A stretch of 64,000 nucleotides of DNA, taken from contig CABYCU010000002.1 in NCBI GenBank assembly GCA_902517565.1, positions 1-64,000 of the forward strand. Direction: 5' to 3'. The DNA comes from an uncultured SAR86 cluster bacterium. GTDB taxonomy: Bacteria; Pseudomonadota; Gammaproteobacteria; Magnimaribacterales; Magnimaribacteraceae. The position numbers were made by a program, and so were the translations under genes. The notes under the pieces are model-generated. The model saw only the letters and a list, made by a program, of their open reading frames with translations, did not search any database and had not been told where the DNA came from. Every line of letters starts with the position of its first letter. Within the stretch, counting starts at the first letter, position 1. Of the stretch, positions 1 to 64,000 are shown in pieces.

Positions 1-1398
1 ACCTAATTTTCTTGCTATATTCATAATATTTGGAAGCTCCATAGTCCCTTCAACAGCACTATGAGTAGCAAGTATTTGTTCTACTAGTGTAGAGCCTGAT
101 CTTGGCAGTCCAACTATAAAAATTGGCTCTGTTGATGGATGACCGCTTTTTTCTCTCTTCTTATATATTTCTGGCTTAAAGTATTTGATCAACCTATCAG
201 AAACTGCCTCAATAGCCTTAGGATCATAAGAAGTTCGTCCTCTATTCAAAATATTTCCTTCTTTATAAAACTTAAAGGATTGAGAATACTCTTTAATATC
301 TTCATAACCTTTTCCTAAAGAAAATAAAAAATGGACTTTCTCTCTTTCAGGTAAGTCATGATTGGCCACTCGAAGCTCCATTTCGTTTAATTCAGCTTTA
401 CTAAATTTATATGTTTTTAAATTGGCGAGGCTCCAATAGGCCTCACCGAAATTATCATCATAGTGAATTGCATCTTTATAAGAATTAATAGACTTATCTT
501 GAAAACCTGTTGTCTTATAAACATGTCCTAAACTTAAATGAACTCTAGGTTGATTTATTTTTAGAGATAAAGATTTTTTATAAGAAGCTATACCTTCTTC
601 ATGTAACGAACTTCTAGTTTGCATTGTACCCAAACCGGCCCAGCCTTCTGCCCAATCAGGTCTTAATTCTGTTGCCTTAGTAAAACAGTTTGAAGCTTTT
701 AATAGACTTTCCTGATCATCTTTCTGCCTATAAAGCTTTGCTAAGTTTTCCCAAGCCAACGCGTAGTCAGGTGCAATATTTACACAATTTTCTAACATTT
801 TTATTGCCTGATCTACTGCGCCAGTTCTAGAGGCCAATAAAGCTAAGAGCCTTAACGCATCTACATTGTTAGGGTCTTTAGAAAGAATCTCTCTATATAT
901 AGATTCAGCTTCGCCTAAGTTCCCTTTTTGGACAGATTGCATAGCTTCTTGTAATTGAATATATTTCTTATCGGTTGTAATTGCATTTTTATAAGCCTTA
1001 TCTGATTCTTCAATCTTGCCCTGATCAGAAAGAATATCTCCTAAAGCTTTCCAGGCTGAGAAGCTAGTTTGGTTATGCTCAAGATATTTCTTTAGGCAAA
1101 TTTCAGCTTCATTTAAATTACCTAGTAGAGCCCAGGCTTGAGAGAGATTTTCATAAACTTCATAAAAATCAGGTGCAACTTCAATTGCCTTTTTAAGAGG
1201 GATAATAGCTATATTTGCTTTTCCTTGTTTCAGACTTGATAGTCCACTTAATCGTAAGGCATTGGGATCATTGGGAAATTTTTTTAGTATTTCAGATAAC
1301 TGTTGCTCTGCAAGTGCTATATCACCGGATTCTAATAAATTAGCAGCATTTTCATATGCTTGTTTTATACTAACTTCATTATTATTCCCTTTAGTCAT
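1..1398 (-). CDS. TPR-repeat sulfotransferase, 3' end off window
   Basis: The minus-strand frame starts at ATG 1398 and runs off the left edge, so the C-terminus is missing. The first ~400 residues are tandem tetratricopeptide repeats with the usual alternation of Ala, Gly, Tyr and Pro. They are followed by the sulfotransferase 5'-phosphosulfate loop, FIVGLPRSGSTLVEQIL, about 30 codons from the edge, which binds PAPS. The family transfers sulfate from PAPS to proteins or glycans, and the TPR part is expected to bind the substrate or a partner. It is divergent from the BCCT transporter with 37 bases between the starts. The acceptor cannot be told from sequence. The domain call is firm; the function is general. 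Confidence 0.88.
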   Translation of the reverse strand, partial: MTKGNNNEVSIKQAYENAANLLESGDIALAEQQLSEILKKFPNDPNALRLSGLSSLKQGKANIAIIPLKKAIEVAPDFYEVYENLSQAWALLGNLNEAEICLKKYLEHNQTSFSAWKALGDILSDQGKIEESDKAYKNAITTDKKYIQLQEAMQSVQKGNLGEAESIYREILSKDPNNVDALRLLALLASRTGAVDQAIKMLENCVNIAPDYALAWENLAKLYRQKDDQESLLKASNCFTKATELRPDWAEGWAGLGTMQTRSSLHEEGIASYKKSLSLKINQPRVHLSLGHVYKTTGFQDKSINSYKDAIHYDDNFGEAYWSLANLKTYKFSKAELNEMELRVANHDLPEREKVHFLFSLGKGYEDIKEYSQSFKFYKEGNILNRGRTSYDPKAIEAVSDRLIKYFKPEIYKKREKSGHPSTEPIFIVGLPRSGSTLVEQILATHSAVEGTMELPNIMNIARKLG

Positions 1399-1435
1399 AG
1401 TTTTATTCTAACTTAGAGAGGATTTAGCTTCATCT

Positions 1436-2956
1436 ATGAATAACATACAGAACACAATAAAATCTTATGGTATAGATTCTATTACATTATTTATTAGTGT
1501 TTTATCTGTCCTTCTTACAGCTGCTTTTATTTTATGGGATTCAAATTTAGCTAAATATCTAATAGACCATACTTATACATTAATAGTTGATGTTTTTGGA
1601 TCCAGTTATTTAGTTCTAACAATCTTTAGTTTTATTTTTTTAATACTCATATCCATATCTAATTACGGAGACTATATTCTTGGTGGTAAAAATACTTATC
1701 CTGAATTTTCATATTTTAGCTGGATAGGAATGCTATTTTGTTCCGGAATAGGAGGTGGAATTATCTATTGGTCAGGGGTTGAATGGGCGTATTATGTAGA
1801 GATACCTCAATTCAATATTGAACCTTACTCAGATGAGTCGTATTCCCTAGCTACAGCATATGGTTTATTCCATTGGGGAATAAGTGCATGGTCTATTTAC
1901 GGTATTCCTGCAATAGCTTTATCAATAGCTTTCTACAAGTATGATCTTACTTCTTTAAGACTTAGTTCAAGCTTAAAAGGACTAGGCCTTAAGAATATTG
2001 AATCATCTATCTTTGGAAGATTTATTGACCTTATTTTTATATTAGCGACTGTCGGTGCGGCAGGTGGGACAATAGGATCTTATATACCCATGTTGTCTAG
2101 TGGCTTTACTAGCTTGTTTAATATAAACAATGGTTTACATGTAGACATTGGAGTAATCATTCTTTGTGTTGGCCTGTTTGGTTTTAGTGTATATAAAGGA
2201 TTAGATAAAGGTATAAAAAATCTAAGTAACTTTAATTTAATTCTAGCTCTAAGTTTCATATTTCTAATTATTTTATCAACTGACTTTATTGAGCTATTAA
2301 AGTCCTCGTTTTTAGGTATAAAATTTTCTGTTATCTATTTTTGGGATATGAGCACTTTAGGTATATCTCAACCCTCTGATTTTGCCAAAGAGTGGACTAT
2401 TTTTTATTGGGCATGGTGGGTCGCTTTTGGGCCTTTGGTAGGTCTTTTTATTGCAAGAATTTCTAAAGGGAGATCCATAAGACAAGTTATATTTGGGATG
2501 TTATTTTTTGGTACTCTAGGTACTTGGCTATTTTACTTAGTTCTTGGAGGCTACTCTATGAATGGAGAAATAAATAATGAACTAAATGTAATCCAAAGCA
2601 TGAAAGAATTGGGGCATGCTGAAACAGCTATTTCTGTAATTAGGTCACTCCCTATCAATACCTTTATGTTGCTGATATTTTGTGTGATTACAATTGTCTT
2701 TATAACAACATCTTATGATTCAATGTCTTATGTAATTTCCTCTCATGTTTTGAAAACCAAAGGTAATCATAAAGAGCCTCATAAAAATTTAAGATTATCT
2801 TGGGCAATCATCTTAGGTATCTTGCCGGCTGTGTTAGTCTTATATTCAGATCATAGTGTCGCTCTTGATTTGATCTTAATAACTTCTCTGCCTTTACTAT
2901 TTATATATCCTTTAATGGCTATTTCTATATTGATGGAACTATCAAAAAATAAATGA
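1436..2956 (+). CDS. BCCT-family transporter (betaine/carnitine/choline type)
   Basis: This 506-residue protein has about 12 hydrophobic segments, the normal BCCT length. Around residues 103-119 it reads GIGGGIIYWSGVEWAYY, the glycine-rich substrate-site segment; the EWAYY ending resembles CaiT-type carriers. Around residues 320-345 lies the Trp-box region (FYWAWWVAFGPLVG, then ARISKGRSIR). The family imports or exchanges quaternary ammonium or sulfonium compounds such as glycine betaine, carnitine, choline or DMSP. The homocysteine methyltransferase begins 4 bases downstream, so the pair is probably co-transcribed and the cargo may act as methyl donor. No strong ribosome site is visible; a purine run at 1413-1420 is rather distant. 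The substrate is inferred only by class. Confidence 0.92.
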   Translation: MNNIQNTIKSYGIDSITLFISVLSVLLTAAFILWDSNLAKYLIDHTYTLIVDVFGSSYLVLTIFSFIFLILISISNYGDYILGGKNTYPEFSYFSWIGMLFCSGIGGGIIYWSGVEWAYYVEIPQFNIEPYSDESYSLATAYGLFHWGISAWSIYGIPAIALSIAFYKYDLTSLRLSSSLKGLGLKNIESSIFGRFIDLIFILATVGAAGGTIGSYIPMLSSGFTSLFNINNGLHVDIGVIILCVGLFGFSVYKGLDKGIKNLSNFNLILALSFIFLIILSTDFIELLKSSFLGIKFSVIYFWDMSTLGISQPSDFAKEWTIFYWAWWVAFGPLVGLFIARISKGRSIRQVIFGMLFFGTLGTWLFYLVLGGYSMNGEINNELNVIQSMKELGHAETAISVIRSLPINTFMLLIFCVITIVFITTSYDSMSYVISSHVLKTKGNHKEPHKNLRLSWAIILGILPAVLVLYSDHSVALDLILITSLPLLFIYPLMAISILMELSKNK

Positions 2957-2960
2957 TCCT

Positions 2961-3854
2961 ATGAATCAAATAATTATAGGAGATGGTGGCATGGGAACAG
3001 AACTTGCATTACGAGGTGTAAAAGTACCGTCTCATGAAGATAATATTTGGTCAGCGCTTTCATTAATAGAAAATGCTTCTGTTATTAAACAAATTCATCT
3101 TGATTTTATTGATGCGGGTGCAGAATTTATAATTGCCAATAACTATGCTGTAACTCAGCCTATCTTAAAAAGAGCCAATCTCTCAAATCGATTAGAGGAA
3201 TTAACCTTGAAATCAATTGAAATAGCAACTGAAGCGATTCGAGAGTCAAAAAAAGAAGTCATGTTAGCTGCCTCCTTACCACCTTTAGAGACTAGCTATA
3301 GACCAGATATGATATTAGACAGAACTTCAATGGATACTATGTATTCAGAACTAGCTGAAATATTAGAGGGCAATGTAGACATTATTATTTGTGAAACCAT
3401 GTCACACAGTAAAGAGGCAATGAGCGCTCTATCTTCTATACAGAATTCTAAATCTGAAAAATGGCTTGGCTGGACTGTCTACGGTCATCAAAATACTTTA
3501 CCAAGCGGAGAAACCATCACAGAAGCATTTAATGCTATTTCTGATCTAAACTGTGATGCATACCTTATTAACTGTGGTGGCGCTAATCTTATAACTGAGG
3601 GTATAAAAGAACTCAAAACTTTAACTAATGCAAGAATTGGTGGTTATGGTAATTCTGAAAAGATAGAAATAAGTAGAAAGGATAGAACAAACAAACCTGA
3701 AGAAGATCATTGGGCTGCAGCTTCAGCAATTGATGAAAAGGAATATGCTAGAGAGGTTCAAATATGGGTTGAGGAAGGAGCTACCATTGTGGCTGGATGC
3801 TGTAGAACCAGACCCTCTCACATAGAAGAAATTATAAAAACTCTAAATACTTAA
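2961..3854 (+). CDS. Homocysteine S-methyltransferase family protein
   Basis: This 297-residue protein belongs to the Zn-dependent homocysteine methyltransferase family (MmuM, BHMT and the MetH N-terminal domain). It begins with the family's GDGGMGTEL segment. The three zinc-ligand cysteines are present: one in INCGGAN near residue 205 and two in GCCRTRP near residues 279-280. It moves a methyl group from S-methylmethionine, betaine or a sulfonium compound to homocysteine, giving methionine in the cytoplasm. It lies 4 bases after the BCCT transporter, which suggests the transporter supplies the donor. Its stop overlaps the end of the convergent TonB receptor by about 4 bases. The donor cannot be assigned from sequence. 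Confidence 0.9.
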   Translation: MNQIIIGDGGMGTELALRGVKVPSHEDNIWSALSLIENASVIKQIHLDFIDAGAEFIIANNYAVTQPILKRANLSNRLEELTLKSIEIATEAIRESKKEVMLAASLPPLETSYRPDMILDRTSMDTMYSELAEILEGNVDIIICETMSHSKEAMSALSSIQNSKSEKWLGWTVYGHQNTLPSGETITEAFNAISDLNCDAYLINCGGANLITEGIKELKTLTNARIGGYGNSEKIEISRKDRTNKPEEDHWAAASAIDEKEYAREVQIWVEEGATIVAGCCRTRPSHIEEIIKTLNT

Positions 3855-6211
3855 AGTTTATATTTTATTCTTATACCTATCTCTCTTGGTCTATTAGTAA
3901 ATTTAGTTTCTGGCCTGAATCCTTGATACTCCCATATAACAGCTCTTTTATCTAAGATATTATCTACATAAAGCACTCCATCCCAGTTTTCGCCTAATAA
4001 AGTCGTTGAAAAACTAGTAGTAGTATAGCCAGATTGACTTATCGGATTGGTAACAGAAGACTGTCTGGAGCCAGTTCTTGATATATTTAAATCCCATAAA
4101 CCATCTCTCCCTAGAAGACTAAAATCTTTATTTAATGATAAAGAGTACTTGGCTTTGGCGACGTTTGCCAATTGTGTTCCTGGTGTGGCTAATATCTCTC
4201 CATCTAATATAAAGTTTTCTTCTAACTTAGGATCAGTAAATGCGGCGGCAATAGCTGCTGTTAATCCATTTTCTGTGATTATTGTCCAATCTAGCTCAAT
4301 TCCTGTTATTTTGGCATCGCCAATATTGGTATTGAATTGAATCGTTGCTAGATCTCTATCATAAACAGCTGTTTGCATATCTTGCCAGTTCATCAGGTAA
4401 TAAGCAGCATTGAATCTGTAAGTGCCATCTTGACTTGAAAATTTATAACCAACTTCATAGTTATTTAATTCATCAGAATCATAATAAAGAGGAGCGGCAT
4501 CACTATTCCTATTAGTTCTATTTGTTCCTGCAGGTCTATAACCTTGTGAATAGTTAAAATAAAGTAAAGCATCATTATCTAGAGTGCGAGCTATAGCTAG
4601 TTTAGGAGATATACCGCTATCCTTTTCTGTTCTATTGGCATCATGCCCATAGTAGTCAATACCAAATCCACCAAAGTATCCGTCCTTGGCATCAAATAAA
4701 AGTTCCGAATCAAAAGCTCTCAAGCCGAGAGTAAGATCTGTTCTTTCATTCAAAGCAATTATGGCTTCACCATAAACTGCCTTTGTTTCATCTTCTCTAA
4801 GGTTATCAGCTTCCCACCATATACCAGTTCTTCCGGTAGGACTTAATCCTGCCCAACTTCCATCTGAATGATAACTCTGCAGACCGGGCCATTTGTAAGT
4901 ATATTTATAAGGATTCTCTAACTTGTCGTAAAATACACCTATCAGCCATTGAATTTTATCTCCCTCTTCTCCTCCAGTAAAACGTAATTCATGAGTATCT
5001 CTTTCCATGCTTAAAGAGTAATCGGCCCACATTGTTGGATCATTACAAGCCCCTTCAAAAGTACCATAATAGTAATAAGAGTAGTAATCACAAGTGTAAT
5101 AACTTGCATAGCCGAAGCCACTTACACCAGTACTATCAAGGTTGTAATATTCAACATAATCGTTGTAATCCCATAGATACCTGACATCTCGATCAAAGAA
5201 GGTACCGGCATAAGTAAACGAAGTATCTCTAAACTCTCCTTCTAATGTTAAGTTAGTCTGGCTCCATTCGTCATCTGTAAACTCCGCTTTGACTCTACTA
5301 TTTTTTAAATCCCCTAGAGTATTTGGTTGATGATCCCAACTTCCTGAAGTATTGGTTTCTTGATCAATATGCGTAAGCGTTGCTGTTAGACTTTCATTTA
5401 TCCAAGCTCTTAGTGATGCCCTGAAACCTTTGACTTCACTCTCATTATGGTTTTCTTCATCTATAAGCGGTACCGAGTAACCGCTACCACTAAAGGTTCT
5501 AGTTCCCCCAACTAAATCAATAAAACCACCTTCTGTAACGCTATAGGCGGAAACTCTAGCCGCCATATTCTCGGAGAGAGGCATATTTACAAAAGCTTCA
5601 ATACTTTCAGAATTATCGACATCTGAACCCTGTGATAAATCTAATTCAGCTCCCATTTCAAATTCATCCCTTTGTGGTTTATTTGTTATTAATCTAACCG
5701 TTCCACCTTGAGCACTAGAACCATACAGGGTACCTTGGGGTCCATTAAGTACCTCAATCCTTTCCATATCATAGATATGTAAATCTGGATTCAGTCCAAC
5801 TGTATTAATTGGTGACTCATCTATATACATAGCTACGGTGGTATTAGGTCCTGCTAAATTTCCAAAGTTTCCATCTGAAGTACCACGGATATAGAAAGCC
5901 GATCTTCCAGGTCCGTATTGAATATAAGAAAGAGATGGAATAAGTTCAGCGTAATCCATGAAATCATTAACATTGGCGCTTTCAAGTCTTGAGCCGGCTA
6001 TAGCCTGAACACTCATGGGAAGATCTTCTATTCTAGACTCTCTTTTAGAAGCGGTGACTATTATTTCTTCTACATCATTGGATATCGTCGAAGGTTCATC
6101 TGCAGGCAATTCTCCTGATTGAATAAGACCTAAACTTGCAACACTACCGAAAGATAAAGTTCTTTTTAGTATTGAATCTTTTAGTTCAAAAGCTGGAATA
6201 TATTTACGCAT
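3851..6211 (-). CDS. TonB-dependent outer-membrane receptor
   Basis: The receptor is 786 residues. The start at 6211 (MRKYIP) is preferred over an in-frame ATG 33 bases upstream, because GGGGGAG lies just before it at ribosome-site distance. A short N-terminal export region is followed by a TonB box (EEIIVTA, residues 48-54). Next come a plug domain (VLNGPQGTLYGSSAQGGTVRLITN) and a long beta-barrel ending in IGIRIKYKL, with terminal Leu rather than the usual Phe. The family imports siderophores, vitamins, glycans or other large molecules using TonB energy. An extracellular-loop stretch near 5040-5115 is unusually Tyr-rich and contains cysteines. No adjacent gene reveals the ligand. Confidence 0.93.
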   Translation of the reverse strand: MRKYIPAFELKDSILKRTLSFGSVASLGLIQSGELPADEPSTISNDVEEIIVTASKRESRIEDLPMSVQAIAGSRLESANVNDFMDYAELIPSLSYIQYGPGRSAFYIRGTSDGNFGNLAGPNTTVAMYIDESPINTVGLNPDLHIYDMERIEVLNGPQGTLYGSSAQGGTVRLITNKPQRDEFEMGAELDLSQGSDVDNSESIEAFVNMPLSENMAARVSAYSVTEGGFIDLVGGTRTFSGSGYSVPLIDEENHNESEVKGFRASLRAWINESLTATLTHIDQETNTSGSWDHQPNTLGDLKNSRVKAEFTDDEWSQTNLTLEGEFRDTSFTYAGTFFDRDVRYLWDYNDYVEYYNLDSTGVSGFGYASYYTCDYYSYYYYGTFEGACNDPTMWADYSLSMERDTHELRFTGGEEGDKIQWLIGVFYDKLENPYKYTYKWPGLQSYHSDGSWAGLSPTGRTGIWWEADNLREDETKAVYGEAIIALNERTDLTLGLRAFDSELLFDAKDGYFGGFGIDYYGHDANRTEKDSGISPKLAIARTLDNDALLYFNYSQGYRPAGTNRTNRNSDAAPLYYDSDELNNYEVGYKFSSQDGTYRFNAAYYLMNWQDMQTAVYDRDLATIQFNTNIGDAKITGIELDWTIITENGLTAAIAAAFTDPKLEENFILDGEILATPGTQLANVAKAKYSLSLNKDFSLLGRDGLWDLNISRTGSRQSSVTNPISQSGYTTTSFSTTLLGENWDGVLYVDNILDKRAVIWEYQGFRPETKFTNRPREIGIRIKYKL

Positions 6212-6269
6212 AATTCTCCCCCAAGAATAATTTAATTCTAACAAACGGGAGAGAAAATAAAACTATTTA

Positions 6270-6593
6270 TTAACTTATGTCCGCAGACTCAACTAGTGTT
6301 TGAAGTTCACCAGATTCATGCATTTCAGAGATGATGTCGCAGCCCCCTACTAATTCTCCATTAACAAAGAGTTGTGGAAAAGTAGGCCAGTTAGAGAATT
6401 GAGGTAAATTGGCTCTAATCTCTGGATTTGAGAGAATATCAACAAATGAAAAAGGCTTGCCACATGAGATAAGTATCTGTGATGCCTTTGATGAGAATCC
6501 ACACTGAGGAGCTTCTGGTGAGCCCTTCATGTATAAGAGAACAGGATTCTCTTTTACTTGTTTTTCTAATTCTTCGATTATTGTCATTTTCAT
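6270..6593 (-). CDS. grxD: Monothiol glutaredoxin, Grx4 family
   Basis: This 107-residue cytoplasmic protein carries the monothiol active site CGFS inside KGSPEAPQCGFSSKA (about residues 24-38). It also has the glutathione-binding WPTFPQLFVNG segment and a VGGCDI motif. Family members hold a [2Fe-2S] cluster with glutathione and pass it to Fe-S assembly or iron-sensing partners such as BolA. The first ATG is 8 bases after the pdxJ stop, with AGG close by; a second ATG two codons later is also possible. It is the last gene of the eight-gene minus-strand run. Confidence 0.95.
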   Translation of the reverse strand: MKMTIIEELEKQVKENPVLLYMKGSPEAPQCGFSSKASQILISCGKPFSFVDILSNPEIRANLPQFSNWPTFPQLFVNGELVGGCDIISEMHESGELQTLVESADIS

Positions 6594-6601
6594 ATATTAA
6601 C

Positions 6602-7336
6602 CTATTTACAGAGTTCTAGATATTTTGTAGTGATACTTTTTATGCCATATATTAAAGAATCTGATACGAGGGCATGACCTATGCTGACTTCGTCAGCGGG
6701 CACTACAGATAAGAATTGTTTAAGATTATTTAAGTCAAGATCATGTCCAGCATTCACATCAAGACCAAGGCTTTTTGCAAATTGATAGGCCTCTTGATAA
6801 GAGTCTAAAATTAATTTTGATGGATTAGCTGCGTATGGTCCCGTGTAGAGTTCTACTCTGTCTCCACCTACAGTTTTGATTGCTTCTATATGCTCCTTAA
6901 CAGGATCTACAAAAAAACTTACACGAGTTTTGCTTGTACGTATTTTCGCAATTATATTTTTAATTGGATTATGATCTTTTAAATGTAAATCCCAGCCATG
7001 ATCTGAAGTGAGTTGATCAATTGTGTCAGGAACTAACGTGCACTGATCTGGCTCAATTGCTTTTACTAACTGCACAAACCCAGGATAGAGTTTCGTCTCT
7101 TTCGAAAAAGGGTTTCCTTCAATGTTAAACTCAATATCATGATCCTTACAGAGCAATGAAAGATCGTAAACATCATCAGGGGTTATATGCCTTAGATCTG
7201 GTCTGGGATGAACTGTTAAACCTTGAATACCTGCATCTATCAGAATCTTAGAAATTTCAATTAAATTTGGCCGATCTTCTCCTCTGGCATTCCTTAACCA
7301 AGCAATTTTATTTACATTAACACTTAAATTAGTCAT
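6602..7336 (-). CDS. pdxJ: Pyridoxine 5'-phosphate synthase PdxJ
   Basis: PdxJ condenses 1-deoxy-xylulose 5-phosphate with 3-amino-2-oxopropyl phosphate to give pyridoxine 5'-phosphate, the last ring-forming step of DXP-dependent vitamin B6 synthesis. The 244-residue length fits. Recognisable segments are SVNVNKIAWLRNARG at the N-terminus, LTVHPRPDLRHI near residues 41-52, an NIEGNP strand and VNAGHDLDLNNL near residue 195 with the late His. The NKIA and HPRPD forms differ from the usual gammaproteobacterial NIDHVA and HLRED and resemble Bacteroidota-type sequences as I remember them. It overlaps the end of the upstream MDR gene by 4 bases. Confidence 0.93.
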   Translation of the reverse strand: MTNLSVNVNKIAWLRNARGEDRPNLIEISKILIDAGIQGLTVHPRPDLRHITPDDVYDLSLLCKDHDIEFNIEGNPFSKETKLYPGFVQLVKAIEPDQCTLVPDTIDQLTSDHGWDLHLKDHNPIKNIIAKIRTSKTRVSFFVDPVKEHIEAIKTVGGDRVELYTGPYAANPSKLILDSYQEAYQFAKSLGLDVNAGHDLDLNNLKQFLSVVPADEVSIGHALVSDSLIYGIKSITTKYLELCK

Positions 7337-8373
7337 TTTTCTGGGTGATCTAAAACTACTTTTCCGCTTATATGGCCGGTAGAGACTTTTTGATGAGCTG
7401 CGGCTAAGTCATTGAGAGAATAAACAGAATCTATTACAGGTTTGATAGATCCTTCTTGAACCAAATAGGATAACTGCTCTAACCCAGAAAGACTTGGTCG
7501 ATAGATAGACCAATTAATATTAATAGGTTGATATTTTTTTCTTTGTTTCTGTCTTAAAAAATAGGCATGAGGAGCTCCTAGTAAAAGTCCTTTGGAATCT
7601 AACGTATTCACTAACGGATGAGTTAATGTAATGTAATGTGACTTTGAGTTAGGTTTTAAAATACTGCAGCACTTATCTACTGAATTTTCTAAAACATTAT
7701 CTCCAAGTAGATCATAAGCAATATCAAAATCTTTTAAGACTTCATAAAAATTGTCTTCGTTATAGTCAATTACTTGATCTGCACCCAAGGATGTAACTAA
7801 ATCATAATTTTTTTTACTACAGGTTACTGCAACCTCGCAATCCATACTCTTAAATAATTGGATAGAGAAACATCCCACACCCCCCGCTCCTCCTTGTATA
7901 AATACCTTTTTTTTATTTAAATCCTGAGGTCTCAAGCCAGACCATCTCACTAAAGCTGACCATGTTGTCAGCGCAACATAGGGTAACGAAGCTGCCTCTA
8001 AGTGAGATATATTATTTGGTTTAATTGTAACTTCATCAATATCTATACAAACATATTCTGAATGTGTTCCTGAGTTAGCATTTGAAGTGCATCCCCATAC
8101 TTGATCTCCTATATTGAAGTTACTGACCTTAGATCCAACCTTTTCTATACTTCCGGAAAAGTCTGACCCCAGTATCCATGGAAAAGTTTTTTTTCTTTGT
8201 TTTTCGAAGATTACCTTTCCGTATCCTTTTCGTTTCATTAGATCAATTGGATTAACAGAAGAGGCTTTAACTTTAATTAGAACCTGATTAGATTTAGGTT
8301 CTGGAATAGGAATACCATCTTCCCTAATTAGGTTAGATTCATCACCGTATTGACTTATTGTTATTGCATACAT
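7333..8373 (-). CDS. Zinc-independent MDR oxidoreductase (quinone reductase-like)
   Basis: This is a medium-chain dehydrogenase/reductase with the NADPH-binding GGAGGVGCFSIQLF segment in its middle and a DFSGSIEKVG catalytic-domain strand. It lacks the four structural zinc cysteines, which fits the quinone oxidoreductase / RTN4IP1-like branch. I place the start at 8373 (MYAITISQYG), where the upstream TauE stop and this ATG are one base apart (TAAAATG). ATGs at 8385 and 8406 are possible but add residues atypical of the family. It probably reduces quinones or enones with NADPH. The substrate is unknown. Confidence 0.85.
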   Translation of the reverse strand: MYAITISQYGDESNLIREDGIPIPEPKSNQVLIKVKASSVNPIDLMKRKGYGKVIFEKQRKKTFPWILGSDFSGSIEKVGSKVSNFNIGDQVWGCTSNANSGTHSEYVCIDIDEVTIKPNNISHLEAASLPYVALTTWSALVRWSGLRPQDLNKKKVFIQGGAGGVGCFSIQLFKSMDCEVAVTCSKKNYDLVTSLGADQVIDYNEDNFYEVLKDFDIAYDLLGDNVLENSVDKCCSILKPNSKSHYITLTHPLVNTLDSKGLLLGAPHAYFLRQKQRKKYQPININWSIYRPSLSGLEQLSYLVQEGSIKPVIDSVYSLNDLAAAHQKVSTGHISGKVVLDHPEK

Positions 8374-8374
8374 T

Positions 8375-9118
8375 TTAAATACCATCCATGAGTAACTTAG
8401 TTCCAATTATCAATAAACATGCATAAGTTAAGGCATAAAAGCTTTCACCATCTATTTTTTGAGTTAATTTATATCCGATATAAAAACCTATTGGTGCGAA
8501 TGGCATTAAAAATAGAGCTGTAATTAGGTTATCTAGTCGTAATTGATCAAGTAAAAAATAAGGATATAATTTTAACATATTAACTAAGCCAAAAAATATT
8601 GCCGCAGTACCTACATAGACTCTATGGTCTAACTTTTGAGGCAACATATAAATATTAAATGGTAAACCACCTGCGTGTATCCCAAAACTTGTAAAACCTG
8701 AAATAGTTCCCCAAAATGAGCCTCTATAAAAAGAGACAGATTTTTCTTTTGATTCACTTGAAAACAAAAAATAATTTAAAGCAAACAGGATTGCCAGAGA
8801 TCCAAGAAATATTCTTATGTTATCTTCAGAAAGATAGCTAAACCAAAAGAAACCCAATAATATTCCTATAAATGCAGCAGGCAGCAGAATTAGCAGATTC
8901 CTTAAGTGAAAGTTATTTCTATAACTATATATGCTTATTAAATCTTGAATGCAGAGTATAGGCAAAAGGATGGCCGCAGCTTGCAAGGGTGATATAACTA
9001 AAGACATTAAAGGAACTCCCATTATGGCGAGAGGACCAGCAAATCCACCTTTTGCTATACCGTATAATAAGACAGCCGGTATCGATACCAAATAAAAAAG
9101 TGGATCATAAATTAGCAC
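8375..9118 (-). CDS. TauE/SafE family sulfite/anion exporter
   Basis: This 247-residue, very hydrophobic protein has about seven to eight membrane segments, as in the TauE/SafE (DUF81) family. Typical pieces are GIAKGGFAGPLAIMGVPLMSL near residues 20-40 and a second half-repeat around GFTSFGIHAGGLPFNIYML. Members export sulfite, sulfoacetate or related organic anions, although most are uncharacterised. The start is GTG, sharing its G with the TAG stop of the upstream alcohol dehydrogenase (TAGTG), so translation is likely coupled. Its position between two dehydrogenases suggests export of a product of the operon; this is inference. Confidence 0.85.
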   Translation of the reverse strand: MLIYDPLFYLVSIPAVLLYGIAKGGFAGPLAIMGVPLMSLVISPLQAAAILLPILCIQDLISIYSYRNNFHLRNLLILLPAAFIGILLGFFWFSYLSEDNIRIFLGSLAILFALNYFLFSSESKEKSVSFYRGSFWGTISGFTSFGIHAGGLPFNIYMLPQKLDHRVYVGTAAIFFGLVNMLKLYPYFLLDQLRLDNLITALFLMPFAPIGFYIGYKLTQKIDGESFYALTYACLLIIGTKLLMDGI

Positions 9119-10059
9119 TAGTTAGTTAGAGGATCAAAAATAACTTTTATAGATTTTGAACTTTTATCATCTGCTACCTTAAAGGCTTCTTCAGAATCTT
9201 CTAAATGGTATCTATGTGTAATTATAGTTTTTCCAATTGTTGGGTATTCGGCTATGACTCTTGCTGCGACGGTAAAGTCTCTTACACCTTCTGTAGCGCT
9301 ATACATTATAGAAGGAAATATTTTAATCTCATTCATTATAATTCTCAGACCCGGAAGATTTATACCTTCAAATGGTATTCCCAATAATACAATCCATGAT
9401 CCTGGTTTTGCACTTTTGGCCGATAGATCTAAAGTATCATCATTACCCACACAATCAAGTACTCTGTCATATTGGTCAGATAATTTACCCGCACCTAATT
9501 TAAATCCAGCTTCAATTTGATGGTCGTATTTAGCGTATAAATCTACTTCACAACCCAGAAAATTTGCTGCTACAACAGCGCACAAACCGATAGTTCCACC
9601 TCCTATAACGGCTATACGATGGTTTTCATTTGTTTGAGTTTTTATCAAACCATGCAAGGCAACTGCTAGGGGCTCTACTAAACAAGCATCTTTTATAGGT
9701 ACTTTAGGATCTAATTCAATTAAACAATTTTCTGGAACAATGATCTTTTCAGTCATTCCTCCATTAATGGTCATACCCAAAGCTTTACTCTCATTTTTAC
9801 AAAGATGATAATTTTCGTGAAAGCAATTGGTGCAGTCTCCACAAGGGATTATTGGTTCAATAGCCACATTTTTGCCATTCTCGGTGATACCTGAAATTTC
9901 ATGACCTGCTATATGAGGTGAATGAGAGCCCGCTTTCAAAAGATGCAAGTCACTTCCACAGATACCTGCAGAAGCTATCTGAACCATTACTCCTTCGCCT
10001 TTAGGGTCGGGTATTTCTGAAGTTTTTACTTTTCCATCAGCATAAGAAACTGCTTTCAT
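9118..10059 (-). CDS. Zinc-dependent alcohol dehydrogenase family protein
   Basis: This 313-residue member of the Zn-MDR family resembles sorbitol/threonine dehydrogenases. Catalytic-zinc residues are visible in AGICGSDLH (Cys) and HIAGHE (His-Glu). The structural zinc cysteines lie in CGDCTNCFHENYHLC near residues 75-90. The cofactor site is AVIGGGTIGLCAVVAANFLG. It should oxidise a secondary alcohol or polyol with NAD(P)+. It is slightly shorter than the usual ~340 residues. Its ATG overlaps the stop of the beta-lactamase-fold gene by 4 bases. The substrate is not predictable from sequence. Confidence 0.9.
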   Translation of the reverse strand: MKAVSYADGKVKTSEIPDPKGEGVMVQIASAGICGSDLHLLKAGSHSPHIAGHEISGITENGKNVAIEPIIPCGDCTNCFHENYHLCKNESKALGMTINGGMTEKIIVPENCLIELDPKVPIKDACLVEPLAVALHGLIKTQTNENHRIAVIGGGTIGLCAVVAANFLGCEVDLYAKYDHQIEAGFKLGAGKLSDQYDRVLDCVGNDDTLDLSAKSAKPGSWIVLLGIPFEGINLPGLRIIMNEIKIFPSIMYSATEGVRDFTVAARVIAEYPTIGKTIITHRYHLEDSEEAFKVADDKSSKSIKVIFDPLTN

Positions 10060-11270
10060 TTCGTGATATCTAAAGTTTTATAAACAGAATCAGCCACTTC
10101 GGTAGCTGTATTCCATGCTGTGATGCCTCGATGCATTTGGTTCATGACAAATCCTAATGAGATGTGATTATCTGGATCTGCAAAACCCAGAGAGCCACCC
10201 GCTCCACCATGGCCAAATGAATTAATATTAGGGCCCATACTGACATCTTTAGTTCCTAGCATAAAACCTAAACCAAATCTGGTATGCATATTGCCTAATA
10301 CAAGATCTTTACCTTCAGATTGTGTAGTTCGACCCATCTCTATTGTTTCAGGATTAAGGACATGTACTTCATTTCTAGTACCTCCGTTAGCCAATATTCC
10401 ATAGAGCTTAGCAATAGATCTTGCACTGCCATGTCCATTTGCTGCTGGTATTTCAGCTTCTCTCCATGCAGTAGTATTTGCTTCAAATATTTCATCATTT
10501 GATATTCTAGGATTATTAAATGCAGCTCCTATAGGTGTTGATGTGTCATTAAAATCAAAAAGTATTTGTAATCGATTCGGAAAAAAAGATTTTGGTAATT
10601 TTGCTAGGATTGGTAATAATTTTTCTACAAAACCTGGTTTTGCCGGATATATGTCTGAAACGCGATGAAACTCTGAAGTAGGTAATCCAATCCAAAAATC
10701 AAGCTCTAAGGGGTCTGCAATTTCTTCTCTAAAATAAGTTCCTATCGATCTCCCATCTATTCTTCTTAAAAGCTCCCCAATTAAATAACCATAAGTTAGG
10801 CCATGATATCCATGTGCAGTACCTGGTTCCCAAAATGTTGTTTGTTTTGCTAATTCTGAGCAGATTAAATTCCAATCAGTAAAAGCACCTGTCTTGAGAG
10901 GTGTCTTAATACCGCACAAACCTGATTTATGACAGAAAAGATATCTAACTGGTATATTTTCTTTTGCATTCTCACTAAATTCCGGCCAATAAGTTGCAAC
11001 TGGTTCATCTAAGTCTAGAAGTCCTTTTTCTACTAACTGCAACAAACATATAGCTGCTATACCTTTGGTTGTAGAAAAAACATTGATTATTGTATTTTCT
11101 TCCCAGAGAGTAGTCTTAGCTTGATCAGTGTATCCGCCCCAAAGGTCTATAATTTTTTTTCCTCTTAACTCTACTGATACAGCGCCACCTAATTCAAATC
11201 CATTTTTTATATTTTTTTCAAATAGTGTTTTTGCTTCCAAAAATCTATCATCACAATACCCTTCAATCAT
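10056..11270 (-). CDS. Beta-lactamase-fold serine hydrolase (class C-like / esterase)
   Basis: The 404-residue protein has the SxxK nucleophile motif (FSTTKG, near residue 88), a YHGLTYGYLIGE segment carrying the second-motif Tyr, and HGGAGGSLGFADP near the C-terminus in place of KTG. These are features of the EstB / LACTB family (PF00144), whose members are mostly esterases or amidases rather than antibiotic-destroying enzymes. No signal peptide is seen, so it is probably cytoplasmic. GAGGTG lies just before the ATG. A clear paralogue is at 53649-54779, also beside an SDR gene. The natural substrate is unknown. Confidence 0.9.
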   Translation of the reverse strand: MIEGYCDDRFLEAKTLFEKNIKNGFELGGAVSVELRGKKIIDLWGGYTDQAKTTLWEENTIINVFSTTKGIAAICLLQLVEKGLLDLDEPVATYWPEFSENAKENIPVRYLFCHKSGLCGIKTPLKTGAFTDWNLICSELAKQTTFWEPGTAHGYHGLTYGYLIGELLRRIDGRSIGTYFREEIADPLELDFWIGLPTSEFHRVSDIYPAKPGFVEKLLPILAKLPKSFFPNRLQILFDFNDTSTPIGAAFNNPRISNDEIFEANTTAWREAEIPAANGHGSARSIAKLYGILANGGTRNEVHVLNPETIEMGRTTQSEGKDLVLGNMHTRFGLGFMLGTKDVSMGPNINSFGHGGAGGSLGFADPDNHISLGFVMNQMHRGITAWNTATEVADSVYKTLDITK

Positions 11271-11282
11271 TTAGCACCTCTA

Positions 11283-12137
11283 TTATTTCTTCCATGGTAT
11301 TAGTTGTCGTGTGGTGTCCAAATACTCTGCATAATCATCTCTTCTTTCTAGACTTCTGTTGTCCATCATCCTGCAAGTTATCAAACTAAACATAAGATTC
11401 ATAATCAAAGGACATATAAATAAATACCAAAAGCCAGTATCAATGGAGACTGTCATAAAGAATAGTCCCCACCAGAAAAGAATCTCACCTAAATAATTTG
11501 GATGTCGAGAACGAGCCCAGAGACCTTCTTTCATGGTTTTGCCCATATTTGTACCACTGTTCCTGAAAGTTCTCATTTGTTCATCTGCAACAGTTTCAAA
11601 TATCACGGCACTTATTGTGAATATACTTGCAAGATATAGATAAAAATTAGCCGAGTTGGTTGAAATAGATAACCCATAGTAGACAGGTAATAGAGATAAA
11701 TTTACCTGTAAAGTCGGATAGATATGTATCCCGAATAAATCAATCATGATTGCGAAGGGTTTTTGCTTAAGATTTACATATCTAAAGTCTTCATCACCTA
11801 AACCTTTCCAGTCTCTTGACCAATTTAGAGTCAATCTGAAAGCCCAAAATAGTACTGGCAAAACTATAAGAAAAGTTTTCTCTAAATTTATCTGCTCTGA
11901 TTCTGGATAAATAGCTAAGTAGACTACGATAGGTATTGGAGCAACCGACCAAAAAGGATCATATAAACTAGAATTACGAAATATTTGACTTGAAATGAAG
12001 ACAACTAAAGTTGCAGTTAAATGACCAAAAAGAAGCATGATCCATTGATTGCTATTAGTTAGAAGATTACATACAACTATAGCTGCCACAAAGGCAGCCA
12101 AGTAAGTAATACAGGTTACAGTGTAGCTACGAGACAT
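11283..12137 (-). CDS. DUF1295 membrane protein, steroid 5-alpha-reductase-like
   Basis: This 284-residue integral membrane protein has about six to seven hydrophobic segments. The C-terminal half holds the family signature RHPNYLGEILFWWGLFF, shared by DUF1295, steroid 5-alpha reductases and isoprenylcysteine methyltransferases, where it forms the cofactor site. Preceding residues GTNMGKTMKEGLWARS fit DUF1295. A role in reducing or methylating a lipophilic substrate is plausible but unproven. It sits 5 bases after the SDR gene and 12 before the serine hydrolase in the same operon, which hints at lipid or isoprenoid chemistry. Confidence 0.86.
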   Translation of the reverse strand: MSRSYTVTCITYLAAFVAAIVVCNLLTNSNQWIMLLFGHLTATLVVFISSQIFRNSSLYDPFWSVAPIPIVVYLAIYPESEQINLEKTFLIVLPVLFWAFRLTLNWSRDWKGLGDEDFRYVNLKQKPFAIMIDLFGIHIYPTLQVNLSLLPVYYGLSISTNSANFYLYLASIFTISAVIFETVADEQMRTFRNSGTNMGKTMKEGLWARSRHPNYLGEILFWWGLFFMTVSIDTGFWYLFICPLIMNLMFSLITCRMMDNRSLERRDDYAEYLDTTRQLIPWKK

Positions 12138-12142
12138 TAAAA

Positions 12143-12934
12143 TTAAGAACTAGCAACAACCCCTCCATCACAAGTTATAGTTTGTCCAACTGTATAGGCC
12201 CCTGCTCTGGAACTTAAAAAGATAGCTAATCCTGCAATGTCTTCTGGTGTTCCTACTCTCCCTCTTGGATTACTATTCCCAAGTTCAGACCAATCAATAT
12301 CAATATCGCCTCCTCCTCCGACTCCAGTACTTAACATCCAAGTTGGAAATGGACCAGGAGCTATTGCATTTACAATGATATTTTCTCTGACGAGCGAAGC
12401 AGCTAGTACTCGAGTAAGGTGATGTAAAGCAGCTTTTGAAGGTCCGTACGAAAAAGCATCAAATAATCCTGTTTTTATCCCGTCAATGCTGCCAATATTA
12501 ATAACTCTAGACGGATCTTCAGAAGTGCCTGAATCTCTTAATAAGGGTAATAATTTTTGCGTGAGAAAAAATACCCCTTTTACATTTGTATCCATAACTT
12601 TATCCCAACCCTTTTCAGAATACTCATCAATAGGCTCGCCCCATGAAGCTCCTGCATTGTTTACTAAAATATCTAAACTATCTTCTTGAGATATTGTATT
12701 AGATAGCTCATTGATTCCGTCTAAATTAGATAAATCGGCAGGGACAGAAATACAAGTACTTCCATATTCATCTTGCAGTCTTTGTGCTGTAGCATCACAA
12801 ACTTCGGCCTTTCTTGAGCTTATATAAACTTTTGCTCCGTTAGCAAGAAAACCTGCCGCAATCATTTCTCCTATGCCTCTTGATCCACCAGTTACTAAGG
12901 CAACTTTCCCTTCTATTGAAAATAAATCTTTCAT
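12143..12934 (-). CDS. Short-chain dehydrogenase/reductase (operon leader)
   Basis: A 263-residue classical SDR with the cofactor loop TGGSRGIGEM at residues 15-24, an NNAGASWG strand near residue 92, and the catalytic Ser in GSIDG with YGPSK as the YxxxK pair near residues 163-167. It ends with the usual GQTITCDGGVVAS. It should oxidise or reduce a hydroxyl or keto group with NAD(P)(H). AGGAG lies 5 bases before the ATG. It is the first gene of the minus-strand run to 6270, and its start faces the heat-shock promoter across only 103 bases. Confidence 0.92.
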   Translation of the reverse strand: MKDLFSIEGKVALVTGGSRGIGEMIAAGFLANGAKVYISSRKAEVCDATAQRLQDEYGSTCISVPADLSNLDGINELSNTISQEDSLDILVNNAGASWGEPIDEYSEKGWDKVMDTNVKGVFFLTQKLLPLLRDSGTSEDPSRVINIGSIDGIKTGLFDAFSYGPSKAALHHLTRVLAASLVRENIIVNAIAPGPFPTWMLSTGVGGGGDIDIDWSELGNSNPRGRVGTPEDIAGLAIFLSSRAGAYTVGQTITCDGGVVASS

Positions 12935-12941
12935 GACTCTC

Positions 12942-12967
12942 CTTGATAATTTTTAAATATTCCCCAT
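12942..12967 (+). promoter_or_regulatory. Sigma-32-type heat-shock promoter for the hsp20 gene
   Basis: A -35-like CTTGATA (12942-12948) is followed after 13 bases by CCCCAT (12962-12967). This matches the RpoH consensus CTTGAAA...CCCCAT with one change in the first element. It lies about 70 bases before the Hsp20 start codon and predicts transcription from about 12975. The target being a heat-shock gene makes this convincing. Confidence 0.75.
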
Positions 12968-12976
12968 ATAAGTAGT

Positions 12977-13031
12977 GTAAGTGCCTACGGGGCTTACGTA
13001 AATTATTTAATTACTTGCTTAAAAGAAGGAG
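12977..13031 (+). promoter_or_regulatory. ROSE-like RNA thermometer in hsp20 5' leader
   Basis: The predicted leader holds two hairpins. The first spans 12977-12997 (GTAAG paired with CTTAC, plus inner C-G pairs). The second places TTGCT (13015-13019) opposite the ribosome site AGGA (13027-13030), with C13014-G13031 closing it. In ROSE elements a U(U/C)GCU strand pairs imperfectly with the Shine-Dalgarno sequence, including a G-G pair, and melts on heating. The spacing and sequence fit that design. The fold was made by eye and was not computed. Confidence 0.6.
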
Positions 13032-13037
13032 AAAAAA

Positions 13038-13487
13038 ATGATAAATAATACTTTTGACTTGTTGTGGAGGGATATCTCTCCATTCACTATTGGTTTTGAT
13101 AGAACCTTTGATACGCTATCTTTATTAGCCAATTCCAAACAACAGGCTTCTAACTATCCCCCTTATAACATTAGAAAGGTTAGTGAAGATAAATACACTA
13201 TTGAGCTTGCTGTTGCAGGTTTTGAAGAAAGTGAAATTGATATTGAAACTGCTGGAGAAAACTTAACCATAAAAGGTTCTAGAGATAAAGATGCTTCAGA
13301 AGGCCTTGTTCATCAAGGATTGGCTGCTAGAGACTTTGCTAAAACATTTGTTCTCTCTGACGATATGATTATAAAAGGTGCGGCTCTGAGTAACGGCATG
13401 TTATACATAGGTCTAGAAAGAGTAATACCTGAAAACAAAAAACCACGAAAAATAGATTTCACTTCTAAAAGCAAATTACTCGATTAA
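13038..13487 (+). CDS. Small heat-shock protein, Hsp20/IbpA family
   Basis: This 149-residue chaperone has an alpha-crystallin domain (about residues 38-130). It includes PYNIRKVSEDKYTIELAVAG near residue 36, the GENLTIKGSRD strand and the AARDFAKTFVLSDDM segment typical of IbpA proteins. The C-terminal IxI-like anchor is weak (GLERVIPENKKPRKI). It binds unfolding proteins without ATP and hands them to DnaK/ClpB. A strong AAGGAG sits 6 bases before ATG, within the proposed thermometer. Heat regulation is supported at two levels by the upstream sequence. Confidence 0.95.
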   Translation: MINNTFDLLWRDISPFTIGFDRTFDTLSLLANSKQQASNYPPYNIRKVSEDKYTIELAVAGFEESEIDIETAGENLTIKGSRDKDASEGLVHQGLAARDFAKTFVLSDDMIIKGAALSNGMLYIGLERVIPENKKPRKIDFTSKSKLLD

Positions 13488-13516
13488 TAAAGGGAGGAAT
13501 TTGACCCTAATTTATA

Positions 13517-13546
13517 TTGCTTTCATCTTTTACGACTTACTATACT
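13517..13546 (+). promoter_or_regulatory. Promoter for the 113-residue gene, possibly leaderless
   Basis: TTGCTT (13517-13522) and TATACT (13541-13546) are separated by 18 bases. Transcription would start near 13553, only about two bases before the ATG at 13555, and no ribosome site is visible. This suggests a leaderless message. It is based on motif spacing only. Confidence 0.45.
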
Positions 13547-13554
13547 AAACGGTA

Positions 13555-13896
13555 ATGGGTACAACTGAAGTGTTAAAGAAATTAGAAAAATGGACTCTTG
13601 ATGAAAGGGTCCATTTTATTATTCAGAGCCTCAATGGTTATAGTATAGAAAGATATAAGCTGAATGAGGAAGCATCTAATTTCTGCCATGAATTGGAGGA
13701 ATCAAATATCTCAATCATTGATGAAGGCCCAATCTTAAAAAATGATATTGTTATTCTATTAACAGTTCCTGAAATTACTTATGCAGATCAAAAAACTTTT
13801 GAAGAAGTGCCTTTGTCTGGCTTAGAGCATCAGTTTAATTTAATTGATGATTTAGAGCTTAGTAAGAATATTATTAGTCTATTTAGGATTGAGTAG
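13555..13896 (+). CDS. Hypothetical protein, 113 residues
   Basis: I do not recognise this protein. It is acidic, with no signal peptide or membrane segment, and looks alpha/beta with a helical N-terminus (TEVLKKLEKWTLDERVHFIIQSL) and a central ISIIDEGPILKNDIVILLTVPEI stretch. The frame is open and fits the codon bias of its neighbours. A promoter with a clear -10 lies immediately upstream. Its last 14 bases overlap the end of the convergent methyltransferase-like gene. No function is offered. Confidence 0.7.
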   Translation: MGTTEVLKKLEKWTLDERVHFIIQSLNGYSIERYKLNEEASNFCHELEESNISIIDEGPILKNDIVILLTVPEITYADQKTFEEVPLSGLEHQFNLIDDLELSKNIISLFRIE

Positions 13897-14674
13897 GCTT
13901 CTTGAACAAAAGCGTCATTCGATCGCTTTCACCCATCTCAGAATATTTTTTACGATCCTTATCTTTTAACCTGTAATTAGGTGGAAGAGTCCAAACTCCT
14001 TTAGGATGGTCAGCAGTGTCTTTAGGGTTAGCGTTTATTTCGGATTTTGCAGCAAGTTCGAATCCATGTTTTCTGGCAATTTCAATGGCATAAGCTTCAG
14101 TCACGTAACCACTCTTTTTCATCGTCTCCATTGAAGTTCCCGGCTTAGCTCTGTGTTCTACGATTCCAAAAACTCCACCAGGTTTGAGTGACTTGAAAGT
14201 ATTTGAAAAAATATTATCTAAGTTAGGCCCAAGCCAGTTATGAAGATTTCTGAATGTTAAGACTGCATCAACAGAATTCTCTGCCGCTAGCTCAGAATAC
14301 AGATCGACTATCTCTACTCTTCCATACATAGGGTTATTGGACATTTTTTTATCAAAATTAGCTCTACCTCTTCTGTAATATGATATTTCTGAATCCTTGC
14401 TCCAGTGAGCCGCAATCAATGTGCCGGGATAATGTATGTAGTTAGCTAAAATTTCAGTGTACCAACCTCCTCCAGGCGATAGCTCTATAACTACCATGTC
14501 TGATTCAATACCAAAGAAAGATAAAGTTTCTATAGGGTTTCTTGAAGAATCTCTGAGAGTATTTTTTGGAGTTCTATCTTCACTTGCAACGGCCCCCTTT
14601 AGATCATGAGCAATTATGGGTGTAATGGTTAAAGTCAGAAGTATTAAGAGTAAATTTTTAATTGTAGATTTCAT
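13883..14674 (-). CDS. Exported methyltransferase-like protein
   Basis: The 263-residue protein begins with a signal peptide (MKSTIKNLLLILLTLTITPIIA, then HDLK). The mature part contains a class I SAM-methyltransferase fold with a motif-I-like strand VVIELSPGGGWYTEILANY (about residues 62-80), then IVDLYSEL and DAVLTFRNLHNWL. Similar signal-peptide-bearing proteins occur in many proteobacteria and are annotated as methyltransferases, although SAM is not expected in the periplasm. It is the last gene of a six-gene minus-strand operon, 15 bases after the VWA gene. Whether it is catalytic is unknown. Confidence 0.8.
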   Translation of the reverse strand: MKSTIKNLLLILLTLTITPIIAHDLKGAVASEDRTPKNTLRDSSRNPIETLSFFGIESDMVVIELSPGGGWYTEILANYIHYPGTLIAAHWSKDSEISYYRRGRANFDKKMSNNPMYGRVEIVDLYSELAAENSVDAVLTFRNLHNWLGPNLDNIFSNTFKSLKPGGVFGIVEHRAKPGTSMETMKKSGYVTEAYAIEIARKHGFELAAKSEINANPKDTADHPKGVWTLPPNYRLKDKDRKKYSEMGESDRMTLLFKKPTQS

Positions 14675-14689
14675 AAAAAAATAATATAT

Positions 14690-16021
14690 CTAAATGGCTG
14701 TTTTGAGAAGAGTTGATATAACTCTCTCTAGTTGATCTATATTCCCACATTGAAATACTTTTGTGCAATATGCAGAATATTTTGTCATTACAGAGTCACC
14801 TGTATCCCATCTATATTTTCCTTCAGGATTTAACCAAAATACTTGTTTCGATCTTTCTTTAATGGATTTCATTAGATGTGCTTTTTCAGGACCAAAATTA
14901 TTTCTAGCATCTCCAAGTATTACTACAGTTGTTTTGTTATCTATTTCATCTAAACAAAGACTTACAAAATCAGTTAGGGCCTGCCCATAATCTGTTGATC
15001 CGCCTCCATGTTTCTGTAATGCTTTCTCAATAGCCTCGTCTAACTTTGCATCCTTAAAATCATTAGTAACTTCACCTAAATTAGAGGAAAAAACAAAAGC
15101 CCTCAATTTTGATACGACTTCACTTAAGCTAAATAAGAACATCAACATGAACCTCGCATACGCCCCTACTGATCCACTGACATCACAAATTACATATATT
15201 TTTGGTCTATCTATTTTTTTATAGGCCCAACTGAGGTTGAATAAAATGCCCTGATTTACCCAGTTATCTCTAATTGTTTTTCGTATATCCAGTTTACCTT
15301 TTTTGAAGTTTTTCTTTCTTCGGGAGTGGAGATTGGCTAACTTTTTGGCCATCTTTCTTACCAACGAATGAACTTCATTTAAATAGGATCTATCTATTTG
15401 AGCCATATTCATTGATTTAAAGATTTGTTCTCTAAGTTGCTCGCCTGATACATCACCGTGTAACAGAAATTGCTGTTGTACATAATCAGAGACTCTCTCT
15501 CTTAAATTAGTCAGTTGATTTCTGAGCTCTTGCTCTAAGTCCGAAGGAAGTTCACCTTCTCTTGAAGAGCCTAATTGCATTAGTTCATCCTCTAATTTTC
15601 CAACACCCATCTTTTCAAGAATACGCCTTGTAAAAACAGATCTTTGTGTGAAGTACCTTATCTCTCTTATTTCAGCTTCTTCTGCTGCATCGGCTATTGA
15701 GAGCATTATTTCTCCTTGCGATCCTTCTAAGAGTTTTTTTGCTAAATCTGAATCGACATCCTTAATGTCAGAAAGTTGGTTTGTATCAACTGAAATTTGT
15801 TGTTTTATTTCATCTGAAAAGAAGTCATCAAAACAAGCATTAAATTTATCTTTTTCTTCAGGTGTTTTAGAAAGAACAATAGATAAGGTTCTTTTAAGTA
15901 ATACTTTGTCATCGTAACCTACCGAGTCAACTACAGACACAGCATCTATAGTCTCAGCTGGAGAAACTCTTACATTAGAGTTTCTTAGAGCTTTTACGAA
16001 ATCAGTTAATACTTTTTCCAT
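14690..16021 (-). CDS. VWA-domain protein, CoxE-like partner of MoxR
   Basis: The 443-residue protein has a long charged helical N-terminal region and a C-terminal von Willebrand A domain. The metal-ion site is intact: DVSGS near residues 277-281, a Thr in GGSTDYG, and an Asp in VVILGDARNN. This is the CoxE / VWA_CoxE layout. Such proteins work with MoxR AAA+ ATPases to insert metals or remodel enzyme complexes. Its start lies inside the end of the MoxR gene (20-base overlap), strongly implying a stoichiometric pair. The client enzyme is not identifiable but may be encoded in the same operon. Confidence 0.9.
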   Translation of the reverse strand: MEKVLTDFVKALRNSNVRVSPAETIDAVSVVDSVGYDDKVLLKRTLSIVLSKTPEEKDKFNACFDDFFSDEIKQQISVDTNQLSDIKDVDSDLAKKLLEGSQGEIMLSIADAAEEAEIREIRYFTQRSVFTRRILEKMGVGKLEDELMQLGSSREGELPSDLEQELRNQLTNLRERVSDYVQQQFLLHGDVSGEQLREQIFKSMNMAQIDRSYLNEVHSLVRKMAKKLANLHSRRKKNFKKGKLDIRKTIRDNWVNQGILFNLSWAYKKIDRPKIYVICDVSGSVGAYARFMLMFLFSLSEVVSKLRAFVFSSNLGEVTNDFKDAKLDEAIEKALQKHGGGSTDYGQALTDFVSLCLDEIDNKTTVVILGDARNNFGPEKAHLMKSIKERSKQVFWLNPEGKYRWDTGDSVMTKYSAYCTKVFQCGNIDQLERVISTLLKTAI

Positions 16022-16955
16022 CCGATGTTTCTGTAGCTTGTGAAACTAAGGCCGGAATCTCTTTTTTAACTACCTCAATATCTTGTTGATGTTTTAGAAG
16101 AACATTTAATGTGTCTTCTGCTAATTTAGCATCAAGTTCATCTGAATTAAGAAGTATTACTGTCTTTGCCCAATCGATTGTTTCACTAATAGCTGGAAGT
16201 TTTTTTAGGTCTAATTCTCTTATACCTTGAACAAAATTAACTAATTGAATCTGCATTGACTTGGAGATCTCGGGTACCCTGGCCTGGACTATTTGTCTTT
16301 CTAGTTTTGCATCCGGAAAAGGTATATAAAGATGCAGGCACCTTCTCTTTAATGCGTCTCCTATTTCTCGGCTATTATTACTGGTAAGAACCACCAATGG
16401 TTTTACGTCAGCTTTCCTGACGCCTAATTCAGGGATAGATATTTGAAATTCAGATAGAATCTCTAACAATAAGGCTTCAAATTCCTCGTCAGATTTATCA
16501 ACCTCGTCGATTAATAAAACGGAACCTTTTTTTGAAGTTAATGCCTCTAATAAAGGTCTGGTTTCTAAAAAATCTTCTGAGAAGAAGATGTCTTCAAACT
16601 TCATCAATCTATCGAGAGATTCCTTAAGACCCTTAGCACCCTCCAGAACTTCTTGCATTTGTTCTTTTAAAATTTGGGTATATAAGAGTTGTTTTCCATA
16701 TCGCCACTCATAAAGTGCTTTTGATTCATCCAGTCCTTCGTAACATTGCAATCTAATCATTTCCTTTTTGAAATATAGAGCTGCTGTATTTGCTAATTCT
16801 GTCTTTCCTACTCCAGGAGGTCCTTCAATTAGAATAGGTTTTTCTAGTTGTGAAGCTAGGAATACTGCCGTAGCTATTTGTTCACTGCAAATATAACCGT
16901 GCTTTGCAAATCCTTTAGTAATATCTTTTATGATTTTCTTAGGTCCATCTGTCAT
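16002..16955 (-). CDS. MoxR-family AAA+ ATPase
   Basis: This AAA+ protein of 317 residues has Walker A GPPGVGKT near residues 42-49, Walker B LLIDEVDK near 147-154, a sensor strand VVLTSNNSREIGDALKRRC and a C-terminal lid. I start it at ATG 16955, which shares its A with the hydrolase TGA stop and has AGGAGAAG upstream, rather than at the in-frame TTG one codon earlier. MoxR ATPases act as chaperones for metalloenzyme maturation together with VWA proteins, here the overlapping downstream gene. The CoxD-like subgroup is the nearest fit. Confidence 0.92.
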   Translation of the reverse strand: MTDGPKKIIKDITKGFAKHGYICSEQIATAVFLASQLEKPILIEGPPGVGKTELANTAALYFKKEMIRLQCYEGLDESKALYEWRYGKQLLYTQILKEQMQEVLEGAKGLKESLDRLMKFEDIFFSEDFLETRPLLEALTSKKGSVLLIDEVDKSDEEFEALLLEILSEFQISIPELGVRKADVKPLVVLTSNNSREIGDALKRRCLHLYIPFPDAKLERQIVQARVPEISKSMQIQLVNFVQGIRELDLKKLPAISETIDWAKTVILLNSDELDAKLAEDTLNVLLKHQQDIEVVKKEIPALVSQATETSDGKSIN

Positions 16956-17815
16956 CAATCTTCTCCTATCAATTTTTTTAGAGCTCCAATGACGCTTAAT
17001 GGGTCATCGACAAATAGGTGGTGCATAGTCCCTGGAACCCCTATTACTCTTTGTTCTGGAATATTCCCAACATAGAGGGTGTAATCCAAAATCTCTTGTG
17101 TAAAAATTTGGCTCATTAAACCATAAACAATATTAATTGGGCATTTAATGGCCATAAGAATATCGGTTAAATCTTTTGACTTATAACTCTTCATTATCTT
17201 TCCATCAGATTTCAAAACCCACCCATCATCTCGTTGCTTGAATGAATTAGAGGCTATATGTTCTAATAAATAATCATTCCTGCATGGCTGAGGTGGAATT
17301 AATCTGAAACTGTCTATTGCGGCATCTTTATCATCATAAATAAAATCTGCTCTTATCATTGATTTGTTTGAAGAGAATGCTTTTACTTTGTCTGGTGGCA
17401 GCACAACTATTGAGTCTAATAACGTTAGCGTTCTGAATAATTCAGGATAGATAGAAGTTGCATTTAAAGATATTGAACCGCCCATACTATGGGCCACAAA
17501 GTCTGCCTGTTTCCAGTTCATATCCTCACAGACAGCTTTTATCTCATCAGCAAATATTTCCTGCGAATAAACTTCACGATGGTCGCTGTCTCCAGAACCT
17601 GAAAGATCTATTGCAACCACACAAAATTTTTCTATAAATGCGGGGGCAACAAAGTCCCACCAGTGAGCATGGGCACTGTATCCATGTATAAAAAATAATC
17701 CAGGTTTGCTCTCCTCTCCCCAAACTAGGTAATTAATCGTTTTTTCATGGACCTCGATCTGCTTTGAAACGGGTTCTATCAACAATGATTCATTGAACCA
17801 ATCGAGGTTTGACAT
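16955..17815 (-). CDS. Alpha/beta-hydrolase fold protein
   Basis: A 286-residue soluble hydrolase. The oxyanion strand FFIHGYSAHAHWW is near residue 40, the nucleophile elbow AHSMGGSIS near residues 110-118 (Ser), and the late His is in GTMHHLFVDDP near residue 268. The family covers esterases, C-C hydrolases and dehalogenases, and I cannot choose between them. It sits between the aminotransferase and MoxR genes, 4 bases from one and sharing one base with the other, so it is part of the operon. Confidence 0.88.
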   Translation of the reverse strand: MSNLDWFNESLLIEPVSKQIEVHEKTINYLVWGEESKPGLFFIHGYSAHAHWWDFVAPAFIEKFCVVAIDLSGSGDSDHREVYSQEIFADEIKAVCEDMNWKQADFVAHSMGGSISLNATSIYPELFRTLTLLDSIVVLPPDKVKAFSSNKSMIRADFIYDDKDAAIDSFRLIPPQPCRNDYLLEHIASNSFKQRDDGWVLKSDGKIMKSYKSKDLTDILMAIKCPINIVYGLMSQIFTQEILDYTLYVGNIPEQRVIGVPGTMHHLFVDDPLSVIGALKKLIGED

Positions 17816-17819
17816 AGTT

Positions 17820-19139
17820 TTAACTTACAGAGCTTATAGCGGTCTTGAGTGCGTCTGCAATTTTCTCTAAATGACTAGGTTCTACTATAAGGGATGGAGA
17901 TAAAACTAAGAATTCACCAGAATATCTCACAAGAACATCATTATCGTAGCAATGTTGAAAAACTTTAGCTGCAAATTCGGTAGCTGGCATTCCTTCTGAT
18001 CCAAAATGTATAGCACCCATCAAGCCTATATTTCTAATATCTATAACTTGATTTAAACCTTTCAATGAATGAATTGCATCTTCAAAATGAGGTTCCATTT
18101 CCTTAGCTTTATCAAATAAACCTTCTTCCTCATAAACATCTAAAGTGGCTATTCCTGCTGCGCAAGCTACCGGGTGGCCTGAATAAGTATAACCATGAAA
18201 TAGTTCTATCATGGCTTCCGGTCCTTCCATTAATTGATCGTAAATTGAAGTATCAAAAGCCACTGCGCTCATGGGTATCATTGCACTAGTAAGGCCTTTA
18301 GCCATTGTTATCATATCAGGCCTAACATCAAAACGATTTGCAGCGAAAGAATCTCCTAATCTACCAAAACCCGTTATGACTTCGTCAAATATTAAAAGTA
18401 CATTATGTTTTGTACATATTTCCCTTATTCTTTCTAGATATCCTTTTGGAGGAACTATTACACCACCAGATCCTGTAACTGGCTCGATGATAACAGCTGC
18501 TATTGTTGTAGGGTCTTGAAGCATAAGGATCTTTTCAAGTTCATCGGCTAAATGAAGTCCCCAATCAGGTTGACCCTTAGAAAATGCCATATGTTCGGTA
18601 TCCCATGTATGAGGCATATGATCTATTCCAGGTAATAACGGTCCAAAAGACTTTCTATTAGGAGTTAAGCCTCCAACAGAAACTCCACCAAAATTAACTC
18701 CGTGATACCCTTTCTCTCTGCCTACGAACTTTGTTCTTTGGCCCTCCCCTTTGGACGTATGATAAGCAAGAGCAACTTTCATGGCTGTTTCCACAGCTTC
18801 CGACCCAGAATTACCATAAAAAATTCTATCCAAACCTTCGGGAGTAAGAGAAGCTACCTTTTCTGCTAGCTCGAATGCCTTAGGGTGAGACATATTAAAA
18901 GCCGTAGCGTAATCAAGTTCTGCTACTTGGTGTTGAACTGCTTCAACAATTTTGGGGTGGCAATGTCCTGCATTCGTGCACCAAAGTCCTGCTATCCCAT
19001 CTAAAACCTCTCTACCATCGTCAGTCTGGTAATACATTCCTTTTGCAGAGGTTAAAAGTCTGGGGTTAGCTTTAAATTTCTTATTAGGTGTAAAAGGTAA
19101 CCAATAATTATCTAAATTTAGATTTTCTTGTGATTTCAT
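17820..19139 (-). CDS. Class III aminotransferase (omega-amino acid type)
   Basis: The 439-residue PLP enzyme carries the class III hallmarks: IFYGNSGSEAVETAMKVA near residue 105, the PLP-phosphate region, LIFDEVITGFGRLG with the cofactor Asp near residue 250, and ITMAKGLTSAMIPMSAV with the Schiff-base Lys near residue 280. The N-terminal NYWLPFTPNKKF is typical of omega-amino acid:pyruvate aminotransferases (beta-alanine, taurine or amine substrates). It lies in an operon with an MFS carrier and a hydrolase, suggesting catabolism of an imported amine. The substrate is inferred. Confidence 0.92.
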   Translation of the reverse strand: MKSQENLNLDNYWLPFTPNKKFKANPRLLTSAKGMYYQTDDGREVLDGIAGLWCTNAGHCHPKIVEAVQHQVAELDYATAFNMSHPKAFELAEKVASLTPEGLDRIFYGNSGSEAVETAMKVALAYHTSKGEGQRTKFVGREKGYHGVNFGGVSVGGLTPNRKSFGPLLPGIDHMPHTWDTEHMAFSKGQPDWGLHLADELEKILMLQDPTTIAAVIIEPVTGSGGVIVPPKGYLERIREICTKHNVLLIFDEVITGFGRLGDSFAANRFDVRPDMITMAKGLTSAMIPMSAVAFDTSIYDQLMEGPEAMIELFHGYTYSGHPVACAAGIATLDVYEEEGLFDKAKEMEPHFEDAIHSLKGLNQVIDIRNIGLMGAIHFGSEGMPATEFAAKVFQHCYDNDVLVRYSGEFLVLSPSLIVEPSHLEKIADALKTAISSVS

Positions 19140-19147
19140 AGCTCAAA

Positions 19148-20281
19148 TTATACTTTATCGATAGGTTCAAGTTCTTTCTTTGTGCAGACTATACAGATCA
19201 TTGCAACAATTAGGAATACGATTAAATAAGGGTAGATAATGGTCATTTCATTCTCAAGCATGATCCAACCAAAAACAGCAGGGGCTAACGATGCGCTCAG
19301 TAATATACAAGCATTCAACCAAGCTCCTAGTCTTCCAGAAGGATCTATATCAGCCGCAGCAGCAAGGATTAGAATAACCATAATAACAAAAACAATATTC
19401 CAAATAATATTGCCGTAATAGAAAGTATCAAAAGCAGGTATTCCAAAGATTGCATAAACACAAACTGAGGAAACTAAAAGACATAATAAAATTGTTTCCT
19501 TTCTTTTTATTTTATTTCCAAATATACCTATAAAGACTGGTCCAAGAAGACTCAAAATAATGGCTAGAGATATAACACTCCCAACTTCAGCCACTCCCAA
19601 ATCTATATATTCCACTCCAAATCTTTCCATAAATGCCCACATACCACTGGAAGGGATTTCATAAAAAAGAACCGCCGTAATAAGTAAGAAATAAAGCCAC
19701 TTCTTGGCAATGGGTTCTTTGACTATATTATCGTCATTTTCATTGGATGTTTTGGCAAAGAAAAAGAGTAAGGTTAATGCTATGTAGACATAAATAAAAT
19801 TAAAGAAATAATAACTATGTCCACCGTCTTCTATCCAGGTGCTAGAAACATATATAAGAAACGCAGCAGTTAGTGATGCGAAAAGAGTAAAGAGTGCATA
19901 GGATCTATTGGGATCTTGTGATGAGGCTAATATTGAATGACCTGAGGCAATAAGCATGCCGCAACCTATTCCTGAAAAAGCTTTTATAAAAGTAATTTGA
20001 TTAACGTCACTGGATAAAGAGCATAAGTAATAACAAATCATAACGATGATACTGCCAGTCAAGCCAAGTGCCCTTCCCTTATAAGCTGCGTTACCGAAAT
20101 ATAAGGAGCTAATCGCAGCAAAGAAAAGTTCAAGCGTAACCACCAATCCAGCTTCTTGTGAATTAGCATTCAGCCCAACTGATACCGCGCTTACATTAAA
20201 GGGTGCTAACGAGGAAGCTAGATTTCCGAGTTCCAACATAGCCATGCCAGCCAATAGATGAAAATAAGTCTTGTATTGCAT
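19148..20281 (-). CDS. MFS transporter
   Basis: A 377-residue membrane protein with about 11-12 hydrophobic segments and the loose sequence pattern of the major facilitator superfamily (GIGCGMLIASGHSILASS in the fifth-segment region). It is shorter than average. It heads the minus-strand operon that continues with the aminotransferase, 8 bases on, and faces a TetR regulator across 60 bases. It probably imports the operon's substrate, although export cannot be excluded. Confidence 0.8.
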   Translation of the reverse strand: MQYKTYFHLLAGMAMLELGNLASSLAPFNVSAVSVGLNANSQEAGLVVTLELFFAAISSLYFGNAAYKGRALGLTGSIIVMICYYLCSLSSDVNQITFIKAFSGIGCGMLIASGHSILASSQDPNRSYALFTLFASLTAAFLIYVSSTWIEDGGHSYYFFNFIYVYIALTLLFFFAKTSNENDDNIVKEPIAKKWLYFLLITAVLFYEIPSSGMWAFMERFGVEYIDLGVAEVGSVISLAIILSLLGPVFIGIFGNKIKRKETILLCLLVSSVCVYAIFGIPAFDTFYYGNIIWNIVFVIMVILILAAAADIDPSGRLGAWLNACILLSASLAPAVFGWIMLENEMTIIYPYLIVFLIVAMICIVCTKKELEPIDKV

Positions 20282-20318
20282 TTATCTTTTAGTTGGAAAC
20301 CTTAATATATAGATATAG

Positions 20319-20326
20319 TGTATACA
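20319..20326. promoter_or_regulatory. Candidate operator core between MFS and TetR genes
   Basis: The 60-base divergent space is very AT-rich and contains the perfect 8-base palindrome TGTATACA, overlapped by -10-like sequences for either strand. TetR proteins often bind such central palindromes to control both genes. The site is short and could be chance. Confidence 0.25.
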
Positions 20327-20341
20327 TAAAGAAAACTTATT

Positions 20342-20902
20342 GTGCCAAATAGTAAAAATCATAGCTTTATAGAACCCCAACAAGAAAGAAGCAGGAAAAG
20401 GTTTGAAGCAGTATTAAAAACTGCTGAATTTATTTATAAAAACCAAGATGATTATGATTTAACTGTACAAGATGTAGCCAAGCTATCTGGCATGAAAAGA
20501 CCCTCTATTTATAAATTTTTTCCAAGTAATGAATCTATTCTCGAAGCTCTATCATATAAATATTCTTCATCCCTATTTGGTCTAGTAAAGCAAAATCTAG
20601 AAAACCTAAATTATTCTGATGAAAAAGAACTCATCAAGGCTGTGGTGGATATCTACGCAATATATGTCAATAACAATTATTGTATTTCTGAACTAGTCTT
20701 TAATGTTTTTTCTAAAAAATTTCTTATTGAAGAGATTCTCAAACTCATACAAGCAAAAAGTACTGGAGAAACTAAAAAAATAAAATTTTCTCTCAGTATT
20801 TTAATGGCGTGTTTAGGAGATTCTCTCAGTCAGGAAAAAGTAATTTCACCGAGTTGTGTTGCTGAAACTAAAAAGGCCTGTCTTCTTTATCTTGCTAACT
20901 AG
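20342..20902 (+). CDS. TetR/AcrR-family regulator
   Basis: This 186-residue protein starts with GTG and has a TetR helix-turn-helix near residues 30-65 (DLTVQDVAKLSGMKRPSIYKFFPSNESILEAL). The rest is a helical ligand-binding domain without sequence signature. TetR proteins usually repress neighbouring genes and let go when a small ligand binds. It is divergent from the MFS-aminotransferase operon, the likely target. Its end overlaps the convergent aquaporin gene by 8 bases. The ribosome site is weak. Confidence 0.9.
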   Translation: MPNSKNHSFIEPQQERSRKRFEAVLKTAEFIYKNQDDYDLTVQDVAKLSGMKRPSIYKFFPSNESILEALSYKYSSSLFGLVKQNLENLNYSDEKELIKAVVDIYAIYVNNNYCISELVFNVFSKKFLIEEILKLIQAKSTGETKKIKFSLSILMACLGDSLSQEKVISPSCVAETKKACLLYLAN

Positions 20903-21539
20903 GTTGATCCAAAATCTTATTGATTCCGAAAGCTAAAAACGCACCTATAAATTGTGCAGTTATAAAAAAGAGAACATTACCAGGATCAATACCTGTAAAC
21001 GTATCCGTGAACATTCTTCCGATTGTAACCGCAGGATTGGCAAAAGAGGTTGAGGAAGTAAACCAATAAGCTGAGGTAATGTACAAACCTACTGCGGGTG
21101 CTACGAACTCTGATCTAACTGTTCTTACTCTAAGGATAACTAATAACAATCCGAAAGTGGCTACAACTTCCGAGATATATAAATTTAATCCACTTCTAGA
21201 ATTTACTGAAACCTGAAAGGCATCTAAACCAAACATATAATTTGCCAATAAGGTTCCAGAAATTGCACCAGACACTTGTAATAAACCGTAAAGAATAAAA
21301 TTTCTAGATGAAAGTTCACCATTTGCAAACATGACAACAGAAACAGCTGGATTAAAATGAGCTCCTGAAATTTTGCCGAACATCCATATAAGCACTATTA
21401 AACCGGCACCGGTTGCGATTGTGTTTGCTAATAGTGTAATCGAGTCATTATCTGAAAGTGACTGACCCATAATTCCAGAACCAACAACAATCATTAATAG
21501 AAAAGTTGTTCCTAAATATTCACTCAAATATGCTTTCAT
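20895..21539 (-). CDS. MIP/aquaporin-family channel
   Basis: The 214-residue channel has six membrane segments and both NPA boxes: HFNPAVS at residues 61-67 and FANPAVTIGR at 167-176, the latter carrying the selectivity-filter Arg. The continuation MFTDTFTGIDPGNV resembles bacterial aquaporins found beside arsenic-resistance genes (AqpS/AqpN type) more than AqpZ or GlpF; this comparison is from memory. It may pass water or small neutral solutes such as arsenite. The start lies within the end of the YedK gene (20-base overlap). Confidence 0.9.
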   Translation of the reverse strand: MKAYLSEYLGTTFLLMIVVGSGIMGQSLSDNDSITLLANTIATGAGLIVLIWMFGKISGAHFNPAVSVVMFANGELSSRNFILYGLLQVSGAISGTLLANYMFGLDAFQVSVNSRSGLNLYISEVVATFGLLLVILRVRTVRSEFVAPAVGLYITSAYWFTSSTSFANPAVTIGRMFTDTFTGIDPGNVLFFITAQFIGAFLAFGINKILDQPS

Positions 21540-22137
21540 CTGGCTCTTCTATTTCTTTGGTTGGAAATACACATTTAGGATCATTATGCTGTGGATTGTT
21601 TACATGCTTTGAAACGGTATGGTGAACAATCGATTTTGCTGAAAAAGTATCTTCGCAGTTTATATCATCACCATTTAACCAATTCTGAAAATGTTGTTTA
21701 GAAATAATTAAAGGCATACGCTCATGAATAGGTTTAAGCGACTCTATGGCTTCTGTAGTGACTATTGCACAACCAACCTTACCCCTGTATCCACCAAAGA
21801 TTCCACCGAAAAAGAAAATATCTCCATTAAGATGATGAAAATAAGGAGTTTTTTTCTCTCCAGATTTTTTCCACTCATACCAACCATCTGTTGGTATAAG
21901 GCAACGATTAGAATTAGAGAAAGAAGGCTTTTCAGTTAATGTTTCAATTCTTGCATTTACTAAATTAAAAGGTTTATCAGCCCAGTAGGGAGTGAAGCCC
22001 CATTCAATAGATTGTAATTTATCGGTTAAGGCTAAAAGTTTTTGTCCTGGTCCAATGTTATAACTTGATTCAAAGTCAGTAGAACCATATTTAGTTTCTA
22101 AATTATCTAGATTTCTGAGTGTAAACCGTCCACACAT
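21520..22137 (-). CDS. yedK: SOS-response-associated peptidase YedK (SRAP/HMCES)
   Basis: The 205-residue protein starts MCGRF, where Cys2 is exposed after Met removal and forms a thiazolidine link to abasic sites in single-stranded DNA. Other SRAP residues are visible: VNARIETL with Asn near residue 72, RCLIPTDGWYEW near 97-108, and ERMPLII with His-Glu near 156-163. It shields abasic sites from cleavage. A TATACA box 8 bases before the ATG and the lack of a ribosome site suggest a nearly leaderless message. Confidence 0.95.
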   Translation of the reverse strand: MCGRFTLRNLDNLETKYGSTDFESSYNIGPGQKLLALTDKLQSIEWGFTPYWADKPFNLVNARIETLTEKPSFSNSNRCLIPTDGWYEWKKSGEKKTPYFHHLNGDIFFFGGIFGGYRGKVGCAIVTTEAIESLKPIHERMPLIISKQHFQNWLNGDDINCEDTFSAKSIVHHTVSKHVNNPQHNDPKCVFPTKEIEEPDESIFE

Positions 22138-22145
22138 TATGACTT

Positions 22146-22151
22146 TGTATA
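22146..22151 (-). promoter_or_regulatory. -10-like box close to the yedK start
   Basis: On the minus strand TATACA ends 8 bases before the yedK ATG, and no Shine-Dalgarno sequence separates them. The -35 region is poor, so this is a weak call. No LexA-type palindrome was noticed here. Confidence 0.25.
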
Positions 22152-22185
22152 CTACCTCAAGAACGAAGAAGCGTTTATATAATTT

Positions 22186-23451
22186 CTATAGAAATATTCC
22201 TTTAAGGGTAAAGAAAAATAGTATGGATAAACCTGCTCCGACTGGCAGCGTGACCACCCAAGAGACTATTATTCTTCCTACCACTGAGAAATCGACTGCT
22301 GATAACCCTCTTGCTAAGCCAACACCTAATACAGCTCCAACGAGTGTATGAGTTGTCGAAATAGGTAAGCCCGTTCCAGAAGCTAATACTACCGTTGTTG
22401 CAGCAGCTAATTCGGCAGCAAATCCTCTACTTGGTGTTAATTCAGTGATGTTTCTACCTACTGTTTCAATAACCTTGTAACCTAAAGTTGCTAGTCCAGC
22501 AACAATACCCGTTGCTCCAAGCAAGAGAATCCACCATGGCATGGAAGACTTGGCTGCAATTTCACCACCTGATTGAACAACACTCGCTATAGCGGCCAGT
22601 GGACCTACTGCATTTGCAACATCATTTGAGCCATGTGCAAAGGCCATAGCGCAAGCTGTGAAAACCATAAGAACCGCAAAAACTTTTTCTACCCCATCAA
22701 ATGTTACATCTCCTCTTTGTTGAGTTGTGTTTTCTATTTTTCTGAGAAAGAAAGTTCCAATCAAAGCAATTACAAAACCAATGGCGATTGAGTAAGTTAA
22801 ACTTTCACCAAATGATAAAGATAGACCTATATGTTTCAAGCCTTTTAGTAATGTCACCATTGCTATAACAAAACCCACTAGGAACATATATCCAGGGACA
22901 TATTTCTTAGCATTTTCAAATGGCTTATTTGTGTTCAGAATTAATTTTTGTACTGAGAGGAAGATTATGAAGGCTATAGTTCCTGACATTAATGGAGAAA
23001 CTACCCAACTAGATACAATAGATCCTACTTTTGACCAACTAACAGCATCAACACTTATTCCTACAGCAGCAAATCCAACAATAGCACCAACAATTGAGTG
23101 AGTTGTAGAAACGGGCCAACCTCTTGATGAGGCTATTAGCAACCATGTTCCTGCAGCTAGAAGAGCTGCCATCATTCCAAATACTAATAAATCTGGTGAA
23201 TCTTGAAGTAAATTAGGATCTATAATTCCCTTTCGTATAGTAGAAGTAACTTCACCTCCTGCAAGGTACGCTCCGGCAAATTCAAAAATACAAGCAACCA
23301 GAATAGCTTGGGCCAAAGTAAGAGCCCTAGCACCGACAGAAGTTCCCATTGCATTAGCTACATCATTTGCTCCAATACCCCAGGCCATAAAGAATCCAAA
23401 AACACAGCCTGAAATAAGTAAGTAGGGTCCGTATAAAATAATAGTTTCCAT
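22186..23451 (-). CDS. PiT-family inorganic phosphate transporter
   Basis: The 421-residue carrier has the twin PiT signatures: GANDVANAMGTSVG near residues 27-40 and HGSNDVANAVGPLAAI near 273-288, within about ten membrane segments in two inverted halves. PiT proteins import phosphate, as metal-phosphate with protons or with sodium. The gene follows the DUF47 gene by 9 bases, the common arrangement in bacteria. It belongs to the phoB-phoR-porin block on the same strand, and Pho-box-like repeats precede the DUF47 gene. Confidence 0.95.
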   Translation of the reverse strand: METIILYGPYLLISGCVFGFFMAWGIGANDVANAMGTSVGARALTLAQAILVACIFEFAGAYLAGGEVTSTIRKGIIDPNLLQDSPDLLVFGMMAALLAAGTWLLIASSRGWPVSTTHSIVGAIVGFAAVGISVDAVSWSKVGSIVSSWVVSPLMSGTIAFIIFLSVQKLILNTNKPFENAKKYVPGYMFLVGFVIAMVTLLKGLKHIGLSLSFGESLTYSIAIGFVIALIGTFFLRKIENTTQQRGDVTFDGVEKVFAVLMVFTACAMAFAHGSNDVANAVGPLAAIASVVQSGGEIAAKSSMPWWILLLGATGIVAGLATLGYKVIETVGRNITELTPSRGFAAELAAATTVVLASGTGLPISTTHTLVGAVLGVGLARGLSAVDFSVVGRIIVSWVVTLPVGAGLSILFFFTLKGIFL

Positions 23452-23460
23452 ATGAGTTTC

Positions 23461-24138
23461 CTATCTAGATGCGATTAAAGAGATTCTGTGGCCAACTTGT
23501 TCAGCCCTATCAGATAATTCTCCAATTTTGTTAATAACGTCGTATAAAAAAATTACATCAATGGGCGGTAGATCTTTTTCTATTTTAAAAAGTTCGCCTC
23601 TTAAAGTAACCTCAGTTTGATCATTGCTATTTTCTAGTGAATTCAATTTCTCTATCAAAGTCTCCATTTTTTCAGCAGCCCTTCCACCAAAAGAAAATTG
23701 AAATAATTCATCTATATGATCGACTGCATCGGCAGCTGCATAGGTAATTTCCCTAGCCTCCTCTATAAAATTTTGAAAAGCTTTATGTATGGGTGATGGA
23801 ACTTCCATATTTCTACCTATCATCAACCCAGAAATATCTTTCACAGTATTTGGAATATCATCAGCCAATTTTATTAGATCCAATATGTCTTCTCTCGGAA
23901 CAGCAAAAAAGATACTTTTTGGCAATAAGCTTCTAGTTTCAGCCTTTAATTCATCAGCTTGATTCTCAAGATCAGAAATTAATTTTCTAGATTGTGTTGC
24001 CCCACTCCAATCTGTGACTACTACGCATTCAATAAATCTAACCAATTCTTCAACAGAATTTGTAGAGACTTTCATATGTGCTTTTATTGGGCCGAAGGGA
24101 GACTTTCTAATAATGTCATTGTAACCAGTAGATTTCAT
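23461..24138 (-). CDS. DUF47 / TIGR00153 PhoU-like phosphate accessory protein
   Basis: This 225-residue, fully helical, acidic protein shows DUF47 features: KSPFGPIKAHMKVS at the N-terminus, then long heptad helices with paired acidic residues (ADELKAETRSLLP, LIKLADDIPNTVKDI, AADAVDHIDELF). DUF47 proteins are PhoU relatives that accompany PiT carriers and probably regulate their activity. The start is preceded by GGAGAC. It is the first gene of a DUF47-PiT unit with its own upstream regulatory region. Confidence 0.92.
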   Translation of the reverse strand: MKSTGYNDIIRKSPFGPIKAHMKVSTNSVEELVRFIECVVVTDWSGATQSRKLISDLENQADELKAETRSLLPKSIFFAVPREDILDLIKLADDIPNTVKDISGLMIGRNMEVPSPIHKAFQNFIEEAREITYAAADAVDHIDELFQFSFGGRAAEKMETLIEKLNSLENSNDQTEVTLRGELFKIEKDLPPIDVIFLYDVINKIGELSDRAEQVGHRISLIASR

Positions 24139-24209
24139 AAATTGTCTCCAGAGATTATTGATTTAAATTTTGTAAACATATTCATTGTTGTTTATTTTGA
24201 ATTCTTATT

Positions 24210-24238
24210 GTGTCAAATTTGTTACAAATGTAAGAAAG
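24210..24238 (-). promoter_or_regulatory. Pho-box-like triple direct repeat before DUF47-PiT
   Basis: On the minus strand three 7-base units recur at an 11-base period: CTTTCTT, TTGTAAC and TTGACAC. Against the PhoB unit CTGTCAT they match at 5, 4 and 4 positions. The 11-base spacing is exactly that of Pho boxes, and a phoB gene is encoded about 2.8 kb upstream. The unit matches are only moderate, so the assignment rests on spacing and context. Confidence 0.45.
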
Positions 24239-24262
24239 GTTTGTAAAAAGGGTTCAGGAGAT

Positions 24263-25189
24263 TTAAAACTTATATTCAAATCCTATTCCTATTATTTCTT
24301 TTTCTTTAGACATATTGTCTCCACTTAGATCCGTAAAGAAGAAGAAAGCTTTAGCTTTACTGCTTAACTTATAGTCATAACCAAAAGAAAATTGCTTCCC
24401 TGAATCTAATTTCATATCGGACTCTGCCTGTTGAAATTTAAGTGTTCCCTTATCACCGACCTTCTGGGAAAAACTAACAACATACCCGTCTTCTTCTTCT
24501 CCTGTAGATAATTTTTCACTATCTTGAAACATAATTCCTAACTGACTGCGGTTGAATGGAATTTGAAGTGTTAATCTTGTTGAGTCATAGCCCTTAAGTT
24601 CCGAATCAAAGGCCAAGGCAATATAAAAATTTTCTGAGTCGTAACTAAAAGAAGTTGAAGTTGAGTCACCTATGCTGTCATCACCTAGTCCTTCTGTGCC
24701 TTTTATTGCATTAAAATTTGCAGAAAAGCCATTAATCTTTGGAGTTGTATATCCTACCAGGTCGCCCATCCTGTTCTCCCCTTGCAATATATTCTTAATA
24801 TCTCCCGCAAGGTCATTAAAAAGATCTATTTTCTTTTGTGATTTTTTTGTTGCTGTGTCGTGCTTACCAAGGAAAATAGTTCCCATCGATCCTTTTAAAC
24901 CCACAAAACTATTTCTTTGTTTAAAAGTTCTATCTTTTGATTCGTCTGCAGTTCCATCTACCGGATCAACTTCGTATTCAGCCTGATAGATAGCTTCTAT
25001 TCCTTTTCCGAAATCCATACTTCCTTTTATACCTAATCTAGAGGCGTTACTCACCATATCCACTTCGGTGCCAGAAGCTGTATCTTGAGATTCAACTGAT
25101 ATCCAAAGTTTTCCGTACACAGTTGGTTCCTCAGATTGTAAATAAAACACAGGAACAAGTAAGAGCATAGAAAAGACTTTAAGTTTCAT
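24263..25189 (-). CDS. Gram-negative porin, general trimeric type
   Basis: The 308-residue protein has a signal peptide (about residues 1-18) and starts its mature part with PTVYGKLWISVE, typical of neisserial/Burkholderia-type porins. Conserved porin strands include ASRLGIKGSMDFGKGIEAIYQAEYEV and RNSFVGLKGSMGTIFLGKHDTATK. It ends in GIGFEYKF with the C-terminal Phe required for BAM assembly. Its position between phoR and DUF47-PiT suggests a phosphate-linked porin, although a lysine-rich constriction cannot be proven here. A perfect inverted repeat lies just upstream. Confidence 0.9.
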   Translation of the reverse strand: MKLKVFSMLLLVPVFYLQSEEPTVYGKLWISVESQDTASGTEVDMVSNASRLGIKGSMDFGKGIEAIYQAEYEVDPVDGTADESKDRTFKQRNSFVGLKGSMGTIFLGKHDTATKKSQKKIDLFNDLAGDIKNILQGENRMGDLVGYTTPKINGFSANFNAIKGTEGLGDDSIGDSTSTSFSYDSENFYIALAFDSELKGYDSTRLTLQIPFNRSQLGIMFQDSEKLSTGEEEDGYVVSFSQKVGDKGTLKFQQAESDMKLDSGKQFSFGYDYKLSSKAKAFFFFTDLSGDNMSKEKEIIGIGFEYKF

Positions 25190-25231
25190 ATTTTTTCTCC
25201 AACATTGATACAGTTAATTTTAAATAAGAAA

Positions 25232-25254
25232 TGTTACGTTTTTGTTTCGTAACA
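25232..25254. repeat. Perfect inverted repeat upstream of the porin gene
   Basis: TGTTACG (25232-25238) and CGTAACA (25248-25254) form 7-base perfect arms around a 9-base T-rich spacer, between the phoR stop and the porin start. It could be a dimeric regulator site or an RNA hairpin that separates phoR and porin expression. There is no U-run directly after the right arm on the minus strand, so it is not a standard terminator. Confidence 0.55.
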
Positions 25255-25274
25255 GGAACAGGTTTGGAAAAAGA

Positions 25275-26363
25275 TTAGCTTTTTTTGTTCAGTGTGAACC
25301 AGAAAATTGTACCCTCAGGATAGGCTTTTTCGTTACCCACAGAACCGCCCATAAGATTTACTAAATTCTTGACTATAGATAAACCTAATCCTGTGCCCTC
25401 TTTTAAAGAAGTATTGTTATTTTGAATTCTGAAGAATCTCTCAAATACTCTTTCTCTTTGATCTGCGGATATGCCCTGTCCATGATCTTCAATTTCAAAT
25501 CTCACTTTAGAGCCTTGGTCTTTCATGTTAATAATTATCTCATTACATTCATCAGTAATCCCATATTTAACTGAATTTTCTATAAGATTATCAATAATTT
25601 GTGTTAATGCCTTAATGTCACAAATTACCTTTATATCTGAAGGGATATTATTAATAATCTTTACATCAGGATTATTTGATAAGACAGAGTTAATTGAATT
25701 TTTAAAAATCTCTGAAATACCATTTTCTGCAAGCTCAAGATTGTATTCACCCGATTCTATAGTTGATAAATTCAAAATATCTTCCAGAAGATATGAGAGC
25801 TTTTCTGAGTTTTTTAAGATTGCCTTAGAGAACTTTTGTGCAATCTCTTTATCATCTAAAGCGCCATCAACTAGGGATTCTGAATTAGCTCTTATAACAG
25901 CAACGGGAGTTCTTAATTCATGAGATAAATTAGCAATAAAATCTTTTCTAATATTCTCTAATTTCTTTATTCGGGTGATATCAATAAAAACAAGTGTTGT
26001 TTCAAGTGATTCATTGTCGAAGGTCGCATTTACTAAAAAACTTTTATAGCCTGGTTCAACACCAAAAATTTCTTCTTCTGCTGATGAATCAAGTTTCGCG
26101 CTTTTTATTAAATTAATGATCTCGCCGTTATTAAAAACCTCAACTAATTTACTACCTACATAGTCTTTAGGGATATTTAAATCCAGGGAAGATACTGAAT
26201 TAATTTGAGCGATACAGTCATTTGCATCTAAGACAATAAGGCCGATACCCGTCTTATCTAATATTTGCGGTAACTCTTTTGTGGTTAAAGTACCATTTTG
26301 AACAATGGTACTAGATTCTATTTTTTTTTCTTTTACAAAGAGACGTAAGATTTTAGACAACAT
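25275..26363 (-). CDS. phoR: PhoR-like histidine kinase without membrane segments
   Basis: A PAS domain (about residues 35-125, GIGLIVLDANDCIAQINS) is followed by the H-box FIANLSHELRTPVAVIRANS, an N-box QIIDNLIENSVKYG, and G-boxes EDHGQGIS and GTGLGLSIVKNL. All kinase parts are intact. E. coli-type PhoR carries N-terminal membrane helices; here the start MLSKILRLFVKEKK has none. An in-frame upstream ATG at 26387 adds only 8 residues inside the phoB tail. The kinase should be cytosolic and phosphorylate the adjacent PhoB. No PstSCAB or PhoU gene is in the window. Confidence 0.9.
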   Translation of the reverse strand: MLSKILRLFVKEKKIESSTIVQNGTLTTKELPQILDKTGIGLIVLDANDCIAQINSVSSLDLNIPKDYVGSKLVEVFNNGEIINLIKSAKLDSSAEEEIFGVEPGYKSFLVNATFDNESLETTLVFIDITRIKKLENIRKDFIANLSHELRTPVAVIRANSESLVDGALDDKEIAQKFSKAILKNSEKLSYLLEDILNLSTIESGEYNLELAENGISEIFKNSINSVLSNNPDVKIINNIPSDIKVICDIKALTQIIDNLIENSVKYGITDECNEIIINMKDQGSKVRFEIEDHGQGISADQRERVFERFFRIQNNNTSLKEGTGLGLSIVKNLVNLMGGSVGNEKAYPEGTIFWFTLNKKS

Positions 26364-27036
26364 AATTAAATCTATAACCGATCCCACGGACAGTTTCTAT
26401 TTTTGAACCTATATCACCTATTTTACTGCGCAGTCTTTTAACATGTGTATCTACTGTCCTTGTGGTCACTGAGGAATTGTAGCCCCACACTTCTTCAAGT
26501 AAAACTTCTCTAGGCTGTATTCGGCCATTTTTTTGAACCAAGTGCTTAAATAAAAGAAACTCCTTAGCGGTTAATTTTATTTCAGTATCGCTTATAAAAA
26601 CTCGATAAGAGGAAAGATTTATTTCAATATCGCCTAAAGTGATTTTAGTAGTCTCTTCCTGTTTTTCTCTTCTTTTAAGTACCGTTGAAACTCTAAGGGC
26701 TAGCTCCCGAACGCTAAAAGGTTTTACAACATAATCATCAGCGCCCAGTTCAAAACCTAACACTCTGTCGACCTCTTCTCCTTTAGCTGTAAGCATAATG
26801 ATAGCTATATCAAAGGAATCTGAATTATTCCTTATCTTCTTGCATATATCTAAACCTGACATATCTGGAAGCATTAGATCTAAAAGAATAAGATCGGGTT
26901 TTTTCCTAGCTACTGAGTCTATAGCTTCCTTACCTTTAGAAACAGCATTGACTGTGTAACCTTCCGATTTGAATTTGAACTCTAATGTAGATCTTAGATC
27001 TAGCTCATCTTCAACAATGAGTATTCTTTTTGACAT
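26353..27036 (-). CDS. phoB: PhoB-like OmpR-family response regulator
   Basis: This is a 227-residue two-domain regulator. The receiver domain has the acidic pair ED, the phospho-acceptor Asp in LILLDLMLPDMSG near residue 53, Thr/Ala in MLTAKGEE and Lys in DYVVKPFS. The C-terminal winged helix ends with VTTRTVDTHVKRLRSKIG and ETVRGIGYRF, as in PhoB. It binds Pho boxes to switch on phosphate-starvation genes. The phoR start overlaps its last codons. A dyad (27049-27065) lies just before its start. Confidence 0.92.
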   Translation of the reverse strand: MSKRILIVEDELDLRSTLEFKFKSEGYTVNAVSKGKEAIDSVARKKPDLILLDLMLPDMSGLDICKKIRNNSDSFDIAIIMLTAKGEEVDRVLGFELGADDYVVKPFSVRELALRVSTVLKRREKQEETTKITLGDIEINLSSYRVFISDTEIKLTAKEFLLFKHLVQKNGRIQPREVLLEEVWGYNSSVTTRTVDTHVKRLRSKIGDIGSKIETVRGIGYRFNYVV

Positions 27037-27048
27037 CTGGAAAGTATA

Positions 27049-27065
27049 TTGTCACTTTGTGACAA
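27049..27065. repeat. Inverted repeat just upstream of phoB
   Basis: TTGTCAC (27049-27055) and GTGACAA (27059-27065) are perfect 7-base arms around TTT, 12 bases before the phoB ATG. Read on the minus strand, TTGTCAC also matches five of seven bases of the PhoB half-site CTGTCAT, so autoregulation is possible. As RNA it would form a tight hairpin. Confidence 0.5.
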
Positions 27066-27092
27066 AATTGTAAATTGTACATATCTATTTAG

Positions 27093-27509
27093 TTAAGATA
27101 TTTTGTTTTTGTGGTTATCTGCCACTCTTTGTCTTAATTCAGAGCTAGAAAAATTATGTTCGCGTTTATTAAAATAACATTTACCATCTGATATCTCTTT
27201 GCCAGTGAAATCTTTATCTTTGTATTCATCTCCAATAATCCTAATATCCCATTCCTTTTTGCTCAAAATATCTAATACATCTTGCTCTGAATCATATATC
27301 AAGACTTCATCAACATAACGACAACCTGATACTTGGATTTGTCTTTCTACGATAGATTGCACCGGGGAATTTTTATTTTTTCTATCTATGCTTGGATCTG
27401 TTTGAATACATACGATTAGATGTTCACAAACAGTTTTTGCTTCTTCAAACATTAGTACATGACCTGCATGAAAGAGGTCAAATGCACCGAAAGTTATACC
27501 TTTTATCAT
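27093..27509 (-). CDS. Cytidylyltransferase-like protein (TagD family)
   Basis: The 138-residue nucleotidyltransferase has the HxGH active site in GAFDLFHAGHVLMFEEAK (residues 7-24) and a C-terminal FSSSELRQ in place of the ISTT motif. The length matches single-domain glycerol-3-phosphate or ethanolamine-phosphate cytidylyltransferases. These make CDP-activated alcohols for lipid or polymer synthesis. It is on the same strand as phoB, ending 30 bases before the dyad. The alcohol substrate is not certain. Confidence 0.88.
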   Translation of the reverse strand: MIKGITFGAFDLFHAGHVLMFEEAKTVCEHLIVCIQTDPSIDRKNKNSPVQSIVERQIQVSGCRYVDEVLIYDSEQDVLDILSKKEWDIRIIGDEYKDKDFTGKEISDGKCYFNKREHNFSSSELRQRVADNHKNKIS

Positions 27510-27548
27510 AATTAAACGAAGTAATTTAACATCAATATCATAATTGCA

Positions 27549-27577
27549 TTGACTGTATATTTGAATGTTTATTTAAT
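27549..27577 (+). promoter_or_regulatory. Sigma-70-type promoter for the TauD-family gene
   Basis: TTGACT (27549-27554) and TTTAAT (27572-27577) are 17 bases apart, placing the transcript start near 27584. The ribosome site AGGAG follows before the ATG at 27594. Confidence 0.5.
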
Positions 27578-27593
27578 GCGTATAGGAGTCTTA

Positions 27594-28400
27594 ATGTTTG
27601 AAATTGAAAAAACACAATCTTGCTTGGGGGCATACGTTAAAGGCCTAGACCTGTCCAAATCTTTTTCAGAGAGGACGTTAGGAGGACTTAAAAATGCTTT
27701 GTCTGATAATGAAGTTCTGTTTTTCAGGAATCAAAATATAACTCATGAGGATCACAAAAGATTAGCTTCCTCATTTGGTTTACTGCAAACCCATCCTGCA
27801 TATCCAACTATTGATGGCTTTCCTGAGATTACTATCCTTGAAAACGATGAAAAAAACCCATCTAAAATTGAGGAGTGGCATACAGATATGACCTTTAAAA
27901 AAAATCCTCCTTTAGGAAGTATATTAATTGGAAAAATTATTCCTGAGACTGGTGGTGATACTATGTTCTCAAGCTTATCAAAAGCCTATGATGATCTTTC
28001 ACAAGAATGGAAAGAAGAACTTGAAGAGATGAATGCCATTCATAGTTTTGAATTTGGTTTTAAAGAAAGTCTAGAAGAAGAAGGTGGTCGTGAAAGATTA
28101 GCTGATGCTCTTAAAGAAAATCCTCCTGTATCACATCCTGTAATCAAACAACATCCTGTTACTGGACGAAAGGTAATTTACGCTAATAGACTCTTCACTT
28201 CACATATTGAAGGAGATGATGCTGAAAGTTCAATTTTAAATTTCTTGTTTGATCACATTCATCAAGAGAAATATCAATATAGGTTTTCATGGGAAAATAA
28301 CTCTATAGCTTTTTGGGATAATAGATCTGTTCTTCATAAGCCTGTTAACGACTATTGGCCTCAACTTAGAAGAATGGAGAGAATTACTATTGAGTCTTGA
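27594..28400 (+). CDS. TauD/TfdA-family Fe(II)/2-oxoglutarate dioxygenase
   Basis: A 268-residue dioxygenase starting MFEIEKTQSCLGA; AGGAG six bases before this ATG supports it over an in-frame ATG 45 bases upstream that lies within the promoter. The iron ligands are His-x-Asp in EEWHTDMTF near residue 101 and the distal His in RSVLHKPVNDY near residue 248, with the 2-oxoglutarate Arg in LRRMERIT. Members hydroxylate taurine, alkylsulfates, aryloxyacetates or related compounds to release sulfite or aldehydes. The substrate is not assigned. It converges on the amidotransferase-like gene with a 14-base overlap. Confidence 0.92.
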   Translation: MFEIEKTQSCLGAYVKGLDLSKSFSERTLGGLKNALSDNEVLFFRNQNITHEDHKRLASSFGLLQTHPAYPTIDGFPEITILENDEKNPSKIEEWHTDMTFKKNPPLGSILIGKIIPETGGDTMFSSLSKAYDDLSQEWKEELEEMNAIHSFEFGFKESLEEEGGRERLADALKENPPVSHPVIKQHPVTGRKVIYANRLFTSHIEGDDAESSILNFLFDHIHQEKYQYRFSWENNSIAFWDNRSVLHKPVNDYWPQLRRMERITIES

Positions 28401-29115
28401 ACTGATATCTGAAGAAATCTATCCACCAATTAGTCACTTCAAGATAATTAGATTGTTCATTCAATAAACTCTGTTCTGCGGATTGAAAGCTTTCTTCTCC
28501 TAGAAGATCCCTTCTCTTACAAACGACGTCATAAGCGTACTCATTTGTAAATTCAGGATGTCCTTGTATAGACATTATGTGGTTGCCTATAAAATACATC
28601 GCATTGGGAACTGAGTGGTTAGAGGCTACTAAAGTCGTTCCCTCAGGAAGATTAATAACTTGATCTTGATGTGAGTGGATCAGTTTTATATCTTTATTTG
28701 GATTTTCAAGCCAAGGAAAATGATTATGGAATGTATATTCTTGAAGTCCTAATACCCACCCTACTTTAGCCTTCTTAACCTCTCCACCAAGGGCTTTGGC
28801 TATGAGCTGATGTCCAAAGCAAACGCCCAGTAAAGATCTTTTCTTGTCATTAAGTAGGCGGATAAAACTTTCTAAATCTCTAATCCATTTGACATCATCA
28901 TATACACTTAATTTAGAGCCCGTTATCAAGTATCCATCACATTCATCTATTTCCAATGGATATTCGTCTAGAGTTACGTCATAAATCTTAAGTTTTATAT
29001 TTGGGTCTGCTTCAGTGAAGATTTTGTTATAAAAGTCATTTTGGTCTCCATGCTTAACCTGAAGATCTTCTAGAACATGATCCGTCAGAAGTATTCCTAT
29101 AGTCAATTCACTCAT
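28387..29115 (-). CDS. Class I glutamine amidotransferase-like protein
   Basis: The protein has 242 residues from ATG 29115 (MSELTIGILL); an upstream ATG at 29142 would add nine residues and overlap the opposite-strand gene. The catalytic triad is visible: Cys in LLGVCFGHQLIAKALGG near residue 96, and His-Glu in IQGHPEF near residues 184-188. This is the stand-alone GMP-synthase-like GATase1 subfamily, which may hydrolyse gamma-glutamyl or glutamine amides. The real substrate is unknown. Confidence 0.88.
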   Translation of the reverse strand: MSELTIGILLTDHVLEDLQVKHGDQNDFYNKIFTEADPNIKLKIYDVTLDEYPLEIDECDGYLITGSKLSVYDDVKWIRDLESFIRLLNDKKRSLLGVCFGHQLIAKALGGEVKKAKVGWVLGLQEYTFHNHFPWLENPNKDIKLIHSHQDQVINLPEGTTLVASNHSVPNAMYFIGNHIMSIQGHPEFTNEYAYDVVCKRRDLLGEESFQSAEQSLLNEQSNYLEVTNWWIDFFRYQFKTQ

Positions 29116-29191
29116 TGCTGTGAATCTTAACTTATAAAACATGACTGATCATTCAATGCCTGATATTCTTTATCAAAAAAAGGGAGATTTT

Positions 29192-29980
29192 ATGAAAACT
29201 GATTATGAATTTCTAACTACGGAAGTAAATGGACACATCTTGGAAGTTACTATTAATAGACCAGATGTAATGAATTCATTGCACCCACCTTCGCACAGAG
29301 AATTTGATGAAGTATGGAGTGAATTTACTAATAACGAAGATCTATGGGTAGGTATTATCACAGGTGCTGGCGATAGAGCATTTTCAGCTGGTAATGACTT
29401 AAAATATCAAGCCTCAGGTGGAGACAGGTCTGGAATGCCAGAAACTGGTTTTGCCGGGCTTACTAGTCGTTTTAATTTGAATAAGCCAATCATTGCTGCT
29501 GTCAACGGTGTTGCTATGGGTGGAGGAATGGAAATTGCCCTTGCATGTGATCTTATCATCGCTTCTTCTAATGCAAGGTTTGCTTTACCGGAACCAAAAG
29601 TTGGATTAGCTGCTCTTGCTGGTGGTATGCAAAGGTTACCCAGACAAATAGGCATGAAGAATGCCATGGGTATGATGTTAACTGGAAGACATGTTGAGGC
29701 AGCTGAAGCTAAAGAGCTTGGTATCGTAAATGAAGTTGTTGAGTCTCAGGCAGATTTGATGGATAGAGCAAGGGACTGGGCAAAACAAATAGAAGCTTGT
29801 TCACCGATGTCTATTAGAGCTACAAAACAAGTAGCCTATGAAAGCCTTAACGAGGCAAGTCTTGAAGCTTCTATGGGCGGACAATATACAGCTGTACACG
29901 ATCTCTTTACGAGTGAAGACTTTATAGAAGGTCCAGTGGCTTTCTCAGAAAAAAGAGCACCTAACTGGAAAGGAAAGTAA
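29192..29980 (+). CDS. Enoyl-CoA hydratase/isomerase family protein
   Basis: The protein has 262 residues starting MKTDYEFLTT; GGGAG lies 5-6 bases before this ATG, so an in-frame ATG 51 bases upstream is rejected. Crotonase features are TGAGDRAFSAGNDLKYQ near residue 60, the oxyanion loop NGVAMGGGMEIALACDL near 100-116, and PEPKVGLAALAGGMQRLPR with one catalytic Glu. The second Glu position reads Met (NAMGMMLTG), so it may not be a standard hydratase. It acts on acyl-CoA thioesters in the cytosol. No operon partner follows on its strand. Confidence 0.9.
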   Translation: MKTDYEFLTTEVNGHILEVTINRPDVMNSLHPPSHREFDEVWSEFTNNEDLWVGIITGAGDRAFSAGNDLKYQASGGDRSGMPETGFAGLTSRFNLNKPIIAAVNGVAMGGGMEIALACDLIIASSNARFALPEPKVGLAALAGGMQRLPRQIGMKNAMGMMLTGRHVEAAEAKELGIVNEVVESQADLMDRARDWAKQIEACSPMSIRATKQVAYESLNEASLEASMGGQYTAVHDLFTSEDFIEGPVAFSEKRAPNWKGK

Positions 29981-29991
29981 ACCTATCCTCA

Positions 29992-32214
29992 TTAATATTT
30001 TTTGTAATCAACAAATATGGGTGAGGACCAGGCTCTCTCTTGGTCTTCCGAAAGACAATCATCTTCATATGGCGTTAGCATTGAACTACCGCTACACATA
30101 TTTACAGATGTACAGTTACCAAACTCGTCGTATTCACACCTAAGATTAGCCGCATTGATAATTTTAGAAGTTTCTTCAATAGCCTTTACATAATAAACAA
30201 CATCTCTTTTTGATTGATCGAACTCATTATCAACAAAGGTAAATTCGCATGATTCGACATTATTACATTTATGAACCTTCCAAGGATCTTGGATAAGATC
30301 GGATATTTCTTCATTCTCATTCAATTGCGATAGAATCCTCACAACTTCGATCTTGTCTATCCTCTTTCTTTGATCTGAGGGGTTGTAACATTCATTTCTA
30401 CATAGATCAGTAATCCTTTCTCTACCAAGCGAACTAATGGCATATTCTGGGCAACCTGGTTTTTGCTTAAATGATCCTGCTGCTTTAACTATAAACCTTG
30501 GATTTGACTTCATATCTGTTTCAGATCCCATAGGAATAATTCCTTCATTAGAATTTAGTAAATTAAACCATAACAAGATTCGAGTTCCGCTCGTGGCATA
30601 AACCTCTTTTGTTTTTAGAGAATTCCATATCGATTCTCTAGATTTATCTTGAGAATGAGTGGCAACTAAACCACCCGTATAGAAAAAGGATGAGGTTCTC
30701 TCCATTTCTATTGGTCCCGGTGGTAGAGTCTCTCTAGTCCAGTTCCTTCTTATTGATTCTCCATAGGGACCGTCTCCTTCTCTAAAACCTAAAAGATATC
30801 CAGTTGGATCAGCAGGACCTGCAGCCTCGGTCATTTCTCGTCTATTGATTTCTTTATAACCGGTCCCAGGTCTTGCGTTGTGGTTGTCTCCCGAGGCGAC
30901 TAAGCCAAATCTAAACTTACTCAATCGGTCGTTTTTATTAAAATTTTGCAATGCTAATAAATATTGAATTGAGCCTTTAGGTTTATGATTAAATGTTGGA
31001 AGAAAACAATCTTGGCATTGATTTGAATCTAACCATTCAGAAGGATCTTCGCCCACTATGACCGACTGACCAGCAAAACTTTCTAGGGCATAGTTTAACT
31101 TAGCTTCTTCAGAGCGCTTTTTACAAATTCGTGGAGATTCTCCTTCTTTCTCACATCTCTCTTTTATTATTTGACCAGCTTGCCAACAACCTGGCGTAAA
31201 ACCCTTTGTAGGATCTGGGCACGAAACATTGCCATCGCTATCAAAAATCACACTTCTCCATGACCTGTATTCTTCTGTATTTCCATGCCCAGAATAAATT
31301 TCAACTAGACTCTGCATATTCGGATCATGAAACTCATCATTTAGTTGGTCTTTCCAATCTGATTCATCTGGTGTGTATGTTCCCCATGTAGTGCCGTGAG
31401 GTATAACAATTACATCATGACCCCAGTCATTAAGTTTATCTAACAATACGCCTGGATCTTCAGCATACTCCTTGCAATTTAAAGGCAAATCTCTAACTGG
31501 AATATTATTCAGGCAAGGTTCCGTTTGACCATCTTTTATAAATCTCATTAGGTCATGAATCCTCGTATCCAATGACCTCATTGCTGATAACCCTAATTTA
31601 ACTGGTTGAGGCATATCCATAAAGCCTCCCGAAGTAGATGCTATTGGTCTAGAAGGTATCTCATCATCAGAAAGGCTCTTTAGAATTATGTTTCTATGTC
31701 CATAATGAGGTATACCAAAACCTTCGTTCTGAGACCACTCCCAGCCTAGAAAAGCTATTGTGTCTGGAGATTCATTATTACCAGAAACTAAATTGCATTG
31801 TCGAACTGCGTCTTTAGTTTCTTGCCAGTCAATATGAGTTAAATCTTCTGCATGATCTGTATTTGCATAAAAATCTAAGGCAGAACAAAACCTTGCGAAA
31901 TCACATGCATCTGATGGAGGCATAGAACCTTCACCTGACAACATAGGCAAGCTTAAAAGAAAAGCATCGGAAGAAAAAGTTGTGTGAACATGCAAGTCAC
32001 CGAACAATATAACCTTTTCATTAACTACATTAAGTATATTTTTAGCCGAATTTTGAGTTTGTTTCTTTTCTATAAGAACATCTAGAGGGTATGGTGTTGT
32101 GTTTATAGGTCTGTTTGTTTCATAAGTGCCCAAAAGACCTTCTGAAATAAGATAGACAAAAAATACAAAAGCCAGAAAGAAAAATAAAATAGAGTAAATA
32201 GCTTTTCTTATCAT
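29992..32214 (-). CDS. DUF3604 PHP-like metal-dependent protein, membrane-anchored
   Basis: This 740-residue protein has one N-terminal membrane helix (AIYSILFFFLAFVFFVYLI) that anchors or exports it. The DUF3604 signature follows: LFGDLHVHTTFSSDAF near residue 70, FYANTDHAEDL near 115, then GWEWSQNEG, VIPHGTTWG, EIYSGHGN and VASGDNHNARPGTGY. The His/Asp pattern resembles PHP-type metal hydrolases. Many cysteines suggest disulfides and a periplasmic location. DUF3604 proteins are abundant in marine bacteria and uncharacterised as far as I know. It stands alone between convergent and divergent neighbours. Confidence 0.88.
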   Translation of the reverse strand: MIRKAIYSILFFFLAFVFFVYLISEGLLGTYETNRPINTTPYPLDVLIEKKQTQNSAKNILNVVNEKVILFGDLHVHTTFSSDAFLLSLPMLSGEGSMPPSDACDFARFCSALDFYANTDHAEDLTHIDWQETKDAVRQCNLVSGNNESPDTIAFLGWEWSQNEGFGIPHYGHRNIILKSLSDDEIPSRPIASTSGGFMDMPQPVKLGLSAMRSLDTRIHDLMRFIKDGQTEPCLNNIPVRDLPLNCKEYAEDPGVLLDKLNDWGHDVIVIPHGTTWGTYTPDESDWKDQLNDEFHDPNMQSLVEIYSGHGNTEEYRSWRSVIFDSDGNVSCPDPTKGFTPGCWQAGQIIKERCEKEGESPRICKKRSEEAKLNYALESFAGQSVIVGEDPSEWLDSNQCQDCFLPTFNHKPKGSIQYLLALQNFNKNDRLSKFRFGLVASGDNHNARPGTGYKEINRREMTEAAGPADPTGYLLGFREGDGPYGESIRRNWTRETLPPGPIEMERTSSFFYTGGLVATHSQDKSRESIWNSLKTKEVYATSGTRILLWFNLLNSNEGIIPMGSETDMKSNPRFIVKAAGSFKQKPGCPEYAISSLGRERITDLCRNECYNPSDQRKRIDKIEVVRILSQLNENEEISDLIQDPWKVHKCNNVESCEFTFVDNEFDQSKRDVVYYVKAIEETSKIINAANLRCEYDEFGNCTSVNMCSGSSMLTPYEDDCLSEDQERAWSSPIFVDYKKY

Positions 32215-32305
32215 GCATGTATTCTAACAAACGAAATGATTAATTTATCTATAGTAATTTTTACTAATTAATTCTAAAGTATTCCCTTCTTAAATAGGGA
32301 GAGTT

Positions 32306-33070
32306 ATGTTTGATTTAACAGGAAAAACTGCAATTATTACTGGTTCGTCAAAAGGAATAGGTAAATCAATTGCAATGCAGATGGCACTCCATGGTGCCAA
32401 GGTCGTAGTATCAAGTAGAAAAGCAGATGCTTGTCAGGTTGTTGCTGATGAAATTAATGAAGCTTGTTCAGATTCAGAAGGTGGAGCAATAGTGATACCT
32501 TGCAACATATCTGACAAAGCTGCTTTACAGATGCTTGTAGATGAAACGAGATTGCAATTGGGAAAAATTGATATCTTAGTTTGTAACGCAGCTTCAAATC
32601 CTTTCTTTGGTTCTATGATGGACATTCCAGAAGATGCTTTTGATAAAGTAATGAATAACAATATTAAAAGTAATCACTTGTTATGCCAGATGGTTATACC
32701 TGAAATGACCGAAAGGAAAGATGGAAGCATAATAATTGTATCTTCTATAGGGGGACTGAAATCCAGTACAGTGATAGGAACTTATAATATTTCAAAAGCT
32801 GCAGACATAATGCTAGTAAAAAATCTTGCTGCTGAATTTGGACCAAAAAATGTAAGAACGAATGCTATAGCTCCTGGATTGTTTAAAACAGATTTTGCTA
32901 GAGCACTTTGGGAAAATCCAGAAATTCTTAAACAATCTACAGCAACATGCCCTCTCAGAAGGATAGGTGAGCCAGATGAGATAGGTGGAGCGGCTGTTTT
33001 TTTAGCCTCAGATGCAGGTACATTTGTTAACGGTCACACACTAGTAATAGATGGCGGTTCAACAGCCTAA
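32306..33070 (+). CDS. Short-chain dehydrogenase/reductase (first gene of CoA operon)
   Basis: A 254-residue classical SDR with TGSSKGIGKS (residues 12-21), CNAASNPF in the NNAG position, catalytic Ser in VSSIGG, YNISK near residues 156-160, and the ending NGHTLVIDGGSTA. GGGAG precedes the ATG. It begins a six-gene plus-strand run with gaps of 12 bases or less, including enoyl-CoA hydratase and acyl-CoA synthetase. It probably handles a hydroxyacyl- or alcohol-type intermediate. Confidence 0.92.
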   Translation: MFDLTGKTAIITGSSKGIGKSIAMQMALHGAKVVVSSRKADACQVVADEINEACSDSEGGAIVIPCNISDKAALQMLVDETRLQLGKIDILVCNAASNPFFGSMMDIPEDAFDKVMNNNIKSNHLLCQMVIPEMTERKDGSIIIVSSIGGLKSSTVIGTYNISKAADIMLVKNLAAEFGPKNVRTNAIAPGLFKTDFARALWENPEILKQSTATCPLRRIGEPDEIGGAAVFLASDAGTFVNGHTLVIDGGSTA

Positions 33071-33082
33071 CAGGAGAGCAAT

Positions 33083-33901
33083 ATGAATAATGCAGTTTTA
33101 TATGAAAAAAAAGAAGGTGTGGCCATTGTTACGATGAATAGACCTGAAAGACTTAATGCAGTTAATGATGAAATAAGAGCAGGATTAAGAGAGAAATTAG
33201 ACGATGCGGCTAAAGATGACGAGGTTAAAGTAATTATAGTTACTGGAGCTGGAAGAGGTTTTTGTGCGGGAGCAGATATGGATGGTCTTGCCGCTACTAG
33301 TCAGGGTGAGTCTCAAAGTTCGCAAGTTGAGGCTGAAGAGAGAGAATATGCCGCAAATGAGGTGAAAGGATTTGAAGGCGGATTTAGTTATTTTCCAACT
33401 ATTCCTAAACCTATTATAGCCGCGATCAATGGGCCCGCTGCTGGTGTAGGATTTATCATGGCGCTATTTGCCGATATAAGATTTGCGAAAGAAAGTGCTG
33501 TTTTTTCAAGTGCGTTTTCTAAAAGAGGCCTAATTGCTGAGTGGGGAGTAGGATGGATTCTCCCAAGGTTAGTAGGAATCGCAAGAGCAAATGATATTCT
33601 ATTTTCTTCAAGAAAATTTACAGCAGAAGAAGCAGAGCATATGGGAATTGTTAATAAAACTTTTTCAGAAGAGGACTTTGATAATGCAGTTTTTGACTAT
33701 GCTGCAGACCTTGCAAAAAATGTATCTCCCAGATCTCTTAGAATCATGAAACAACAAATATATAACGCTCAGGGAGAGACTATCAAAGAGAATCTAGATA
33801 GTTCTATGCAAGCAATGTTAGAAAGTTTTAAGTCGGAAGACTTCAAAGAAGGAGTCTCTCATTTCGTTGAAAAAAGAGACGCAAAATTTACAGGAAAATA
33901 A
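33083..33901 (+). CDS. Enoyl-CoA hydratase/isomerase family protein
   Basis: This 272-residue crotonase-fold enzyme has VTGAGRGFCAGADMDGL near residues 53-69 and INGPAAGVGFIMALFADIRFA near 115-135, the two CoA/oxyanion loops. GLIAEWGVGWILPRLVG follows with a catalytic Glu. The insertion before the second loop (SQSSQVEAEEREYAANEVKG) is longer than usual. AGGAGAG precedes the start. It lies between the SDR and the acyl-CoA synthetase, consistent with beta-oxidation-like processing of an activated acid. Confidence 0.92.
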   Translation: MNNAVLYEKKEGVAIVTMNRPERLNAVNDEIRAGLREKLDDAAKDDEVKVIIVTGAGRGFCAGADMDGLAATSQGESQSSQVEAEEREYAANEVKGFEGGFSYFPTIPKPIIAAINGPAAGVGFIMALFADIRFAKESAVFSSAFSKRGLIAEWGVGWILPRLVGIARANDILFSSRKFTAEEAEHMGIVNKTFSEEDFDNAVFDYAADLAKNVSPRSLRIMKQQIYNAQGETIKENLDSSMQAMLESFKSEDFKEGVSHFVEKRDAKFTGK

Positions 33902-33905
33902 AATT

Positions 33906-35624
33906 ATGGACATAAAAGAATTTGTTAAAAAAGAGGCGCGCGAAACTTTAGCCAGAGAATTCACTAAAGAAGGTTTGTTTGAACTAAAAGAAGAAGAAAT
34001 AAGAGGTAATAAGTATCATGTTTTTGCCAATCTACCACAAACTCTTAGAGATTATTTCCAATTCCCTCTTATACATGGAGAATGGAATTTTCTAGCCTAT
34101 GAAGAAGAAACTTATTCTTATCAAGAAGTTTTAAATACATCTGCTGGATTGGCACACACACTAATTGATAAATATGGCATAAAGAAAGGCGATAAAATTG
34201 CCTTTTCGATGCGAAATTATCCCGAATGGATATATTGTTATATGGCTGTAACTTCCATTGGAGCAGTTGCTGTACCGCTTAATTCTTGGTGGCAAGGAGA
34301 AGAGCTTGACTATGGTCTGACACATAGTGAATCTTCTATTTTTATTGCTGACGAAGAAAGATTACAGCGACTTGAAGGTTTTGTAGAAGATATGCCTAGA
34401 ATTGCAGTTCGTTGTGATGCAAGTAAATTCACAAATACGATTGCTTTTGATGATTTGATAACTCCTATGGCAGCTTTTCCTGATGTCGAAGTAGATCCCG
34501 AAGATGACGCAAGTATTATGTATACATCAGGTAGTACTGGTTATCCTAAAGGAGTTGTATCAACTCATAGGGCTGTTGTCTCAGCACCAATTACCTGGGC
34601 ATTGATGGGCCAATTAGCAACTCAAATAGAAGTTGACGGAGAGCCTTTAGCTTCTCCTATTGCAGGAGAAAATCCTTGCACAATTGCTGCTGTTCCTCTG
34701 TTTCATGTCACCGGATCTCATGCTGTATTTTTACTATCATTGGTAACTGCCAGAAAAATTGTATTTATGTATAAATGGGACCCTGTCGAAGCTTTACGAC
34801 TTATTGAAAGACATAAGGTAACAGATATGACGGGAGTCCCCACCATGTCAGCTGAAGTACTGCAAGCACATAAAGACAATCCAGAAATAGATATATCTAG
34901 CTTGAAAGGACTAGGTTCTGGCGGAGCTGCAAGACCTCCTGAACAAATAAAAGCTCAAGAAAAGGATCATCCTGATAAAGTAGCTACGGTGGGCTATGGA
35001 CTTACTGAAACTAATGCACACGCTACAAATGCAAGCGGCATGACATTATATGAACGCCCAAGTACAGCTGGGTACCCCACTCCATTCTTAAACTTAATTA
35101 AAATTATGGATGAAGATGGAAAAGAACTTGGACATAATGAACTTGGTGAAGTTGCTATCAAATCTACTTGTAATTTTAGATGCTACTTAAAAAATGAAGA
35201 AGCAACCAATGAGGTACTAGATGATGAGGGTTGGTTTAGAAGTGGTGACGTCGGAATTATAGATGAGGATGGATTTCTTTATATCAAGGATAGAATTAAA
35301 GATATCGTAATTAGAGGTGGTGAAAATATCGCTTGTTTAGAGATAGAGGCTGCTATATACGAACACCCTTCTGTAAGAGAAGCTTCTGTCTTTGGAATAC
35401 CAGATGAAAGGCTCGGAGAAAAACTGGCTACAAGAGTATCTCTTAATCCTGGTTCTGAACTGTCTCAAGAAGACTTATCATCCTTTTTAGCTGCAAAAAT
35501 AGCTAAATTTAAGGTTCCTGAATATATGTGGTTTCAAGGTGATGAGTTGCCAAAGGTTGCGGCTGGAAAAATAGCAAAAAAACAAATGAGAGAAGATGCT
35601 ATTAAAGAATTAGGATTAGACTGA
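33906..35624 (+). CDS. Acyl-CoA synthetase (AMP-forming)
   Basis: The protein is 572 residues from ATG 33906 (MDIKEFVKKEAR), 4 bases after the preceding stop; an in-frame ATG 39 bases earlier would overlap the hydratase gene. ANL-superfamily motifs are complete: MYTSGSTGYPKGVVSTH near residue 203, GYGLTETNAH near 360, GWFRSGDVG near 442, IKDRIKDIVIRGGENI near 460 and a C-terminal catalytic Lys in AAGKIAKKQ. It converts a carboxylic acid, ATP and CoA to acyl-CoA. Its place in the operon suggests it activates acids released by the amidase or neighbouring enzymes. The chain length is unknown. Confidence 0.93.
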   Translation: MDIKEFVKKEARETLAREFTKEGLFELKEEEIRGNKYHVFANLPQTLRDYFQFPLIHGEWNFLAYEEETYSYQEVLNTSAGLAHTLIDKYGIKKGDKIAFSMRNYPEWIYCYMAVTSIGAVAVPLNSWWQGEELDYGLTHSESSIFIADEERLQRLEGFVEDMPRIAVRCDASKFTNTIAFDDLITPMAAFPDVEVDPEDDASIMYTSGSTGYPKGVVSTHRAVVSAPITWALMGQLATQIEVDGEPLASPIAGENPCTIAAVPLFHVTGSHAVFLLSLVTARKIVFMYKWDPVEALRLIERHKVTDMTGVPTMSAEVLQAHKDNPEIDISSLKGLGSGGAARPPEQIKAQEKDHPDKVATVGYGLTETNAHATNASGMTLYERPSTAGYPTPFLNLIKIMDEDGKELGHNELGEVAIKSTCNFRCYLKNEEATNEVLDDEGWFRSGDVGIIDEDGFLYIKDRIKDIVIRGGENIACLEIEAAIYEHPSVREASVFGIPDERLGEKLATRVSLNPGSELSQEDLSSFLAAKIAKFKVPEYMWFQGDELPKVAAGKIAKKQMREDAIKELGLD

Positions 35625-36406
35625 TGCAAATTCAAGACAAAAGAGTCGTAGTAACCGGAGCTGCCAGTGGCATTGGTAAAGCTTTATGTGAGGCATTTAA
35701 TAAAGCGGGTGCAAAATCAGTGGTGTGTGTGGATATGAATAAAGATGGAGCTGAAGATACTGCTAATGATATAGGAGGATTGGCTATTCAAGCGAATGTA
35801 GGCAATGAAGCTGATATTATCAATGTTATCGAAAAGGCCAACGAATATTCAGGTGGTATAGATATTTTTTGTTCTAATGCTGGGATAGGAGGAGTACATG
35901 GCTTTTTTGAAGTTGAAACTTCAGATTGGCAAAATATATGGGAAGTGAATGTTCAATCTCATATTTTTGCAGCCAAGCATGTTCTTCCACAGATGTTAGA
36001 AAGAGGTGAAGGTTATCTCATGAATACCTCTTCAGCAGCAGGTCTTCTAACCCAAATTGGTTCTGCTGGTTATTCTGTTACAAAAGCAGCTGCTGTTAGC
36101 TTTGCTGAATGGATAAAAATTACCTATGGCAATAAAGGTATTGGTGTTTCTTGTTTATGTCCTCAGGCTGTGAGAACAGCAATGACAGCTCAAGGAGCAG
36201 GAGTAGCTGGTGTTGACGGAATGATAGAGGCCGATGAAGCTGCCGCTGATGTATTAGATGCTATTGAAAAAGAAAGATTTCTAGTCACACCTCACACAGA
36301 GGTGCTTGAATATGTCTCAAGAAAAGGTAATGACAGAGATAGATGGATATCTGGAATGCAAAGATTGCAAGCAAGGTATGAGGACTGGAAACCAGGAGAT
36401 AATTAG
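35624..36406 (+). CDS. Short-chain dehydrogenase/reductase
   Basis: A 260-residue SDR with TGAASGIGKA (residues 12-21), CSNAGIGG near 85, Ser in NTSSAAG, YSVTK near 149-153 and no C-terminal DGG ending. This suggests the SDR branch acting on larger alcohols. Its ATG shares a base with the synthetase stop (TGATG). It is fourth in the six-gene run. The substrate is not identifiable. Confidence 0.9.
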   Translation: MQIQDKRVVVTGAASGIGKALCEAFNKAGAKSVVCVDMNKDGAEDTANDIGGLAIQANVGNEADIINVIEKANEYSGGIDIFCSNAGIGGVHGFFEVETSDWQNIWEVNVQSHIFAAKHVLPQMLERGEGYLMNTSSAAGLLTQIGSAGYSVTKAAAVSFAEWIKITYGNKGIGVSCLCPQAVRTAMTAQGAGVAGVDGMIEADEAAADVLDAIEKERFLVTPHTEVLEYVSRKGNDRDRWISGMQRLQARYEDWKPGDN

Positions 36407-36408
36407 TT

Positions 36409-37854
36409 TTGGATATTCATTACCTACCTGCCCATGTCTTGGCAGATAAAATCAAAGATAAAGAGATAAGTTCCTTAGAACTTACACAGCATTACATAAG
36501 CAGAATAGAGAAATACGATGGGGATATTAATTCTGTGGTTGTCAAAATATTCGAAGAAGCTATTGAATCTGCCAAACATGCAGATGAAGCAGTTTCTAAA
36601 AACCAAGACTTAAATGTTCTTCATGGTGTGCCCATGACTATAAAAGAGTCCTATAACATTAAGGGTCAAAGTACTAGTTGGGGAATACCTGATTTTAAAG
36701 CTAATGTAGCAAAAAATGATGGTTTAGCTGTTGAAAGATTTAAGACTGCTGGAGCGCATTTTTTAGGAAAAACTAATGTTCCTATAAATCTAGCAGATTT
36801 TCAAAGCTATAATGAGATATACGGTACTACCGGTAATCCTTGGGACATTAATACGACTCCTGGAGGGTCATCAGGAGGAAGTGCAGCAGCGTTAGCAGCA
36901 GGTTTTACTTCGTTAGAAGCGGGCTCGGATATTGGGGGATCTATACGAAATCCTGCACATTATTGTGGTGTCTTTGGACATAAACCTAGTCATGGAATTA
37001 TTCCTTCTTCTGGACACGAATTAATACCTAATGTGCCTGAGCCAGATCTTTCTGTATGTGGACCATTGGCAAGAAGTGCAAGGGATTTAGAAATAGCATT
37101 AGATATTATGGCTGGTCCCATAGAGAGAGAATCGAGAGGATGGCAACTTAATCTCCCTCAATCACGAAGATCAACTTTAAAAGATTTTAAGGTAGCAGTC
37201 TGGTGTAATGATGAAATAGCACCTGTATCTAAGGAAATAGCGGAAAGATGTGAAGAAGTAGGTAAGAATCTGGAGTCTGCTGGTGTAAGTGTCTCTTATA
37301 CAGCAAAACCTGGTCATGACTTTTTAAAATCAGAAATAAACTATCAATTACTTTTACAGTCTGTGATGCAATCTGGAATGTCTGAGGACGAATTCAAGAA
37401 GATAGAAACAATTGCAAATAATTTAGAACCAAATGATTTATCTGTAGATGCCCTTTTAGCAAAGGGAACAGTTCTTTCCCACAGAAACTGGATTAGACAA
37501 AACTACGCGAGAGAACAAACTAAGATATCTTGGGAAAATTTCTTTAAGGAATGGGATATTTTGATCTGCCCTCAATTGGCAACAACTGCAATTGAGCATG
37601 ACCATAGAAAAATATCTGAAAGAACAATAATGGTTGATAATGAAGAACAAAGATATTTCCAACAAATATTTTGGCCTGGCCTTGCCGTGAATGCCCATCT
37701 TCCAAGCACTGTTTTTCCAACAGGACTTTCAAAAAGCGGTATGCCAATTGGTTTACAGGCCGTTGGAGGTGCATACGAAGATAAAACAACAATAAAATTT
37801 GCTGAGCTCTACGAACAAGAATTTAAAGCTTTCGTGGTGCCCAATTTGGACTAG
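36409..37854 (+). CDS. Amidase signature family hydrolase
   Basis: This 481-residue enzyme carries the amidase Ser-Ser-Lys triad: Lys in MTIKESYNIKG near residue 79, and the serines in the glycine/serine-rich GGSSGGSAAALAAG with DIGGSIRNPAHYCG near residues 151-185. It starts at TTG with AGGAG ten bases before, 2 bases after the SDR stop. The family hydrolyses aliphatic or aromatic amides. GatA is excluded because gatB/gatC are absent and the context is catabolic. It may release the acid used by the upstream synthetase. Confidence 0.92.
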   Translation: MDIHYLPAHVLADKIKDKEISSLELTQHYISRIEKYDGDINSVVVKIFEEAIESAKHADEAVSKNQDLNVLHGVPMTIKESYNIKGQSTSWGIPDFKANVAKNDGLAVERFKTAGAHFLGKTNVPINLADFQSYNEIYGTTGNPWDINTTPGGSSGGSAAALAAGFTSLEAGSDIGGSIRNPAHYCGVFGHKPSHGIIPSSGHELIPNVPEPDLSVCGPLARSARDLEIALDIMAGPIERESRGWQLNLPQSRRSTLKDFKVAVWCNDEIAPVSKEIAERCEEVGKNLESAGVSVSYTAKPGHDFLKSEINYQLLLQSVMQSGMSEDEFKKIETIANNLEPNDLSVDALLAKGTVLSHRNWIRQNYAREQTKISWENFFKEWDILICPQLATTAIEHDHRKISERTIMVDNEEQRYFQQIFWPGLAVNAHLPSTVFPTGLSKSGMPIGLQAVGGAYEDKTTIKFAELYEQEFKAFVVPNLD

Positions 37855-37858
37855 AGAC

Positions 37859-38722
37859 ATGAAATATACAAAAAAATATAAAGAGATTAATAATAAGAAA
37901 ATGGCTTATGTTGACGAGGGCAATGGAGATACTTTCTTGTTCTTACATGGCAACCCAACCTCTTCCTTCCTTTGGAGGAATATAGCTCCTCATGTAGAAG
38001 ATTTAGGCAGGATAGTGATACCAGATTTAATTGGTATGGGTGATTCTGATAAATTAGAAGGCATAGATAATGAAGGTTATAAGTATCATGGGCAATATAA
38101 TTATCTCACTGAATTAATTGAGGAATTAGAATTAGGGAATAATATTCACCTAATAATTCACGATTGGGGTTCTGCAATGGGTTTCCAGTTCGCTAGAGAA
38201 CATCCTGAAAGAATTAAATCTATTACTTATATGGAAGCTATTGTAATGCCTTTAACCTGGGAACAATGGCCTGATGCAGCAACAAAGATTTTTGGACTAT
38301 TTAGATCTGAAGCTGGAGAAGAATTAGTATTAGAAAAAAACTTTTTTGTAGAGAGGATCTTATTAGCAGATTCATCAACAGGATATACAGATCAAGAAAA
38401 AGCAGAATACATAAGGCCTTTTTTAAATGAAGGTGAAGACAGAAGACCTACCCTTACTTGGCCAAGACAAATACCTCTAGATGGTGAGCCAACTGAAGTG
38501 GTAGAGGAAGTTAAGAAAAATGCGGAGTTTCATAAAGATTCTGAAATTCCAAAACTTTTCATAAATGCTGATCCTGGCTCTATCCTGATAGGAGATCAGA
38601 GAGAATTTGCAAGGTCATGGAAAAACCAAACTGAAATTACTGTAAATGGAAATCACTTCATACAAGAAGATTCATCTGAGGAAATAGGATCTGCTCTTAG
38701 AGACTTTGCAAAAAATCTCTAA
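37859..38722 (+). CDS. Haloalkane dehalogenase-like alpha/beta hydrolase (HLD-II/DhaA type)
   Basis: The 287-residue protein starts at MKYTKKYKEI, 4 bases after the amidase stop. The dehalogenase pentad is visible: halide-binding Asn in LHGNPTSSFLWRN, nucleophile Asp with halide-binding Trp in IHDWGSAMGFQFA, catalytic Glu in MEAIV, and His in GNHFIQEDSSEEIGS. The sequence between (LIGMGDSDK, MEAIVMPLTWEQWP) closely parallels DhaA/LinB. The family removes halide from haloalkanes without cofactors. The natural substrate in seawater could be a short brominated or chlorinated compound. Similar folds without the Asn/Trp are esterases, but both are present here. Confidence 0.88.
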   Translation: MKYTKKYKEINNKKMAYVDEGNGDTFLFLHGNPTSSFLWRNIAPHVEDLGRIVIPDLIGMGDSDKLEGIDNEGYKYHGQYNYLTELIEELELGNNIHLIIHDWGSAMGFQFAREHPERIKSITYMEAIVMPLTWEQWPDAATKIFGLFRSEAGEELVLEKNFFVERILLADSSTGYTDQEKAEYIRPFLNEGEDRRPTLTWPRQIPLDGEPTEVVEEVKKNAEFHKDSEIPKLFINADPGSILIGDQREFARSWKNQTEITVNGNHFIQEDSSEEIGSALRDFAKNL

Positions 38723-39597
38723 CTCTTCAAATAATCATCGAAATCTTTTATCAAGGAGTCAGGATATTCCATAGGTAAGAAATGAGATGCCTCATTATAA
38801 TAATTTGAACCCCAGTTATTTCCTAAATTGAAGAGACTTTTTCTTGCTTGAGTAGAAAAAGTCGATCCTATACTTCCATAGACTACCTTAACATTCATTT
38901 TAATATTTTTTAAAAAACGCCAAGTATCCATAGATGATGACCTGAAAGTAGCTGCTTCCCATTCAGGAGCGCAAGATAGTTCAACTCCAGATGATGAGGT
39001 AATAGTTCCGCCTTTAAGATAATTCGTTATCCAATCAGAAGACCAGGTTGTAAACGCCCCCCTTCCCGTATACGAAGAAACGGCATCTTCAATAGAAGGA
39101 AATTCTCTTCTTCTTTTAGCAGCGCCATCAGCGATAGACAACCCCCTGTTATATTTTATAAAGGTCATAAACCTAAATTTTAAAGATTCAAAAGGTCCAT
39201 AAAGAACTGGTTCTATCATAAACAAATGAGAGACCTTTTTAGGGCAAAGAGAGGTGATTTTAGCAGCTATGATAGAACCCATTGAGTGCCCTGAACAAAT
39301 TACCCTGCCGTCAATAGAATCTATAAACTCCATTCCATCATCTACAAAAACATCCCAGTTTTTTAATGTCCGATGGTCAGATTGGGCTTTTGATAGACCG
39401 TGCCCTCTTTGATCTAAAGCATAAATATTAATTTTATTACCATAAAAAATTTTTAAACCATCAAACAAAATCTTATATGTTTCAGAATTAAATCCAGTAG
39501 CGTGGAAAAACACAAAATTTATCTTACTGTTTTCTTCTTCATGAACTAAGTACGAGAACTCTTCACCTAATTTGTTTATAAAAGTATTTCTTTGCAT
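38719..39597 (-). CDS. Alpha/beta-hydrolase fold protein
   Basis: A 292-residue hydrolase with FFHATGFNSETYKIL near residue 31 (oxyanion region), DQRGHGLS, and nucleophile elbow SGHSMGSIIAAK near residues 99-110. The C-terminal His is in EASHFLPMEYP. It is a general lipase/esterase-type member. Its end overlaps the convergent dehalogenase gene by 4 bases, and it diverges from the FAH gene with an 82-base gap. No specific substrate is suggested. Confidence 0.88.
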   Translation of the reverse strand: MQRNTFINKLGEEFSYLVHEEENSKINFVFFHATGFNSETYKILFDGLKIFYGNKINIYALDQRGHGLSKAQSDHRTLKNWDVFVDDGMEFIDSIDGRVICSGHSMGSIIAAKITSLCPKKVSHLFMIEPVLYGPFESLKFRFMTFIKYNRGLSIADGAAKRRREFPSIEDAVSSYTGRGAFTTWSSDWITNYLKGGTITSSSGVELSCAPEWEAATFRSSSMDTWRFLKNIKMNVKVVYGSIGSTFSTQARKSLFNLGNNWGSNYYNEASHFLPMEYPDSLIKDFDDYLKS

Positions 39598-39679
39598 AAA
39601 TTTATTGATTATATAGCTTATAAAATATTTAAAATTACCTATAATGACGACTCTCTGACGTTAATCTATAGGAGATTTT

Positions 39680-40543
39680 ATGCCATTCAAACTCGCTAGA
39701 ATTTCTGGCAAAGCCGCGCTTGTTAAAGGCGAGCACTATTATGACTTAAAAACGATATCAAATAATGTTTTTGATGAAGACAGCCTAAATGCTTTAAATA
39801 ATTTAGATGAACTCAACACCCTAAATTCTACATTAGATAGTCTTGAGCCAACAGGTTTAATAAAAGGAGCATTGATAAACTCACCAATATCTTCGCCTAT
39901 GAATTGTTACGCCGTAGGATTGAATTACAGAAATCATGCAGAAGAAGCAGAAATGGAGATACCAGATGTTCCTATGATATTCACTAAACATACAACTTGT
40001 TTAGTGGGTCCTCACTCAGAAATTGAAATGAGAAGCGATCATGTTGATTATGAAGCGGAGTTAGTTGCTGTAATAGGCAAGTCAGGAAAGAATATAAATA
40101 AAAAAGATGCCTGGAGCCATGTTGCAGGATTATGCATCGGTCAAGATATATCAGATCGTGTAGTCCAATTTGCCGCTAAGCCTCCTCAATTTAATTTAGG
40201 TAAGTCATTCGATACTTTTGGTCCAATGGGTCCATTTCTTGTATCTTTGGATTCTCTAGATGATAAAGAAAGTTTACAAATAGAATGCAAAGTAAATGGT
40301 GAAATAAGACAAAATGACAATACAAATGATCTTATATTCGATGTTCCTTCGATCATTAGCTATTTGTCGGAGATAGTTACTTTAAATGTAGGAGATGTTA
40401 TCTTCACTGGAACTCCAGGTGGGGTTGGGGTTATGGAAGGTAAATTCCTTAAAGAAGGTGATGTTCTAACAACAAGTATAGAAGGACTGGGGTCTTTAGA
40501 GAATACCTGTAAAAGGATTGCAAGCCATTCAGGTGTTAAGTAA
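39680..40543 (+). CDS. Fumarylacetoacetate hydrolase (FAH) family protein
   Basis: This 287-residue FAH-fold enzyme has the signature NCYAVGLNYRNHAEEA near residues 75-90, the metal-ligand Glu residues in VDYEAELVAVIGK near 123-135, the Asp in GQDISDR near 156, and FTGTPGGVGVMEG near 240. The family cleaves C-C bonds of ring-opened aromatics (fumarylpyruvate, fumarylacetoacetate) or isomerises hydroxyheptadienedioates. It starts a five-gene plus-strand set with a GST, extradiol-like protein, SDR and FAD hydroxylase. AGGAG lies before the ATG. Confidence 0.9.
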   Translation: MPFKLARISGKAALVKGEHYYDLKTISNNVFDEDSLNALNNLDELNTLNSTLDSLEPTGLIKGALINSPISSPMNCYAVGLNYRNHAEEAEMEIPDVPMIFTKHTTCLVGPHSEIEMRSDHVDYEAELVAVIGKSGKNINKKDAWSHVAGLCIGQDISDRVVQFAAKPPQFNLGKSFDTFGPMGPFLVSLDSLDDKESLQIECKVNGEIRQNDNTNDLIFDVPSIISYLSEIVTLNVGDVIFTGTPGGVGVMEGKFLKEGDVLTTSIEGLGSLENTCKRIASHSGVK

Positions 40544-40590
40544 GTAAATTTTACATACATTAAGGGTTATAACTTATTGAAAGGAGAGAT

Positions 40591-41112
40591 ATGAAACTAG
40601 GATGGTCACACACAGTACTAAATATACAAGATAAACAAAAAATATTAGATTTTTATGTCCATACTTTAGGTTTTCAGGTTACTGATAGTGGCCCTATTTT
40701 TGAAAATGGACCTGAAATAATTTTTATTAGCTATGATCCTAATGAACATCATCAATTAGCTTTTGTTTTAGGAAGAGAGGAAATTGGGACTCAAAGTGCT
40801 TTAAATCATATCTCTTTTAGAGTGGATACTTATGATGAATTAAAACAAGTGAAGGAAAAGTTTGATTTAATTAATCATCAATACATGCCCCTATGCCATG
40901 GTAATGCTTTATCTTTTTACTTTAATGATCCAGAAAACAATGGAATGGAAATCTTCTTAGATACTCCTTGGGATGTAGAGCAACCTCAAGGAGAAGCTTG
41001 GAATCCGGAACTCAACGAAAAAGAAGCTTTAGAGTGGGTAGAGACAACTTTTAAAGATAAGCCAGGATTTGTCTTAAGAGAAGAAAGTACTAAAGAGTTT
41101 GTAAACAGATAA
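40591..41112 (+). CDS. VOC-family protein, extradiol dioxygenase-like
   Basis: The 173-residue vicinal-oxygen-chelate protein has two beta-alpha-beta-beta-beta halves. The metal ligands of single-domain extradiol dioxygenases appear present: His in WSHTVLNI near residue 7, His in HHQLAFVLG near 55, and Glu in NNGMEIFLDTPWDVEQP near 117. The ending WDV...W is typical of catechol-2,3-dioxygenase-like VOC proteins. It may open an aromatic ring or act on a related diol. AAGGAGAG sits before the ATG. Confidence 0.85.
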   Translation: MKLGWSHTVLNIQDKQKILDFYVHTLGFQVTDSGPIFENGPEIIFISYDPNEHHQLAFVLGREEIGTQSALNHISFRVDTYDELKQVKEKFDLINHQYMPLCHGNALSFYFNDPENNGMEIFLDTPWDVEQPQGEAWNPELNEKEALEWVETTFKDKPGFVLREESTKEFVNR

Positions 41113-41126
41113 AAAAGGATAAAGAA

Positions 41127-41900
41127 ATGACTGATATTTCCTCAAATAAGGTTGCCATAGTCACCGGCGGAAGTCGAGGTGTAGGTGCTGCAACAGCAAA
41201 ATTACTAGCCTCTAGGGGGTGGAATGTAACTATCACCTGTACAAGTTCAATTGATGAGGCCAATAAAATTGTTTCGGAATGTGAAGATCTGGGAGTGGAA
41301 GCATTGGCCTTAACTGCAAATGTTGCTGAAGACGAATCTTGCAGATTCACTGCGCAAGAAACTATAAAAAAATGGGGTCGAATAGATGCACTCGTGAATA
41401 ATGCTGGAACGACTAAATTCGTCTTTAATCATTCAGATTTGGATGGATTAGATGCGGAAGACTTCTTACACATATACAAAGTTAATGTTGTTGGGCCATT
41501 TCAGATGGTTAGAGCCTGTAGAGAAATGCTTTTAGAAAGTAATAATCCAAGTGTTGTTAACATCTCTTCGATTGCAGGAATTAAAGGTATTGGTAGTTCA
41601 TTGGCTTATGCCTCTTCAAAAGGTGCGTTGAATACAATGACTAAATCAATGGCCAGAAATCTCGGACCAATAAGAGTAAATGCCATTTGCCCGGGCTTCA
41701 TTCAAGGGGACTGGCTGAAGAAAGGTATGGGAGATACACTTTATAATGCAGCGAAAGATAATCTAACTTCAAGTACTCCTTTAAAATTAACTGTGACACC
41801 TGAACAGGTCGCAGAAGGCATATATAACTTTATTGAAATATCAACAGTAGTTACAGGGGAGACTTTGCTCATGGATGGTGGGCATCACCTTATTGTTTAA
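41127..41900 (+). CDS. Short-chain dehydrogenase/reductase
   Basis: A 257-residue SDR with TGGSRGVGAA (residues 14-23), NNAGTT near 91, Ser in NISSIAG near 149, YASSK near 162-166, and the ending TGETLLMDGGHHL. It follows the VOC gene by 14 bases. In the aromatic-type set it may perform a dihydrodiol or hydroxy-acid dehydrogenation. This role is inferred from position. Confidence 0.9.
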   Translation: MTDISSNKVAIVTGGSRGVGAATAKLLASRGWNVTITCTSSIDEANKIVSECEDLGVEALALTANVAEDESCRFTAQETIKKWGRIDALVNNAGTTKFVFNHSDLDGLDAEDFLHIYKVNVVGPFQMVRACREMLLESNNPSVVNISSIAGIKGIGSSLAYASSKGALNTMTKSMARNLGPIRVNAICPGFIQGDWLKKGMGDTLYNAAKDNLTSSTPLKLTVTPEQVAEGIYNFIEISTVVTGETLLMDGGHHLIV

Positions 41901-41929
41901 TTCTTTGAATCCTAGACATATTCTATGCA

Positions 41930-42838
41930 ATGCAAATAGGTCTTCAAGATTATATAGTCGAAGAAACCTCAGATGAATACACACTCTATTCAAATGATTT
42001 CTCTTTATGTTCAAGAAAAGTAAGAATATGCCTTTATGAATATGGCCTTGAGTTTCGATCCAAGCATGTAGACCTTATTGAGACAGGAAAATATGAGGTT
42101 GCCTCAAAAGACTTCTTAAAAATAAACCCTCAGGCAACAGTACCAGTCTTACTTTTTGAAGGTAAACCAGTTTATGAATCTCATGAACAAATAAAATTTA
42201 TACATTCCAGAAATCCAGATCAAAATGTAATCAGTGAAGAAGATCAAAAGTTAATAGATTTCTGGGTTGAGAAATCGTCAATGGTTGGTAATCCAGTTAA
42301 AGATCACAAAATCTACGCAGGAAATACTATAGGGCCACTAACGTTTCCTCTTTTTGCTTCAATGTTAGTTTATGTTCCATTCTTAGAAATTTTAAAAGGC
42401 TTAATACTTCATCCTATTAAGGAAAGAGTTTTAATGTTCCTTATGCTAAAAATATTTGGTTTTAAATTGTTCAATATACCCATAATTAAAAGACTTATTA
42501 AATCTGCTTTTTATGACCTTAATAATCATCTTCAAGAATTAGAAACAAAATTATCGACGGATGAAGCAGATTGGTTAATAGGAGAAGATTTTACCCTTGC
42601 CGATATAAGCTGGTCTGTGATATTTCATCGTCTAGAAGAATGTGGATGGTATGGTCTATTAACAAAAAATAAACCTTTCATTAAAAGTTACTACGAAAAA
42701 ATAAAGCAAAGACCAAGTTTTAGAAAAGGTATAACGGAACAGCATAATCCAAACCTTCTAAAAGGAATAAGAGATCTCAAAGAAGCTGTAAAGGAAGATT
42801 TATCTCTTAAATCTCTATATAAAGATCTCAATGAATGA
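41930..42838 (+). CDS. Glutathione S-transferase family protein
   Basis: The 302-residue protein has an N-terminal thioredoxin-like domain beginning YTLYSNDFSLCSRKVRICLYEYGLE (about residues 18-42), with Ser/Cys at the usual active-site position, and the glutathione-site NPQATVPVLLFEGKPVYESHEQ near residues 66-87. A longer C-terminal helical domain contains GEDFTLADISWSVIFHRL. Relatives include maleylacetoacetate and maleylpyruvate isomerases and reductive dehalogenases. Between extradiol-like and FAD-hydroxylase genes, an isomerase role is attractive. The stop overlaps the next start by 8 bases. Confidence 0.88.
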   Translation: MQIGLQDYIVEETSDEYTLYSNDFSLCSRKVRICLYEYGLEFRSKHVDLIETGKYEVASKDFLKINPQATVPVLLFEGKPVYESHEQIKFIHSRNPDQNVISEEDQKLIDFWVEKSSMVGNPVKDHKIYAGNTIGPLTFPLFASMLVYVPFLEILKGLILHPIKERVLMFLMLKIFGFKLFNIPIIKRLIKSAFYDLNNHLQELETKLSTDEADWLIGEDFTLADISWSVIFHRLEECGWYGLLTKNKPFIKSYYEKIKQRPSFRKGITEQHNPNLLKGIRDLKEAVKEDLSLKSLYKDLNE

Positions 42839-44345
42839 CTTCGATGTAGTAATAGTTGGCTTGGGACCATCTGGAAGTATGGCGGCACTTCTCTTAGACT
42901 CATATGGAATCAAGGTATTGGCTGTTGATAAGGAAAAAGATATTTATCCCTTACCGAGAGCAGTTACTATATCTGACCAAGGATTTAGAATGTCTCAATT
43001 AGTTGGTATTGAAGATATTTATCTGCAAAATAGTACAGAGTTAGGTGGTGCAGCATTCGTGAATAAAGATTTGGAGGTCATAGGAGGCAGTATTGATCTA
43101 AAAGGACTCATTTCTGCAAATGGCTGGCCACCTGTTAGTTTGTTCCATCAACCATACACAGATATAGCCATTAGGCAAAAATTACATACCTCAAATGTAA
43201 AAATCCTTTTAGAACATGAATTCGTTTGCTTATCCGATGAGGATGAGAATATTCGCGGTAAATTTCTAAACTCAAAAGATAATATCGAGATTGAGTTTAG
43301 TTGTAAGTATTTAATAGGTGCTGATGGTGGATCGAGCAATGTGAGAAAGCAATTAGAAATTTCTCAATTAGATTTAGAATATAACCGTGATTGGATAGTA
43401 ATAGACGTTGAACTAAATGGCGAAAATAGACTGGGAGATAAAGCTTTACAGGTTTGTGATAAGGGAAGATTGGCAACTTTCATACCTTCACATCTACCCT
43501 TTAGAAGGTGGGAATTCTTAATTCATGAAAATGAAGATAAACATACTTTTTTAAAGGACGAAAAGATACAAGAATTGATAAGCAAATGGCTTAAACCCGA
43601 TGAGTACAAAATAATAAGGAAAGCCGTCTACCAATTTCATTCCGTTGTAGCCAAAAATTTTAGAAAAGGGAATGCTTTCATTATTGGTGATGCAGCTCAT
43701 CAAGCACCTCCTTTCATGGGGGAAGGCATGATGTCAGGCTATAGAGATGCTGTTAATTTATGTTGGAAAATTGCTTTATCCATAAAAAATAAACTAGACA
43801 CTAAATTGCTTGATAGTTTCGAGGTAGAAAGAATACCTCACTCAAAATTTGTAGTTGAGAATTCTGCTGGCATAGGAGAGCTAATGGAAGCTTATGCTGA
43901 AGCTAAAGACCCAAAAGAAGTTTCAAAGGATTTAGTACAAAAAGGTTATGGTTCATTTATATTGCCTAATCTTACTAAAGGGCTTTTTTTTGGAGGGACA
44001 GCTGATGCTTCGATGCATGCAGGAGAAATCTTTCCACAACCTCTTCTATTCAAGAATAATAAAATCGATAAACGAATGGATAAAATTTTTGGTAAAAGCT
44101 TCTCTCTTATATCAGATTCAACATTTACAGTTGATAAAGAAACTCTTAATTTTCTAGAGCAAATAGATTGCAAATCTATAGTTCTTAGTGAAGATTATAT
44201 TAATGATAATTCCTGGTTACGTTCTTTTTTACAAACGGGAGTCATTTATCTGGTTAGACCAGACCGTTATGTCTTCGGTGCCACAAATTCAGAAGTATCT
44301 ATTCAGCATTTGGTGGAGGAATTGAGATTAAGAATGAATCTTTAA
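42831..44345 (+). CDS. FAD-dependent aromatic hydroxylase (MhpA/PheA family)
   Basis: This 504-residue flavoprotein has the N-terminal dinucleotide fold DVVIVGLGPSGSMAALLL (residues 4-21), the DG motif region YLIGADGGSSNVRKQL near 160-175, and the GD motif IIGDAAHQAPPFMGEGMMSG near 283-302. The C-terminal ~100 residues form the thioredoxin-like tail of MhpA-type enzymes. Such enzymes hydroxylate phenolic rings with NAD(P)H and O2. It is the last gene of the set and the likely first step of the proposed pathway. The exact phenol is unknown. Confidence 0.92.
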   Translation: MNDFDVVIVGLGPSGSMAALLLDSYGIKVLAVDKEKDIYPLPRAVTISDQGFRMSQLVGIEDIYLQNSTELGGAAFVNKDLEVIGGSIDLKGLISANGWPPVSLFHQPYTDIAIRQKLHTSNVKILLEHEFVCLSDEDENIRGKFLNSKDNIEIEFSCKYLIGADGGSSNVRKQLEISQLDLEYNRDWIVIDVELNGENRLGDKALQVCDKGRLATFIPSHLPFRRWEFLIHENEDKHTFLKDEKIQELISKWLKPDEYKIIRKAVYQFHSVVAKNFRKGNAFIIGDAAHQAPPFMGEGMMSGYRDAVNLCWKIALSIKNKLDTKLLDSFEVERIPHSKFVVENSAGIGELMEAYAEAKDPKEVSKDLVQKGYGSFILPNLTKGLFFGGTADASMHAGEIFPQPLLFKNNKIDKRMDKIFGKSFSLISDSTFTVDKETLNFLEQIDCKSIVLSEDYINDNSWLRSFLQTGVIYLVRPDRYVFGATNSEVSIQHLVEELRLRMNL

Positions 44346-44387
44346 ATTTTTGTACTAAGATACTCTGAGAGCACAGAAACAATATAT

Positions 44388-44759
44388 TTATGAAATGGGT
44401 AAACAATCCAGAGCAAAAAGATAGCTTTGTATTTTTGATTCATCAACATGACCCCAAACTCTACAAAATTTAATCCCGTCTTCTCTGAATCCAAATTCTA
44501 TCTCATCAACTACGATTTGAAATATGACTGCATCAGTATTCTTTCGGGTGATTTCGTAATATCCGTCTAAAAAAACTTTTTGGCCAGTTACGTCGACAGA
44601 ATAAATCATCTCCATTTTCTCTTGAGAAACATGCATAAAATTTAATTGACCTGTCCATTTAGCTCCTGTGATATTTGAGGTGTCAGAGCAGGAACTCAGA
44701 AAAAAATTTATTACTAGAAGAACTAGACTAATCTTTATCTTTAGTTCTGTAATCACCAA
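44388..44759 (-). CDS. Small lipoprotein of unknown function
   Basis: This 123-residue protein has a lipoprotein signal: hydrophobic segment near residues 9-21 and lipobox FFLSSC, with the acylated Cys near residue 24. The mature part (TSNITGAKWTGQLNFM, SVDVTGQKVFLDGYYEITRKN) looks like a small beta-rich domain that I do not recognise. Its start overlaps the end of the enoyl-CoA hydratase gene by 32 bases. It is probably anchored to the outer or inner membrane. No function is offered. Confidence 0.75.
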   Translation of the reverse strand: MVITELKIKISLVLLVINFFLSSCSDTSNITGAKWTGQLNFMHVSQEKMEMIYSVDVTGQKVFLDGYYEITRKNTDAVIFQIVVDEIEFGFREDGIKFCRVWGHVDESKIQSYLFALDCLPIS

Positions 44760-45558
44760 AATCTTTGTCTCGCTTCGTTAAGGCTTCTTTTAGTCCAGAT
44801 GAAAGTTCTTTTAAATGATCTCTAGTAGAGCGACTATGCATAGCTAGAGCTTGCAGTTCTGTACCAGCTCTGATTCCATCTCTCATTCCCATAATTTCCA
44901 TTTGCCTATGAATAGATCTTTTATTGATAGCCTGAATATCTGATGGGACCTTTGCAATCTTATTTGCAATCTTTTCCACCTCTACCGTTATGATTTCTGC
45001 AGAAAAAGATCTGTTAGCAAAGCCATTTTGAGCAGCCTCTTTTCCTGAGATAGTTTCTCCAGTTAACATCATCTCCATTGCATTTCGCATCCCTATTAAC
45101 CAAGGAAAGAATTGATTATCGGGAGGGCTCATCGACCTAACAACTGGATATCCTATTTCTGCGTCATTCGTCACGTAAACTAGATCACAAGAAGCAGCAA
45201 GTTCAGTTCCACCTGCTAAACAATAACCATGCACCTCTGCGATTACTGGAGTTGAAAGATCCCATATCTTGAAAGCTCCTTCGACTACATGACGAGGCCA
45301 AAAACCATCGGTTTTACTGGAATGATATGGCAAATCTTGAGTATTATCGTAAGAGAGATCATAGCCTGCACAAAAGGAAGGGCCTTTTCCTGCAATTATT
45401 ATTACTTTTACCTCCGGATCTGAATCATAAGCTTCTAAACAATCAAACAATTCTTTTCTAAGAGGATTACATAGCGCATTTCTTTTTTCTGGTCTATTTA
45501 AAAGAATACGTCTTACTTGCTGATCGGGTTCACTACATTCTAGAAACTGATAATTCAT
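44728..45558 (-). CDS. Enoyl-CoA hydratase/isomerase family protein
   Basis: This 276-residue crotonase-fold enzyme has IIAGKGPSFCAGYDLSYD near residues 54-71, EVHGYCLAGGTELAASCDLVYV near 107-128, and IGYPVVRSMSPPDNQFFPWLIG. The usual catalytic Glu region (PE) is replaced by Ser-Pro-Pro, so chemistry other than hydration is possible. RNAMEMMLTG is typical. It lies 10 bases after the Rieske ferredoxin gene, on the same strand as a translocase-like carrier. The substrate is unknown. Confidence 0.88.
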   Translation of the reverse strand: MNYQFLECSEPDQQVRRILLNRPEKRNALCNPLRKELFDCLEAYDSDPEVKVIIIAGKGPSFCAGYDLSYDNTQDLPYHSSKTDGFWPRHVVEGAFKIWDLSTPVIAEVHGYCLAGGTELAASCDLVYVTNDAEIGYPVVRSMSPPDNQFFPWLIGMRNAMEMMLTGETISGKEAAQNGFANRSFSAEIITVEVEKIANKIAKVPSDIQAINKRSIHRQMEIMGMRDGIRAGTELQALAMHSRSTRDHLKELSSGLKEALTKRDKDFGDYRTKDKD

Positions 45559-45568
45559 ATATCAAATG

Positions 45569-45898
45569 TTACTCCGAAACTGGTTTTTTGACACTAATAG
45601 ATGTGCCTTCAATTTTTACCTCATAAGTTTTTAGATCTTCAAATGCAGGTGGTGATTGAACAGATCCGTCTGTAAGGTCAAAGACTGCACCATGAACAGG
45701 GCAAGAAATAAAATTATCTATAATTTGACCTCCACACAAAGGTATATCCGCATGACTGCATTTATCCTCAACAGCGAAGATTCCATTATTTGTATGACAA
45801 ATTAATATATCTAAACCGCTTAATTCAACTGACTGAGACTGGTTTAGCTCTATATCAGTAATATCTGCTACTCGTATGAACTCTTCACTCATTGTCAA
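45569..45898 (-). CDS. Rieske [2Fe-2S] ferredoxin
   Basis: The 109-residue Rieske domain shows both cluster-binding motifs: CSHADIPLCGG (Cys-x-His) near residues 43-53 and CPVHGAVFDL (Cys-x2-His) near 62-71. It matches small Rieske ferredoxins (NirD/BphF-like) that pass electrons to ring-hydroxylating or other oxygenases. Start ATG 45898 or the in-frame ATG two codons later (MSEEF) are both possible. No terminal oxygenase gene lies beside it. Its start overlaps the end of the carrier gene by 14 bases. Confidence 0.92.
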   Translation of the reverse strand: MTMSEEFIRVADITDIELNQSQSVELSGLDILICHTNNGIFAVEDKCSHADIPLCGGQIIDNFISCPVHGAVFDLTDGSVQSPPAFEDLKTYEVKIEGTSISVKKPVSE

Positions 45899-47153
45899 CT
45901 GCTTTGCTAACCTTCAGACCCATAAAAGAAATTAACATTGCAAAAGGTAAGGCAGCCCAGCTTACAGATAAAACAGCTACGCCTGCTCCAACCAACCCTC
46001 TAACAAACCAACCACCTATGACATCTCCAGATCTTGCAAGAAAGGTGTCAATAAAGACGGTAGATTTATATCGATCCTGTTGTTTTAGTTTTGTGTATAT
46101 TGACTCTCTAGTAGGTTTGTTCAAGCCATACTCAAATATCCTTAAACTTATTACGACCATCATCACTGTAGTTATTGTTGGGTAAAAAGCGTACGCCATA
46201 AAAGCTATAGCAAATAAAAAGCCATACATCGTAAGGATGGTTAAACTACCTACTCTTCTTAGAACATAAGAAGCAAGGAAAAGCTGCATCAATAAAGTTA
46301 ATGGAGTGACAATCTGTTCTATACGTGCGAAGAAACCAGTTCTTTCGCAAGGGTCTTGAGACCAATCCTGGACAATACCCAATGAAATCATCCATGAAAT
46401 TGTCATAAGCATAGTAAAAAGGATCACGTAAATACCTAGATTCCTTATAGCAGGATCCTTAATAACATTTTTAACTGCCTCAACGCTAGAACCTCCAATT
46501 TCGTCAGAAGAATCTAGTTGGGTAATATTTGGTTTAAAGGATCTAGAGAAGTAAATAGCAAAGAGGAGAGAAAAAATAGAAAAGATGATAAGACTCATTG
46601 GTCCTAAATCAGAAATCGAAGTATTACCACATATCTCAGTTGAAAAATATCTCGCCACTGAAGATCCAAAAAAAGCACCAAGAGATCCACCTGCACTAAT
46701 TATCCCAAAAAATCTCTTAGAGTCTGTATGATCGAAGAAATTGATCATAGTTACCCAAAAGATGGAAACTACAAAAAAAGAATATACATTTGCCCATATA
46801 TAAAAGGCTCTTCCAGTCCAAATCCTTCCTTCATCTCCTGCAAATGACCATGCAGTCAAAAAAATTATTAGGTTTAGTATAAAAAATGAATATATATAAA
46901 GAATTATTTTATTTTGGTTAACTCTTGACACTAACCAGGAATAGATGGGATTTATAATCAACATAGCAACCATTACACCCATTAGAAGCCAAGGAAGATT
47001 ATAAATACCCCCTTGAACAGCCAGCTCATTCCTTACAGGTCTTAATGCATACCAAGAAGCCAGTACAAAGAAAAAGAAAAGAAATGCTTTAAAGAGTATA
47101 AAAGCTTCATGTTTAGCTATTTTTGGAAAAAAACTAACCGGAGTATTATTCAT
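45885..47153 (-). CDS. MFS carrier resembling ATP/ADP translocase (COG3202-like)
   Basis: This 422-residue protein has about 12 membrane segments. Near residues 27-55 it reads VLASWYALRPVRNELAVQGG and NLPWLLMG, a pattern I associate with NTP/NDP-exchange-like carriers of free-living bacteria. GFFARIEQIVTPLTLLMQLF and RDVIGG-type loops follow. Its cargo may be nucleotides or something else, because most free-living homologues are untested. It leads a minus-strand set with the Rieske ferredoxin, hydratase and lipoprotein. Confidence 0.8.
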   Translation of the reverse strand: MNNTPVSFFPKIAKHEAFILFKAFLFFFFVLASWYALRPVRNELAVQGGIYNLPWLLMGVMVAMLIINPIYSWLVSRVNQNKIILYIYSFFILNLIIFLTAWSFAGDEGRIWTGRAFYIWANVYSFFVVSIFWVTMINFFDHTDSKRFFGIISAGGSLGAFFGSSVARYFSTEICGNTSISDLGPMSLIIFSIFSLLFAIYFSRSFKPNITQLDSSDEIGGSSVEAVKNVIKDPAIRNLGIYVILFTMLMTISWMISLGIVQDWSQDPCERTGFFARIEQIVTPLTLLMQLFLASYVLRRVGSLTILTMYGFLFAIAFMAYAFYPTITTVMMVVISLRIFEYGLNKPTRESIYTKLKQQDRYKSTVFIDTFLARSGDVIGGWFVRGLVGAGVAVLSVSWAALPFAMLISFMGLKVSKAVDNE

Positions 47154-47204
47154 AAAGTCACTGTTTTGTTGTAATTATCTAGTACCATATGGCGAGATTA
47201 ATTC

Positions 47205-47210
47205 TATACT
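47205..47210 (+). promoter_or_regulatory. -10 box directly upstream of the TIGR02206-like gene
   Basis: TATACT ends six bases before the ATG at 47217, leaving no room for a ribosome site. This predicts a leaderless or near-leaderless transcript. No good -35 is seen at 17 bases. Confidence 0.35.
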
Positions 47211-47216
47211 TTAACT

Positions 47217-47936
47217 ATGGTCGCTCAACCTTTTGTTATATTTAGTAGCTCTCACCTGCTTACTCTTCTCGTCATTATATCAATAGCCTTTCTTTTACCG
47301 GCATTAATTAAAAATAGTAGTAATGATAAGAAATTCTTAGTAGCTAAAATAATGGGAATTTCTACCATTGCACTAGAATTAATAAAACCTTTTATATGGC
47401 ATTATTCTATGAACTTTCCATGGTCGACTTTAATTCCTATTCACATGTGTAATTTATCGACTCTATTCATAGGAATATTTTTATTAACTAATAAAAGATT
47501 ATTCTTTGAAGTATCATTTTTTTGGGGTATCGGAGGTGGAATAAATGCACTTTTAACTCCAGATATACCTAAGGATTTTCCTGATCCACAATACATACTA
47601 TTCTTTTTTGGACATGGACTTTTGCTGGTGGCAATCGCCTACGCCTGTGTGGGTCTTAAAAATAGACCTACATTAGGCTCTGTAAAAAATGGTATTTATT
47701 TTTCTTTGGCTACTTTACCAATTATTTATCTAGTAAATATAATACTTGGCACACCTGCTAATTATTGGTATCTAGCTACTAAACCGGCGACTGAAAGCCT
47801 ATTCAACTTATTTCCTGAACCCCCTCTTCACATACCAGTACTAATTGTTTTAGGAGTAATACTTTTTTATCTTATTTATTCACCTTACTGGTTTTACGAT
47901 AAATTTAAGAAACAAGATGCTGAATCAATAAAGTAG
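47217..47936 (+). CDS. TIGR02206-like integral membrane protein (YwaF family)
   Basis: A 239-residue protein with six to seven hydrophobic segments. IFSSSHLLTLLVIISIAF at the start, IPIHMCNLSTLFIGIFLL near residue 78 and FFFGHGLLLVAIAYA near 128 match the TIGR02206/YwaF pattern as I know it. The function of the family is unknown. Its end overlaps the convergent VOC gene by 32 bases. A -10 box immediately before the start suggests leaderless translation. Confidence 0.8.
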   Translation: MVAQPFVIFSSSHLLTLLVIISIAFLLPALIKNSSNDKKFLVAKIMGISTIALELIKPFIWHYSMNFPWSTLIPIHMCNLSTLFIGIFLLTNKRLFFEVSFFWGIGGGINALLTPDIPKDFPDPQYILFFFGHGLLLVAIAYACVGLKNRPTLGSVKNGIYFSLATLPIIYLVNIILGTPANYWYLATKPATESLFNLFPEPPLHIPVLIVLGVILFYLIYSPYWFYDKFKKQDAESIK

Positions 47937-48750
47937 GAATGTTATAAGTATTAGATTTTACTGTGGCCACTAAAGTATTTGGTTTCCTTCCTTCTTTTAT
48001 TGTCGTAATTTCGAAACCCTCATCAGAAAGTCTTTTGTGAGCTTTTTCTAAATTCTCAACATCCCAAGCCATGCCCCAGAGCTTATCTTCAGTTTCTTTT
48101 TCATCCTCCTTTGCTATAACTTCAATAGTTGTCTTATTTAATCTAAAAAAGAGCATCCTGCCCCCCCACTTTTCGACAGTTTGGTCTAAAGCGAGTCTAA
48201 TTCCAAATTTATTCTGATATACCTCTATAAAGCCATCAGGATCATTTGTATTAATGACAATATGATCTAATTTATGTACCGAAGAATCAGGAAAAATTTC
48301 TGGTATTGGCAACTCTCCATGCGTGTGTTGAATTACAAAAGAGAATAAACCTCTTGTAAGCTCATGGGGGAGGAACAAATTCTTCCACTTTCTAACTTTT
48401 TCATGATCATAATCCATTCCCTCACCAGTTAAGATATTTCCAAACTCAAATCCTTTAGTTATCAAATAATCTTTACTGTTTTCTATATTCTCTGTTCCAA
48501 GAACTATTCCAGTCAAACCCTCACCTTTTTCTTCTATTGTCTTCTTAACAAGGCTTGCACCTAGACCCTTACCTTTTGCTGCTAAAAGTTCGAAATACGT
48601 ATTATTGAAGTTAAAAATACAATTTACAGTGCCTAAGTCAGAATGCTCACCCCTCCAAACTGGCTCCATACCAAATAAGCTAGCGAAGTTCTTTTCTGCT
48701 TCAAAAATATCTTTTACAGAAACAATTAAGTGATCTAATTTATTTATCAT
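47905..48750 (-). CDS. Two-domain VOC/glyoxalase-like protein
   Basis: The 281-residue protein contains two VOC half-modules: MINKLDHLIVSVKDIFEAEKNFASLFG at the N-terminus, and HKLDHIVINTNDPDGFIEVYQNKFGI near residues 151-176. Each opens with the metal-ligand His in DHIV/DHLI. The second half resembles extradiol or glyoxalase-like fold proteins (Glyoxalase_3 type). It probably binds a metal and acts on a small organic compound. It shares 4 bases with the upstream small membrane protein gene. Confidence 0.82.
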   Translation of the reverse strand: MINKLDHLIVSVKDIFEAEKNFASLFGMEPVWRGEHSDLGTVNCIFNFNNTYFELLAAKGKGLGASLVKKTIEEKGEGLTGIVLGTENIENSKDYLITKGFEFGNILTGEGMDYDHEKVRKWKNLFLPHELTRGLFSFVIQHTHGELPIPEIFPDSSVHKLDHIVINTNDPDGFIEVYQNKFGIRLALDQTVEKWGGRMLFFRLNKTTIEVIAKEDEKETEDKLWGMAWDVENLEKAHKRLSDEGFEITTIKEGRKPNTLVATVKSNTYNIPTLLIQHLVS

Positions 48751-49016
48751 GGTTTTTTATAATATCTTTGTTTAATTCGTGTGAAGTAGTCTTTTATCTT
48801 AGCTATTAACTCCGGTCCGGCTAAATAAATACCAACAATCACAAATACCCAACTTACCGCATACACTAAAGCAGGATATATAACTCTTTCATTGGCGGTT
48901 AGGCTAGAGTCTGCTGCTAACTTAACCATTAATCCATAGCACAAGTAGTTTAGCACTAAGAAGGTAATGCCAATAAAGCGCTTAAAAAGAGAGAAAATTA
49001 AAACTGAGTTTTTCAT
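48747..49016 (-). CDS. Small membrane protein of unknown function
   Basis: This 89-residue protein has two hydrophobic helices (about residues 14-30 and 47-66) and a basic C-terminal tail (KDYFTRIKQRYYKKP). I do not recognise it. It precedes the VOC gene with a 4-base overlap, so the two are probably translated together. The codon pattern matches neighbours and the frame is intact. Confidence 0.65.
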   Translation of the reverse strand: MKNSVLIFSLFKRFIGITFLVLNYLCYGLMVKLAADSSLTANERVIYPALVYAVSWVFVIVGIYLAGPELIAKIKDYFTRIKQRYYKKP

Positions 49017-49040
49017 TACCTCGTCATTCTAAAATATTTA

Positions 49041-49068
49041 TTCACATGAGAGGATAATTAAGTAATAT
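49041..49068 (+). promoter_or_regulatory. Promoter for the M3 peptidase gene, likely leaderless
   Basis: TTCACA (49041-49046) and TAATAT (49063-49068) are 16 bases apart. The start codon GTG at 49075 lies at the predicted transcription start, and no ribosome site is present. Confidence 0.45.
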
Positions 49069-49074
49069 TGCATA

Positions 49075-51165
49075 GTGTTTAAAAAGTTTTACATCTTTCT
49101 TATACTTTTTATTTTAAGTTGTACAAATAAGGATAATTCCATGAACCCATTTCTAAATGAATATGAGACCCCTTTTAAAATTCCGCCTTTTGAGAAAATA
49201 AAATTTGATCACTATGAACCCGCGTTTGATAAAGGAATGGAAGAGCATCAAAATGAGATAGATGTAATTGCCAACAATCAATCTCAGCCTACTTTTGAAA
49301 ATACAATTGAAGCCATGGAAAGATCTGGCAAAACGTTAGATAAAGTATCAAATGTTTTCTTTAATCTACTTGGTTCAAACACCAATGATGATATGGACTC
49401 ACTAGCTATGACGATTAGTCCTAAATTATCTGCACACAATGATGCAATTTTATTGAATAAAAAGTTATTCAAAAGAATTGAAATCCTATACAACAATAGG
49501 AAGTCATTTAATTTAACAGTAGAACAAGACAGATTATTGAATGAAACTTACAAAAGATTTGTAAGATCTGGTGTTAATCTGGATGACGGATCAATGAAAA
49601 GGCTGACGCAGATTAATAGTTCCCTTTCTTCACTGTCCGTTCAATTTGATCAGAATGTACTTAAAGAAACTAATTCCTATAGCATGATAATTGAAAATGA
49701 AGAGGATCTGGATGGCCTCCCTAAAGAAGAGATAAGACAAGCTGCTCTATTGGCGGATTCAGAAGGTGAAAATGGAAAATGGGTTTTTAAGCCTACACGC
49801 GTGAGCATGTATCCTTTCCTAACATATTCGACGAAAAGAGATCTTAGAGAAGAGCTCTATAATTCTTATATTCAAAGAGGAGACAACGATAATGAGTTTG
49901 ACAATAAGAAAATAATTGCCGAAATGGTGTCATTAAGAAAAGAAAAAGCGGAAATGATGGGATTTGATAGCCACTCTGATTATGTCTTAGATAATACGAT
50001 GGCTAAAACACCAGAAAATGTTAATAAGCTCCTTCAAACAATATGGAACCCTGGAGTAGAAAAAGCTAAAGGTGAAGTTGAATCTATGCAAAAAATTATT
50101 TCAGATGAAGGTGCGAATTTTAAATTAGCTGCATGGGATTGGTGGCATTACTCGGAAAAGTTAAGACAAGAACTATTTGACTTTAAAGAAGAGGAAGTCA
50201 AACCCTTTTTCAGCGAAGAAAAGGTTTTAGCAGGGGCATTTAATGTTGCCGAGAAGTTATTTGATATTACCTTTACTGAAAGTAAAGATTTACCGAAATA
50301 TAGAGAAAATATACGATCTTTTATTGTAGAAGATGCTAATAAAAAAGTTATAGGTATATTTTATACGGACTTCACTTTAAGGCCGAATAAAGGTGGTGGT
50401 GCATGGATGAGCACTTTTAGAAGTCAGAGCAAATTCGATGGTGATGTAATACCAATTGTAATTAATGTATGCAACTTTCCACCTGAAAATACAGATGGAG
50501 TTTCTCTTCTTTCATTTGAGCAGGTAGAAACTTTATTCCATGAATTTGGACATGGCTTGCATGGTCTTCTCTCTGATGCTCAGTACCCAAGTCTTTCAGG
50601 CACATCAGTAACAAGGGACTATGTAGAATTTCCTTCGCAGATGATGGAAAACTGGGCAAGAGAGCCGGAAGTTCTCAAAACATTTGCCAAACACTTTGAA
50701 ACTGGAGAAACCATACCAGATGAATTATTAACTAAAATTTCTGCAGCTGGCACTTTTAATGAGGGCTTTGCTACAACTGAATATGTTGCGGCTGCTCATT
50801 TAGATATGGCATACCATGGCGACGTACCTGCAATACAAGACATAGATAAATTTGAAGATGATACTTTAAAAGAGTTGGGACTTATCTCTGAGATTGAAAG
50901 CAGGTATAGAAGCACCTACTTTGGACATATATTCGCTGGCGGTTATTCTTCTGGATACTATAGCTATCTTTGGACTGAAGTACTCGAAGCCGATGCCTTT
51001 GAAGCATTCAAAGATAAAGGTCTCTTTGATAAAGAGACAGCCAATAAACTTAAAAAGTATGTCTATGCCGCGGGAAATACTGACGACCTTATGACTCAAT
51101 ATATAAGATTCAGAGGTAAAGAACCTGAGATTGAACCATTGCTTAAAAAGAGAGGCTTAAATTAA
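49075..51165 (+). CDS. M3-family oligopeptidase, lipoprotein (Dcp/OpdA-like)
   Basis: The 696-residue zinc metallopeptidase has the active site HEFGHGLH near residues 489-496 with the downstream Glu ligand in NWAREPEVL region, and the M3 end motif FAGGYSSGYYSYLW near 620. It opens with a lipoprotein signal (FYIFLILFILSC, Cys near residue 16), so it is anchored in the envelope. M3 enzymes cut short peptides; this one would work on periplasmic peptides. It starts with GTG. The DUF3445 gene follows without a gap. Confidence 0.93.
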   Translation: MFKKFYIFLILFILSCTNKDNSMNPFLNEYETPFKIPPFEKIKFDHYEPAFDKGMEEHQNEIDVIANNQSQPTFENTIEAMERSGKTLDKVSNVFFNLLGSNTNDDMDSLAMTISPKLSAHNDAILLNKKLFKRIEILYNNRKSFNLTVEQDRLLNETYKRFVRSGVNLDDGSMKRLTQINSSLSSLSVQFDQNVLKETNSYSMIIENEEDLDGLPKEEIRQAALLADSEGENGKWVFKPTRVSMYPFLTYSTKRDLREELYNSYIQRGDNDNEFDNKKIIAEMVSLRKEKAEMMGFDSHSDYVLDNTMAKTPENVNKLLQTIWNPGVEKAKGEVESMQKIISDEGANFKLAAWDWWHYSEKLRQELFDFKEEEVKPFFSEEKVLAGAFNVAEKLFDITFTESKDLPKYRENIRSFIVEDANKKVIGIFYTDFTLRPNKGGGAWMSTFRSQSKFDGDVIPIVINVCNFPPENTDGVSLLSFEQVETLFHEFGHGLHGLLSDAQYPSLSGTSVTRDYVEFPSQMMENWAREPEVLKTFAKHFETGETIPDELLTKISAAGTFNEGFATTEYVAAAHLDMAYHGDVPAIQDIDKFEDDTLKELGLISEIESRYRSTYFGHIFAGGYSSGYYSYLWTEVLEADAFEAFKDKGLFDKETANKLKKYVYAAGNTDDLMTQYIRFRGKEPEIEPLLKKRGLN

Positions 51166-52047
51166 TTGAATTTTCCTAGCCACCAGCCCTATAAGAACGG
51201 AAAAGGTGGAATAGATATTGGGCTGAAACCTATTGAAAATTCTTCGTGGTTAGAAATAGACAGTCTCTTTGATAAAGAAATTTCTATAAAGAAAAGATTA
51301 TATAAAGAGAGAAAGGATCAGGTCTTAATCACTCCTCCAGATTCTATAGATATTCAAAGAGAAGTATTAGAGATAGTATTAAAGCATCTCGATCATTTTC
51401 ATAATGATTTGTATAAAATAAATCATGAATCTGTTGAATTCATAAAGAGTAAAACAATCTATTCCTACAAAGATTTTGAGAATCCTTTAGAGCTGGCATC
51501 TCTCCTTGTTCAAGAAGATCTTGTAATTATGCAACCTCAAAGTGATATCTTTTATCTTAGATCTGCTTCGTTATGTGCCCCTACAAGATGGTCTCTTAAA
51601 GAAAAGTTCAATCAATCTTTATCAGAAATCCATAAAGAAGTTCCTGGTTATAAAGAGAAAATAGATTTTAGGGTTAATAATATTTTTAGAAATCTGCCTG
51701 ATGAAAAAATTTTTGAAAGATATAATTGGTCTATTTTTGATAGTCCAGAATTATTTCAGCCAATTGGCAGTAAGTCCTTGGTAGAAATTGAAAACATAGA
51801 ACCAGAAGGTCTATTTTTAAGAGTTGAAAGACAAACCTTACGAAGATTAAAAGATTCACGTTCCATTTTATTCACTGTAAGAGTTCATGTAGATCCCATG
51901 ACAGCAATATTATCCGATAAACATATAATGATTGATCTGATAAAAGCTATACAGAACCTCGAAGAAGACATGAAGGAATATAAAGTCATCAAACCTTTTG
52001 AGGACAAACTAATTGAGTGGTTAAAATCTAAAGTAATAAATGAATAA
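51166..52047 (+). CDS. DUF3445 heme-dependent oxidative N-demethylase-like protein
   Basis: This 293-residue protein starts at TTG immediately after the peptidase stop. It matches the DUF3445 pattern: LVQEDLVIMQPQSDIFYLRSASLCAPTRW near residues 110-138 and LFLRVERQTLRRLKDSRSILFTVRVHVDP near 217-245. Characterised members (HODM) use heme and O2 to remove methyl groups from dimethylamine-like substrates. If so, it may degrade methylated amines in this bacterium. The family assignment is from remembered motifs; the reaction here is unproven. Confidence 0.82.
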   Translation: MNFPSHQPYKNGKGGIDIGLKPIENSSWLEIDSLFDKEISIKKRLYKERKDQVLITPPDSIDIQREVLEIVLKHLDHFHNDLYKINHESVEFIKSKTIYSYKDFENPLELASLLVQEDLVIMQPQSDIFYLRSASLCAPTRWSLKEKFNQSLSEIHKEVPGYKEKIDFRVNNIFRNLPDEKIFERYNWSIFDSPELFQPIGSKSLVEIENIEPEGLFLRVERQTLRRLKDSRSILFTVRVHVDPMTAILSDKHIMIDLIKAIQNLEEDMKEYKVIKPFEDKLIEWLKSKVINE

Positions 52048-53638
52048 TTGGTGGAAAACAGCCGTCATATATCAAATTTATCCAAGATCATACTTTGATA
52101 CTACCGGTAATGGTATTGGTGATCTTAGAGGCATAATTAATAAGATCAGTTATATCAAAGAATTAGGAGTAGACGCAATCTGGTTATCGCCCTTCTTCGT
52201 CTCACCGATGAAAGATATGGGATATGATGTAAGTAACTATACTTCTATAGATCCTCTTTTCGGAACAATGGATGATTTTGAAGAACTTGTATCTTTAGTT
52301 CATGAAAATAATCTTAAATTAATAATAGATCAGGTTTTATCTCATAGCTCAGATCAACATGAAGCTTTCTTGAACAGTAAGAAAAGTAAAGAATCAGAAA
52401 AATCTGATTGGTATGTATGGGCAGATGCAGAAGAAGATGGTTCTCCTCCAAATAATTGGTTATCAGTATTTGGAGGATCTGCATGGGAATGGGAACCGCT
52501 AAGAGGTCAATATTATTTTCATAATTTCTTACCAAGCCAACCTGACTTTAATTTTCACAATAATGAAGTGCAAGAATTCTTGCTGGATACGGTTAAATTT
52601 TGGTTAGAAAAAGGAGTTGATGGATTTAGATTAGATACAGTTAATTACTACTACCATGATGAAAAGCTTAGAAATAATCCCAAAAGTCCTAAAAACTTCA
52701 AGAAACCTCCTGTAAATCCTTATTATCTTCAGAATCAAATATATGCCATTAATCAGAATGAGAATTTAGGCTTTTTAAAAAAATTCAGAAAACTGCTTGA
52801 TGATTATCCGAATAAGACATCAGTGGGAGAAGTGGGAGACTCTCATAGAGCAATTGATATTATGAAAGAATATACAAAAGATTCTAAACTTCACATGGCC
52901 TATAGCTTTGAACTTCTAGGTAACCAATTTTCACCAACTTTTATTAAAAATACATTAGAAAATTTCTACAAAGATGAAGATGAAAGTTGGCCATGCTGGA
53001 GTTTCTCAAATCATGATGTTAAGAGGCATTTATCTAGATGGGATGATCAGGAATCAAAAGAATTTGCAAAATTAACTTCTGCACTTTTACTTTCATTAAA
53101 AGGAACTCCTTGTTTATATCAAGGTGAAGAATTAGGACAAACAGAAAGTGTTTTAAAATTTGAAGAGTTAACAGATCCACCTGGTATAAGGTATTGGCCT
53201 GAAAATAAAGGCCGTGATGGCTGTAGAACTCCTATGACTTGGAATCGTACATATCCGAATGCAGGTTTTACAATCAATGAACCTTGGTTACCAATCAAGG
53301 ATAAGCAAAAAAATAACTCTGTAGATATGCAACAGCTAGACGATAAATCTGTATTAAACTTTTATAAAGAGTTCATACAAATTAGAAAGAATACAAAAGA
53401 GCTTAGCAAAGGAGAGATCCATTTTCTTGAGAATAAAGATGATATTCTTATTTTTTCTCGAGAGTATGAAAACTCTAAAACTATATGTATGTTCAACTTA
53501 AGTAAAAGAATCTCATTGGTTGAAGGTTTTTCAATTCATCTTGAAAAACTACTTATCTCTTCTAATGCGAATTACAACGAAAATCAGATTGAATTAAATG
53601 GATATGGATTTATGATATTTTCAGTAAATAAAGAATAG
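52040..53638 (+). CDS. GH13 alpha-glucosidase / oligo-1,6-glucosidase
   Basis: The 532-residue glycoside hydrolase begins WWKTAVIYQIYPRSYFDTTGNGIGDL, the standard GH13 opening. Catalytic regions: DGFRLDTVNYYY with nucleophile Asp near residue 198, SVGEVGD with the acid Glu near 263, and SFSNHDVKRHL with the third Asp near 330. DVSNY near 65 and QGEELGQTE are typical of oligo-1,6-/alpha-glucosidases. It cleaves short alpha-glucosides in the cytosol (no signal peptide). It overlaps the DUF3445 gene by 8 bases. No sugar transporter is adjacent. Confidence 0.93.
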   Translation: MNNWWKTAVIYQIYPRSYFDTTGNGIGDLRGIINKISYIKELGVDAIWLSPFFVSPMKDMGYDVSNYTSIDPLFGTMDDFEELVSLVHENNLKLIIDQVLSHSSDQHEAFLNSKKSKESEKSDWYVWADAEEDGSPPNNWLSVFGGSAWEWEPLRGQYYFHNFLPSQPDFNFHNNEVQEFLLDTVKFWLEKGVDGFRLDTVNYYYHDEKLRNNPKSPKNFKKPPVNPYYLQNQIYAINQNENLGFLKKFRKLLDDYPNKTSVGEVGDSHRAIDIMKEYTKDSKLHMAYSFELLGNQFSPTFIKNTLENFYKDEDESWPCWSFSNHDVKRHLSRWDDQESKEFAKLTSALLLSLKGTPCLYQGEELGQTESVLKFEELTDPPGIRYWPENKGRDGCRTPMTWNRTYPNAGFTINEPWLPIKDKQKNNSVDMQQLDDKSVLNFYKEFIQIRKNTKELSKGEIHFLENKDDILIFSREYENSKTICMFNLSKRISLVEGFSIHLEKLLISSNANYNENQIELNGYGFMIFSVNKE

Positions 53639-53648
53639 GAGAATGCAT

Positions 53649-54779
53649 ATGGTCATACATGGAACTTGTGAAGAGAAATTTACTCCAGTCAAAGAACTTT
53701 TTCAGCACTTGCATGAATCTGGAAGAGAAGTGGGATCTTCATTTAGTGTTTTTAAAGATGGAATACCTTTGATAGATATTTGGTCTGGATATGCTAACAA
53801 AGAAAAAAATATAGATTGGAAAAGAGAGACTTTGGCTAATGTCTGGTCTACAACTAAGGGGATAACAGCTTTAACACTGGCGCATCTACATGAACAAGGT
53901 CTGTTGGATTATGAAGAAAAAGTTTCAACTTACTGGCCAGAATTTGGAAATAATGGAAAAGAAAATATAACTGTTGGAATGCTTCTTTCTCATCAAGCAG
54001 GCATCTGTGGATCTTATACAGATAATGTTAATGACTATTATAACCAGTCTATTATGGCTAAAGAACTTTCCGAGATGTCGCCTCTTTGGGATCCTGGAAC
54101 AGCTTCTGGGTATCATTCAATTACCTACGGTTGGTTAGCATCTGAATTAATCATTAGAATAACCGGTAAAACGCTTGGAAGTTATTTTAGGGACGAAATA
54201 GCAATTCCTAATGAAATAGATTTTTATATTGGTCTCCCAGACTCAGAAGAACATAGAGTTGCAGAAATGATACCTTTCCCTAAACAGGATAATCAAGATA
54301 AAAAACAAGACTCAAACGAAGCTAAAAAATTTTCTGATAGAGGTCCAAATCTTCTGAAACATCAAAATACCAGAGAGTGGAGACAGGCGGAAATAGCTTC
54401 TGCAAACGGCCAAGGCTGTGCGTCTGGTATTGCTAAACTTTATAGTCTAGTTGTAACTGAAGAAACTTCTCTCAAGATATTAAAAGATTCTACAATCAAG
54501 ACAATGAGTGCAGAAAGAATAGCGGGAAGAGATTTGGTACTTGGTGTTGTAACTAGATGGGGTGCAGGGTTTGTAATGAATATGCATAAAATTATCTATG
54601 GACCAGAGGAAATGTCTTTTGGTCATTCTGGTTGGGGCGGTTCATGCGGATTTGGTGATCCAGTAAATAATTTAGGCATCTCTTATGTTATGAATAAAAT
54701 GGCAAATAATTTGGCCGCGGATGGCAGATCTATAGAACTCATAAACAAAACTTATGAATGTCTGAAAGGAGAAAACTAA
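53649..54779 (+). CDS. Beta-lactamase-fold serine hydrolase (paralogue)
   Basis: The protein is 376 residues from ATG 53649; AGGAG lies seven bases before it, while it is too close to an ATG two codons earlier. Motifs match the gene at 10056-11270: WSTTKGITALTLAHL with SxxK near residue 61, SGYHSITYGWLASEL with Tyr, and SFGHSGWGGSCGFGDP near the C-terminus. Further shared segments are WRQAEIASANGQG and LYSLV. It belongs to the EstB/LACTB group. It is followed one base later by an SDR gene. The substrate is unknown. Confidence 0.9.
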   Translation: MVIHGTCEEKFTPVKELFQHLHESGREVGSSFSVFKDGIPLIDIWSGYANKEKNIDWKRETLANVWSTTKGITALTLAHLHEQGLLDYEEKVSTYWPEFGNNGKENITVGMLLSHQAGICGSYTDNVNDYYNQSIMAKELSEMSPLWDPGTASGYHSITYGWLASELIIRITGKTLGSYFRDEIAIPNEIDFYIGLPDSEEHRVAEMIPFPKQDNQDKKQDSNEAKKFSDRGPNLLKHQNTREWRQAEIASANGQGCASGIAKLYSLVVTEETSLKILKDSTIKTMSAERIAGRDLVLGVVTRWGAGFVMNMHKIIYGPEEMSFGHSGWGGSCGFGDPVNNLGISYVMNKMANNLAADGRSIELINKTYECLKGEN

Positions 54780-54780
54780 T

Positions 54781-55581
54781 ATGAATAGATTGGAAGGAAA
54801 AGTTGCATTAATAACAGGAGGAACAAGTGGTATTGGAGCTGAAACAGCTAGACTATTTATAGCCGAAGGTGCAAAGGTTGTTATATCAGGAAGATCCGAA
54901 GAGAAAGGGTCCCAGCTAGCTGATGATCTTGGTAATAACGCAAGTTATTGTCTGTCAGATGTAACTAAAGAAGATGAGATTGAAAATGCTATAAAACATA
55001 CTACCAATTCATTCGGCAAGTTAGATATTCTTTTTAATAATGCTGGGGGACCGGTAGGTGCCGGCTTAGAGGATGTTACTCAGAAAGATATAGATTACGG
55101 TGTGCATCTCTTATTGGCTAGTGTCATCTTAGGAACTAAATATGCCATTGAGCCTATGAGAAAAAATGGAGGAGGATGCATAATAAATAATTCAAGTATT
55201 GCTGGTATTAGATATAGGCAAGGAGATCCCCTCTACTCTGCTTTAAAAGCAGCTGTTACTCACTTTACAAAAATGTCAGGCGTTGAATTAGGAAAGGATA
55301 ATATAAGAGTAAATGCAATTTCTCCAGGAGCGATTGCTACCCCAATTTTTTGGGGAGGATCTGCGGTTTCTAATTCTCTAAGCAAAGAAGAAAATGAAAG
55401 AAAATTACAAAAGCTTGAAGGCAATCTAGCTAATGCGGTACCTTTGAAAAGATCTGGATTAGCGACTGACATTGCTGAAGCGGCGTTATATCTTTCAAGT
55501 CAGGCAGGTAGTTTTGTTACATGCCAAGATATAGTTGTAGATGGTGGAAGAACTGCTATGTTTAATGAATACTCTTCTTGA
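54781..55581 (+). CDS. Short-chain dehydrogenase/reductase
   Basis: A 266-residue SDR with TGGTSGIGAE (residues 13-22), NNAGGPVGAG near 87, Ser in NNSSIAG near 141, YSALK near 154-158 and the ending CQDIVVDGGRTAM. It follows the serine hydrolase by one base, mirroring the SDR/hydrolase pairing at 10-13 kb. It is the last gene of the plus-strand run from 49075. The substrate is unknown. Confidence 0.92.
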   Translation: MNRLEGKVALITGGTSGIGAETARLFIAEGAKVVISGRSEEKGSQLADDLGNNASYCLSDVTKEDEIENAIKHTTNSFGKLDILFNNAGGPVGAGLEDVTQKDIDYGVHLLLASVILGTKYAIEPMRKNGGGCIINNSSIAGIRYRQGDPLYSALKAAVTHFTKMSGVELGKDNIRVNAISPGAIATPIFWGGSAVSNSLSKEENERKLQKLEGNLANAVPLKRSGLATDIAEAALYLSSQAGSFVTCQDIVVDGGRTAMFNEYSS

Positions 55582-55630
55582 TTTAGAGAAGAGAAGTGAA
55601 CCTAGACTCTTAGATTAATATCCTGGGAAG

Positions 55631-55680
55631 GGATGGGTGAAATCTGAATAAGGCTCACTCTCTAGTCCCATCCATGGGAC
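55631..55680. other. Structured intergenic element with competing hairpins
   Basis: GGATGGG (55631-55637) can pair with CCCATCC (55667-55673). The second strand also belongs to a perfect dyad, GTCCCAT and ATGGGAC (55665-55680), so the two folds exclude each other. It lies in a 166-base space between convergent genes. It may be a terminator region or a small RNA; no U-run follows directly on the plus strand. Confidence 0.4.
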
Positions 55681-55747
55681 GCAAAGATAATAGCTTTATT
55701 TTTCTTCAGTACAATAAAAATAGAAGCTAAAAGATACGCTTAATTTA

Positions 55748-56341
55748 TTAGTTATTTTTTTTATTCTTTATAGGGACCACATTTGGAAGTTGTTCGTCAC
55801 CAAATTGTGCTCGAGCAGTTCCAGCAAATTTAGAAATGAAGGCATTTATAGAATGCAGCCAATCTTTTTTCATACCTGCTTTTGCAAGTTCTTTATTTAT
55901 AGTTTCTGTAGAATGATTACTGATAAAAGAAGCTGATTCCCACATTCGATTTCGTCTCATCATGAAACAATAATCTGTTACTTCTTGCAAAATAGATTGA
56001 TCAAAAGTATACATGGTCACCCTTTTATCTTTTTCTGATTTAAAAGCCTCTATAAAACCTAAATTAAGTCCTTCTCTGATGGTTGCTTTAATAGAGTCAA
56101 TTTTTAGTCTTTGTGAACCAATTTTTTCTGTTCTGGTTAAATCTGTATAGCTGACCATCTCCCCATTTCCATATTGCCATAAAAAGGTTTGGAATATTGC
56201 GTATCTGCTAGCATTACCATGAAACCAAATATACCAGTCTTCTTTTATGAAATAATGCTGCCCTCTCGAGAAGTTGTGCATTGCCTCGCCTCTTGTTAAA
56301 GATCTCATCTCAGAGTTAGACCAGTTTCTTTTATTTTTCAT
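55748..56341 (-). CDS. Winged-helix-like protein, unknown function
   Basis: I do not recognise the family of this 197-residue protein. Its middle part has the feel of a MarR-type winged helix: FLWQYGNGEMVSYTDLTRTEKIGSQRLKIDSIKATIREGLNLGFIEAF (about residues 69-116), followed by a wing-like KSEKDKRVTMYTFD. Short aromatic-rich helices flank it, and the tail is basic. It could be a transcription factor. An in-frame later ATG (MHNFSRGQ) is an alternative start. It is divergent from the MFS gene across 105 AT-rich bases and might control it. Confidence 0.65.
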   Translation of the reverse strand: MKNKRNWSNSEMRSLTRGEAMHNFSRGQHYFIKEDWYIWFHGNASRYAIFQTFLWQYGNGEMVSYTDLTRTEKIGSQRLKIDSIKATIREGLNLGFIEAFKSEKDKRVTMYTFDQSILQEVTDYCFMMRRNRMWESASFISNHSTETINKELAKAGMKKDWLHSINAFISKFAGTARAQFGDEQLPNVVPIKNKKNN

Positions 56342-56446
56342 TCTTTTATTCCCAGTGTGTTAGTTAACTATAACACCAAAAATAATAACCATTCAAATAA
56401 ATATATAATTCTTTCCATATGATATGATCTGGAAAAAGGATAACTT

Positions 56447-57730
56447 TTGAACGCTTATAGATTATTATTTTTCCTGACGCTTTTAAATCTACTTAATTTT
56501 GTTGATAGACAGCTAATAGCTAGTTTTGCAAATTTTATAGTCCCTGATCTTGGCTTGACCGATACTCAATACGGATTTTTAACCACTGTTCCTTTCATCG
56601 TGTTTTACTCTATAGCAGGCCTATTCATGGGCGTTCTTGCCGATATGATTAATAGACCTAAACTTATTGCTTTTGGTGTTGTTCTTTGGAGTATATTTAC
56701 TGCAATGACAGGAGCTGCCAAAGGGTTTATCTCAATGGCTCTTCCAAGGATGTTCATTGGAGTCGGTGAGTCTATATTGACTCCAACTTCAATGTCTCTT
56801 CTGTCAGATTCTTTTCCTTCAAAGAGAATGGGTTTTGCAGCGGGTTTTTACTATATGGGAGTGCCTATAGGTGTTGGAGTTAGTCTTCTAATTGCTGGAT
56901 ACCTCGGAGAATCTCTTGGATGGAGAAATTGTTTTTATTTATTGGGTGCTATCGGTTTAATACTTGGTTTATGCGCTCTTTTATTTAAAGATAGAGATAG
57001 AAAGGGTCTTAAGGATAAAGCTGCACCTACCCTTTCAAAAGATTCAACCATTGATATTGTTAAAACGCTTGTCATGGCCTTAAAGACCTCTTCAGCATTA
57101 AGGTTTACTATTTTTGCAGGTGTTTTTTATCATATTGTTCTAGGAGCATCAGGATTTGAGCAACTCTGGTTAGTACAAGAAAGAGGTTTTGAGAGATCTG
57201 AAATAGCGCAGCTAGTAGGATGGATAGGTGTTTTTGCTGGTCTTGCAGGTAACTTAATAGGCGGCATTTTAAGTGACTGGTGGCAAGAGAACACTGATCA
57301 AGGACGTCCGATGTTTCTTTTTTGGCTGGCATTATTAACTCTTCCGATTGGAATTTATTATCGTTTTGTTGAGCCTGGATCTTTAGTTTTTTGGATAGGA
57401 ATAATTATCGGCTATTTTCAACTGGGATGTTTTTTCGGTCCTACATTTTCCACTGTGCAAGAATTAGTACCAGAGAATATTAAAGCTACTGTTGTATCAT
57501 TTTATATATTAGCTCTCAATCTGATAGGCCTTACACTTGGATCATTAGGTGGTGGTATCTGTGCAGATTTACTTAGATCTTATGGCTATGCTGAACCTTA
57601 CACAATAATGTTGGTTATATTCTCAATAATTAGCATTGCTTCGATACCTTGTTATTATTTAGCTGGAAGGCAATATAAACAAGATAAATTAATTTTAGAG
57701 GAAACTTTTAGAAAAAATTATGAAAAATGA
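56447..57730 (+). CDS. MFS transporter, Spinster-like
   Basis: The 427-residue, 12-segment carrier has LNFVDRQLIASFANFIVPDLGLT near residues 14-36, the loop-2 motif GVLADMINRPKLI near 65-77, and PRMFIGVGESILTPTSMSLLSD near 103-124, features of Spinster/ExuT-type MFS proteins. The start is TTG with AAAAGGA six bases before it. The MBL hydrolase gene overlaps its last 11 bases. The cargo is unknown; organic acids are common for this group. Confidence 0.88.
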   Translation: MNAYRLLFFLTLLNLLNFVDRQLIASFANFIVPDLGLTDTQYGFLTTVPFIVFYSIAGLFMGVLADMINRPKLIAFGVVLWSIFTAMTGAAKGFISMALPRMFIGVGESILTPTSMSLLSDSFPSKRMGFAAGFYYMGVPIGVGVSLLIAGYLGESLGWRNCFYLLGAIGLILGLCALLFKDRDRKGLKDKAAPTLSKDSTIDIVKTLVMALKTSSALRFTIFAGVFYHIVLGASGFEQLWLVQERGFERSEIAQLVGWIGVFAGLAGNLIGGILSDWWQENTDQGRPMFLFWLALLTLPIGIYYRFVEPGSLVFWIGIIIGYFQLGCFFGPTFSTVQELVPENIKATVVSFYILALNLIGLTLGSLGGGICADLLRSYGYAEPYTIMLVIFSIISIASIPCYYLAGRQYKQDKLILEETFRKNYEK

Positions 57731-58394
57731 TGATTTATATTTAGAGCAAATATTAGTTGGTCCGATGGATAACTTTGTTTACTTAATAGGCTCTAAGAGA
57801 ACAAGAGAAGTCGCTTTGATTGACCCAGCATGGAATATCGATGGTTTGCTCAATCATATACAGGAGAGGGATTTGAAGCTTTGCTCAGTACTAGTAACAC
57901 ATTATCATCCTGATCATGTAGGTGGAGGCATGGGAGGTCATTCCATAGAAGGACTGGCGGAATTATTAGAGAAAGAACCTGTTAAAACTTATGTAAATAA
58001 AATAGAGGCTGAAGGCTTGAAGAAAGTTACTGGTCTCTCAGATATTGATATGAATGAAGTTGATTCTGGAGATCATCTCAAGATAGGTGATAATGATATA
58101 GAATTTCTTCACACACCAGGCCATACTCCAGGTTCCCAATGCTTTAAAGTAAATAATAGTCTTATTTCAGGTGATACACTTTTTATACAGGGTTGTGGAA
58201 GAGTAGATTTACCGGGTTCTAATTCAGAAGACATGTTCCATAGTCTAAGAAAGTTATCAAAACTTCCTGATGAAACTATTATTTATCCTGGACATAACTA
58301 TGGTCCAAAAGAATCAGAAAGCTTAGAAAAGGTAAAAGAAATAAATAGCTACCTAAGGATAGAAGAATTAGAGCTATGGAAACAAATCATGTAG
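57720..58394 (+). CDS. Metallo-beta-lactamase-fold hydrolase (glyoxalase II-like)
   Basis: This 224-residue MBL protein has the metal-binding THYHPDHVGG near residues 60-69, HTPGHTPGSQCF near 124-135 (His), GDTLFIQGCGRVDLPGS with the bridging Asp near 146, and YPGHNYG near 192. It looks like a glyoxalase II or persulfide dioxygenase relative that hydrolyses thioesters or oxidises glutathione persulfide. The gene overlaps the MFS transporter end by 11 bases, which implies co-expression. Confidence 0.9.
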   Translation: MKNDDLYLEQILVGPMDNFVYLIGSKRTREVALIDPAWNIDGLLNHIQERDLKLCSVLVTHYHPDHVGGGMGGHSIEGLAELLEKEPVKTYVNKIEAEGLKKVTGLSDIDMNEVDSGDHLKIGDNDIEFLHTPGHTPGSQCFKVNNSLISGDTLFIQGCGRVDLPGSNSEDMFHSLRKLSKLPDETIIYPGHNYGPKESESLEKVKEINSYLRIEELELWKQIM

Positions 58395-58652
58395 CTAATT
58401 TGCTCTTCTAGTTTCCTGAAAGTTATTCCAAAGTCCCTTGAAATTAAGAAACAACCATAAAGGTGTCACAGCTAATATCCACCAAAGTTCAGTCACCACA
58501 AGTAAGTAAATACCCGGGATATTAACCAAAATAAAAATTAGGAATCCATACATTCTTGTTTTCGCACTTAAGCTTGTTAAGAATAACGTGCCAAGGAGTG
58601 AAAGTCCCTGATCAGTAAATTGAGCAAAGTTGAATAAGTTAAGTTCAAACAT
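58395..58652 (-). CDS. Small membrane protein of unknown function
   Basis: This 85-residue protein has three short hydrophobic stretches (about residues 16-28, 34-52 and 55-70) and a basic end (NNFQETRRAN). I do not recognise it. It lies immediately downstream of the tRNA-Gly gene on the same strand and begins 19 bases after the tRNA end, so read-through from the tRNA promoter is possible. Confidence 0.6.
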   Translation of the reverse strand: MFELNLFNFAQFTDQGLSLLGTLFLTSLSAKTRMYGFLIFILVNIPGIYLLVVTELWWILAVTPLWLFLNFKGLWNNFQETRRAN

Positions 58653-58670
58653 AGTATTACCTCAAAAGAG

Positions 58671-58746
58671 TGGAGCGGGTAGTCGGAATCGAACCGACAT
58701 CATCAGCTTGGAAGGCTGAGGTAATAAGCCATTATACGATACCCGC
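58671..58746 (-). tRNA. tRNA-Gly (anticodon TCC)
   Basis: On the minus strand the 76 bases fold as a cloverleaf: acceptor GCGGGTA, D-arm TCGTATAATGGCT, anticodon arm CTCAGCCTTCCAAGCTGAG with TCC, T-loop GGTTCGATTCC, and encoded CCA. It is nearly identical to E. coli tRNA-Gly(UCC). A TATAAT box lies 14 bases upstream. Confidence 0.97.
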
Positions 58747-58759
58747 GAAATGGCTTTGC

Positions 58760-58765
58760 ATTATA
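58760..58765 (-). promoter_or_regulatory. -10 box for tRNA-Gly
   Basis: A perfect TATAAT on the minus strand ends 13 bases before the tRNA 5' end, as expected for a short tRNA leader. The -35 region is not clear. Confidence 0.55.
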
Positions 58766-58834
58766 CATAAATTTACTTTAAAACTAACAAACAGGATAAA
58801 AACTCTGTTATCTTGTGATGAAATAAGGAAAAAA

Positions 58835-59947
58835 ATGAATATGTCCAAACAAATAAAATCAAAAATTTCTAAGGAAGGCTTATTAACAATATCAATAGAT
58901 GAGGTAGAAGTACCTGATCCAAAGGACGGAGAAGTCTTAATTAAGGTTCAAGCTACTCCTATCAATCCTTCTGATCTGGGTCTGCTAGTTGGACCTGCCG
59001 ATGTCTCTTCTATGAGAGTAATAGAGAAAGGGAAAAAAGTTGAAATGCAAGTTCCTGAAGCATTAGTGCGATCTGTTACTGCAAGATTTGATGAGAATCT
59101 ACCAGTGGGAAACGAAGGTTCTGGTATTGTTGAGTTAGCAGGTAAAGGTGCTGAACATTTAATCGGGAAAACTGTTGGTGTTGCTGGAGGAGCAATGTAT
59201 TCAGAATACAGATGCCTACCAGCTATGAGTTGTCTAGAAATGAATGAAGGAACTACTCCAGAACAAGCTGCATCTTGTTTTGTAAATCCTCTAACAGCTT
59301 TGGGAATGGTAGAAACTATGAGAATGGAAGGTCATACCGGTTTAGTTCATACAGCTGCTGCATCAAACTTGGGACAAATGTTAATAAAGATATGTTCTGC
59401 AGAAAATGTTCCCTTAGTAAATATTGTTAGAAAAAATGAGCATGTAGATTTGCTAAAGTCTTTAGGTGCTGAAAATGTTTGCAATTCAAGCGAAGACAGC
59501 TTTGTAGATGACTTGGTAAATGCATTAGTAGAAACAGGTTCTACGCTTGGATTTGATGCCACAGGTGGAGGAAAACTTGCTAGTCAAATTCTAACTGCTA
59601 TGGAAATAGCAGCTAATAAAACAGCCACTGAATATAGCAGATATGGATCAGATAAATTCAAACAGGTATATATTTATGGTGGATTAGACAGAAGCCCTAC
59701 CACTCTGACAAGGTCATTTGGATTCTCTTGGGGGCTTGGGGGTTGGCTATTAACTCCTTTTATAGGAAAAATTGGCCAAGAAAAATTTGCTGAATTAAGA
59801 AAAAAAGTAGCTGACGAGATAGACACAACTTTTAAGAGTGGATATTCAAATATTATTTCATTAGAAGAGGCATTAGATGAGAAAAATATTCTTTCTTATA
59901 CTAAACAAGCAACAGGAGAAAAGTATCTTATAAAACCAGATGCTTAA
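58835..59947 (+). CDS. Zinc-independent MDR oxidoreductase (quinone reductase-like)
   Basis: The protein is 370 residues from ATG 58835, with AAGGA five bases before. An in-frame ATG at 58670 would translate the antisense of tRNA-Gly and is rejected. MDR features are EVLIKVQATPINPSDLGLL near residue 35, EGSGIVELAGKG near 93, and the cofactor segment HTAAASNLGQMLIKICSAENVPL near 170. The GxGxxG loop is replaced by AAASNLG, typical of some NADPH-dependent enoyl reductases. The substrate is unknown. The P4H-like gene follows after 3 bases. Confidence 0.88.
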   Translation: MNMSKQIKSKISKEGLLTISIDEVEVPDPKDGEVLIKVQATPINPSDLGLLVGPADVSSMRVIEKGKKVEMQVPEALVRSVTARFDENLPVGNEGSGIVELAGKGAEHLIGKTVGVAGGAMYSEYRCLPAMSCLEMNEGTTPEQAASCFVNPLTALGMVETMRMEGHTGLVHTAAASNLGQMLIKICSAENVPLVNIVRKNEHVDLLKSLGAENVCNSSEDSFVDDLVNALVETGSTLGFDATGGGKLASQILTAMEIAANKTATEYSRYGSDKFKQVYIYGGLDRSPTTLTRSFGFSWGLGGWLLTPFIGKIGQEKFAELRKKVADEIDTTFKSGYSNIISLEEALDEKNILSYTKQATGEKYLIKPDA

Positions 59948-59950
59948 TTT

Positions 59951-60757
59951 ATGCCCTCAGACTTAACTCAAGATTGGCTTGATTGGATTTTTGAAAATAT
60001 TCAAAGAGGATGCGATCGTAAGGAACTATTAGATATTCTTGTTAAAGAAGGTTTCGACCATACACAATGTAGAATTGCCTTAGGATATGAGTTAAAAAGT
60101 ACGGATCTACAGGGGGGTCAAAAAGATCTCAATCAAAAATACAATTACTCTCAGAATCCTTTAATCACTACTAAGAAGATAAATGATGTAAATGCGGAAA
60201 TTTATGAAGTAGAAAACTTTCTAAACCATAAAGAATGTGACGCTATTGTAGACAAGATAAAAAGTAAGCTTAGACCTTCGACTATCGCCACGTCAGGAGT
60301 CTATGATGATTCTTTCAGAACAAGCAGTACATGTGATCTTGGTAACTTAAATGATGCTTTCATGAAAGAGATAGACGTAAAGATATGTAATTTTGTTGGA
60401 ATTGATTTGTCTTTTGGAGAGGTGTTGCAAGGACAGCATTACAAAGAGAGTCAAGAATTCAAGGCTCACACAGATTATTTTGAAGGTAATCAGCTACTAG
60501 AACATGACGGAGGGAGAGGCCAAAGAACCTACACTTTTATGGTCTATCTAAATAATGTAACCGATGGTGGCCAGACAGAATTCCCTAGATTAAATAAATC
60601 CTTCAATCCAAATAAAGGGTACGCTCTAATTTGGAACAACCTTAATGATGATGGAAGCTTGAACTCTAATACAATTCATCAAGCTCACCCAGTTCTACAA
60701 GGAGAAAAGACAGTAATAACTAAATGGTTTAGACAGGCAAGTTTGAACATCAAATAA
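59951..60757 (+). CDS. Prolyl 4-hydroxylase-like 2OG-Fe(II) oxygenase
   Basis: The 268-residue protein contains a P4Hc domain from about residue 80. YEVENFLNHKECDAIVD is the first strand, RTSSTCDLG the next, HTDYFE carries His-x-Asp near residue 174, and HQAHPV with the basic residue in EKTVITKWF near 255 gives the distal His and the 2-oxoglutarate contact. An N-terminal ~45-residue helical module (WIFENIQRGCDRKELLDILV) precedes it. It probably hydroxylates a protein or small molecule. It follows the MDR gene by 3 bases. Confidence 0.9.
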   Translation: MPSDLTQDWLDWIFENIQRGCDRKELLDILVKEGFDHTQCRIALGYELKSTDLQGGQKDLNQKYNYSQNPLITTKKINDVNAEIYEVENFLNHKECDAIVDKIKSKLRPSTIATSGVYDDSFRTSSTCDLGNLNDAFMKEIDVKICNFVGIDLSFGEVLQGQHYKESQEFKAHTDYFEGNQLLEHDGGRGQRTYTFMVYLNNVTDGGQTEFPRLNKSFNPNKGYALIWNNLNDDGSLNSNTIHQAHPVLQGEKTVITKWFRQASLNIK

Positions 60758-60779
60758 TTACTGATTTTATATTAATATC

Positions 60780-61481
60780 CTAAATTACTTCTTTTCTTAT
60801 GGACCTGATAACTGTTAAGGAAAGAAAGTAAAGGTTTGAAAGGCACCACAAAATAAAAGAAATATTGATTATCACTTGATTAGATTCAGGAAAATATAAC
60901 AAAACCACTGTTGATAACATCCATAATATCAATAATGATAAAGATGTTTTTCTAAATTCAATAACACGAAAGGGATGCACATACTTAAAAGGTATAAATG
61001 TAAGAAAAGCAAAAGCTATAATTATATAAAAGTTTGTCTCTGAAGATGAGTCTAGAATATAGAAATATAGAATTACGACATTCCATAAAGCAGGAAAACC
61101 AGAAAAATAAAAATCGGTGGTTTTGATATTATTGTTAGCAAATGTATAACAAGAAACAATCAAGATGATAGAAATGGAGATAAGCTCCAATCCCTCCGGA
61201 ACCATGTTGCACCAATAAATAACAAAAGCTGGAACAAAGACATAATTTAGATAATCAATTATGTTATCAAGGATTTCACCATTAATATTAGGTGTATTCT
61301 TTTTAACATCAACAATCCTAGCAAGAGAACCATCAATCCCATCAACAAACAGGGCGATAGCGAGAAAAAAGAATACTGCAGGGATATTTTGTTCTATAGC
61401 ATTAATTAATGCCAGGAAACCAAACACAACTCCCGTAACTGTAAAAATATGGACAAAATAGGATAGTAAAGTTTTAGACAA
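60780..61481 (-). CDS. pcs: Phosphatidylcholine synthase (CDP-alcohol phosphatidyltransferase)
   Basis: The 233-residue membrane enzyme has about seven hydrophobic segments. It carries the CDP-alcohol transferase motif DGSLAR near residues 49-54, a following G in NINGEILD, and the two catalytic Asp residues in GEILDNIIDYLNY near 72-80. The layout (DGxxAR, longer gap, then VPAFVIYWCNMVPEG) is that of bacterial Pcs, which joins choline to CDP-diacylglycerol. Choline may come from the medium. PssA or PgsA are less likely because of the motif context. SnoaL lies 7 bases upstream. Confidence 0.85.
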   Translation of the reverse strand: MSKTLLSYFVHIFTVTGVVFGFLALINAIEQNIPAVFFFLAIALFVDGIDGSLARIVDVKKNTPNINGEILDNIIDYLNYVFVPAFVIYWCNMVPEGLELISISIILIVSCYTFANNNIKTTDFYFSGFPALWNVVILYFYILDSSSETNFYIIIAFAFLTFIPFKYVHPFRVIEFRKTSLSLLILWMLSTVVLLYFPESNQVIINISFILWCLSNLYFLSLTVIRSIRKEVI

Positions 61482-61488
61482 AGTTTTT

Positions 61489-61914
61489 TTATTTTAATTT
61501 ATCTAACATCTCTCCCATCATTTGATGAAGGGTATTCACGGCTTGTAAAGGTCTTACTAAGACTTTAAATTCTGTTATCTTATCTTCTTCATTCCATGAA
61601 ATAAGATCTATGCCATTAACGTAGATTCCATTCATTTCAGTTTCAAATTCTAAGCAAGCTTGATTTCCATTTACAATTTCTTTTATGTACTTAAATTTCT
61701 TAGTTTCTTGAGAAGATTTTTCTTCTGGTTGTTTAGTACTAAAAACACCAGAGGCCGCACTTAAATATAATTTTGTTATTTCTTTACCTTTTTGCGGTGT
61801 AAATACAACCGGCGAATAAAATATTACATTGTCATCTAGAAGATCGTCTAACTTTTCAATAGCATCAGAGCCTCCACCTTTCATGATTTCATGCCATTTT
61901 TCTAATGCAGTCAT
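61489..61914 (-). CDS. SnoaL/NTF2-like protein
   Basis: This 141-residue protein matches the SnoaL-like fold: helical start ALEKWHEIMKGGG, then LDDLLDDNVIFYSPVVFTPQKGKE near residues 21-45, and strands ACLEFETEMNGIYVNGIDLISW and ITEFKVLVRPLQ. The family includes ketosteroid-isomerase-like enzymes and ligand-binding proteins. No catalytic Asp pair is obvious. It precedes pcs on the same strand. The role is unknown. Confidence 0.82.
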   Translation of the reverse strand: MTALEKWHEIMKGGGSDAIEKLDDLLDDNVIFYSPVVFTPQKGKEITKLYLSAASGVFSTKQPEEKSSQETKKFKYIKEIVNGNQACLEFETEMNGIYVNGIDLISWNEEDKITEFKVLVRPLQAVNTLHQMMGEMLDKLK

Positions 61915-61942
61915 ATTATTACCTCTTTAGATTAATCTTTTT

Positions 61943-62019
61943 TGGCGGGGCTGGCAGGATTCGAACCTGCTACCTTCTAGTTCGTAGCCAGACACTCTAT
62001 CCAAATGAGCTACAGCCCC
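61943..62019 (-). tRNA. tRNA-Arg (anticodon ACG)
   Basis: The 77-base minus-strand cloverleaf has acceptor GGGGCTG, D-arm with AGCTCATTTGGATAGAG, anticodon stem-loop TCTGGCTACGAACTAGA with ACG, T-arm GCAGGTTCGAATCCTGC and encoded CCA. A34 is expected to be edited to inosine. It sits 45 bases downstream of csrA, as in the csrA-argV region of enterics. Confidence 0.97.
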
Positions 62020-62027
62020 ATGAATAG

Positions 62028-62033
62028 ATTATA
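62028..62033 (-). promoter_or_regulatory. -10 box for tRNA-Arg
   Basis: TATAAT on the minus strand lies eight bases before the tRNA 5' end, so the transcript start would be almost at the tRNA start. No good -35 is visible. Confidence 0.45.
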
Positions 62034-62064
62034 ACTCTATATAATATAAGAACGTTAGATCGTT

Positions 62065-62232
62065 TTAATCTTCTTTTATAAGCCGTTGGTAGACTTCTTC
62101 TCGGTGAATTTTTACCTCTTGAGGGGCAGTTATCCCAATTCTTACCTGCCCTCCTCTAATATCAAGTACAGTAATCTTTATATCATCGCCTATAAACATC
62201 GACTCTTCAGCTTTCCTGCTTAGTACTAACAT
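62065..62232 (-). CDS. csrA: Carbon storage regulator CsrA
   Basis: Reading the minus strand gives a 55-residue protein starting [20 protein letters not shown] and continuing with [15 protein letters not shown] and [13 protein letters not shown], which match CsrA throughout. The RNA-contact residues Leu4, Arg6 and Arg44 are present (LSRK, HREE). CsrA binds GGA-containing leaders to repress or stabilise mRNAs. GGGGAGGG stands four bases before ATG. tRNA-Arg follows directly. The usual alaS is not upstream. Confidence 0.96.
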
Positions 62233-62318
62233 AAACCCTCCCCAGTAATTTATGTGAATCTATTACACCTTATCAATTAAAATTAACCTTGGGAAGAAAA
62301 TAAAGAAGATAAGTTGTC

Positions 62319-62699
62319 TTAAATAAGTTTTTGAAGTTGATCTAAAGAAGCTATCATTCCATCCCTTATTGCATCAGCAAATTCTGGAGGGTCAATCTCA
62401 GTAGACCACTTAAATACTGTTTCTTTCCCTTGACTAGAAAGTTTAATTTTTGCTAGATGATGTTTTATAGGGGCCATAGTTTCGATAGCTGAATAAGTAA
62501 GTTCCATTTCATTATCATTAGAATCAATTATTCTCTCAACTAATTTACCCATGCCAGACATTTTGAAGGTACGTTCATTTCCATTAACTTCTATACTTTC
62601 TACACCTGGAACCCAATCGCACCTGGAGATATCACCAATTATCTCCCATATTATTTTTGGCTCTACGCTATAAATTCTTGTTTCTTCTATCTTTTTCAT
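62319..62699 (-). CDS. SRPBCC-family (START-like) ligand-binding protein
   Basis: This 126-residue helix-grip protein begins KIEETRIYSVEPKIIWEIIGDISRCDWVPGVES, the opening of SRPBCC/polyketide-cyclase proteins, with GKLVERIIDSNDNEMELTYSAIE in the middle and a C-terminal helix (FADAIRDGMIASLDQLQKLI). It probably binds a hydrophobic small molecule. It follows the SDR gene by 16 bases on the same strand. The ligand is unknown. Confidence 0.85.
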   Translation of the reverse strand: MKKIEETRIYSVEPKIIWEIIGDISRCDWVPGVESIEVNGNERTFKMSGMGKLVERIIDSNDNEMELTYSAIETMAPIKHHLAKIKLSSQGKETVFKWSTEIDPPEFADAIRDGMIASLDQLQKLI

Positions 62700-62715
62700 T
62701 TTGATTAACCATTCA

Positions 62716-63576
62716 TTAGCTTTTTTTCGCTGCCTCAGGTGCTTCTACATAACTTGGTACAAAAAAGTCTGGTGCTAACTGATCAAAAGGAACTTCTGCA
62801 TATTGAGAAAAATCAGTTACGCCATTTTCCGCTAATAAATTATCATCTATGCAGAAGTTGCCCGTAAATTCCTTAGAATTCTTAGTTAAGATTACATAAG
62901 CAGCATCTCCCATAATCTCGGGAGTCCTTGAAATATTCATTACCTCATCTCCCCCTAATGCATTCCTTATAGCAGCTGTTGCAATTGCAGTTCTTGGCCA
63001 TAGGGCATTAACAGCAACTCCTTCTTCTTTGAATTCTTCTGCCATTCCTAAAACACAAAGGCTCATTCCAAATTTAGCTATTGTGTAAGCCACATGAGGG
63101 CCAAACCATTTAGGATCCATATCTAAGGGTGGGGATAAGTTAAGAATATGAGGATTGTCCGATTTAATTAAATGAGGCAAGCATACTTTACTTACAAGAA
63201 ATGTACCTCTGGCATTAATTTGATTCATGAGGTCATATCTCTTCATATCCGTCTGAAGAGTTCCTGTTAGCTGAATAGCGGAAGCATTATTAATACAAAT
63301 ATCTATACCTCCAAATTCTTCAGCGCCTTTGTTGACGGCATTTCGAACATTTTCTTCATCTCGTATATCGCATACAACCGGTAAAGCTTTTCCTCCAGCT
63401 TCAATTATTTCATCAGCAGCTGTATAAATCGTTCCAGGAAGTTTTGGATGAGGCTCAGCAGTTTTTGCTGCCAAAATTATATTAGCACCATCTTGTGCTG
63501 CTCTTTTTGCTATGGCTAGACCAATCCCACGACTGGCGCCGGAAACAAATAAAGTTTTATTGTTAAGGTTATTCAT
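62716..63576 (-). CDS. SDR-family oxidoreductase, HSDL2-like
   Basis: The 286-residue SDR has SGASRGIGLAIAKRAA (residues 12-27), the insert KTAEPHPKLPGTIYTAADEI near residues 38-57 that is characteristic of HSDL2-type dehydrogenases, INNASAI near 97, and YTIAK near 169-173. It shows no sterol-carrier domain. It probably acts on a fatty-acyl or steroid-like hydroxyl. SRPBCC lies downstream and rimK upstream on the same strand. Confidence 0.9.
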   Translation of the reverse strand: MNNLNNKTLFVSGASRGIGLAIAKRAAQDGANIILAAKTAEPHPKLPGTIYTAADEIIEAGGKALPVVCDIRDEENVRNAVNKGAEEFGGIDICINNASAIQLTGTLQTDMKRYDLMNQINARGTFLVSKVCLPHLIKSDNPHILNLSPPLDMDPKWFGPHVAYTIAKFGMSLCVLGMAEEFKEEGVAVNALWPRTAIATAAIRNALGGDEVMNISRTPEIMGDAAYVILTKNSKEFTGNFCIDDNLLAENGVTDFSQYAEVPFDQLAPDFFVPSYVEAPEAAKKS

Positions 63577-63588
63577 ATTCTTTCTCCT

Positions 63589-64000
63589 TTAGTTTTGTAA
63601 TATTCCTAATTTCTTCTCACAAAATGAAATTATCTGCCCAGCGATATCCATTTCTAATGTTTTCTCTATACCCTGTATGCCAGGTGAACTATTCACTTCG
63701 AGCACTAATGGCCCCCTCTTACTTCTAAGTATATCAACACCTGCTACTGATAGTCCGATTGCTTTTGCAGCCCTTATAGCAATACCCCTTTCCTTGGCAG
63801 TTATGGTAGTGCTTTGCGCAACTCCTCCTTGATGTAGATTTGATCTAAAATCATTTTCTTTATTTGATCTCAATATATAACCCACTACTTTTCCGTCAAT
63901 AACTAAACATCTAAGGTCTTCTCCTTTAGATTCTTCTATATATTCCTGAACCAGAAAGTTAGCTTTTAATCCTCTAAAAGCATTAATCACAGTTTCAGCA
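63589..64000 (-). CDS. rimK: RimK-like ATP-grasp ligase, 5' part off window
   Basis: The frame is open to the right edge (last codons read [10 protein letters not shown]), so the N-terminal two thirds are missing. The visible 137 codons hold the ATP-grasp end: [28 protein letters not shown] and the metal-binding [19 protein letters not shown]. This closely follows E. coli RimK, which adds glutamates to ribosomal protein S6. The CDS starts outside the window; the apparent internal GTG start is only a truncation effect. Confidence 0.92.

Follow-up and report, generated by a model that had tools for sequence, protein, structure and literature searches.

We find that an uncultured SAR86 bacterium encodes a PhoR-type histidine kinase without transmembrane helices in the same locus as a DUF47-family protein of PhoU-like fold. 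The locus lies within a 64,000-nucleotide stretch of one contig, hereafter the window, and judging from its gene content is most likely a compact phosphate-starvation unit. The textbook model of phosphate sensing requires a membrane kinase, Pst and PhoU. The best explanation for the SAR86 locus, which we regard as probable by a modest degree, is that DUF47 takes the place of PhoU and relays phosphate status to the membrane-free PhoR.

Results

Gene content and predicted regulation of the locus

A profile search of the window revealed five minus-strand genes in the order phoB, phoR, porin, DUF47 and PiT (Table 1), with the phoB/phoR pair standing among phosphate genes. The start codon of phoR is an ATG at 26363, which gives an 11 bp overlap with phoB, and both this overlap and the gene order are as the first-pass annotation had described them. 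That annotation had also reported the absence of Pst and PhoU genes nearby, and we found none in the vicinity of phoR within the window. The best NCBIfam match of PhoB was the PhoB family TIGR02154, at 244 bits, which is under the cut-off of 296, and DUF47 passed its cut-offs for PF01865 (128 bits versus 24) and TIGR00153 (118 versus 104). The DUF47 stop and the PiT start are 9 bp apart, and the adjacency of these genes is kept in relatives.

Table 1. Features of the phosphate locus in the window.
Feature	Position	Strand	Basis or remark
Cytidylyltransferase-like protein, 138 aa	27093-27509		Adjoins phoB in most loci of the window's family (f1)
phoB, OmpR-family response regulator, 227 aa	26353-27036	-	Response_reg and Trans_reg_C
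phoR, histidine kinase without transmembrane helices, 362 aa	25275-26363	-	Pfam, NCBIfam, hydropathy, AlphaFold model
PhoR residues 1-30, amphipathic basic helix (2-10) and disordered linker; site of transmembrane helices in relatives	26274-26363	-	AlphaFold, helical moment
PhoR PAS fold, residues 31-128	25980-26273	-	AlphaFold secondary structure and confidence; Foldseek
PhoR DHp helices, residues 130-203, phospho-acceptor His148 in SHELRTP	25755-25976	-	HisKA
PhoR catalytic ATPase domain	25284-25730	-	HATPase_c
Porin, 308 aa	24263-25189	-	Porin_4, E 4e-29
Pho-box-like repeat TTGTAAC-aaat-TTGACAC, 5' of DUF47	24210-24227	-	13/14 positions of the SAR86 motif
DUF47 / PitR, PhoU-like fold, 225 aa	23461-24138	-	PF01865 and TIGR00153 above cut-off; model structural matches
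PiT phosphate transporter, 421 aa	22186-23451	-	PF01384 PHO4, 404 bits, over cut-off

A Pho-box-like repeat is located about 70 bp 5' of DUF47. At held-out loci, the SAR86 motif was present in 10 of 56 intergenic regions before phosphate genes versus 4 of 84 intergenic regions, and this comparison (p 0.013) is the figure to trust, because some of these loci had also served to derive the SAR86-adjusted motif. The E. coli Pho box consensus gave no signal over shuffles in most regions, and the assembled genome, which is 74.6% complete, contains no exact site of the SAR86-adjusted motif. The putative Pho box supports, without proving, control of DUF47-PiT by PhoB.

The PhoR kinase has an intact core and no membrane domain

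A scan with a 19-residue hydropathy window, at a threshold of 1.6 for transmembrane helices, detected none in the window PhoR, which indicates that the N-terminal membrane domain is absent, as first claimed. The maximum was 1.36 even from an alternative GTG start, whereas the membrane PhoRs of SAR86 reach maxima of 2.2-2.8. The protein had also been called an intact PAS-kinase, and its PAS-HisKA-HATPase core (HisKA at residues 139-205, HATPase_c at 249-360) indeed retains the H, N, D and G boxes; H148 and the N, D and G box residues are invariant in 25 SAR86 kinases. Foldseek returned a near whole-length match of the PhoR model to WalK. The score for the PhoR equivalog TIGR02966 was 199 bits, under the 334-bit cut-off; the three membrane PhoRs of SAR86 that were scanned fell short of it as well (231-247 bits). 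The nearest public matches of PhoR, 89-93% identical, come from single-cell or metagenome genomes of SAR86.

The description of a short soluble N-terminus held with respect to the missing transmembrane helix, although the solubility of this segment is in some doubt: the first 11 residues (MLSKILRLFVK) make up a basic, amphipathic helix with a muH of 0.73, equalled in 0.4% of shuffles. The helix could tether PhoR to the membrane surface, which is only suggested because it is clear in genus g1 and in G150, a genome of another SAR86 family, and weak in genera g3, g6 and g2. MinE, wanted as a local control, is absent from the window's family. In comparisons with relatives, dN/dS was 0.15-0.18 for PhoR and 0.05-0.06 for DUF47, and the first 30 PhoR codons evolve fast (1.3 versus 0.10 for the remainder), which indicates from substitution rates that purifying selection acts on the PhoR core and on DUF47.

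Loss of the sensor region recurs in SAR86

A 362-residue PhoR is encoded in six g1 genomes, including that of the window, and a 358-residue PhoR with 53-55% identity, likewise starting beside phoB, is encoded in three other genera of the family (g2, g3 and g6). Comparison of their N-termini showed the same membrane-free layout in independent genomes of all four genera, and the only reading frame upstream of the phoR start is that of phoB. The membrane-free PhoRs of f1 form one clade (support 100/100). In G150, a separate membrane-free PhoR is nested among 449-residue membrane forms; this 360-residue protein (L103:5636-6718) abuts phoB, and DUF47 was not found in the genome, which indicates that DUF47 is not required for reduction of the PhoR sensor part. 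Across the order, the periplasmic sensor domain of PhoR was lost in several lineages, from about 590 to about 450 residues, and sensor-part reduction appears from these comparisons to be a recurring trend in SAR86. Outside SAR86, no membrane-free PhoR was detected among 369 gammaproteobacteria at E 1e-45. A short PhoR fragment in G118 was left out, as its genes look broken by assembly frameshifts; many genes on that locus (L117) are split, including phoB and phoR, probably for this reason.

SAR86 has nearly abandoned PhoU

No match to PhoU, PstC or PstS was detected in the 74.6%-complete assembled genome. PhoU (PF01895) was found in none of the 35 genomes of the family, which include the single-contig G029 and the 96% complete G016, and was above cut-off in 1 of 203 genomes of the order, using a search that was positive in 13 of 14 control genomes. 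The negative control genome was that of B. subtilis, which is reported to have no PhoU (PMC13170248). PstC was above cut-off in 14/203 genomes of the order and, like PstS, in a single family genome, G026; PiT is present in 146/203. We also observed pstSCAB without phoU or DUF47 at four loci of families f2 and f3 (L075, L076, L077 and L079), where the genes that follow pst are unrelated (among them an A24 peptidase and a porin); it is unusual for a Pst system to have no PhoU-like protein nearby. The rarity of PhoU and these pst loci suggest that the SAR86 order has nearly abandoned PhoU. Because close relatives likewise yielded no pst-phoU, real absence from the window's genome is far likelier than an assembly gap, and the search beyond the window therefore did not refute the proposed replacement of PstSCAB-PhoU.

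DUF47 accompanies the membrane-free PhoR of family f1

The window DUF47 matches PF01865 and has no match to PF01895, and its model resembles both S. oneidensis SO_3770 (2olt; TM about 0.9) and P. aeruginosa PhoU (4q25; TM 0.71, rmsd 4.0), which indicates a PhoU fold. By these searches, it is the only PhoU-like protein found in the window's genome. DUF47 was above cut-off in f1 only, where every membrane-free PhoR with enough contig has DUF47 beside it; no membrane PhoR of the order does. The pairing looks strong from these loci and rests on few independent events: the membrane-free f1 PhoR arose once, which gives the pairing little statistical weight. Furthermore, five genomes (G004, G006, G011, G015 and G016) encode DUF47-PiT without phoBR, which indicates that DUF47 also functions independently of PhoR. 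Among 30 gammaproteobacterial DUF47 loci, 28 adjoin PiT and none has a PhoBR that could be recognised within about 1.5 kb.

Three states of the phosphate locus in the family

Phosphate loci of the family occur in three states, mostly at one chromosomal site with TauD-like, cytidylyltransferase-like and SRAP neighbours. In state A (G014, G021, G023 and G029), phoB is accompanied by a PhoR of 577 residues that has membrane and periplasmic parts, and by ppx, ppk2, PiT, a TonB receptor and a phytase, with the G023 contig ending inside the TonB receptor. No DUF47 is present in these four loci, and their PiT is 57% identical to that of the window. State B, which comprises a membrane-free PhoR, porin, DUF47 and PiT, was found in the window and eight other genomes; G003 is also in state B, with its PhoR cut by the contig end. 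Genera g1 and g6 each hold both states. Between them, PhoR and PiT of the A module are 93-99% identical, in comparison with 63-81% for some neighbours, which points to module exchange. The A loci of G029 (L100) and G014 (L101) occupy the same site, and the module is common to two genera.

State C was observed in G026, one genome that is half complete, in which the order is phoB-phoR-porin-pstS-pstC-pstA-pstB-DUF47-PiT and PhoR is 92.5% identical. DUF47 begins 60 bp after pstB, which is the place of phoU in the canonical locus of G187 (L080). When G026 was compared with G025 and G027, dS was 0.04-0.26 in phoB, phoR, porin and PiT versus about 2.1 in DUF47, which suggests that pst and DUF47 share a history separate from that of their flanks. 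Based on these distances, pst and DUF47 of G026 were probably exchanged as one block. The comparison of loci supports DUF47, rather than PiT, as the apparent constant partner of the membrane-free PhoR in f1; PiT need not be the partner, because G026 has Pst as well.

Discussion

From this arrangement we infer a signal that passes from DUF47 to PhoR, together with its direction and the part of PiT. A PhoR-type kinase without its membrane and periplasmic parts would read intracellular or import-linked phosphate status. With ample phosphate, DUF47 would associate with PiT, or with Pst in cells that have it, and act on the PAS/kinase core so as to keep PhoR a phosphatase; the amphipathic N-terminus of PhoR may place this step close to the membrane. 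When phosphate is scarce, this brake would be lifted and PhoB phosphorylated, and expression of porin, DUF47-PiT and other genes would rise. The first-pass annotation had proposed that DUF47 and PiT together may replace PstSCAB-PhoU as the sensing partner. The DUF47 half of that proposal gained ground from the position of DUF47 after pstB in G026 and its entry with the pst block, from its presence beside all f1 membrane-free PhoRs with enough contig, and from S. aureus genetics (PMC13170248). The interpretation as a whole is only partly supported, because the partner may be something other than PiT, given the Pst of G026, DUF47-PiT occurs without PhoBR, G150 has no DUF47, the membrane-free PhoR of f1 has a single origin, and contact between PhoR and DUF47 is hypothetical.

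The main rival is direct detection of a cytoplasmic ligand by the PAS domain of PhoR, with DUF47 only tuning PiT and being a neighbour as part of the PiT operon. We consider this a real contender, though clearly the less probable one. DUF47-PiT pairs are standard among gammaproteobacteria without a nearby PhoBR, and occur without it within f1; the G150 PhoR is membrane-free without DUF47; four pst loci of the order have neither PhoU nor DUF47; and the PhoR of Salmonella is reported to answer an intracellular phosphorus signal (PMC11389368). However, a purely PiT-specific helper does not explain why DUF47 in G026 comes directly after pstB and has a history in common with pst, nor does it fit the units at the same site that combine a membrane PhoR and PiT without DUF47. 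A further, improbable reading holds that the kinase has ceased to act as a true phosphate sensor and is on by default, with PhoB activity set by expression or cross-talk. N-terminal deletions of E. coli PhoR leave the kinase on by default, and the missing transmembrane helices, the little constraint on the first 30 codons and the repeated reduction of membrane parts in SAR86 are consistent with such a state. Conservation of the PAS domain and whole core (dN/dS about 0.10 past residue 30) argues against it, as does the retention of PhoR in four genera, with phosphate genes next to it in every locus whose contig extends far enough.

Two further explanations attribute the unusual features to the assembly. 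A normal pst-phoU operon could lie in the unassembled quarter of the genome, which its incompleteness would allow, but the lack of PhoU in all 35 family genomes, single-contig G029 and 96% complete G016 among them, and the restriction of PstC and PstS to G026 make this very unlikely. Still less credible is a frameshift that hides membrane helices upstream, a caveat raised at the outset: this is excluded because the sequence upstream of the phoR start is the coding end of phoB and relatives of four genera have the same layout, with PhoR of similar length. DUF47 acting in PhoU's place remains the preferred reading.

The PhoR proteins of S. aureus and B. subtilis are membrane proteins; cyanobacterial SphS is not known to have clear transmembrane segments, and the SphS-SphR-SphU system works with Pst and PhoU (SphU), not DUF47-PiT. 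That system resembles the one proposed here in that a negative regulator of PhoU type accompanies a phosphate-responsive kinase of PhoR type (PMC3264485). The S. aureus PitR-PitA/PhoPR system also combines PiT and an adjacent DUF47-family protein with a PhoBR-type system, and PitR was shown genetically to repress PhoPR (PMC13170248); two-hybrid assays of PitR against PhoR and PitA were negative, and the authors advise caution with that negative (PMC11705898). S. aureus differs in also having PhoU-Pst and NptA, whereas in the window's genome no PhoU-like protein other than DUF47 was found and PhoR lacks a transmembrane helix. The E. coli PhoR-PhoB/PstSCAB-PhoU system shares the phoBR pair, the PAS-DHp-CA core and a PhoU-fold accessory beside a transporter (PMC5775613); in contrast, the window has a PhoR without a membrane domain and DUF47 with PiT instead of PhoU or Pst, neither of which is in the 74.6%-complete genome. 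B. subtilis PhoPR is similar in being a PhoR system without PhoU (PF01895 was negative in our control) in a cell with DUF47 and PiT families, but its Pho response is reported to be regulated by wall teichoic acid metabolism (PMC6232261). The parts of the locus and the repression of PhoPR by PitR in S. aureus are thus already known (PMC13170248); the combination of a membrane-free PhoR, no PhoU, and DUF47 in PhoU's place and exchanged with pst is new.

The SAR86 locus offers a compact natural system for asking how PhoR learns of phosphate, and its soluble components should lend themselves to purification. Nature supplies a small set of comparisons with and without these components, in close strains set apart by one inserted pst block or by replacement with a membrane PhoR that has no DUF47. 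PhoU has all but disappeared from an abundant marine clade. We raise tentatively, as a rather doubtful idea, that DUF47 could stand in for PhoU as an autonomous and swappable sensor subunit: indifferent to the transporter, it would signal to the membrane-free PhoR and pair with PiT in the majority of strains and with Pst in another. If so, phosphate signalling would need neither PhoU nor an integral-membrane kinase.
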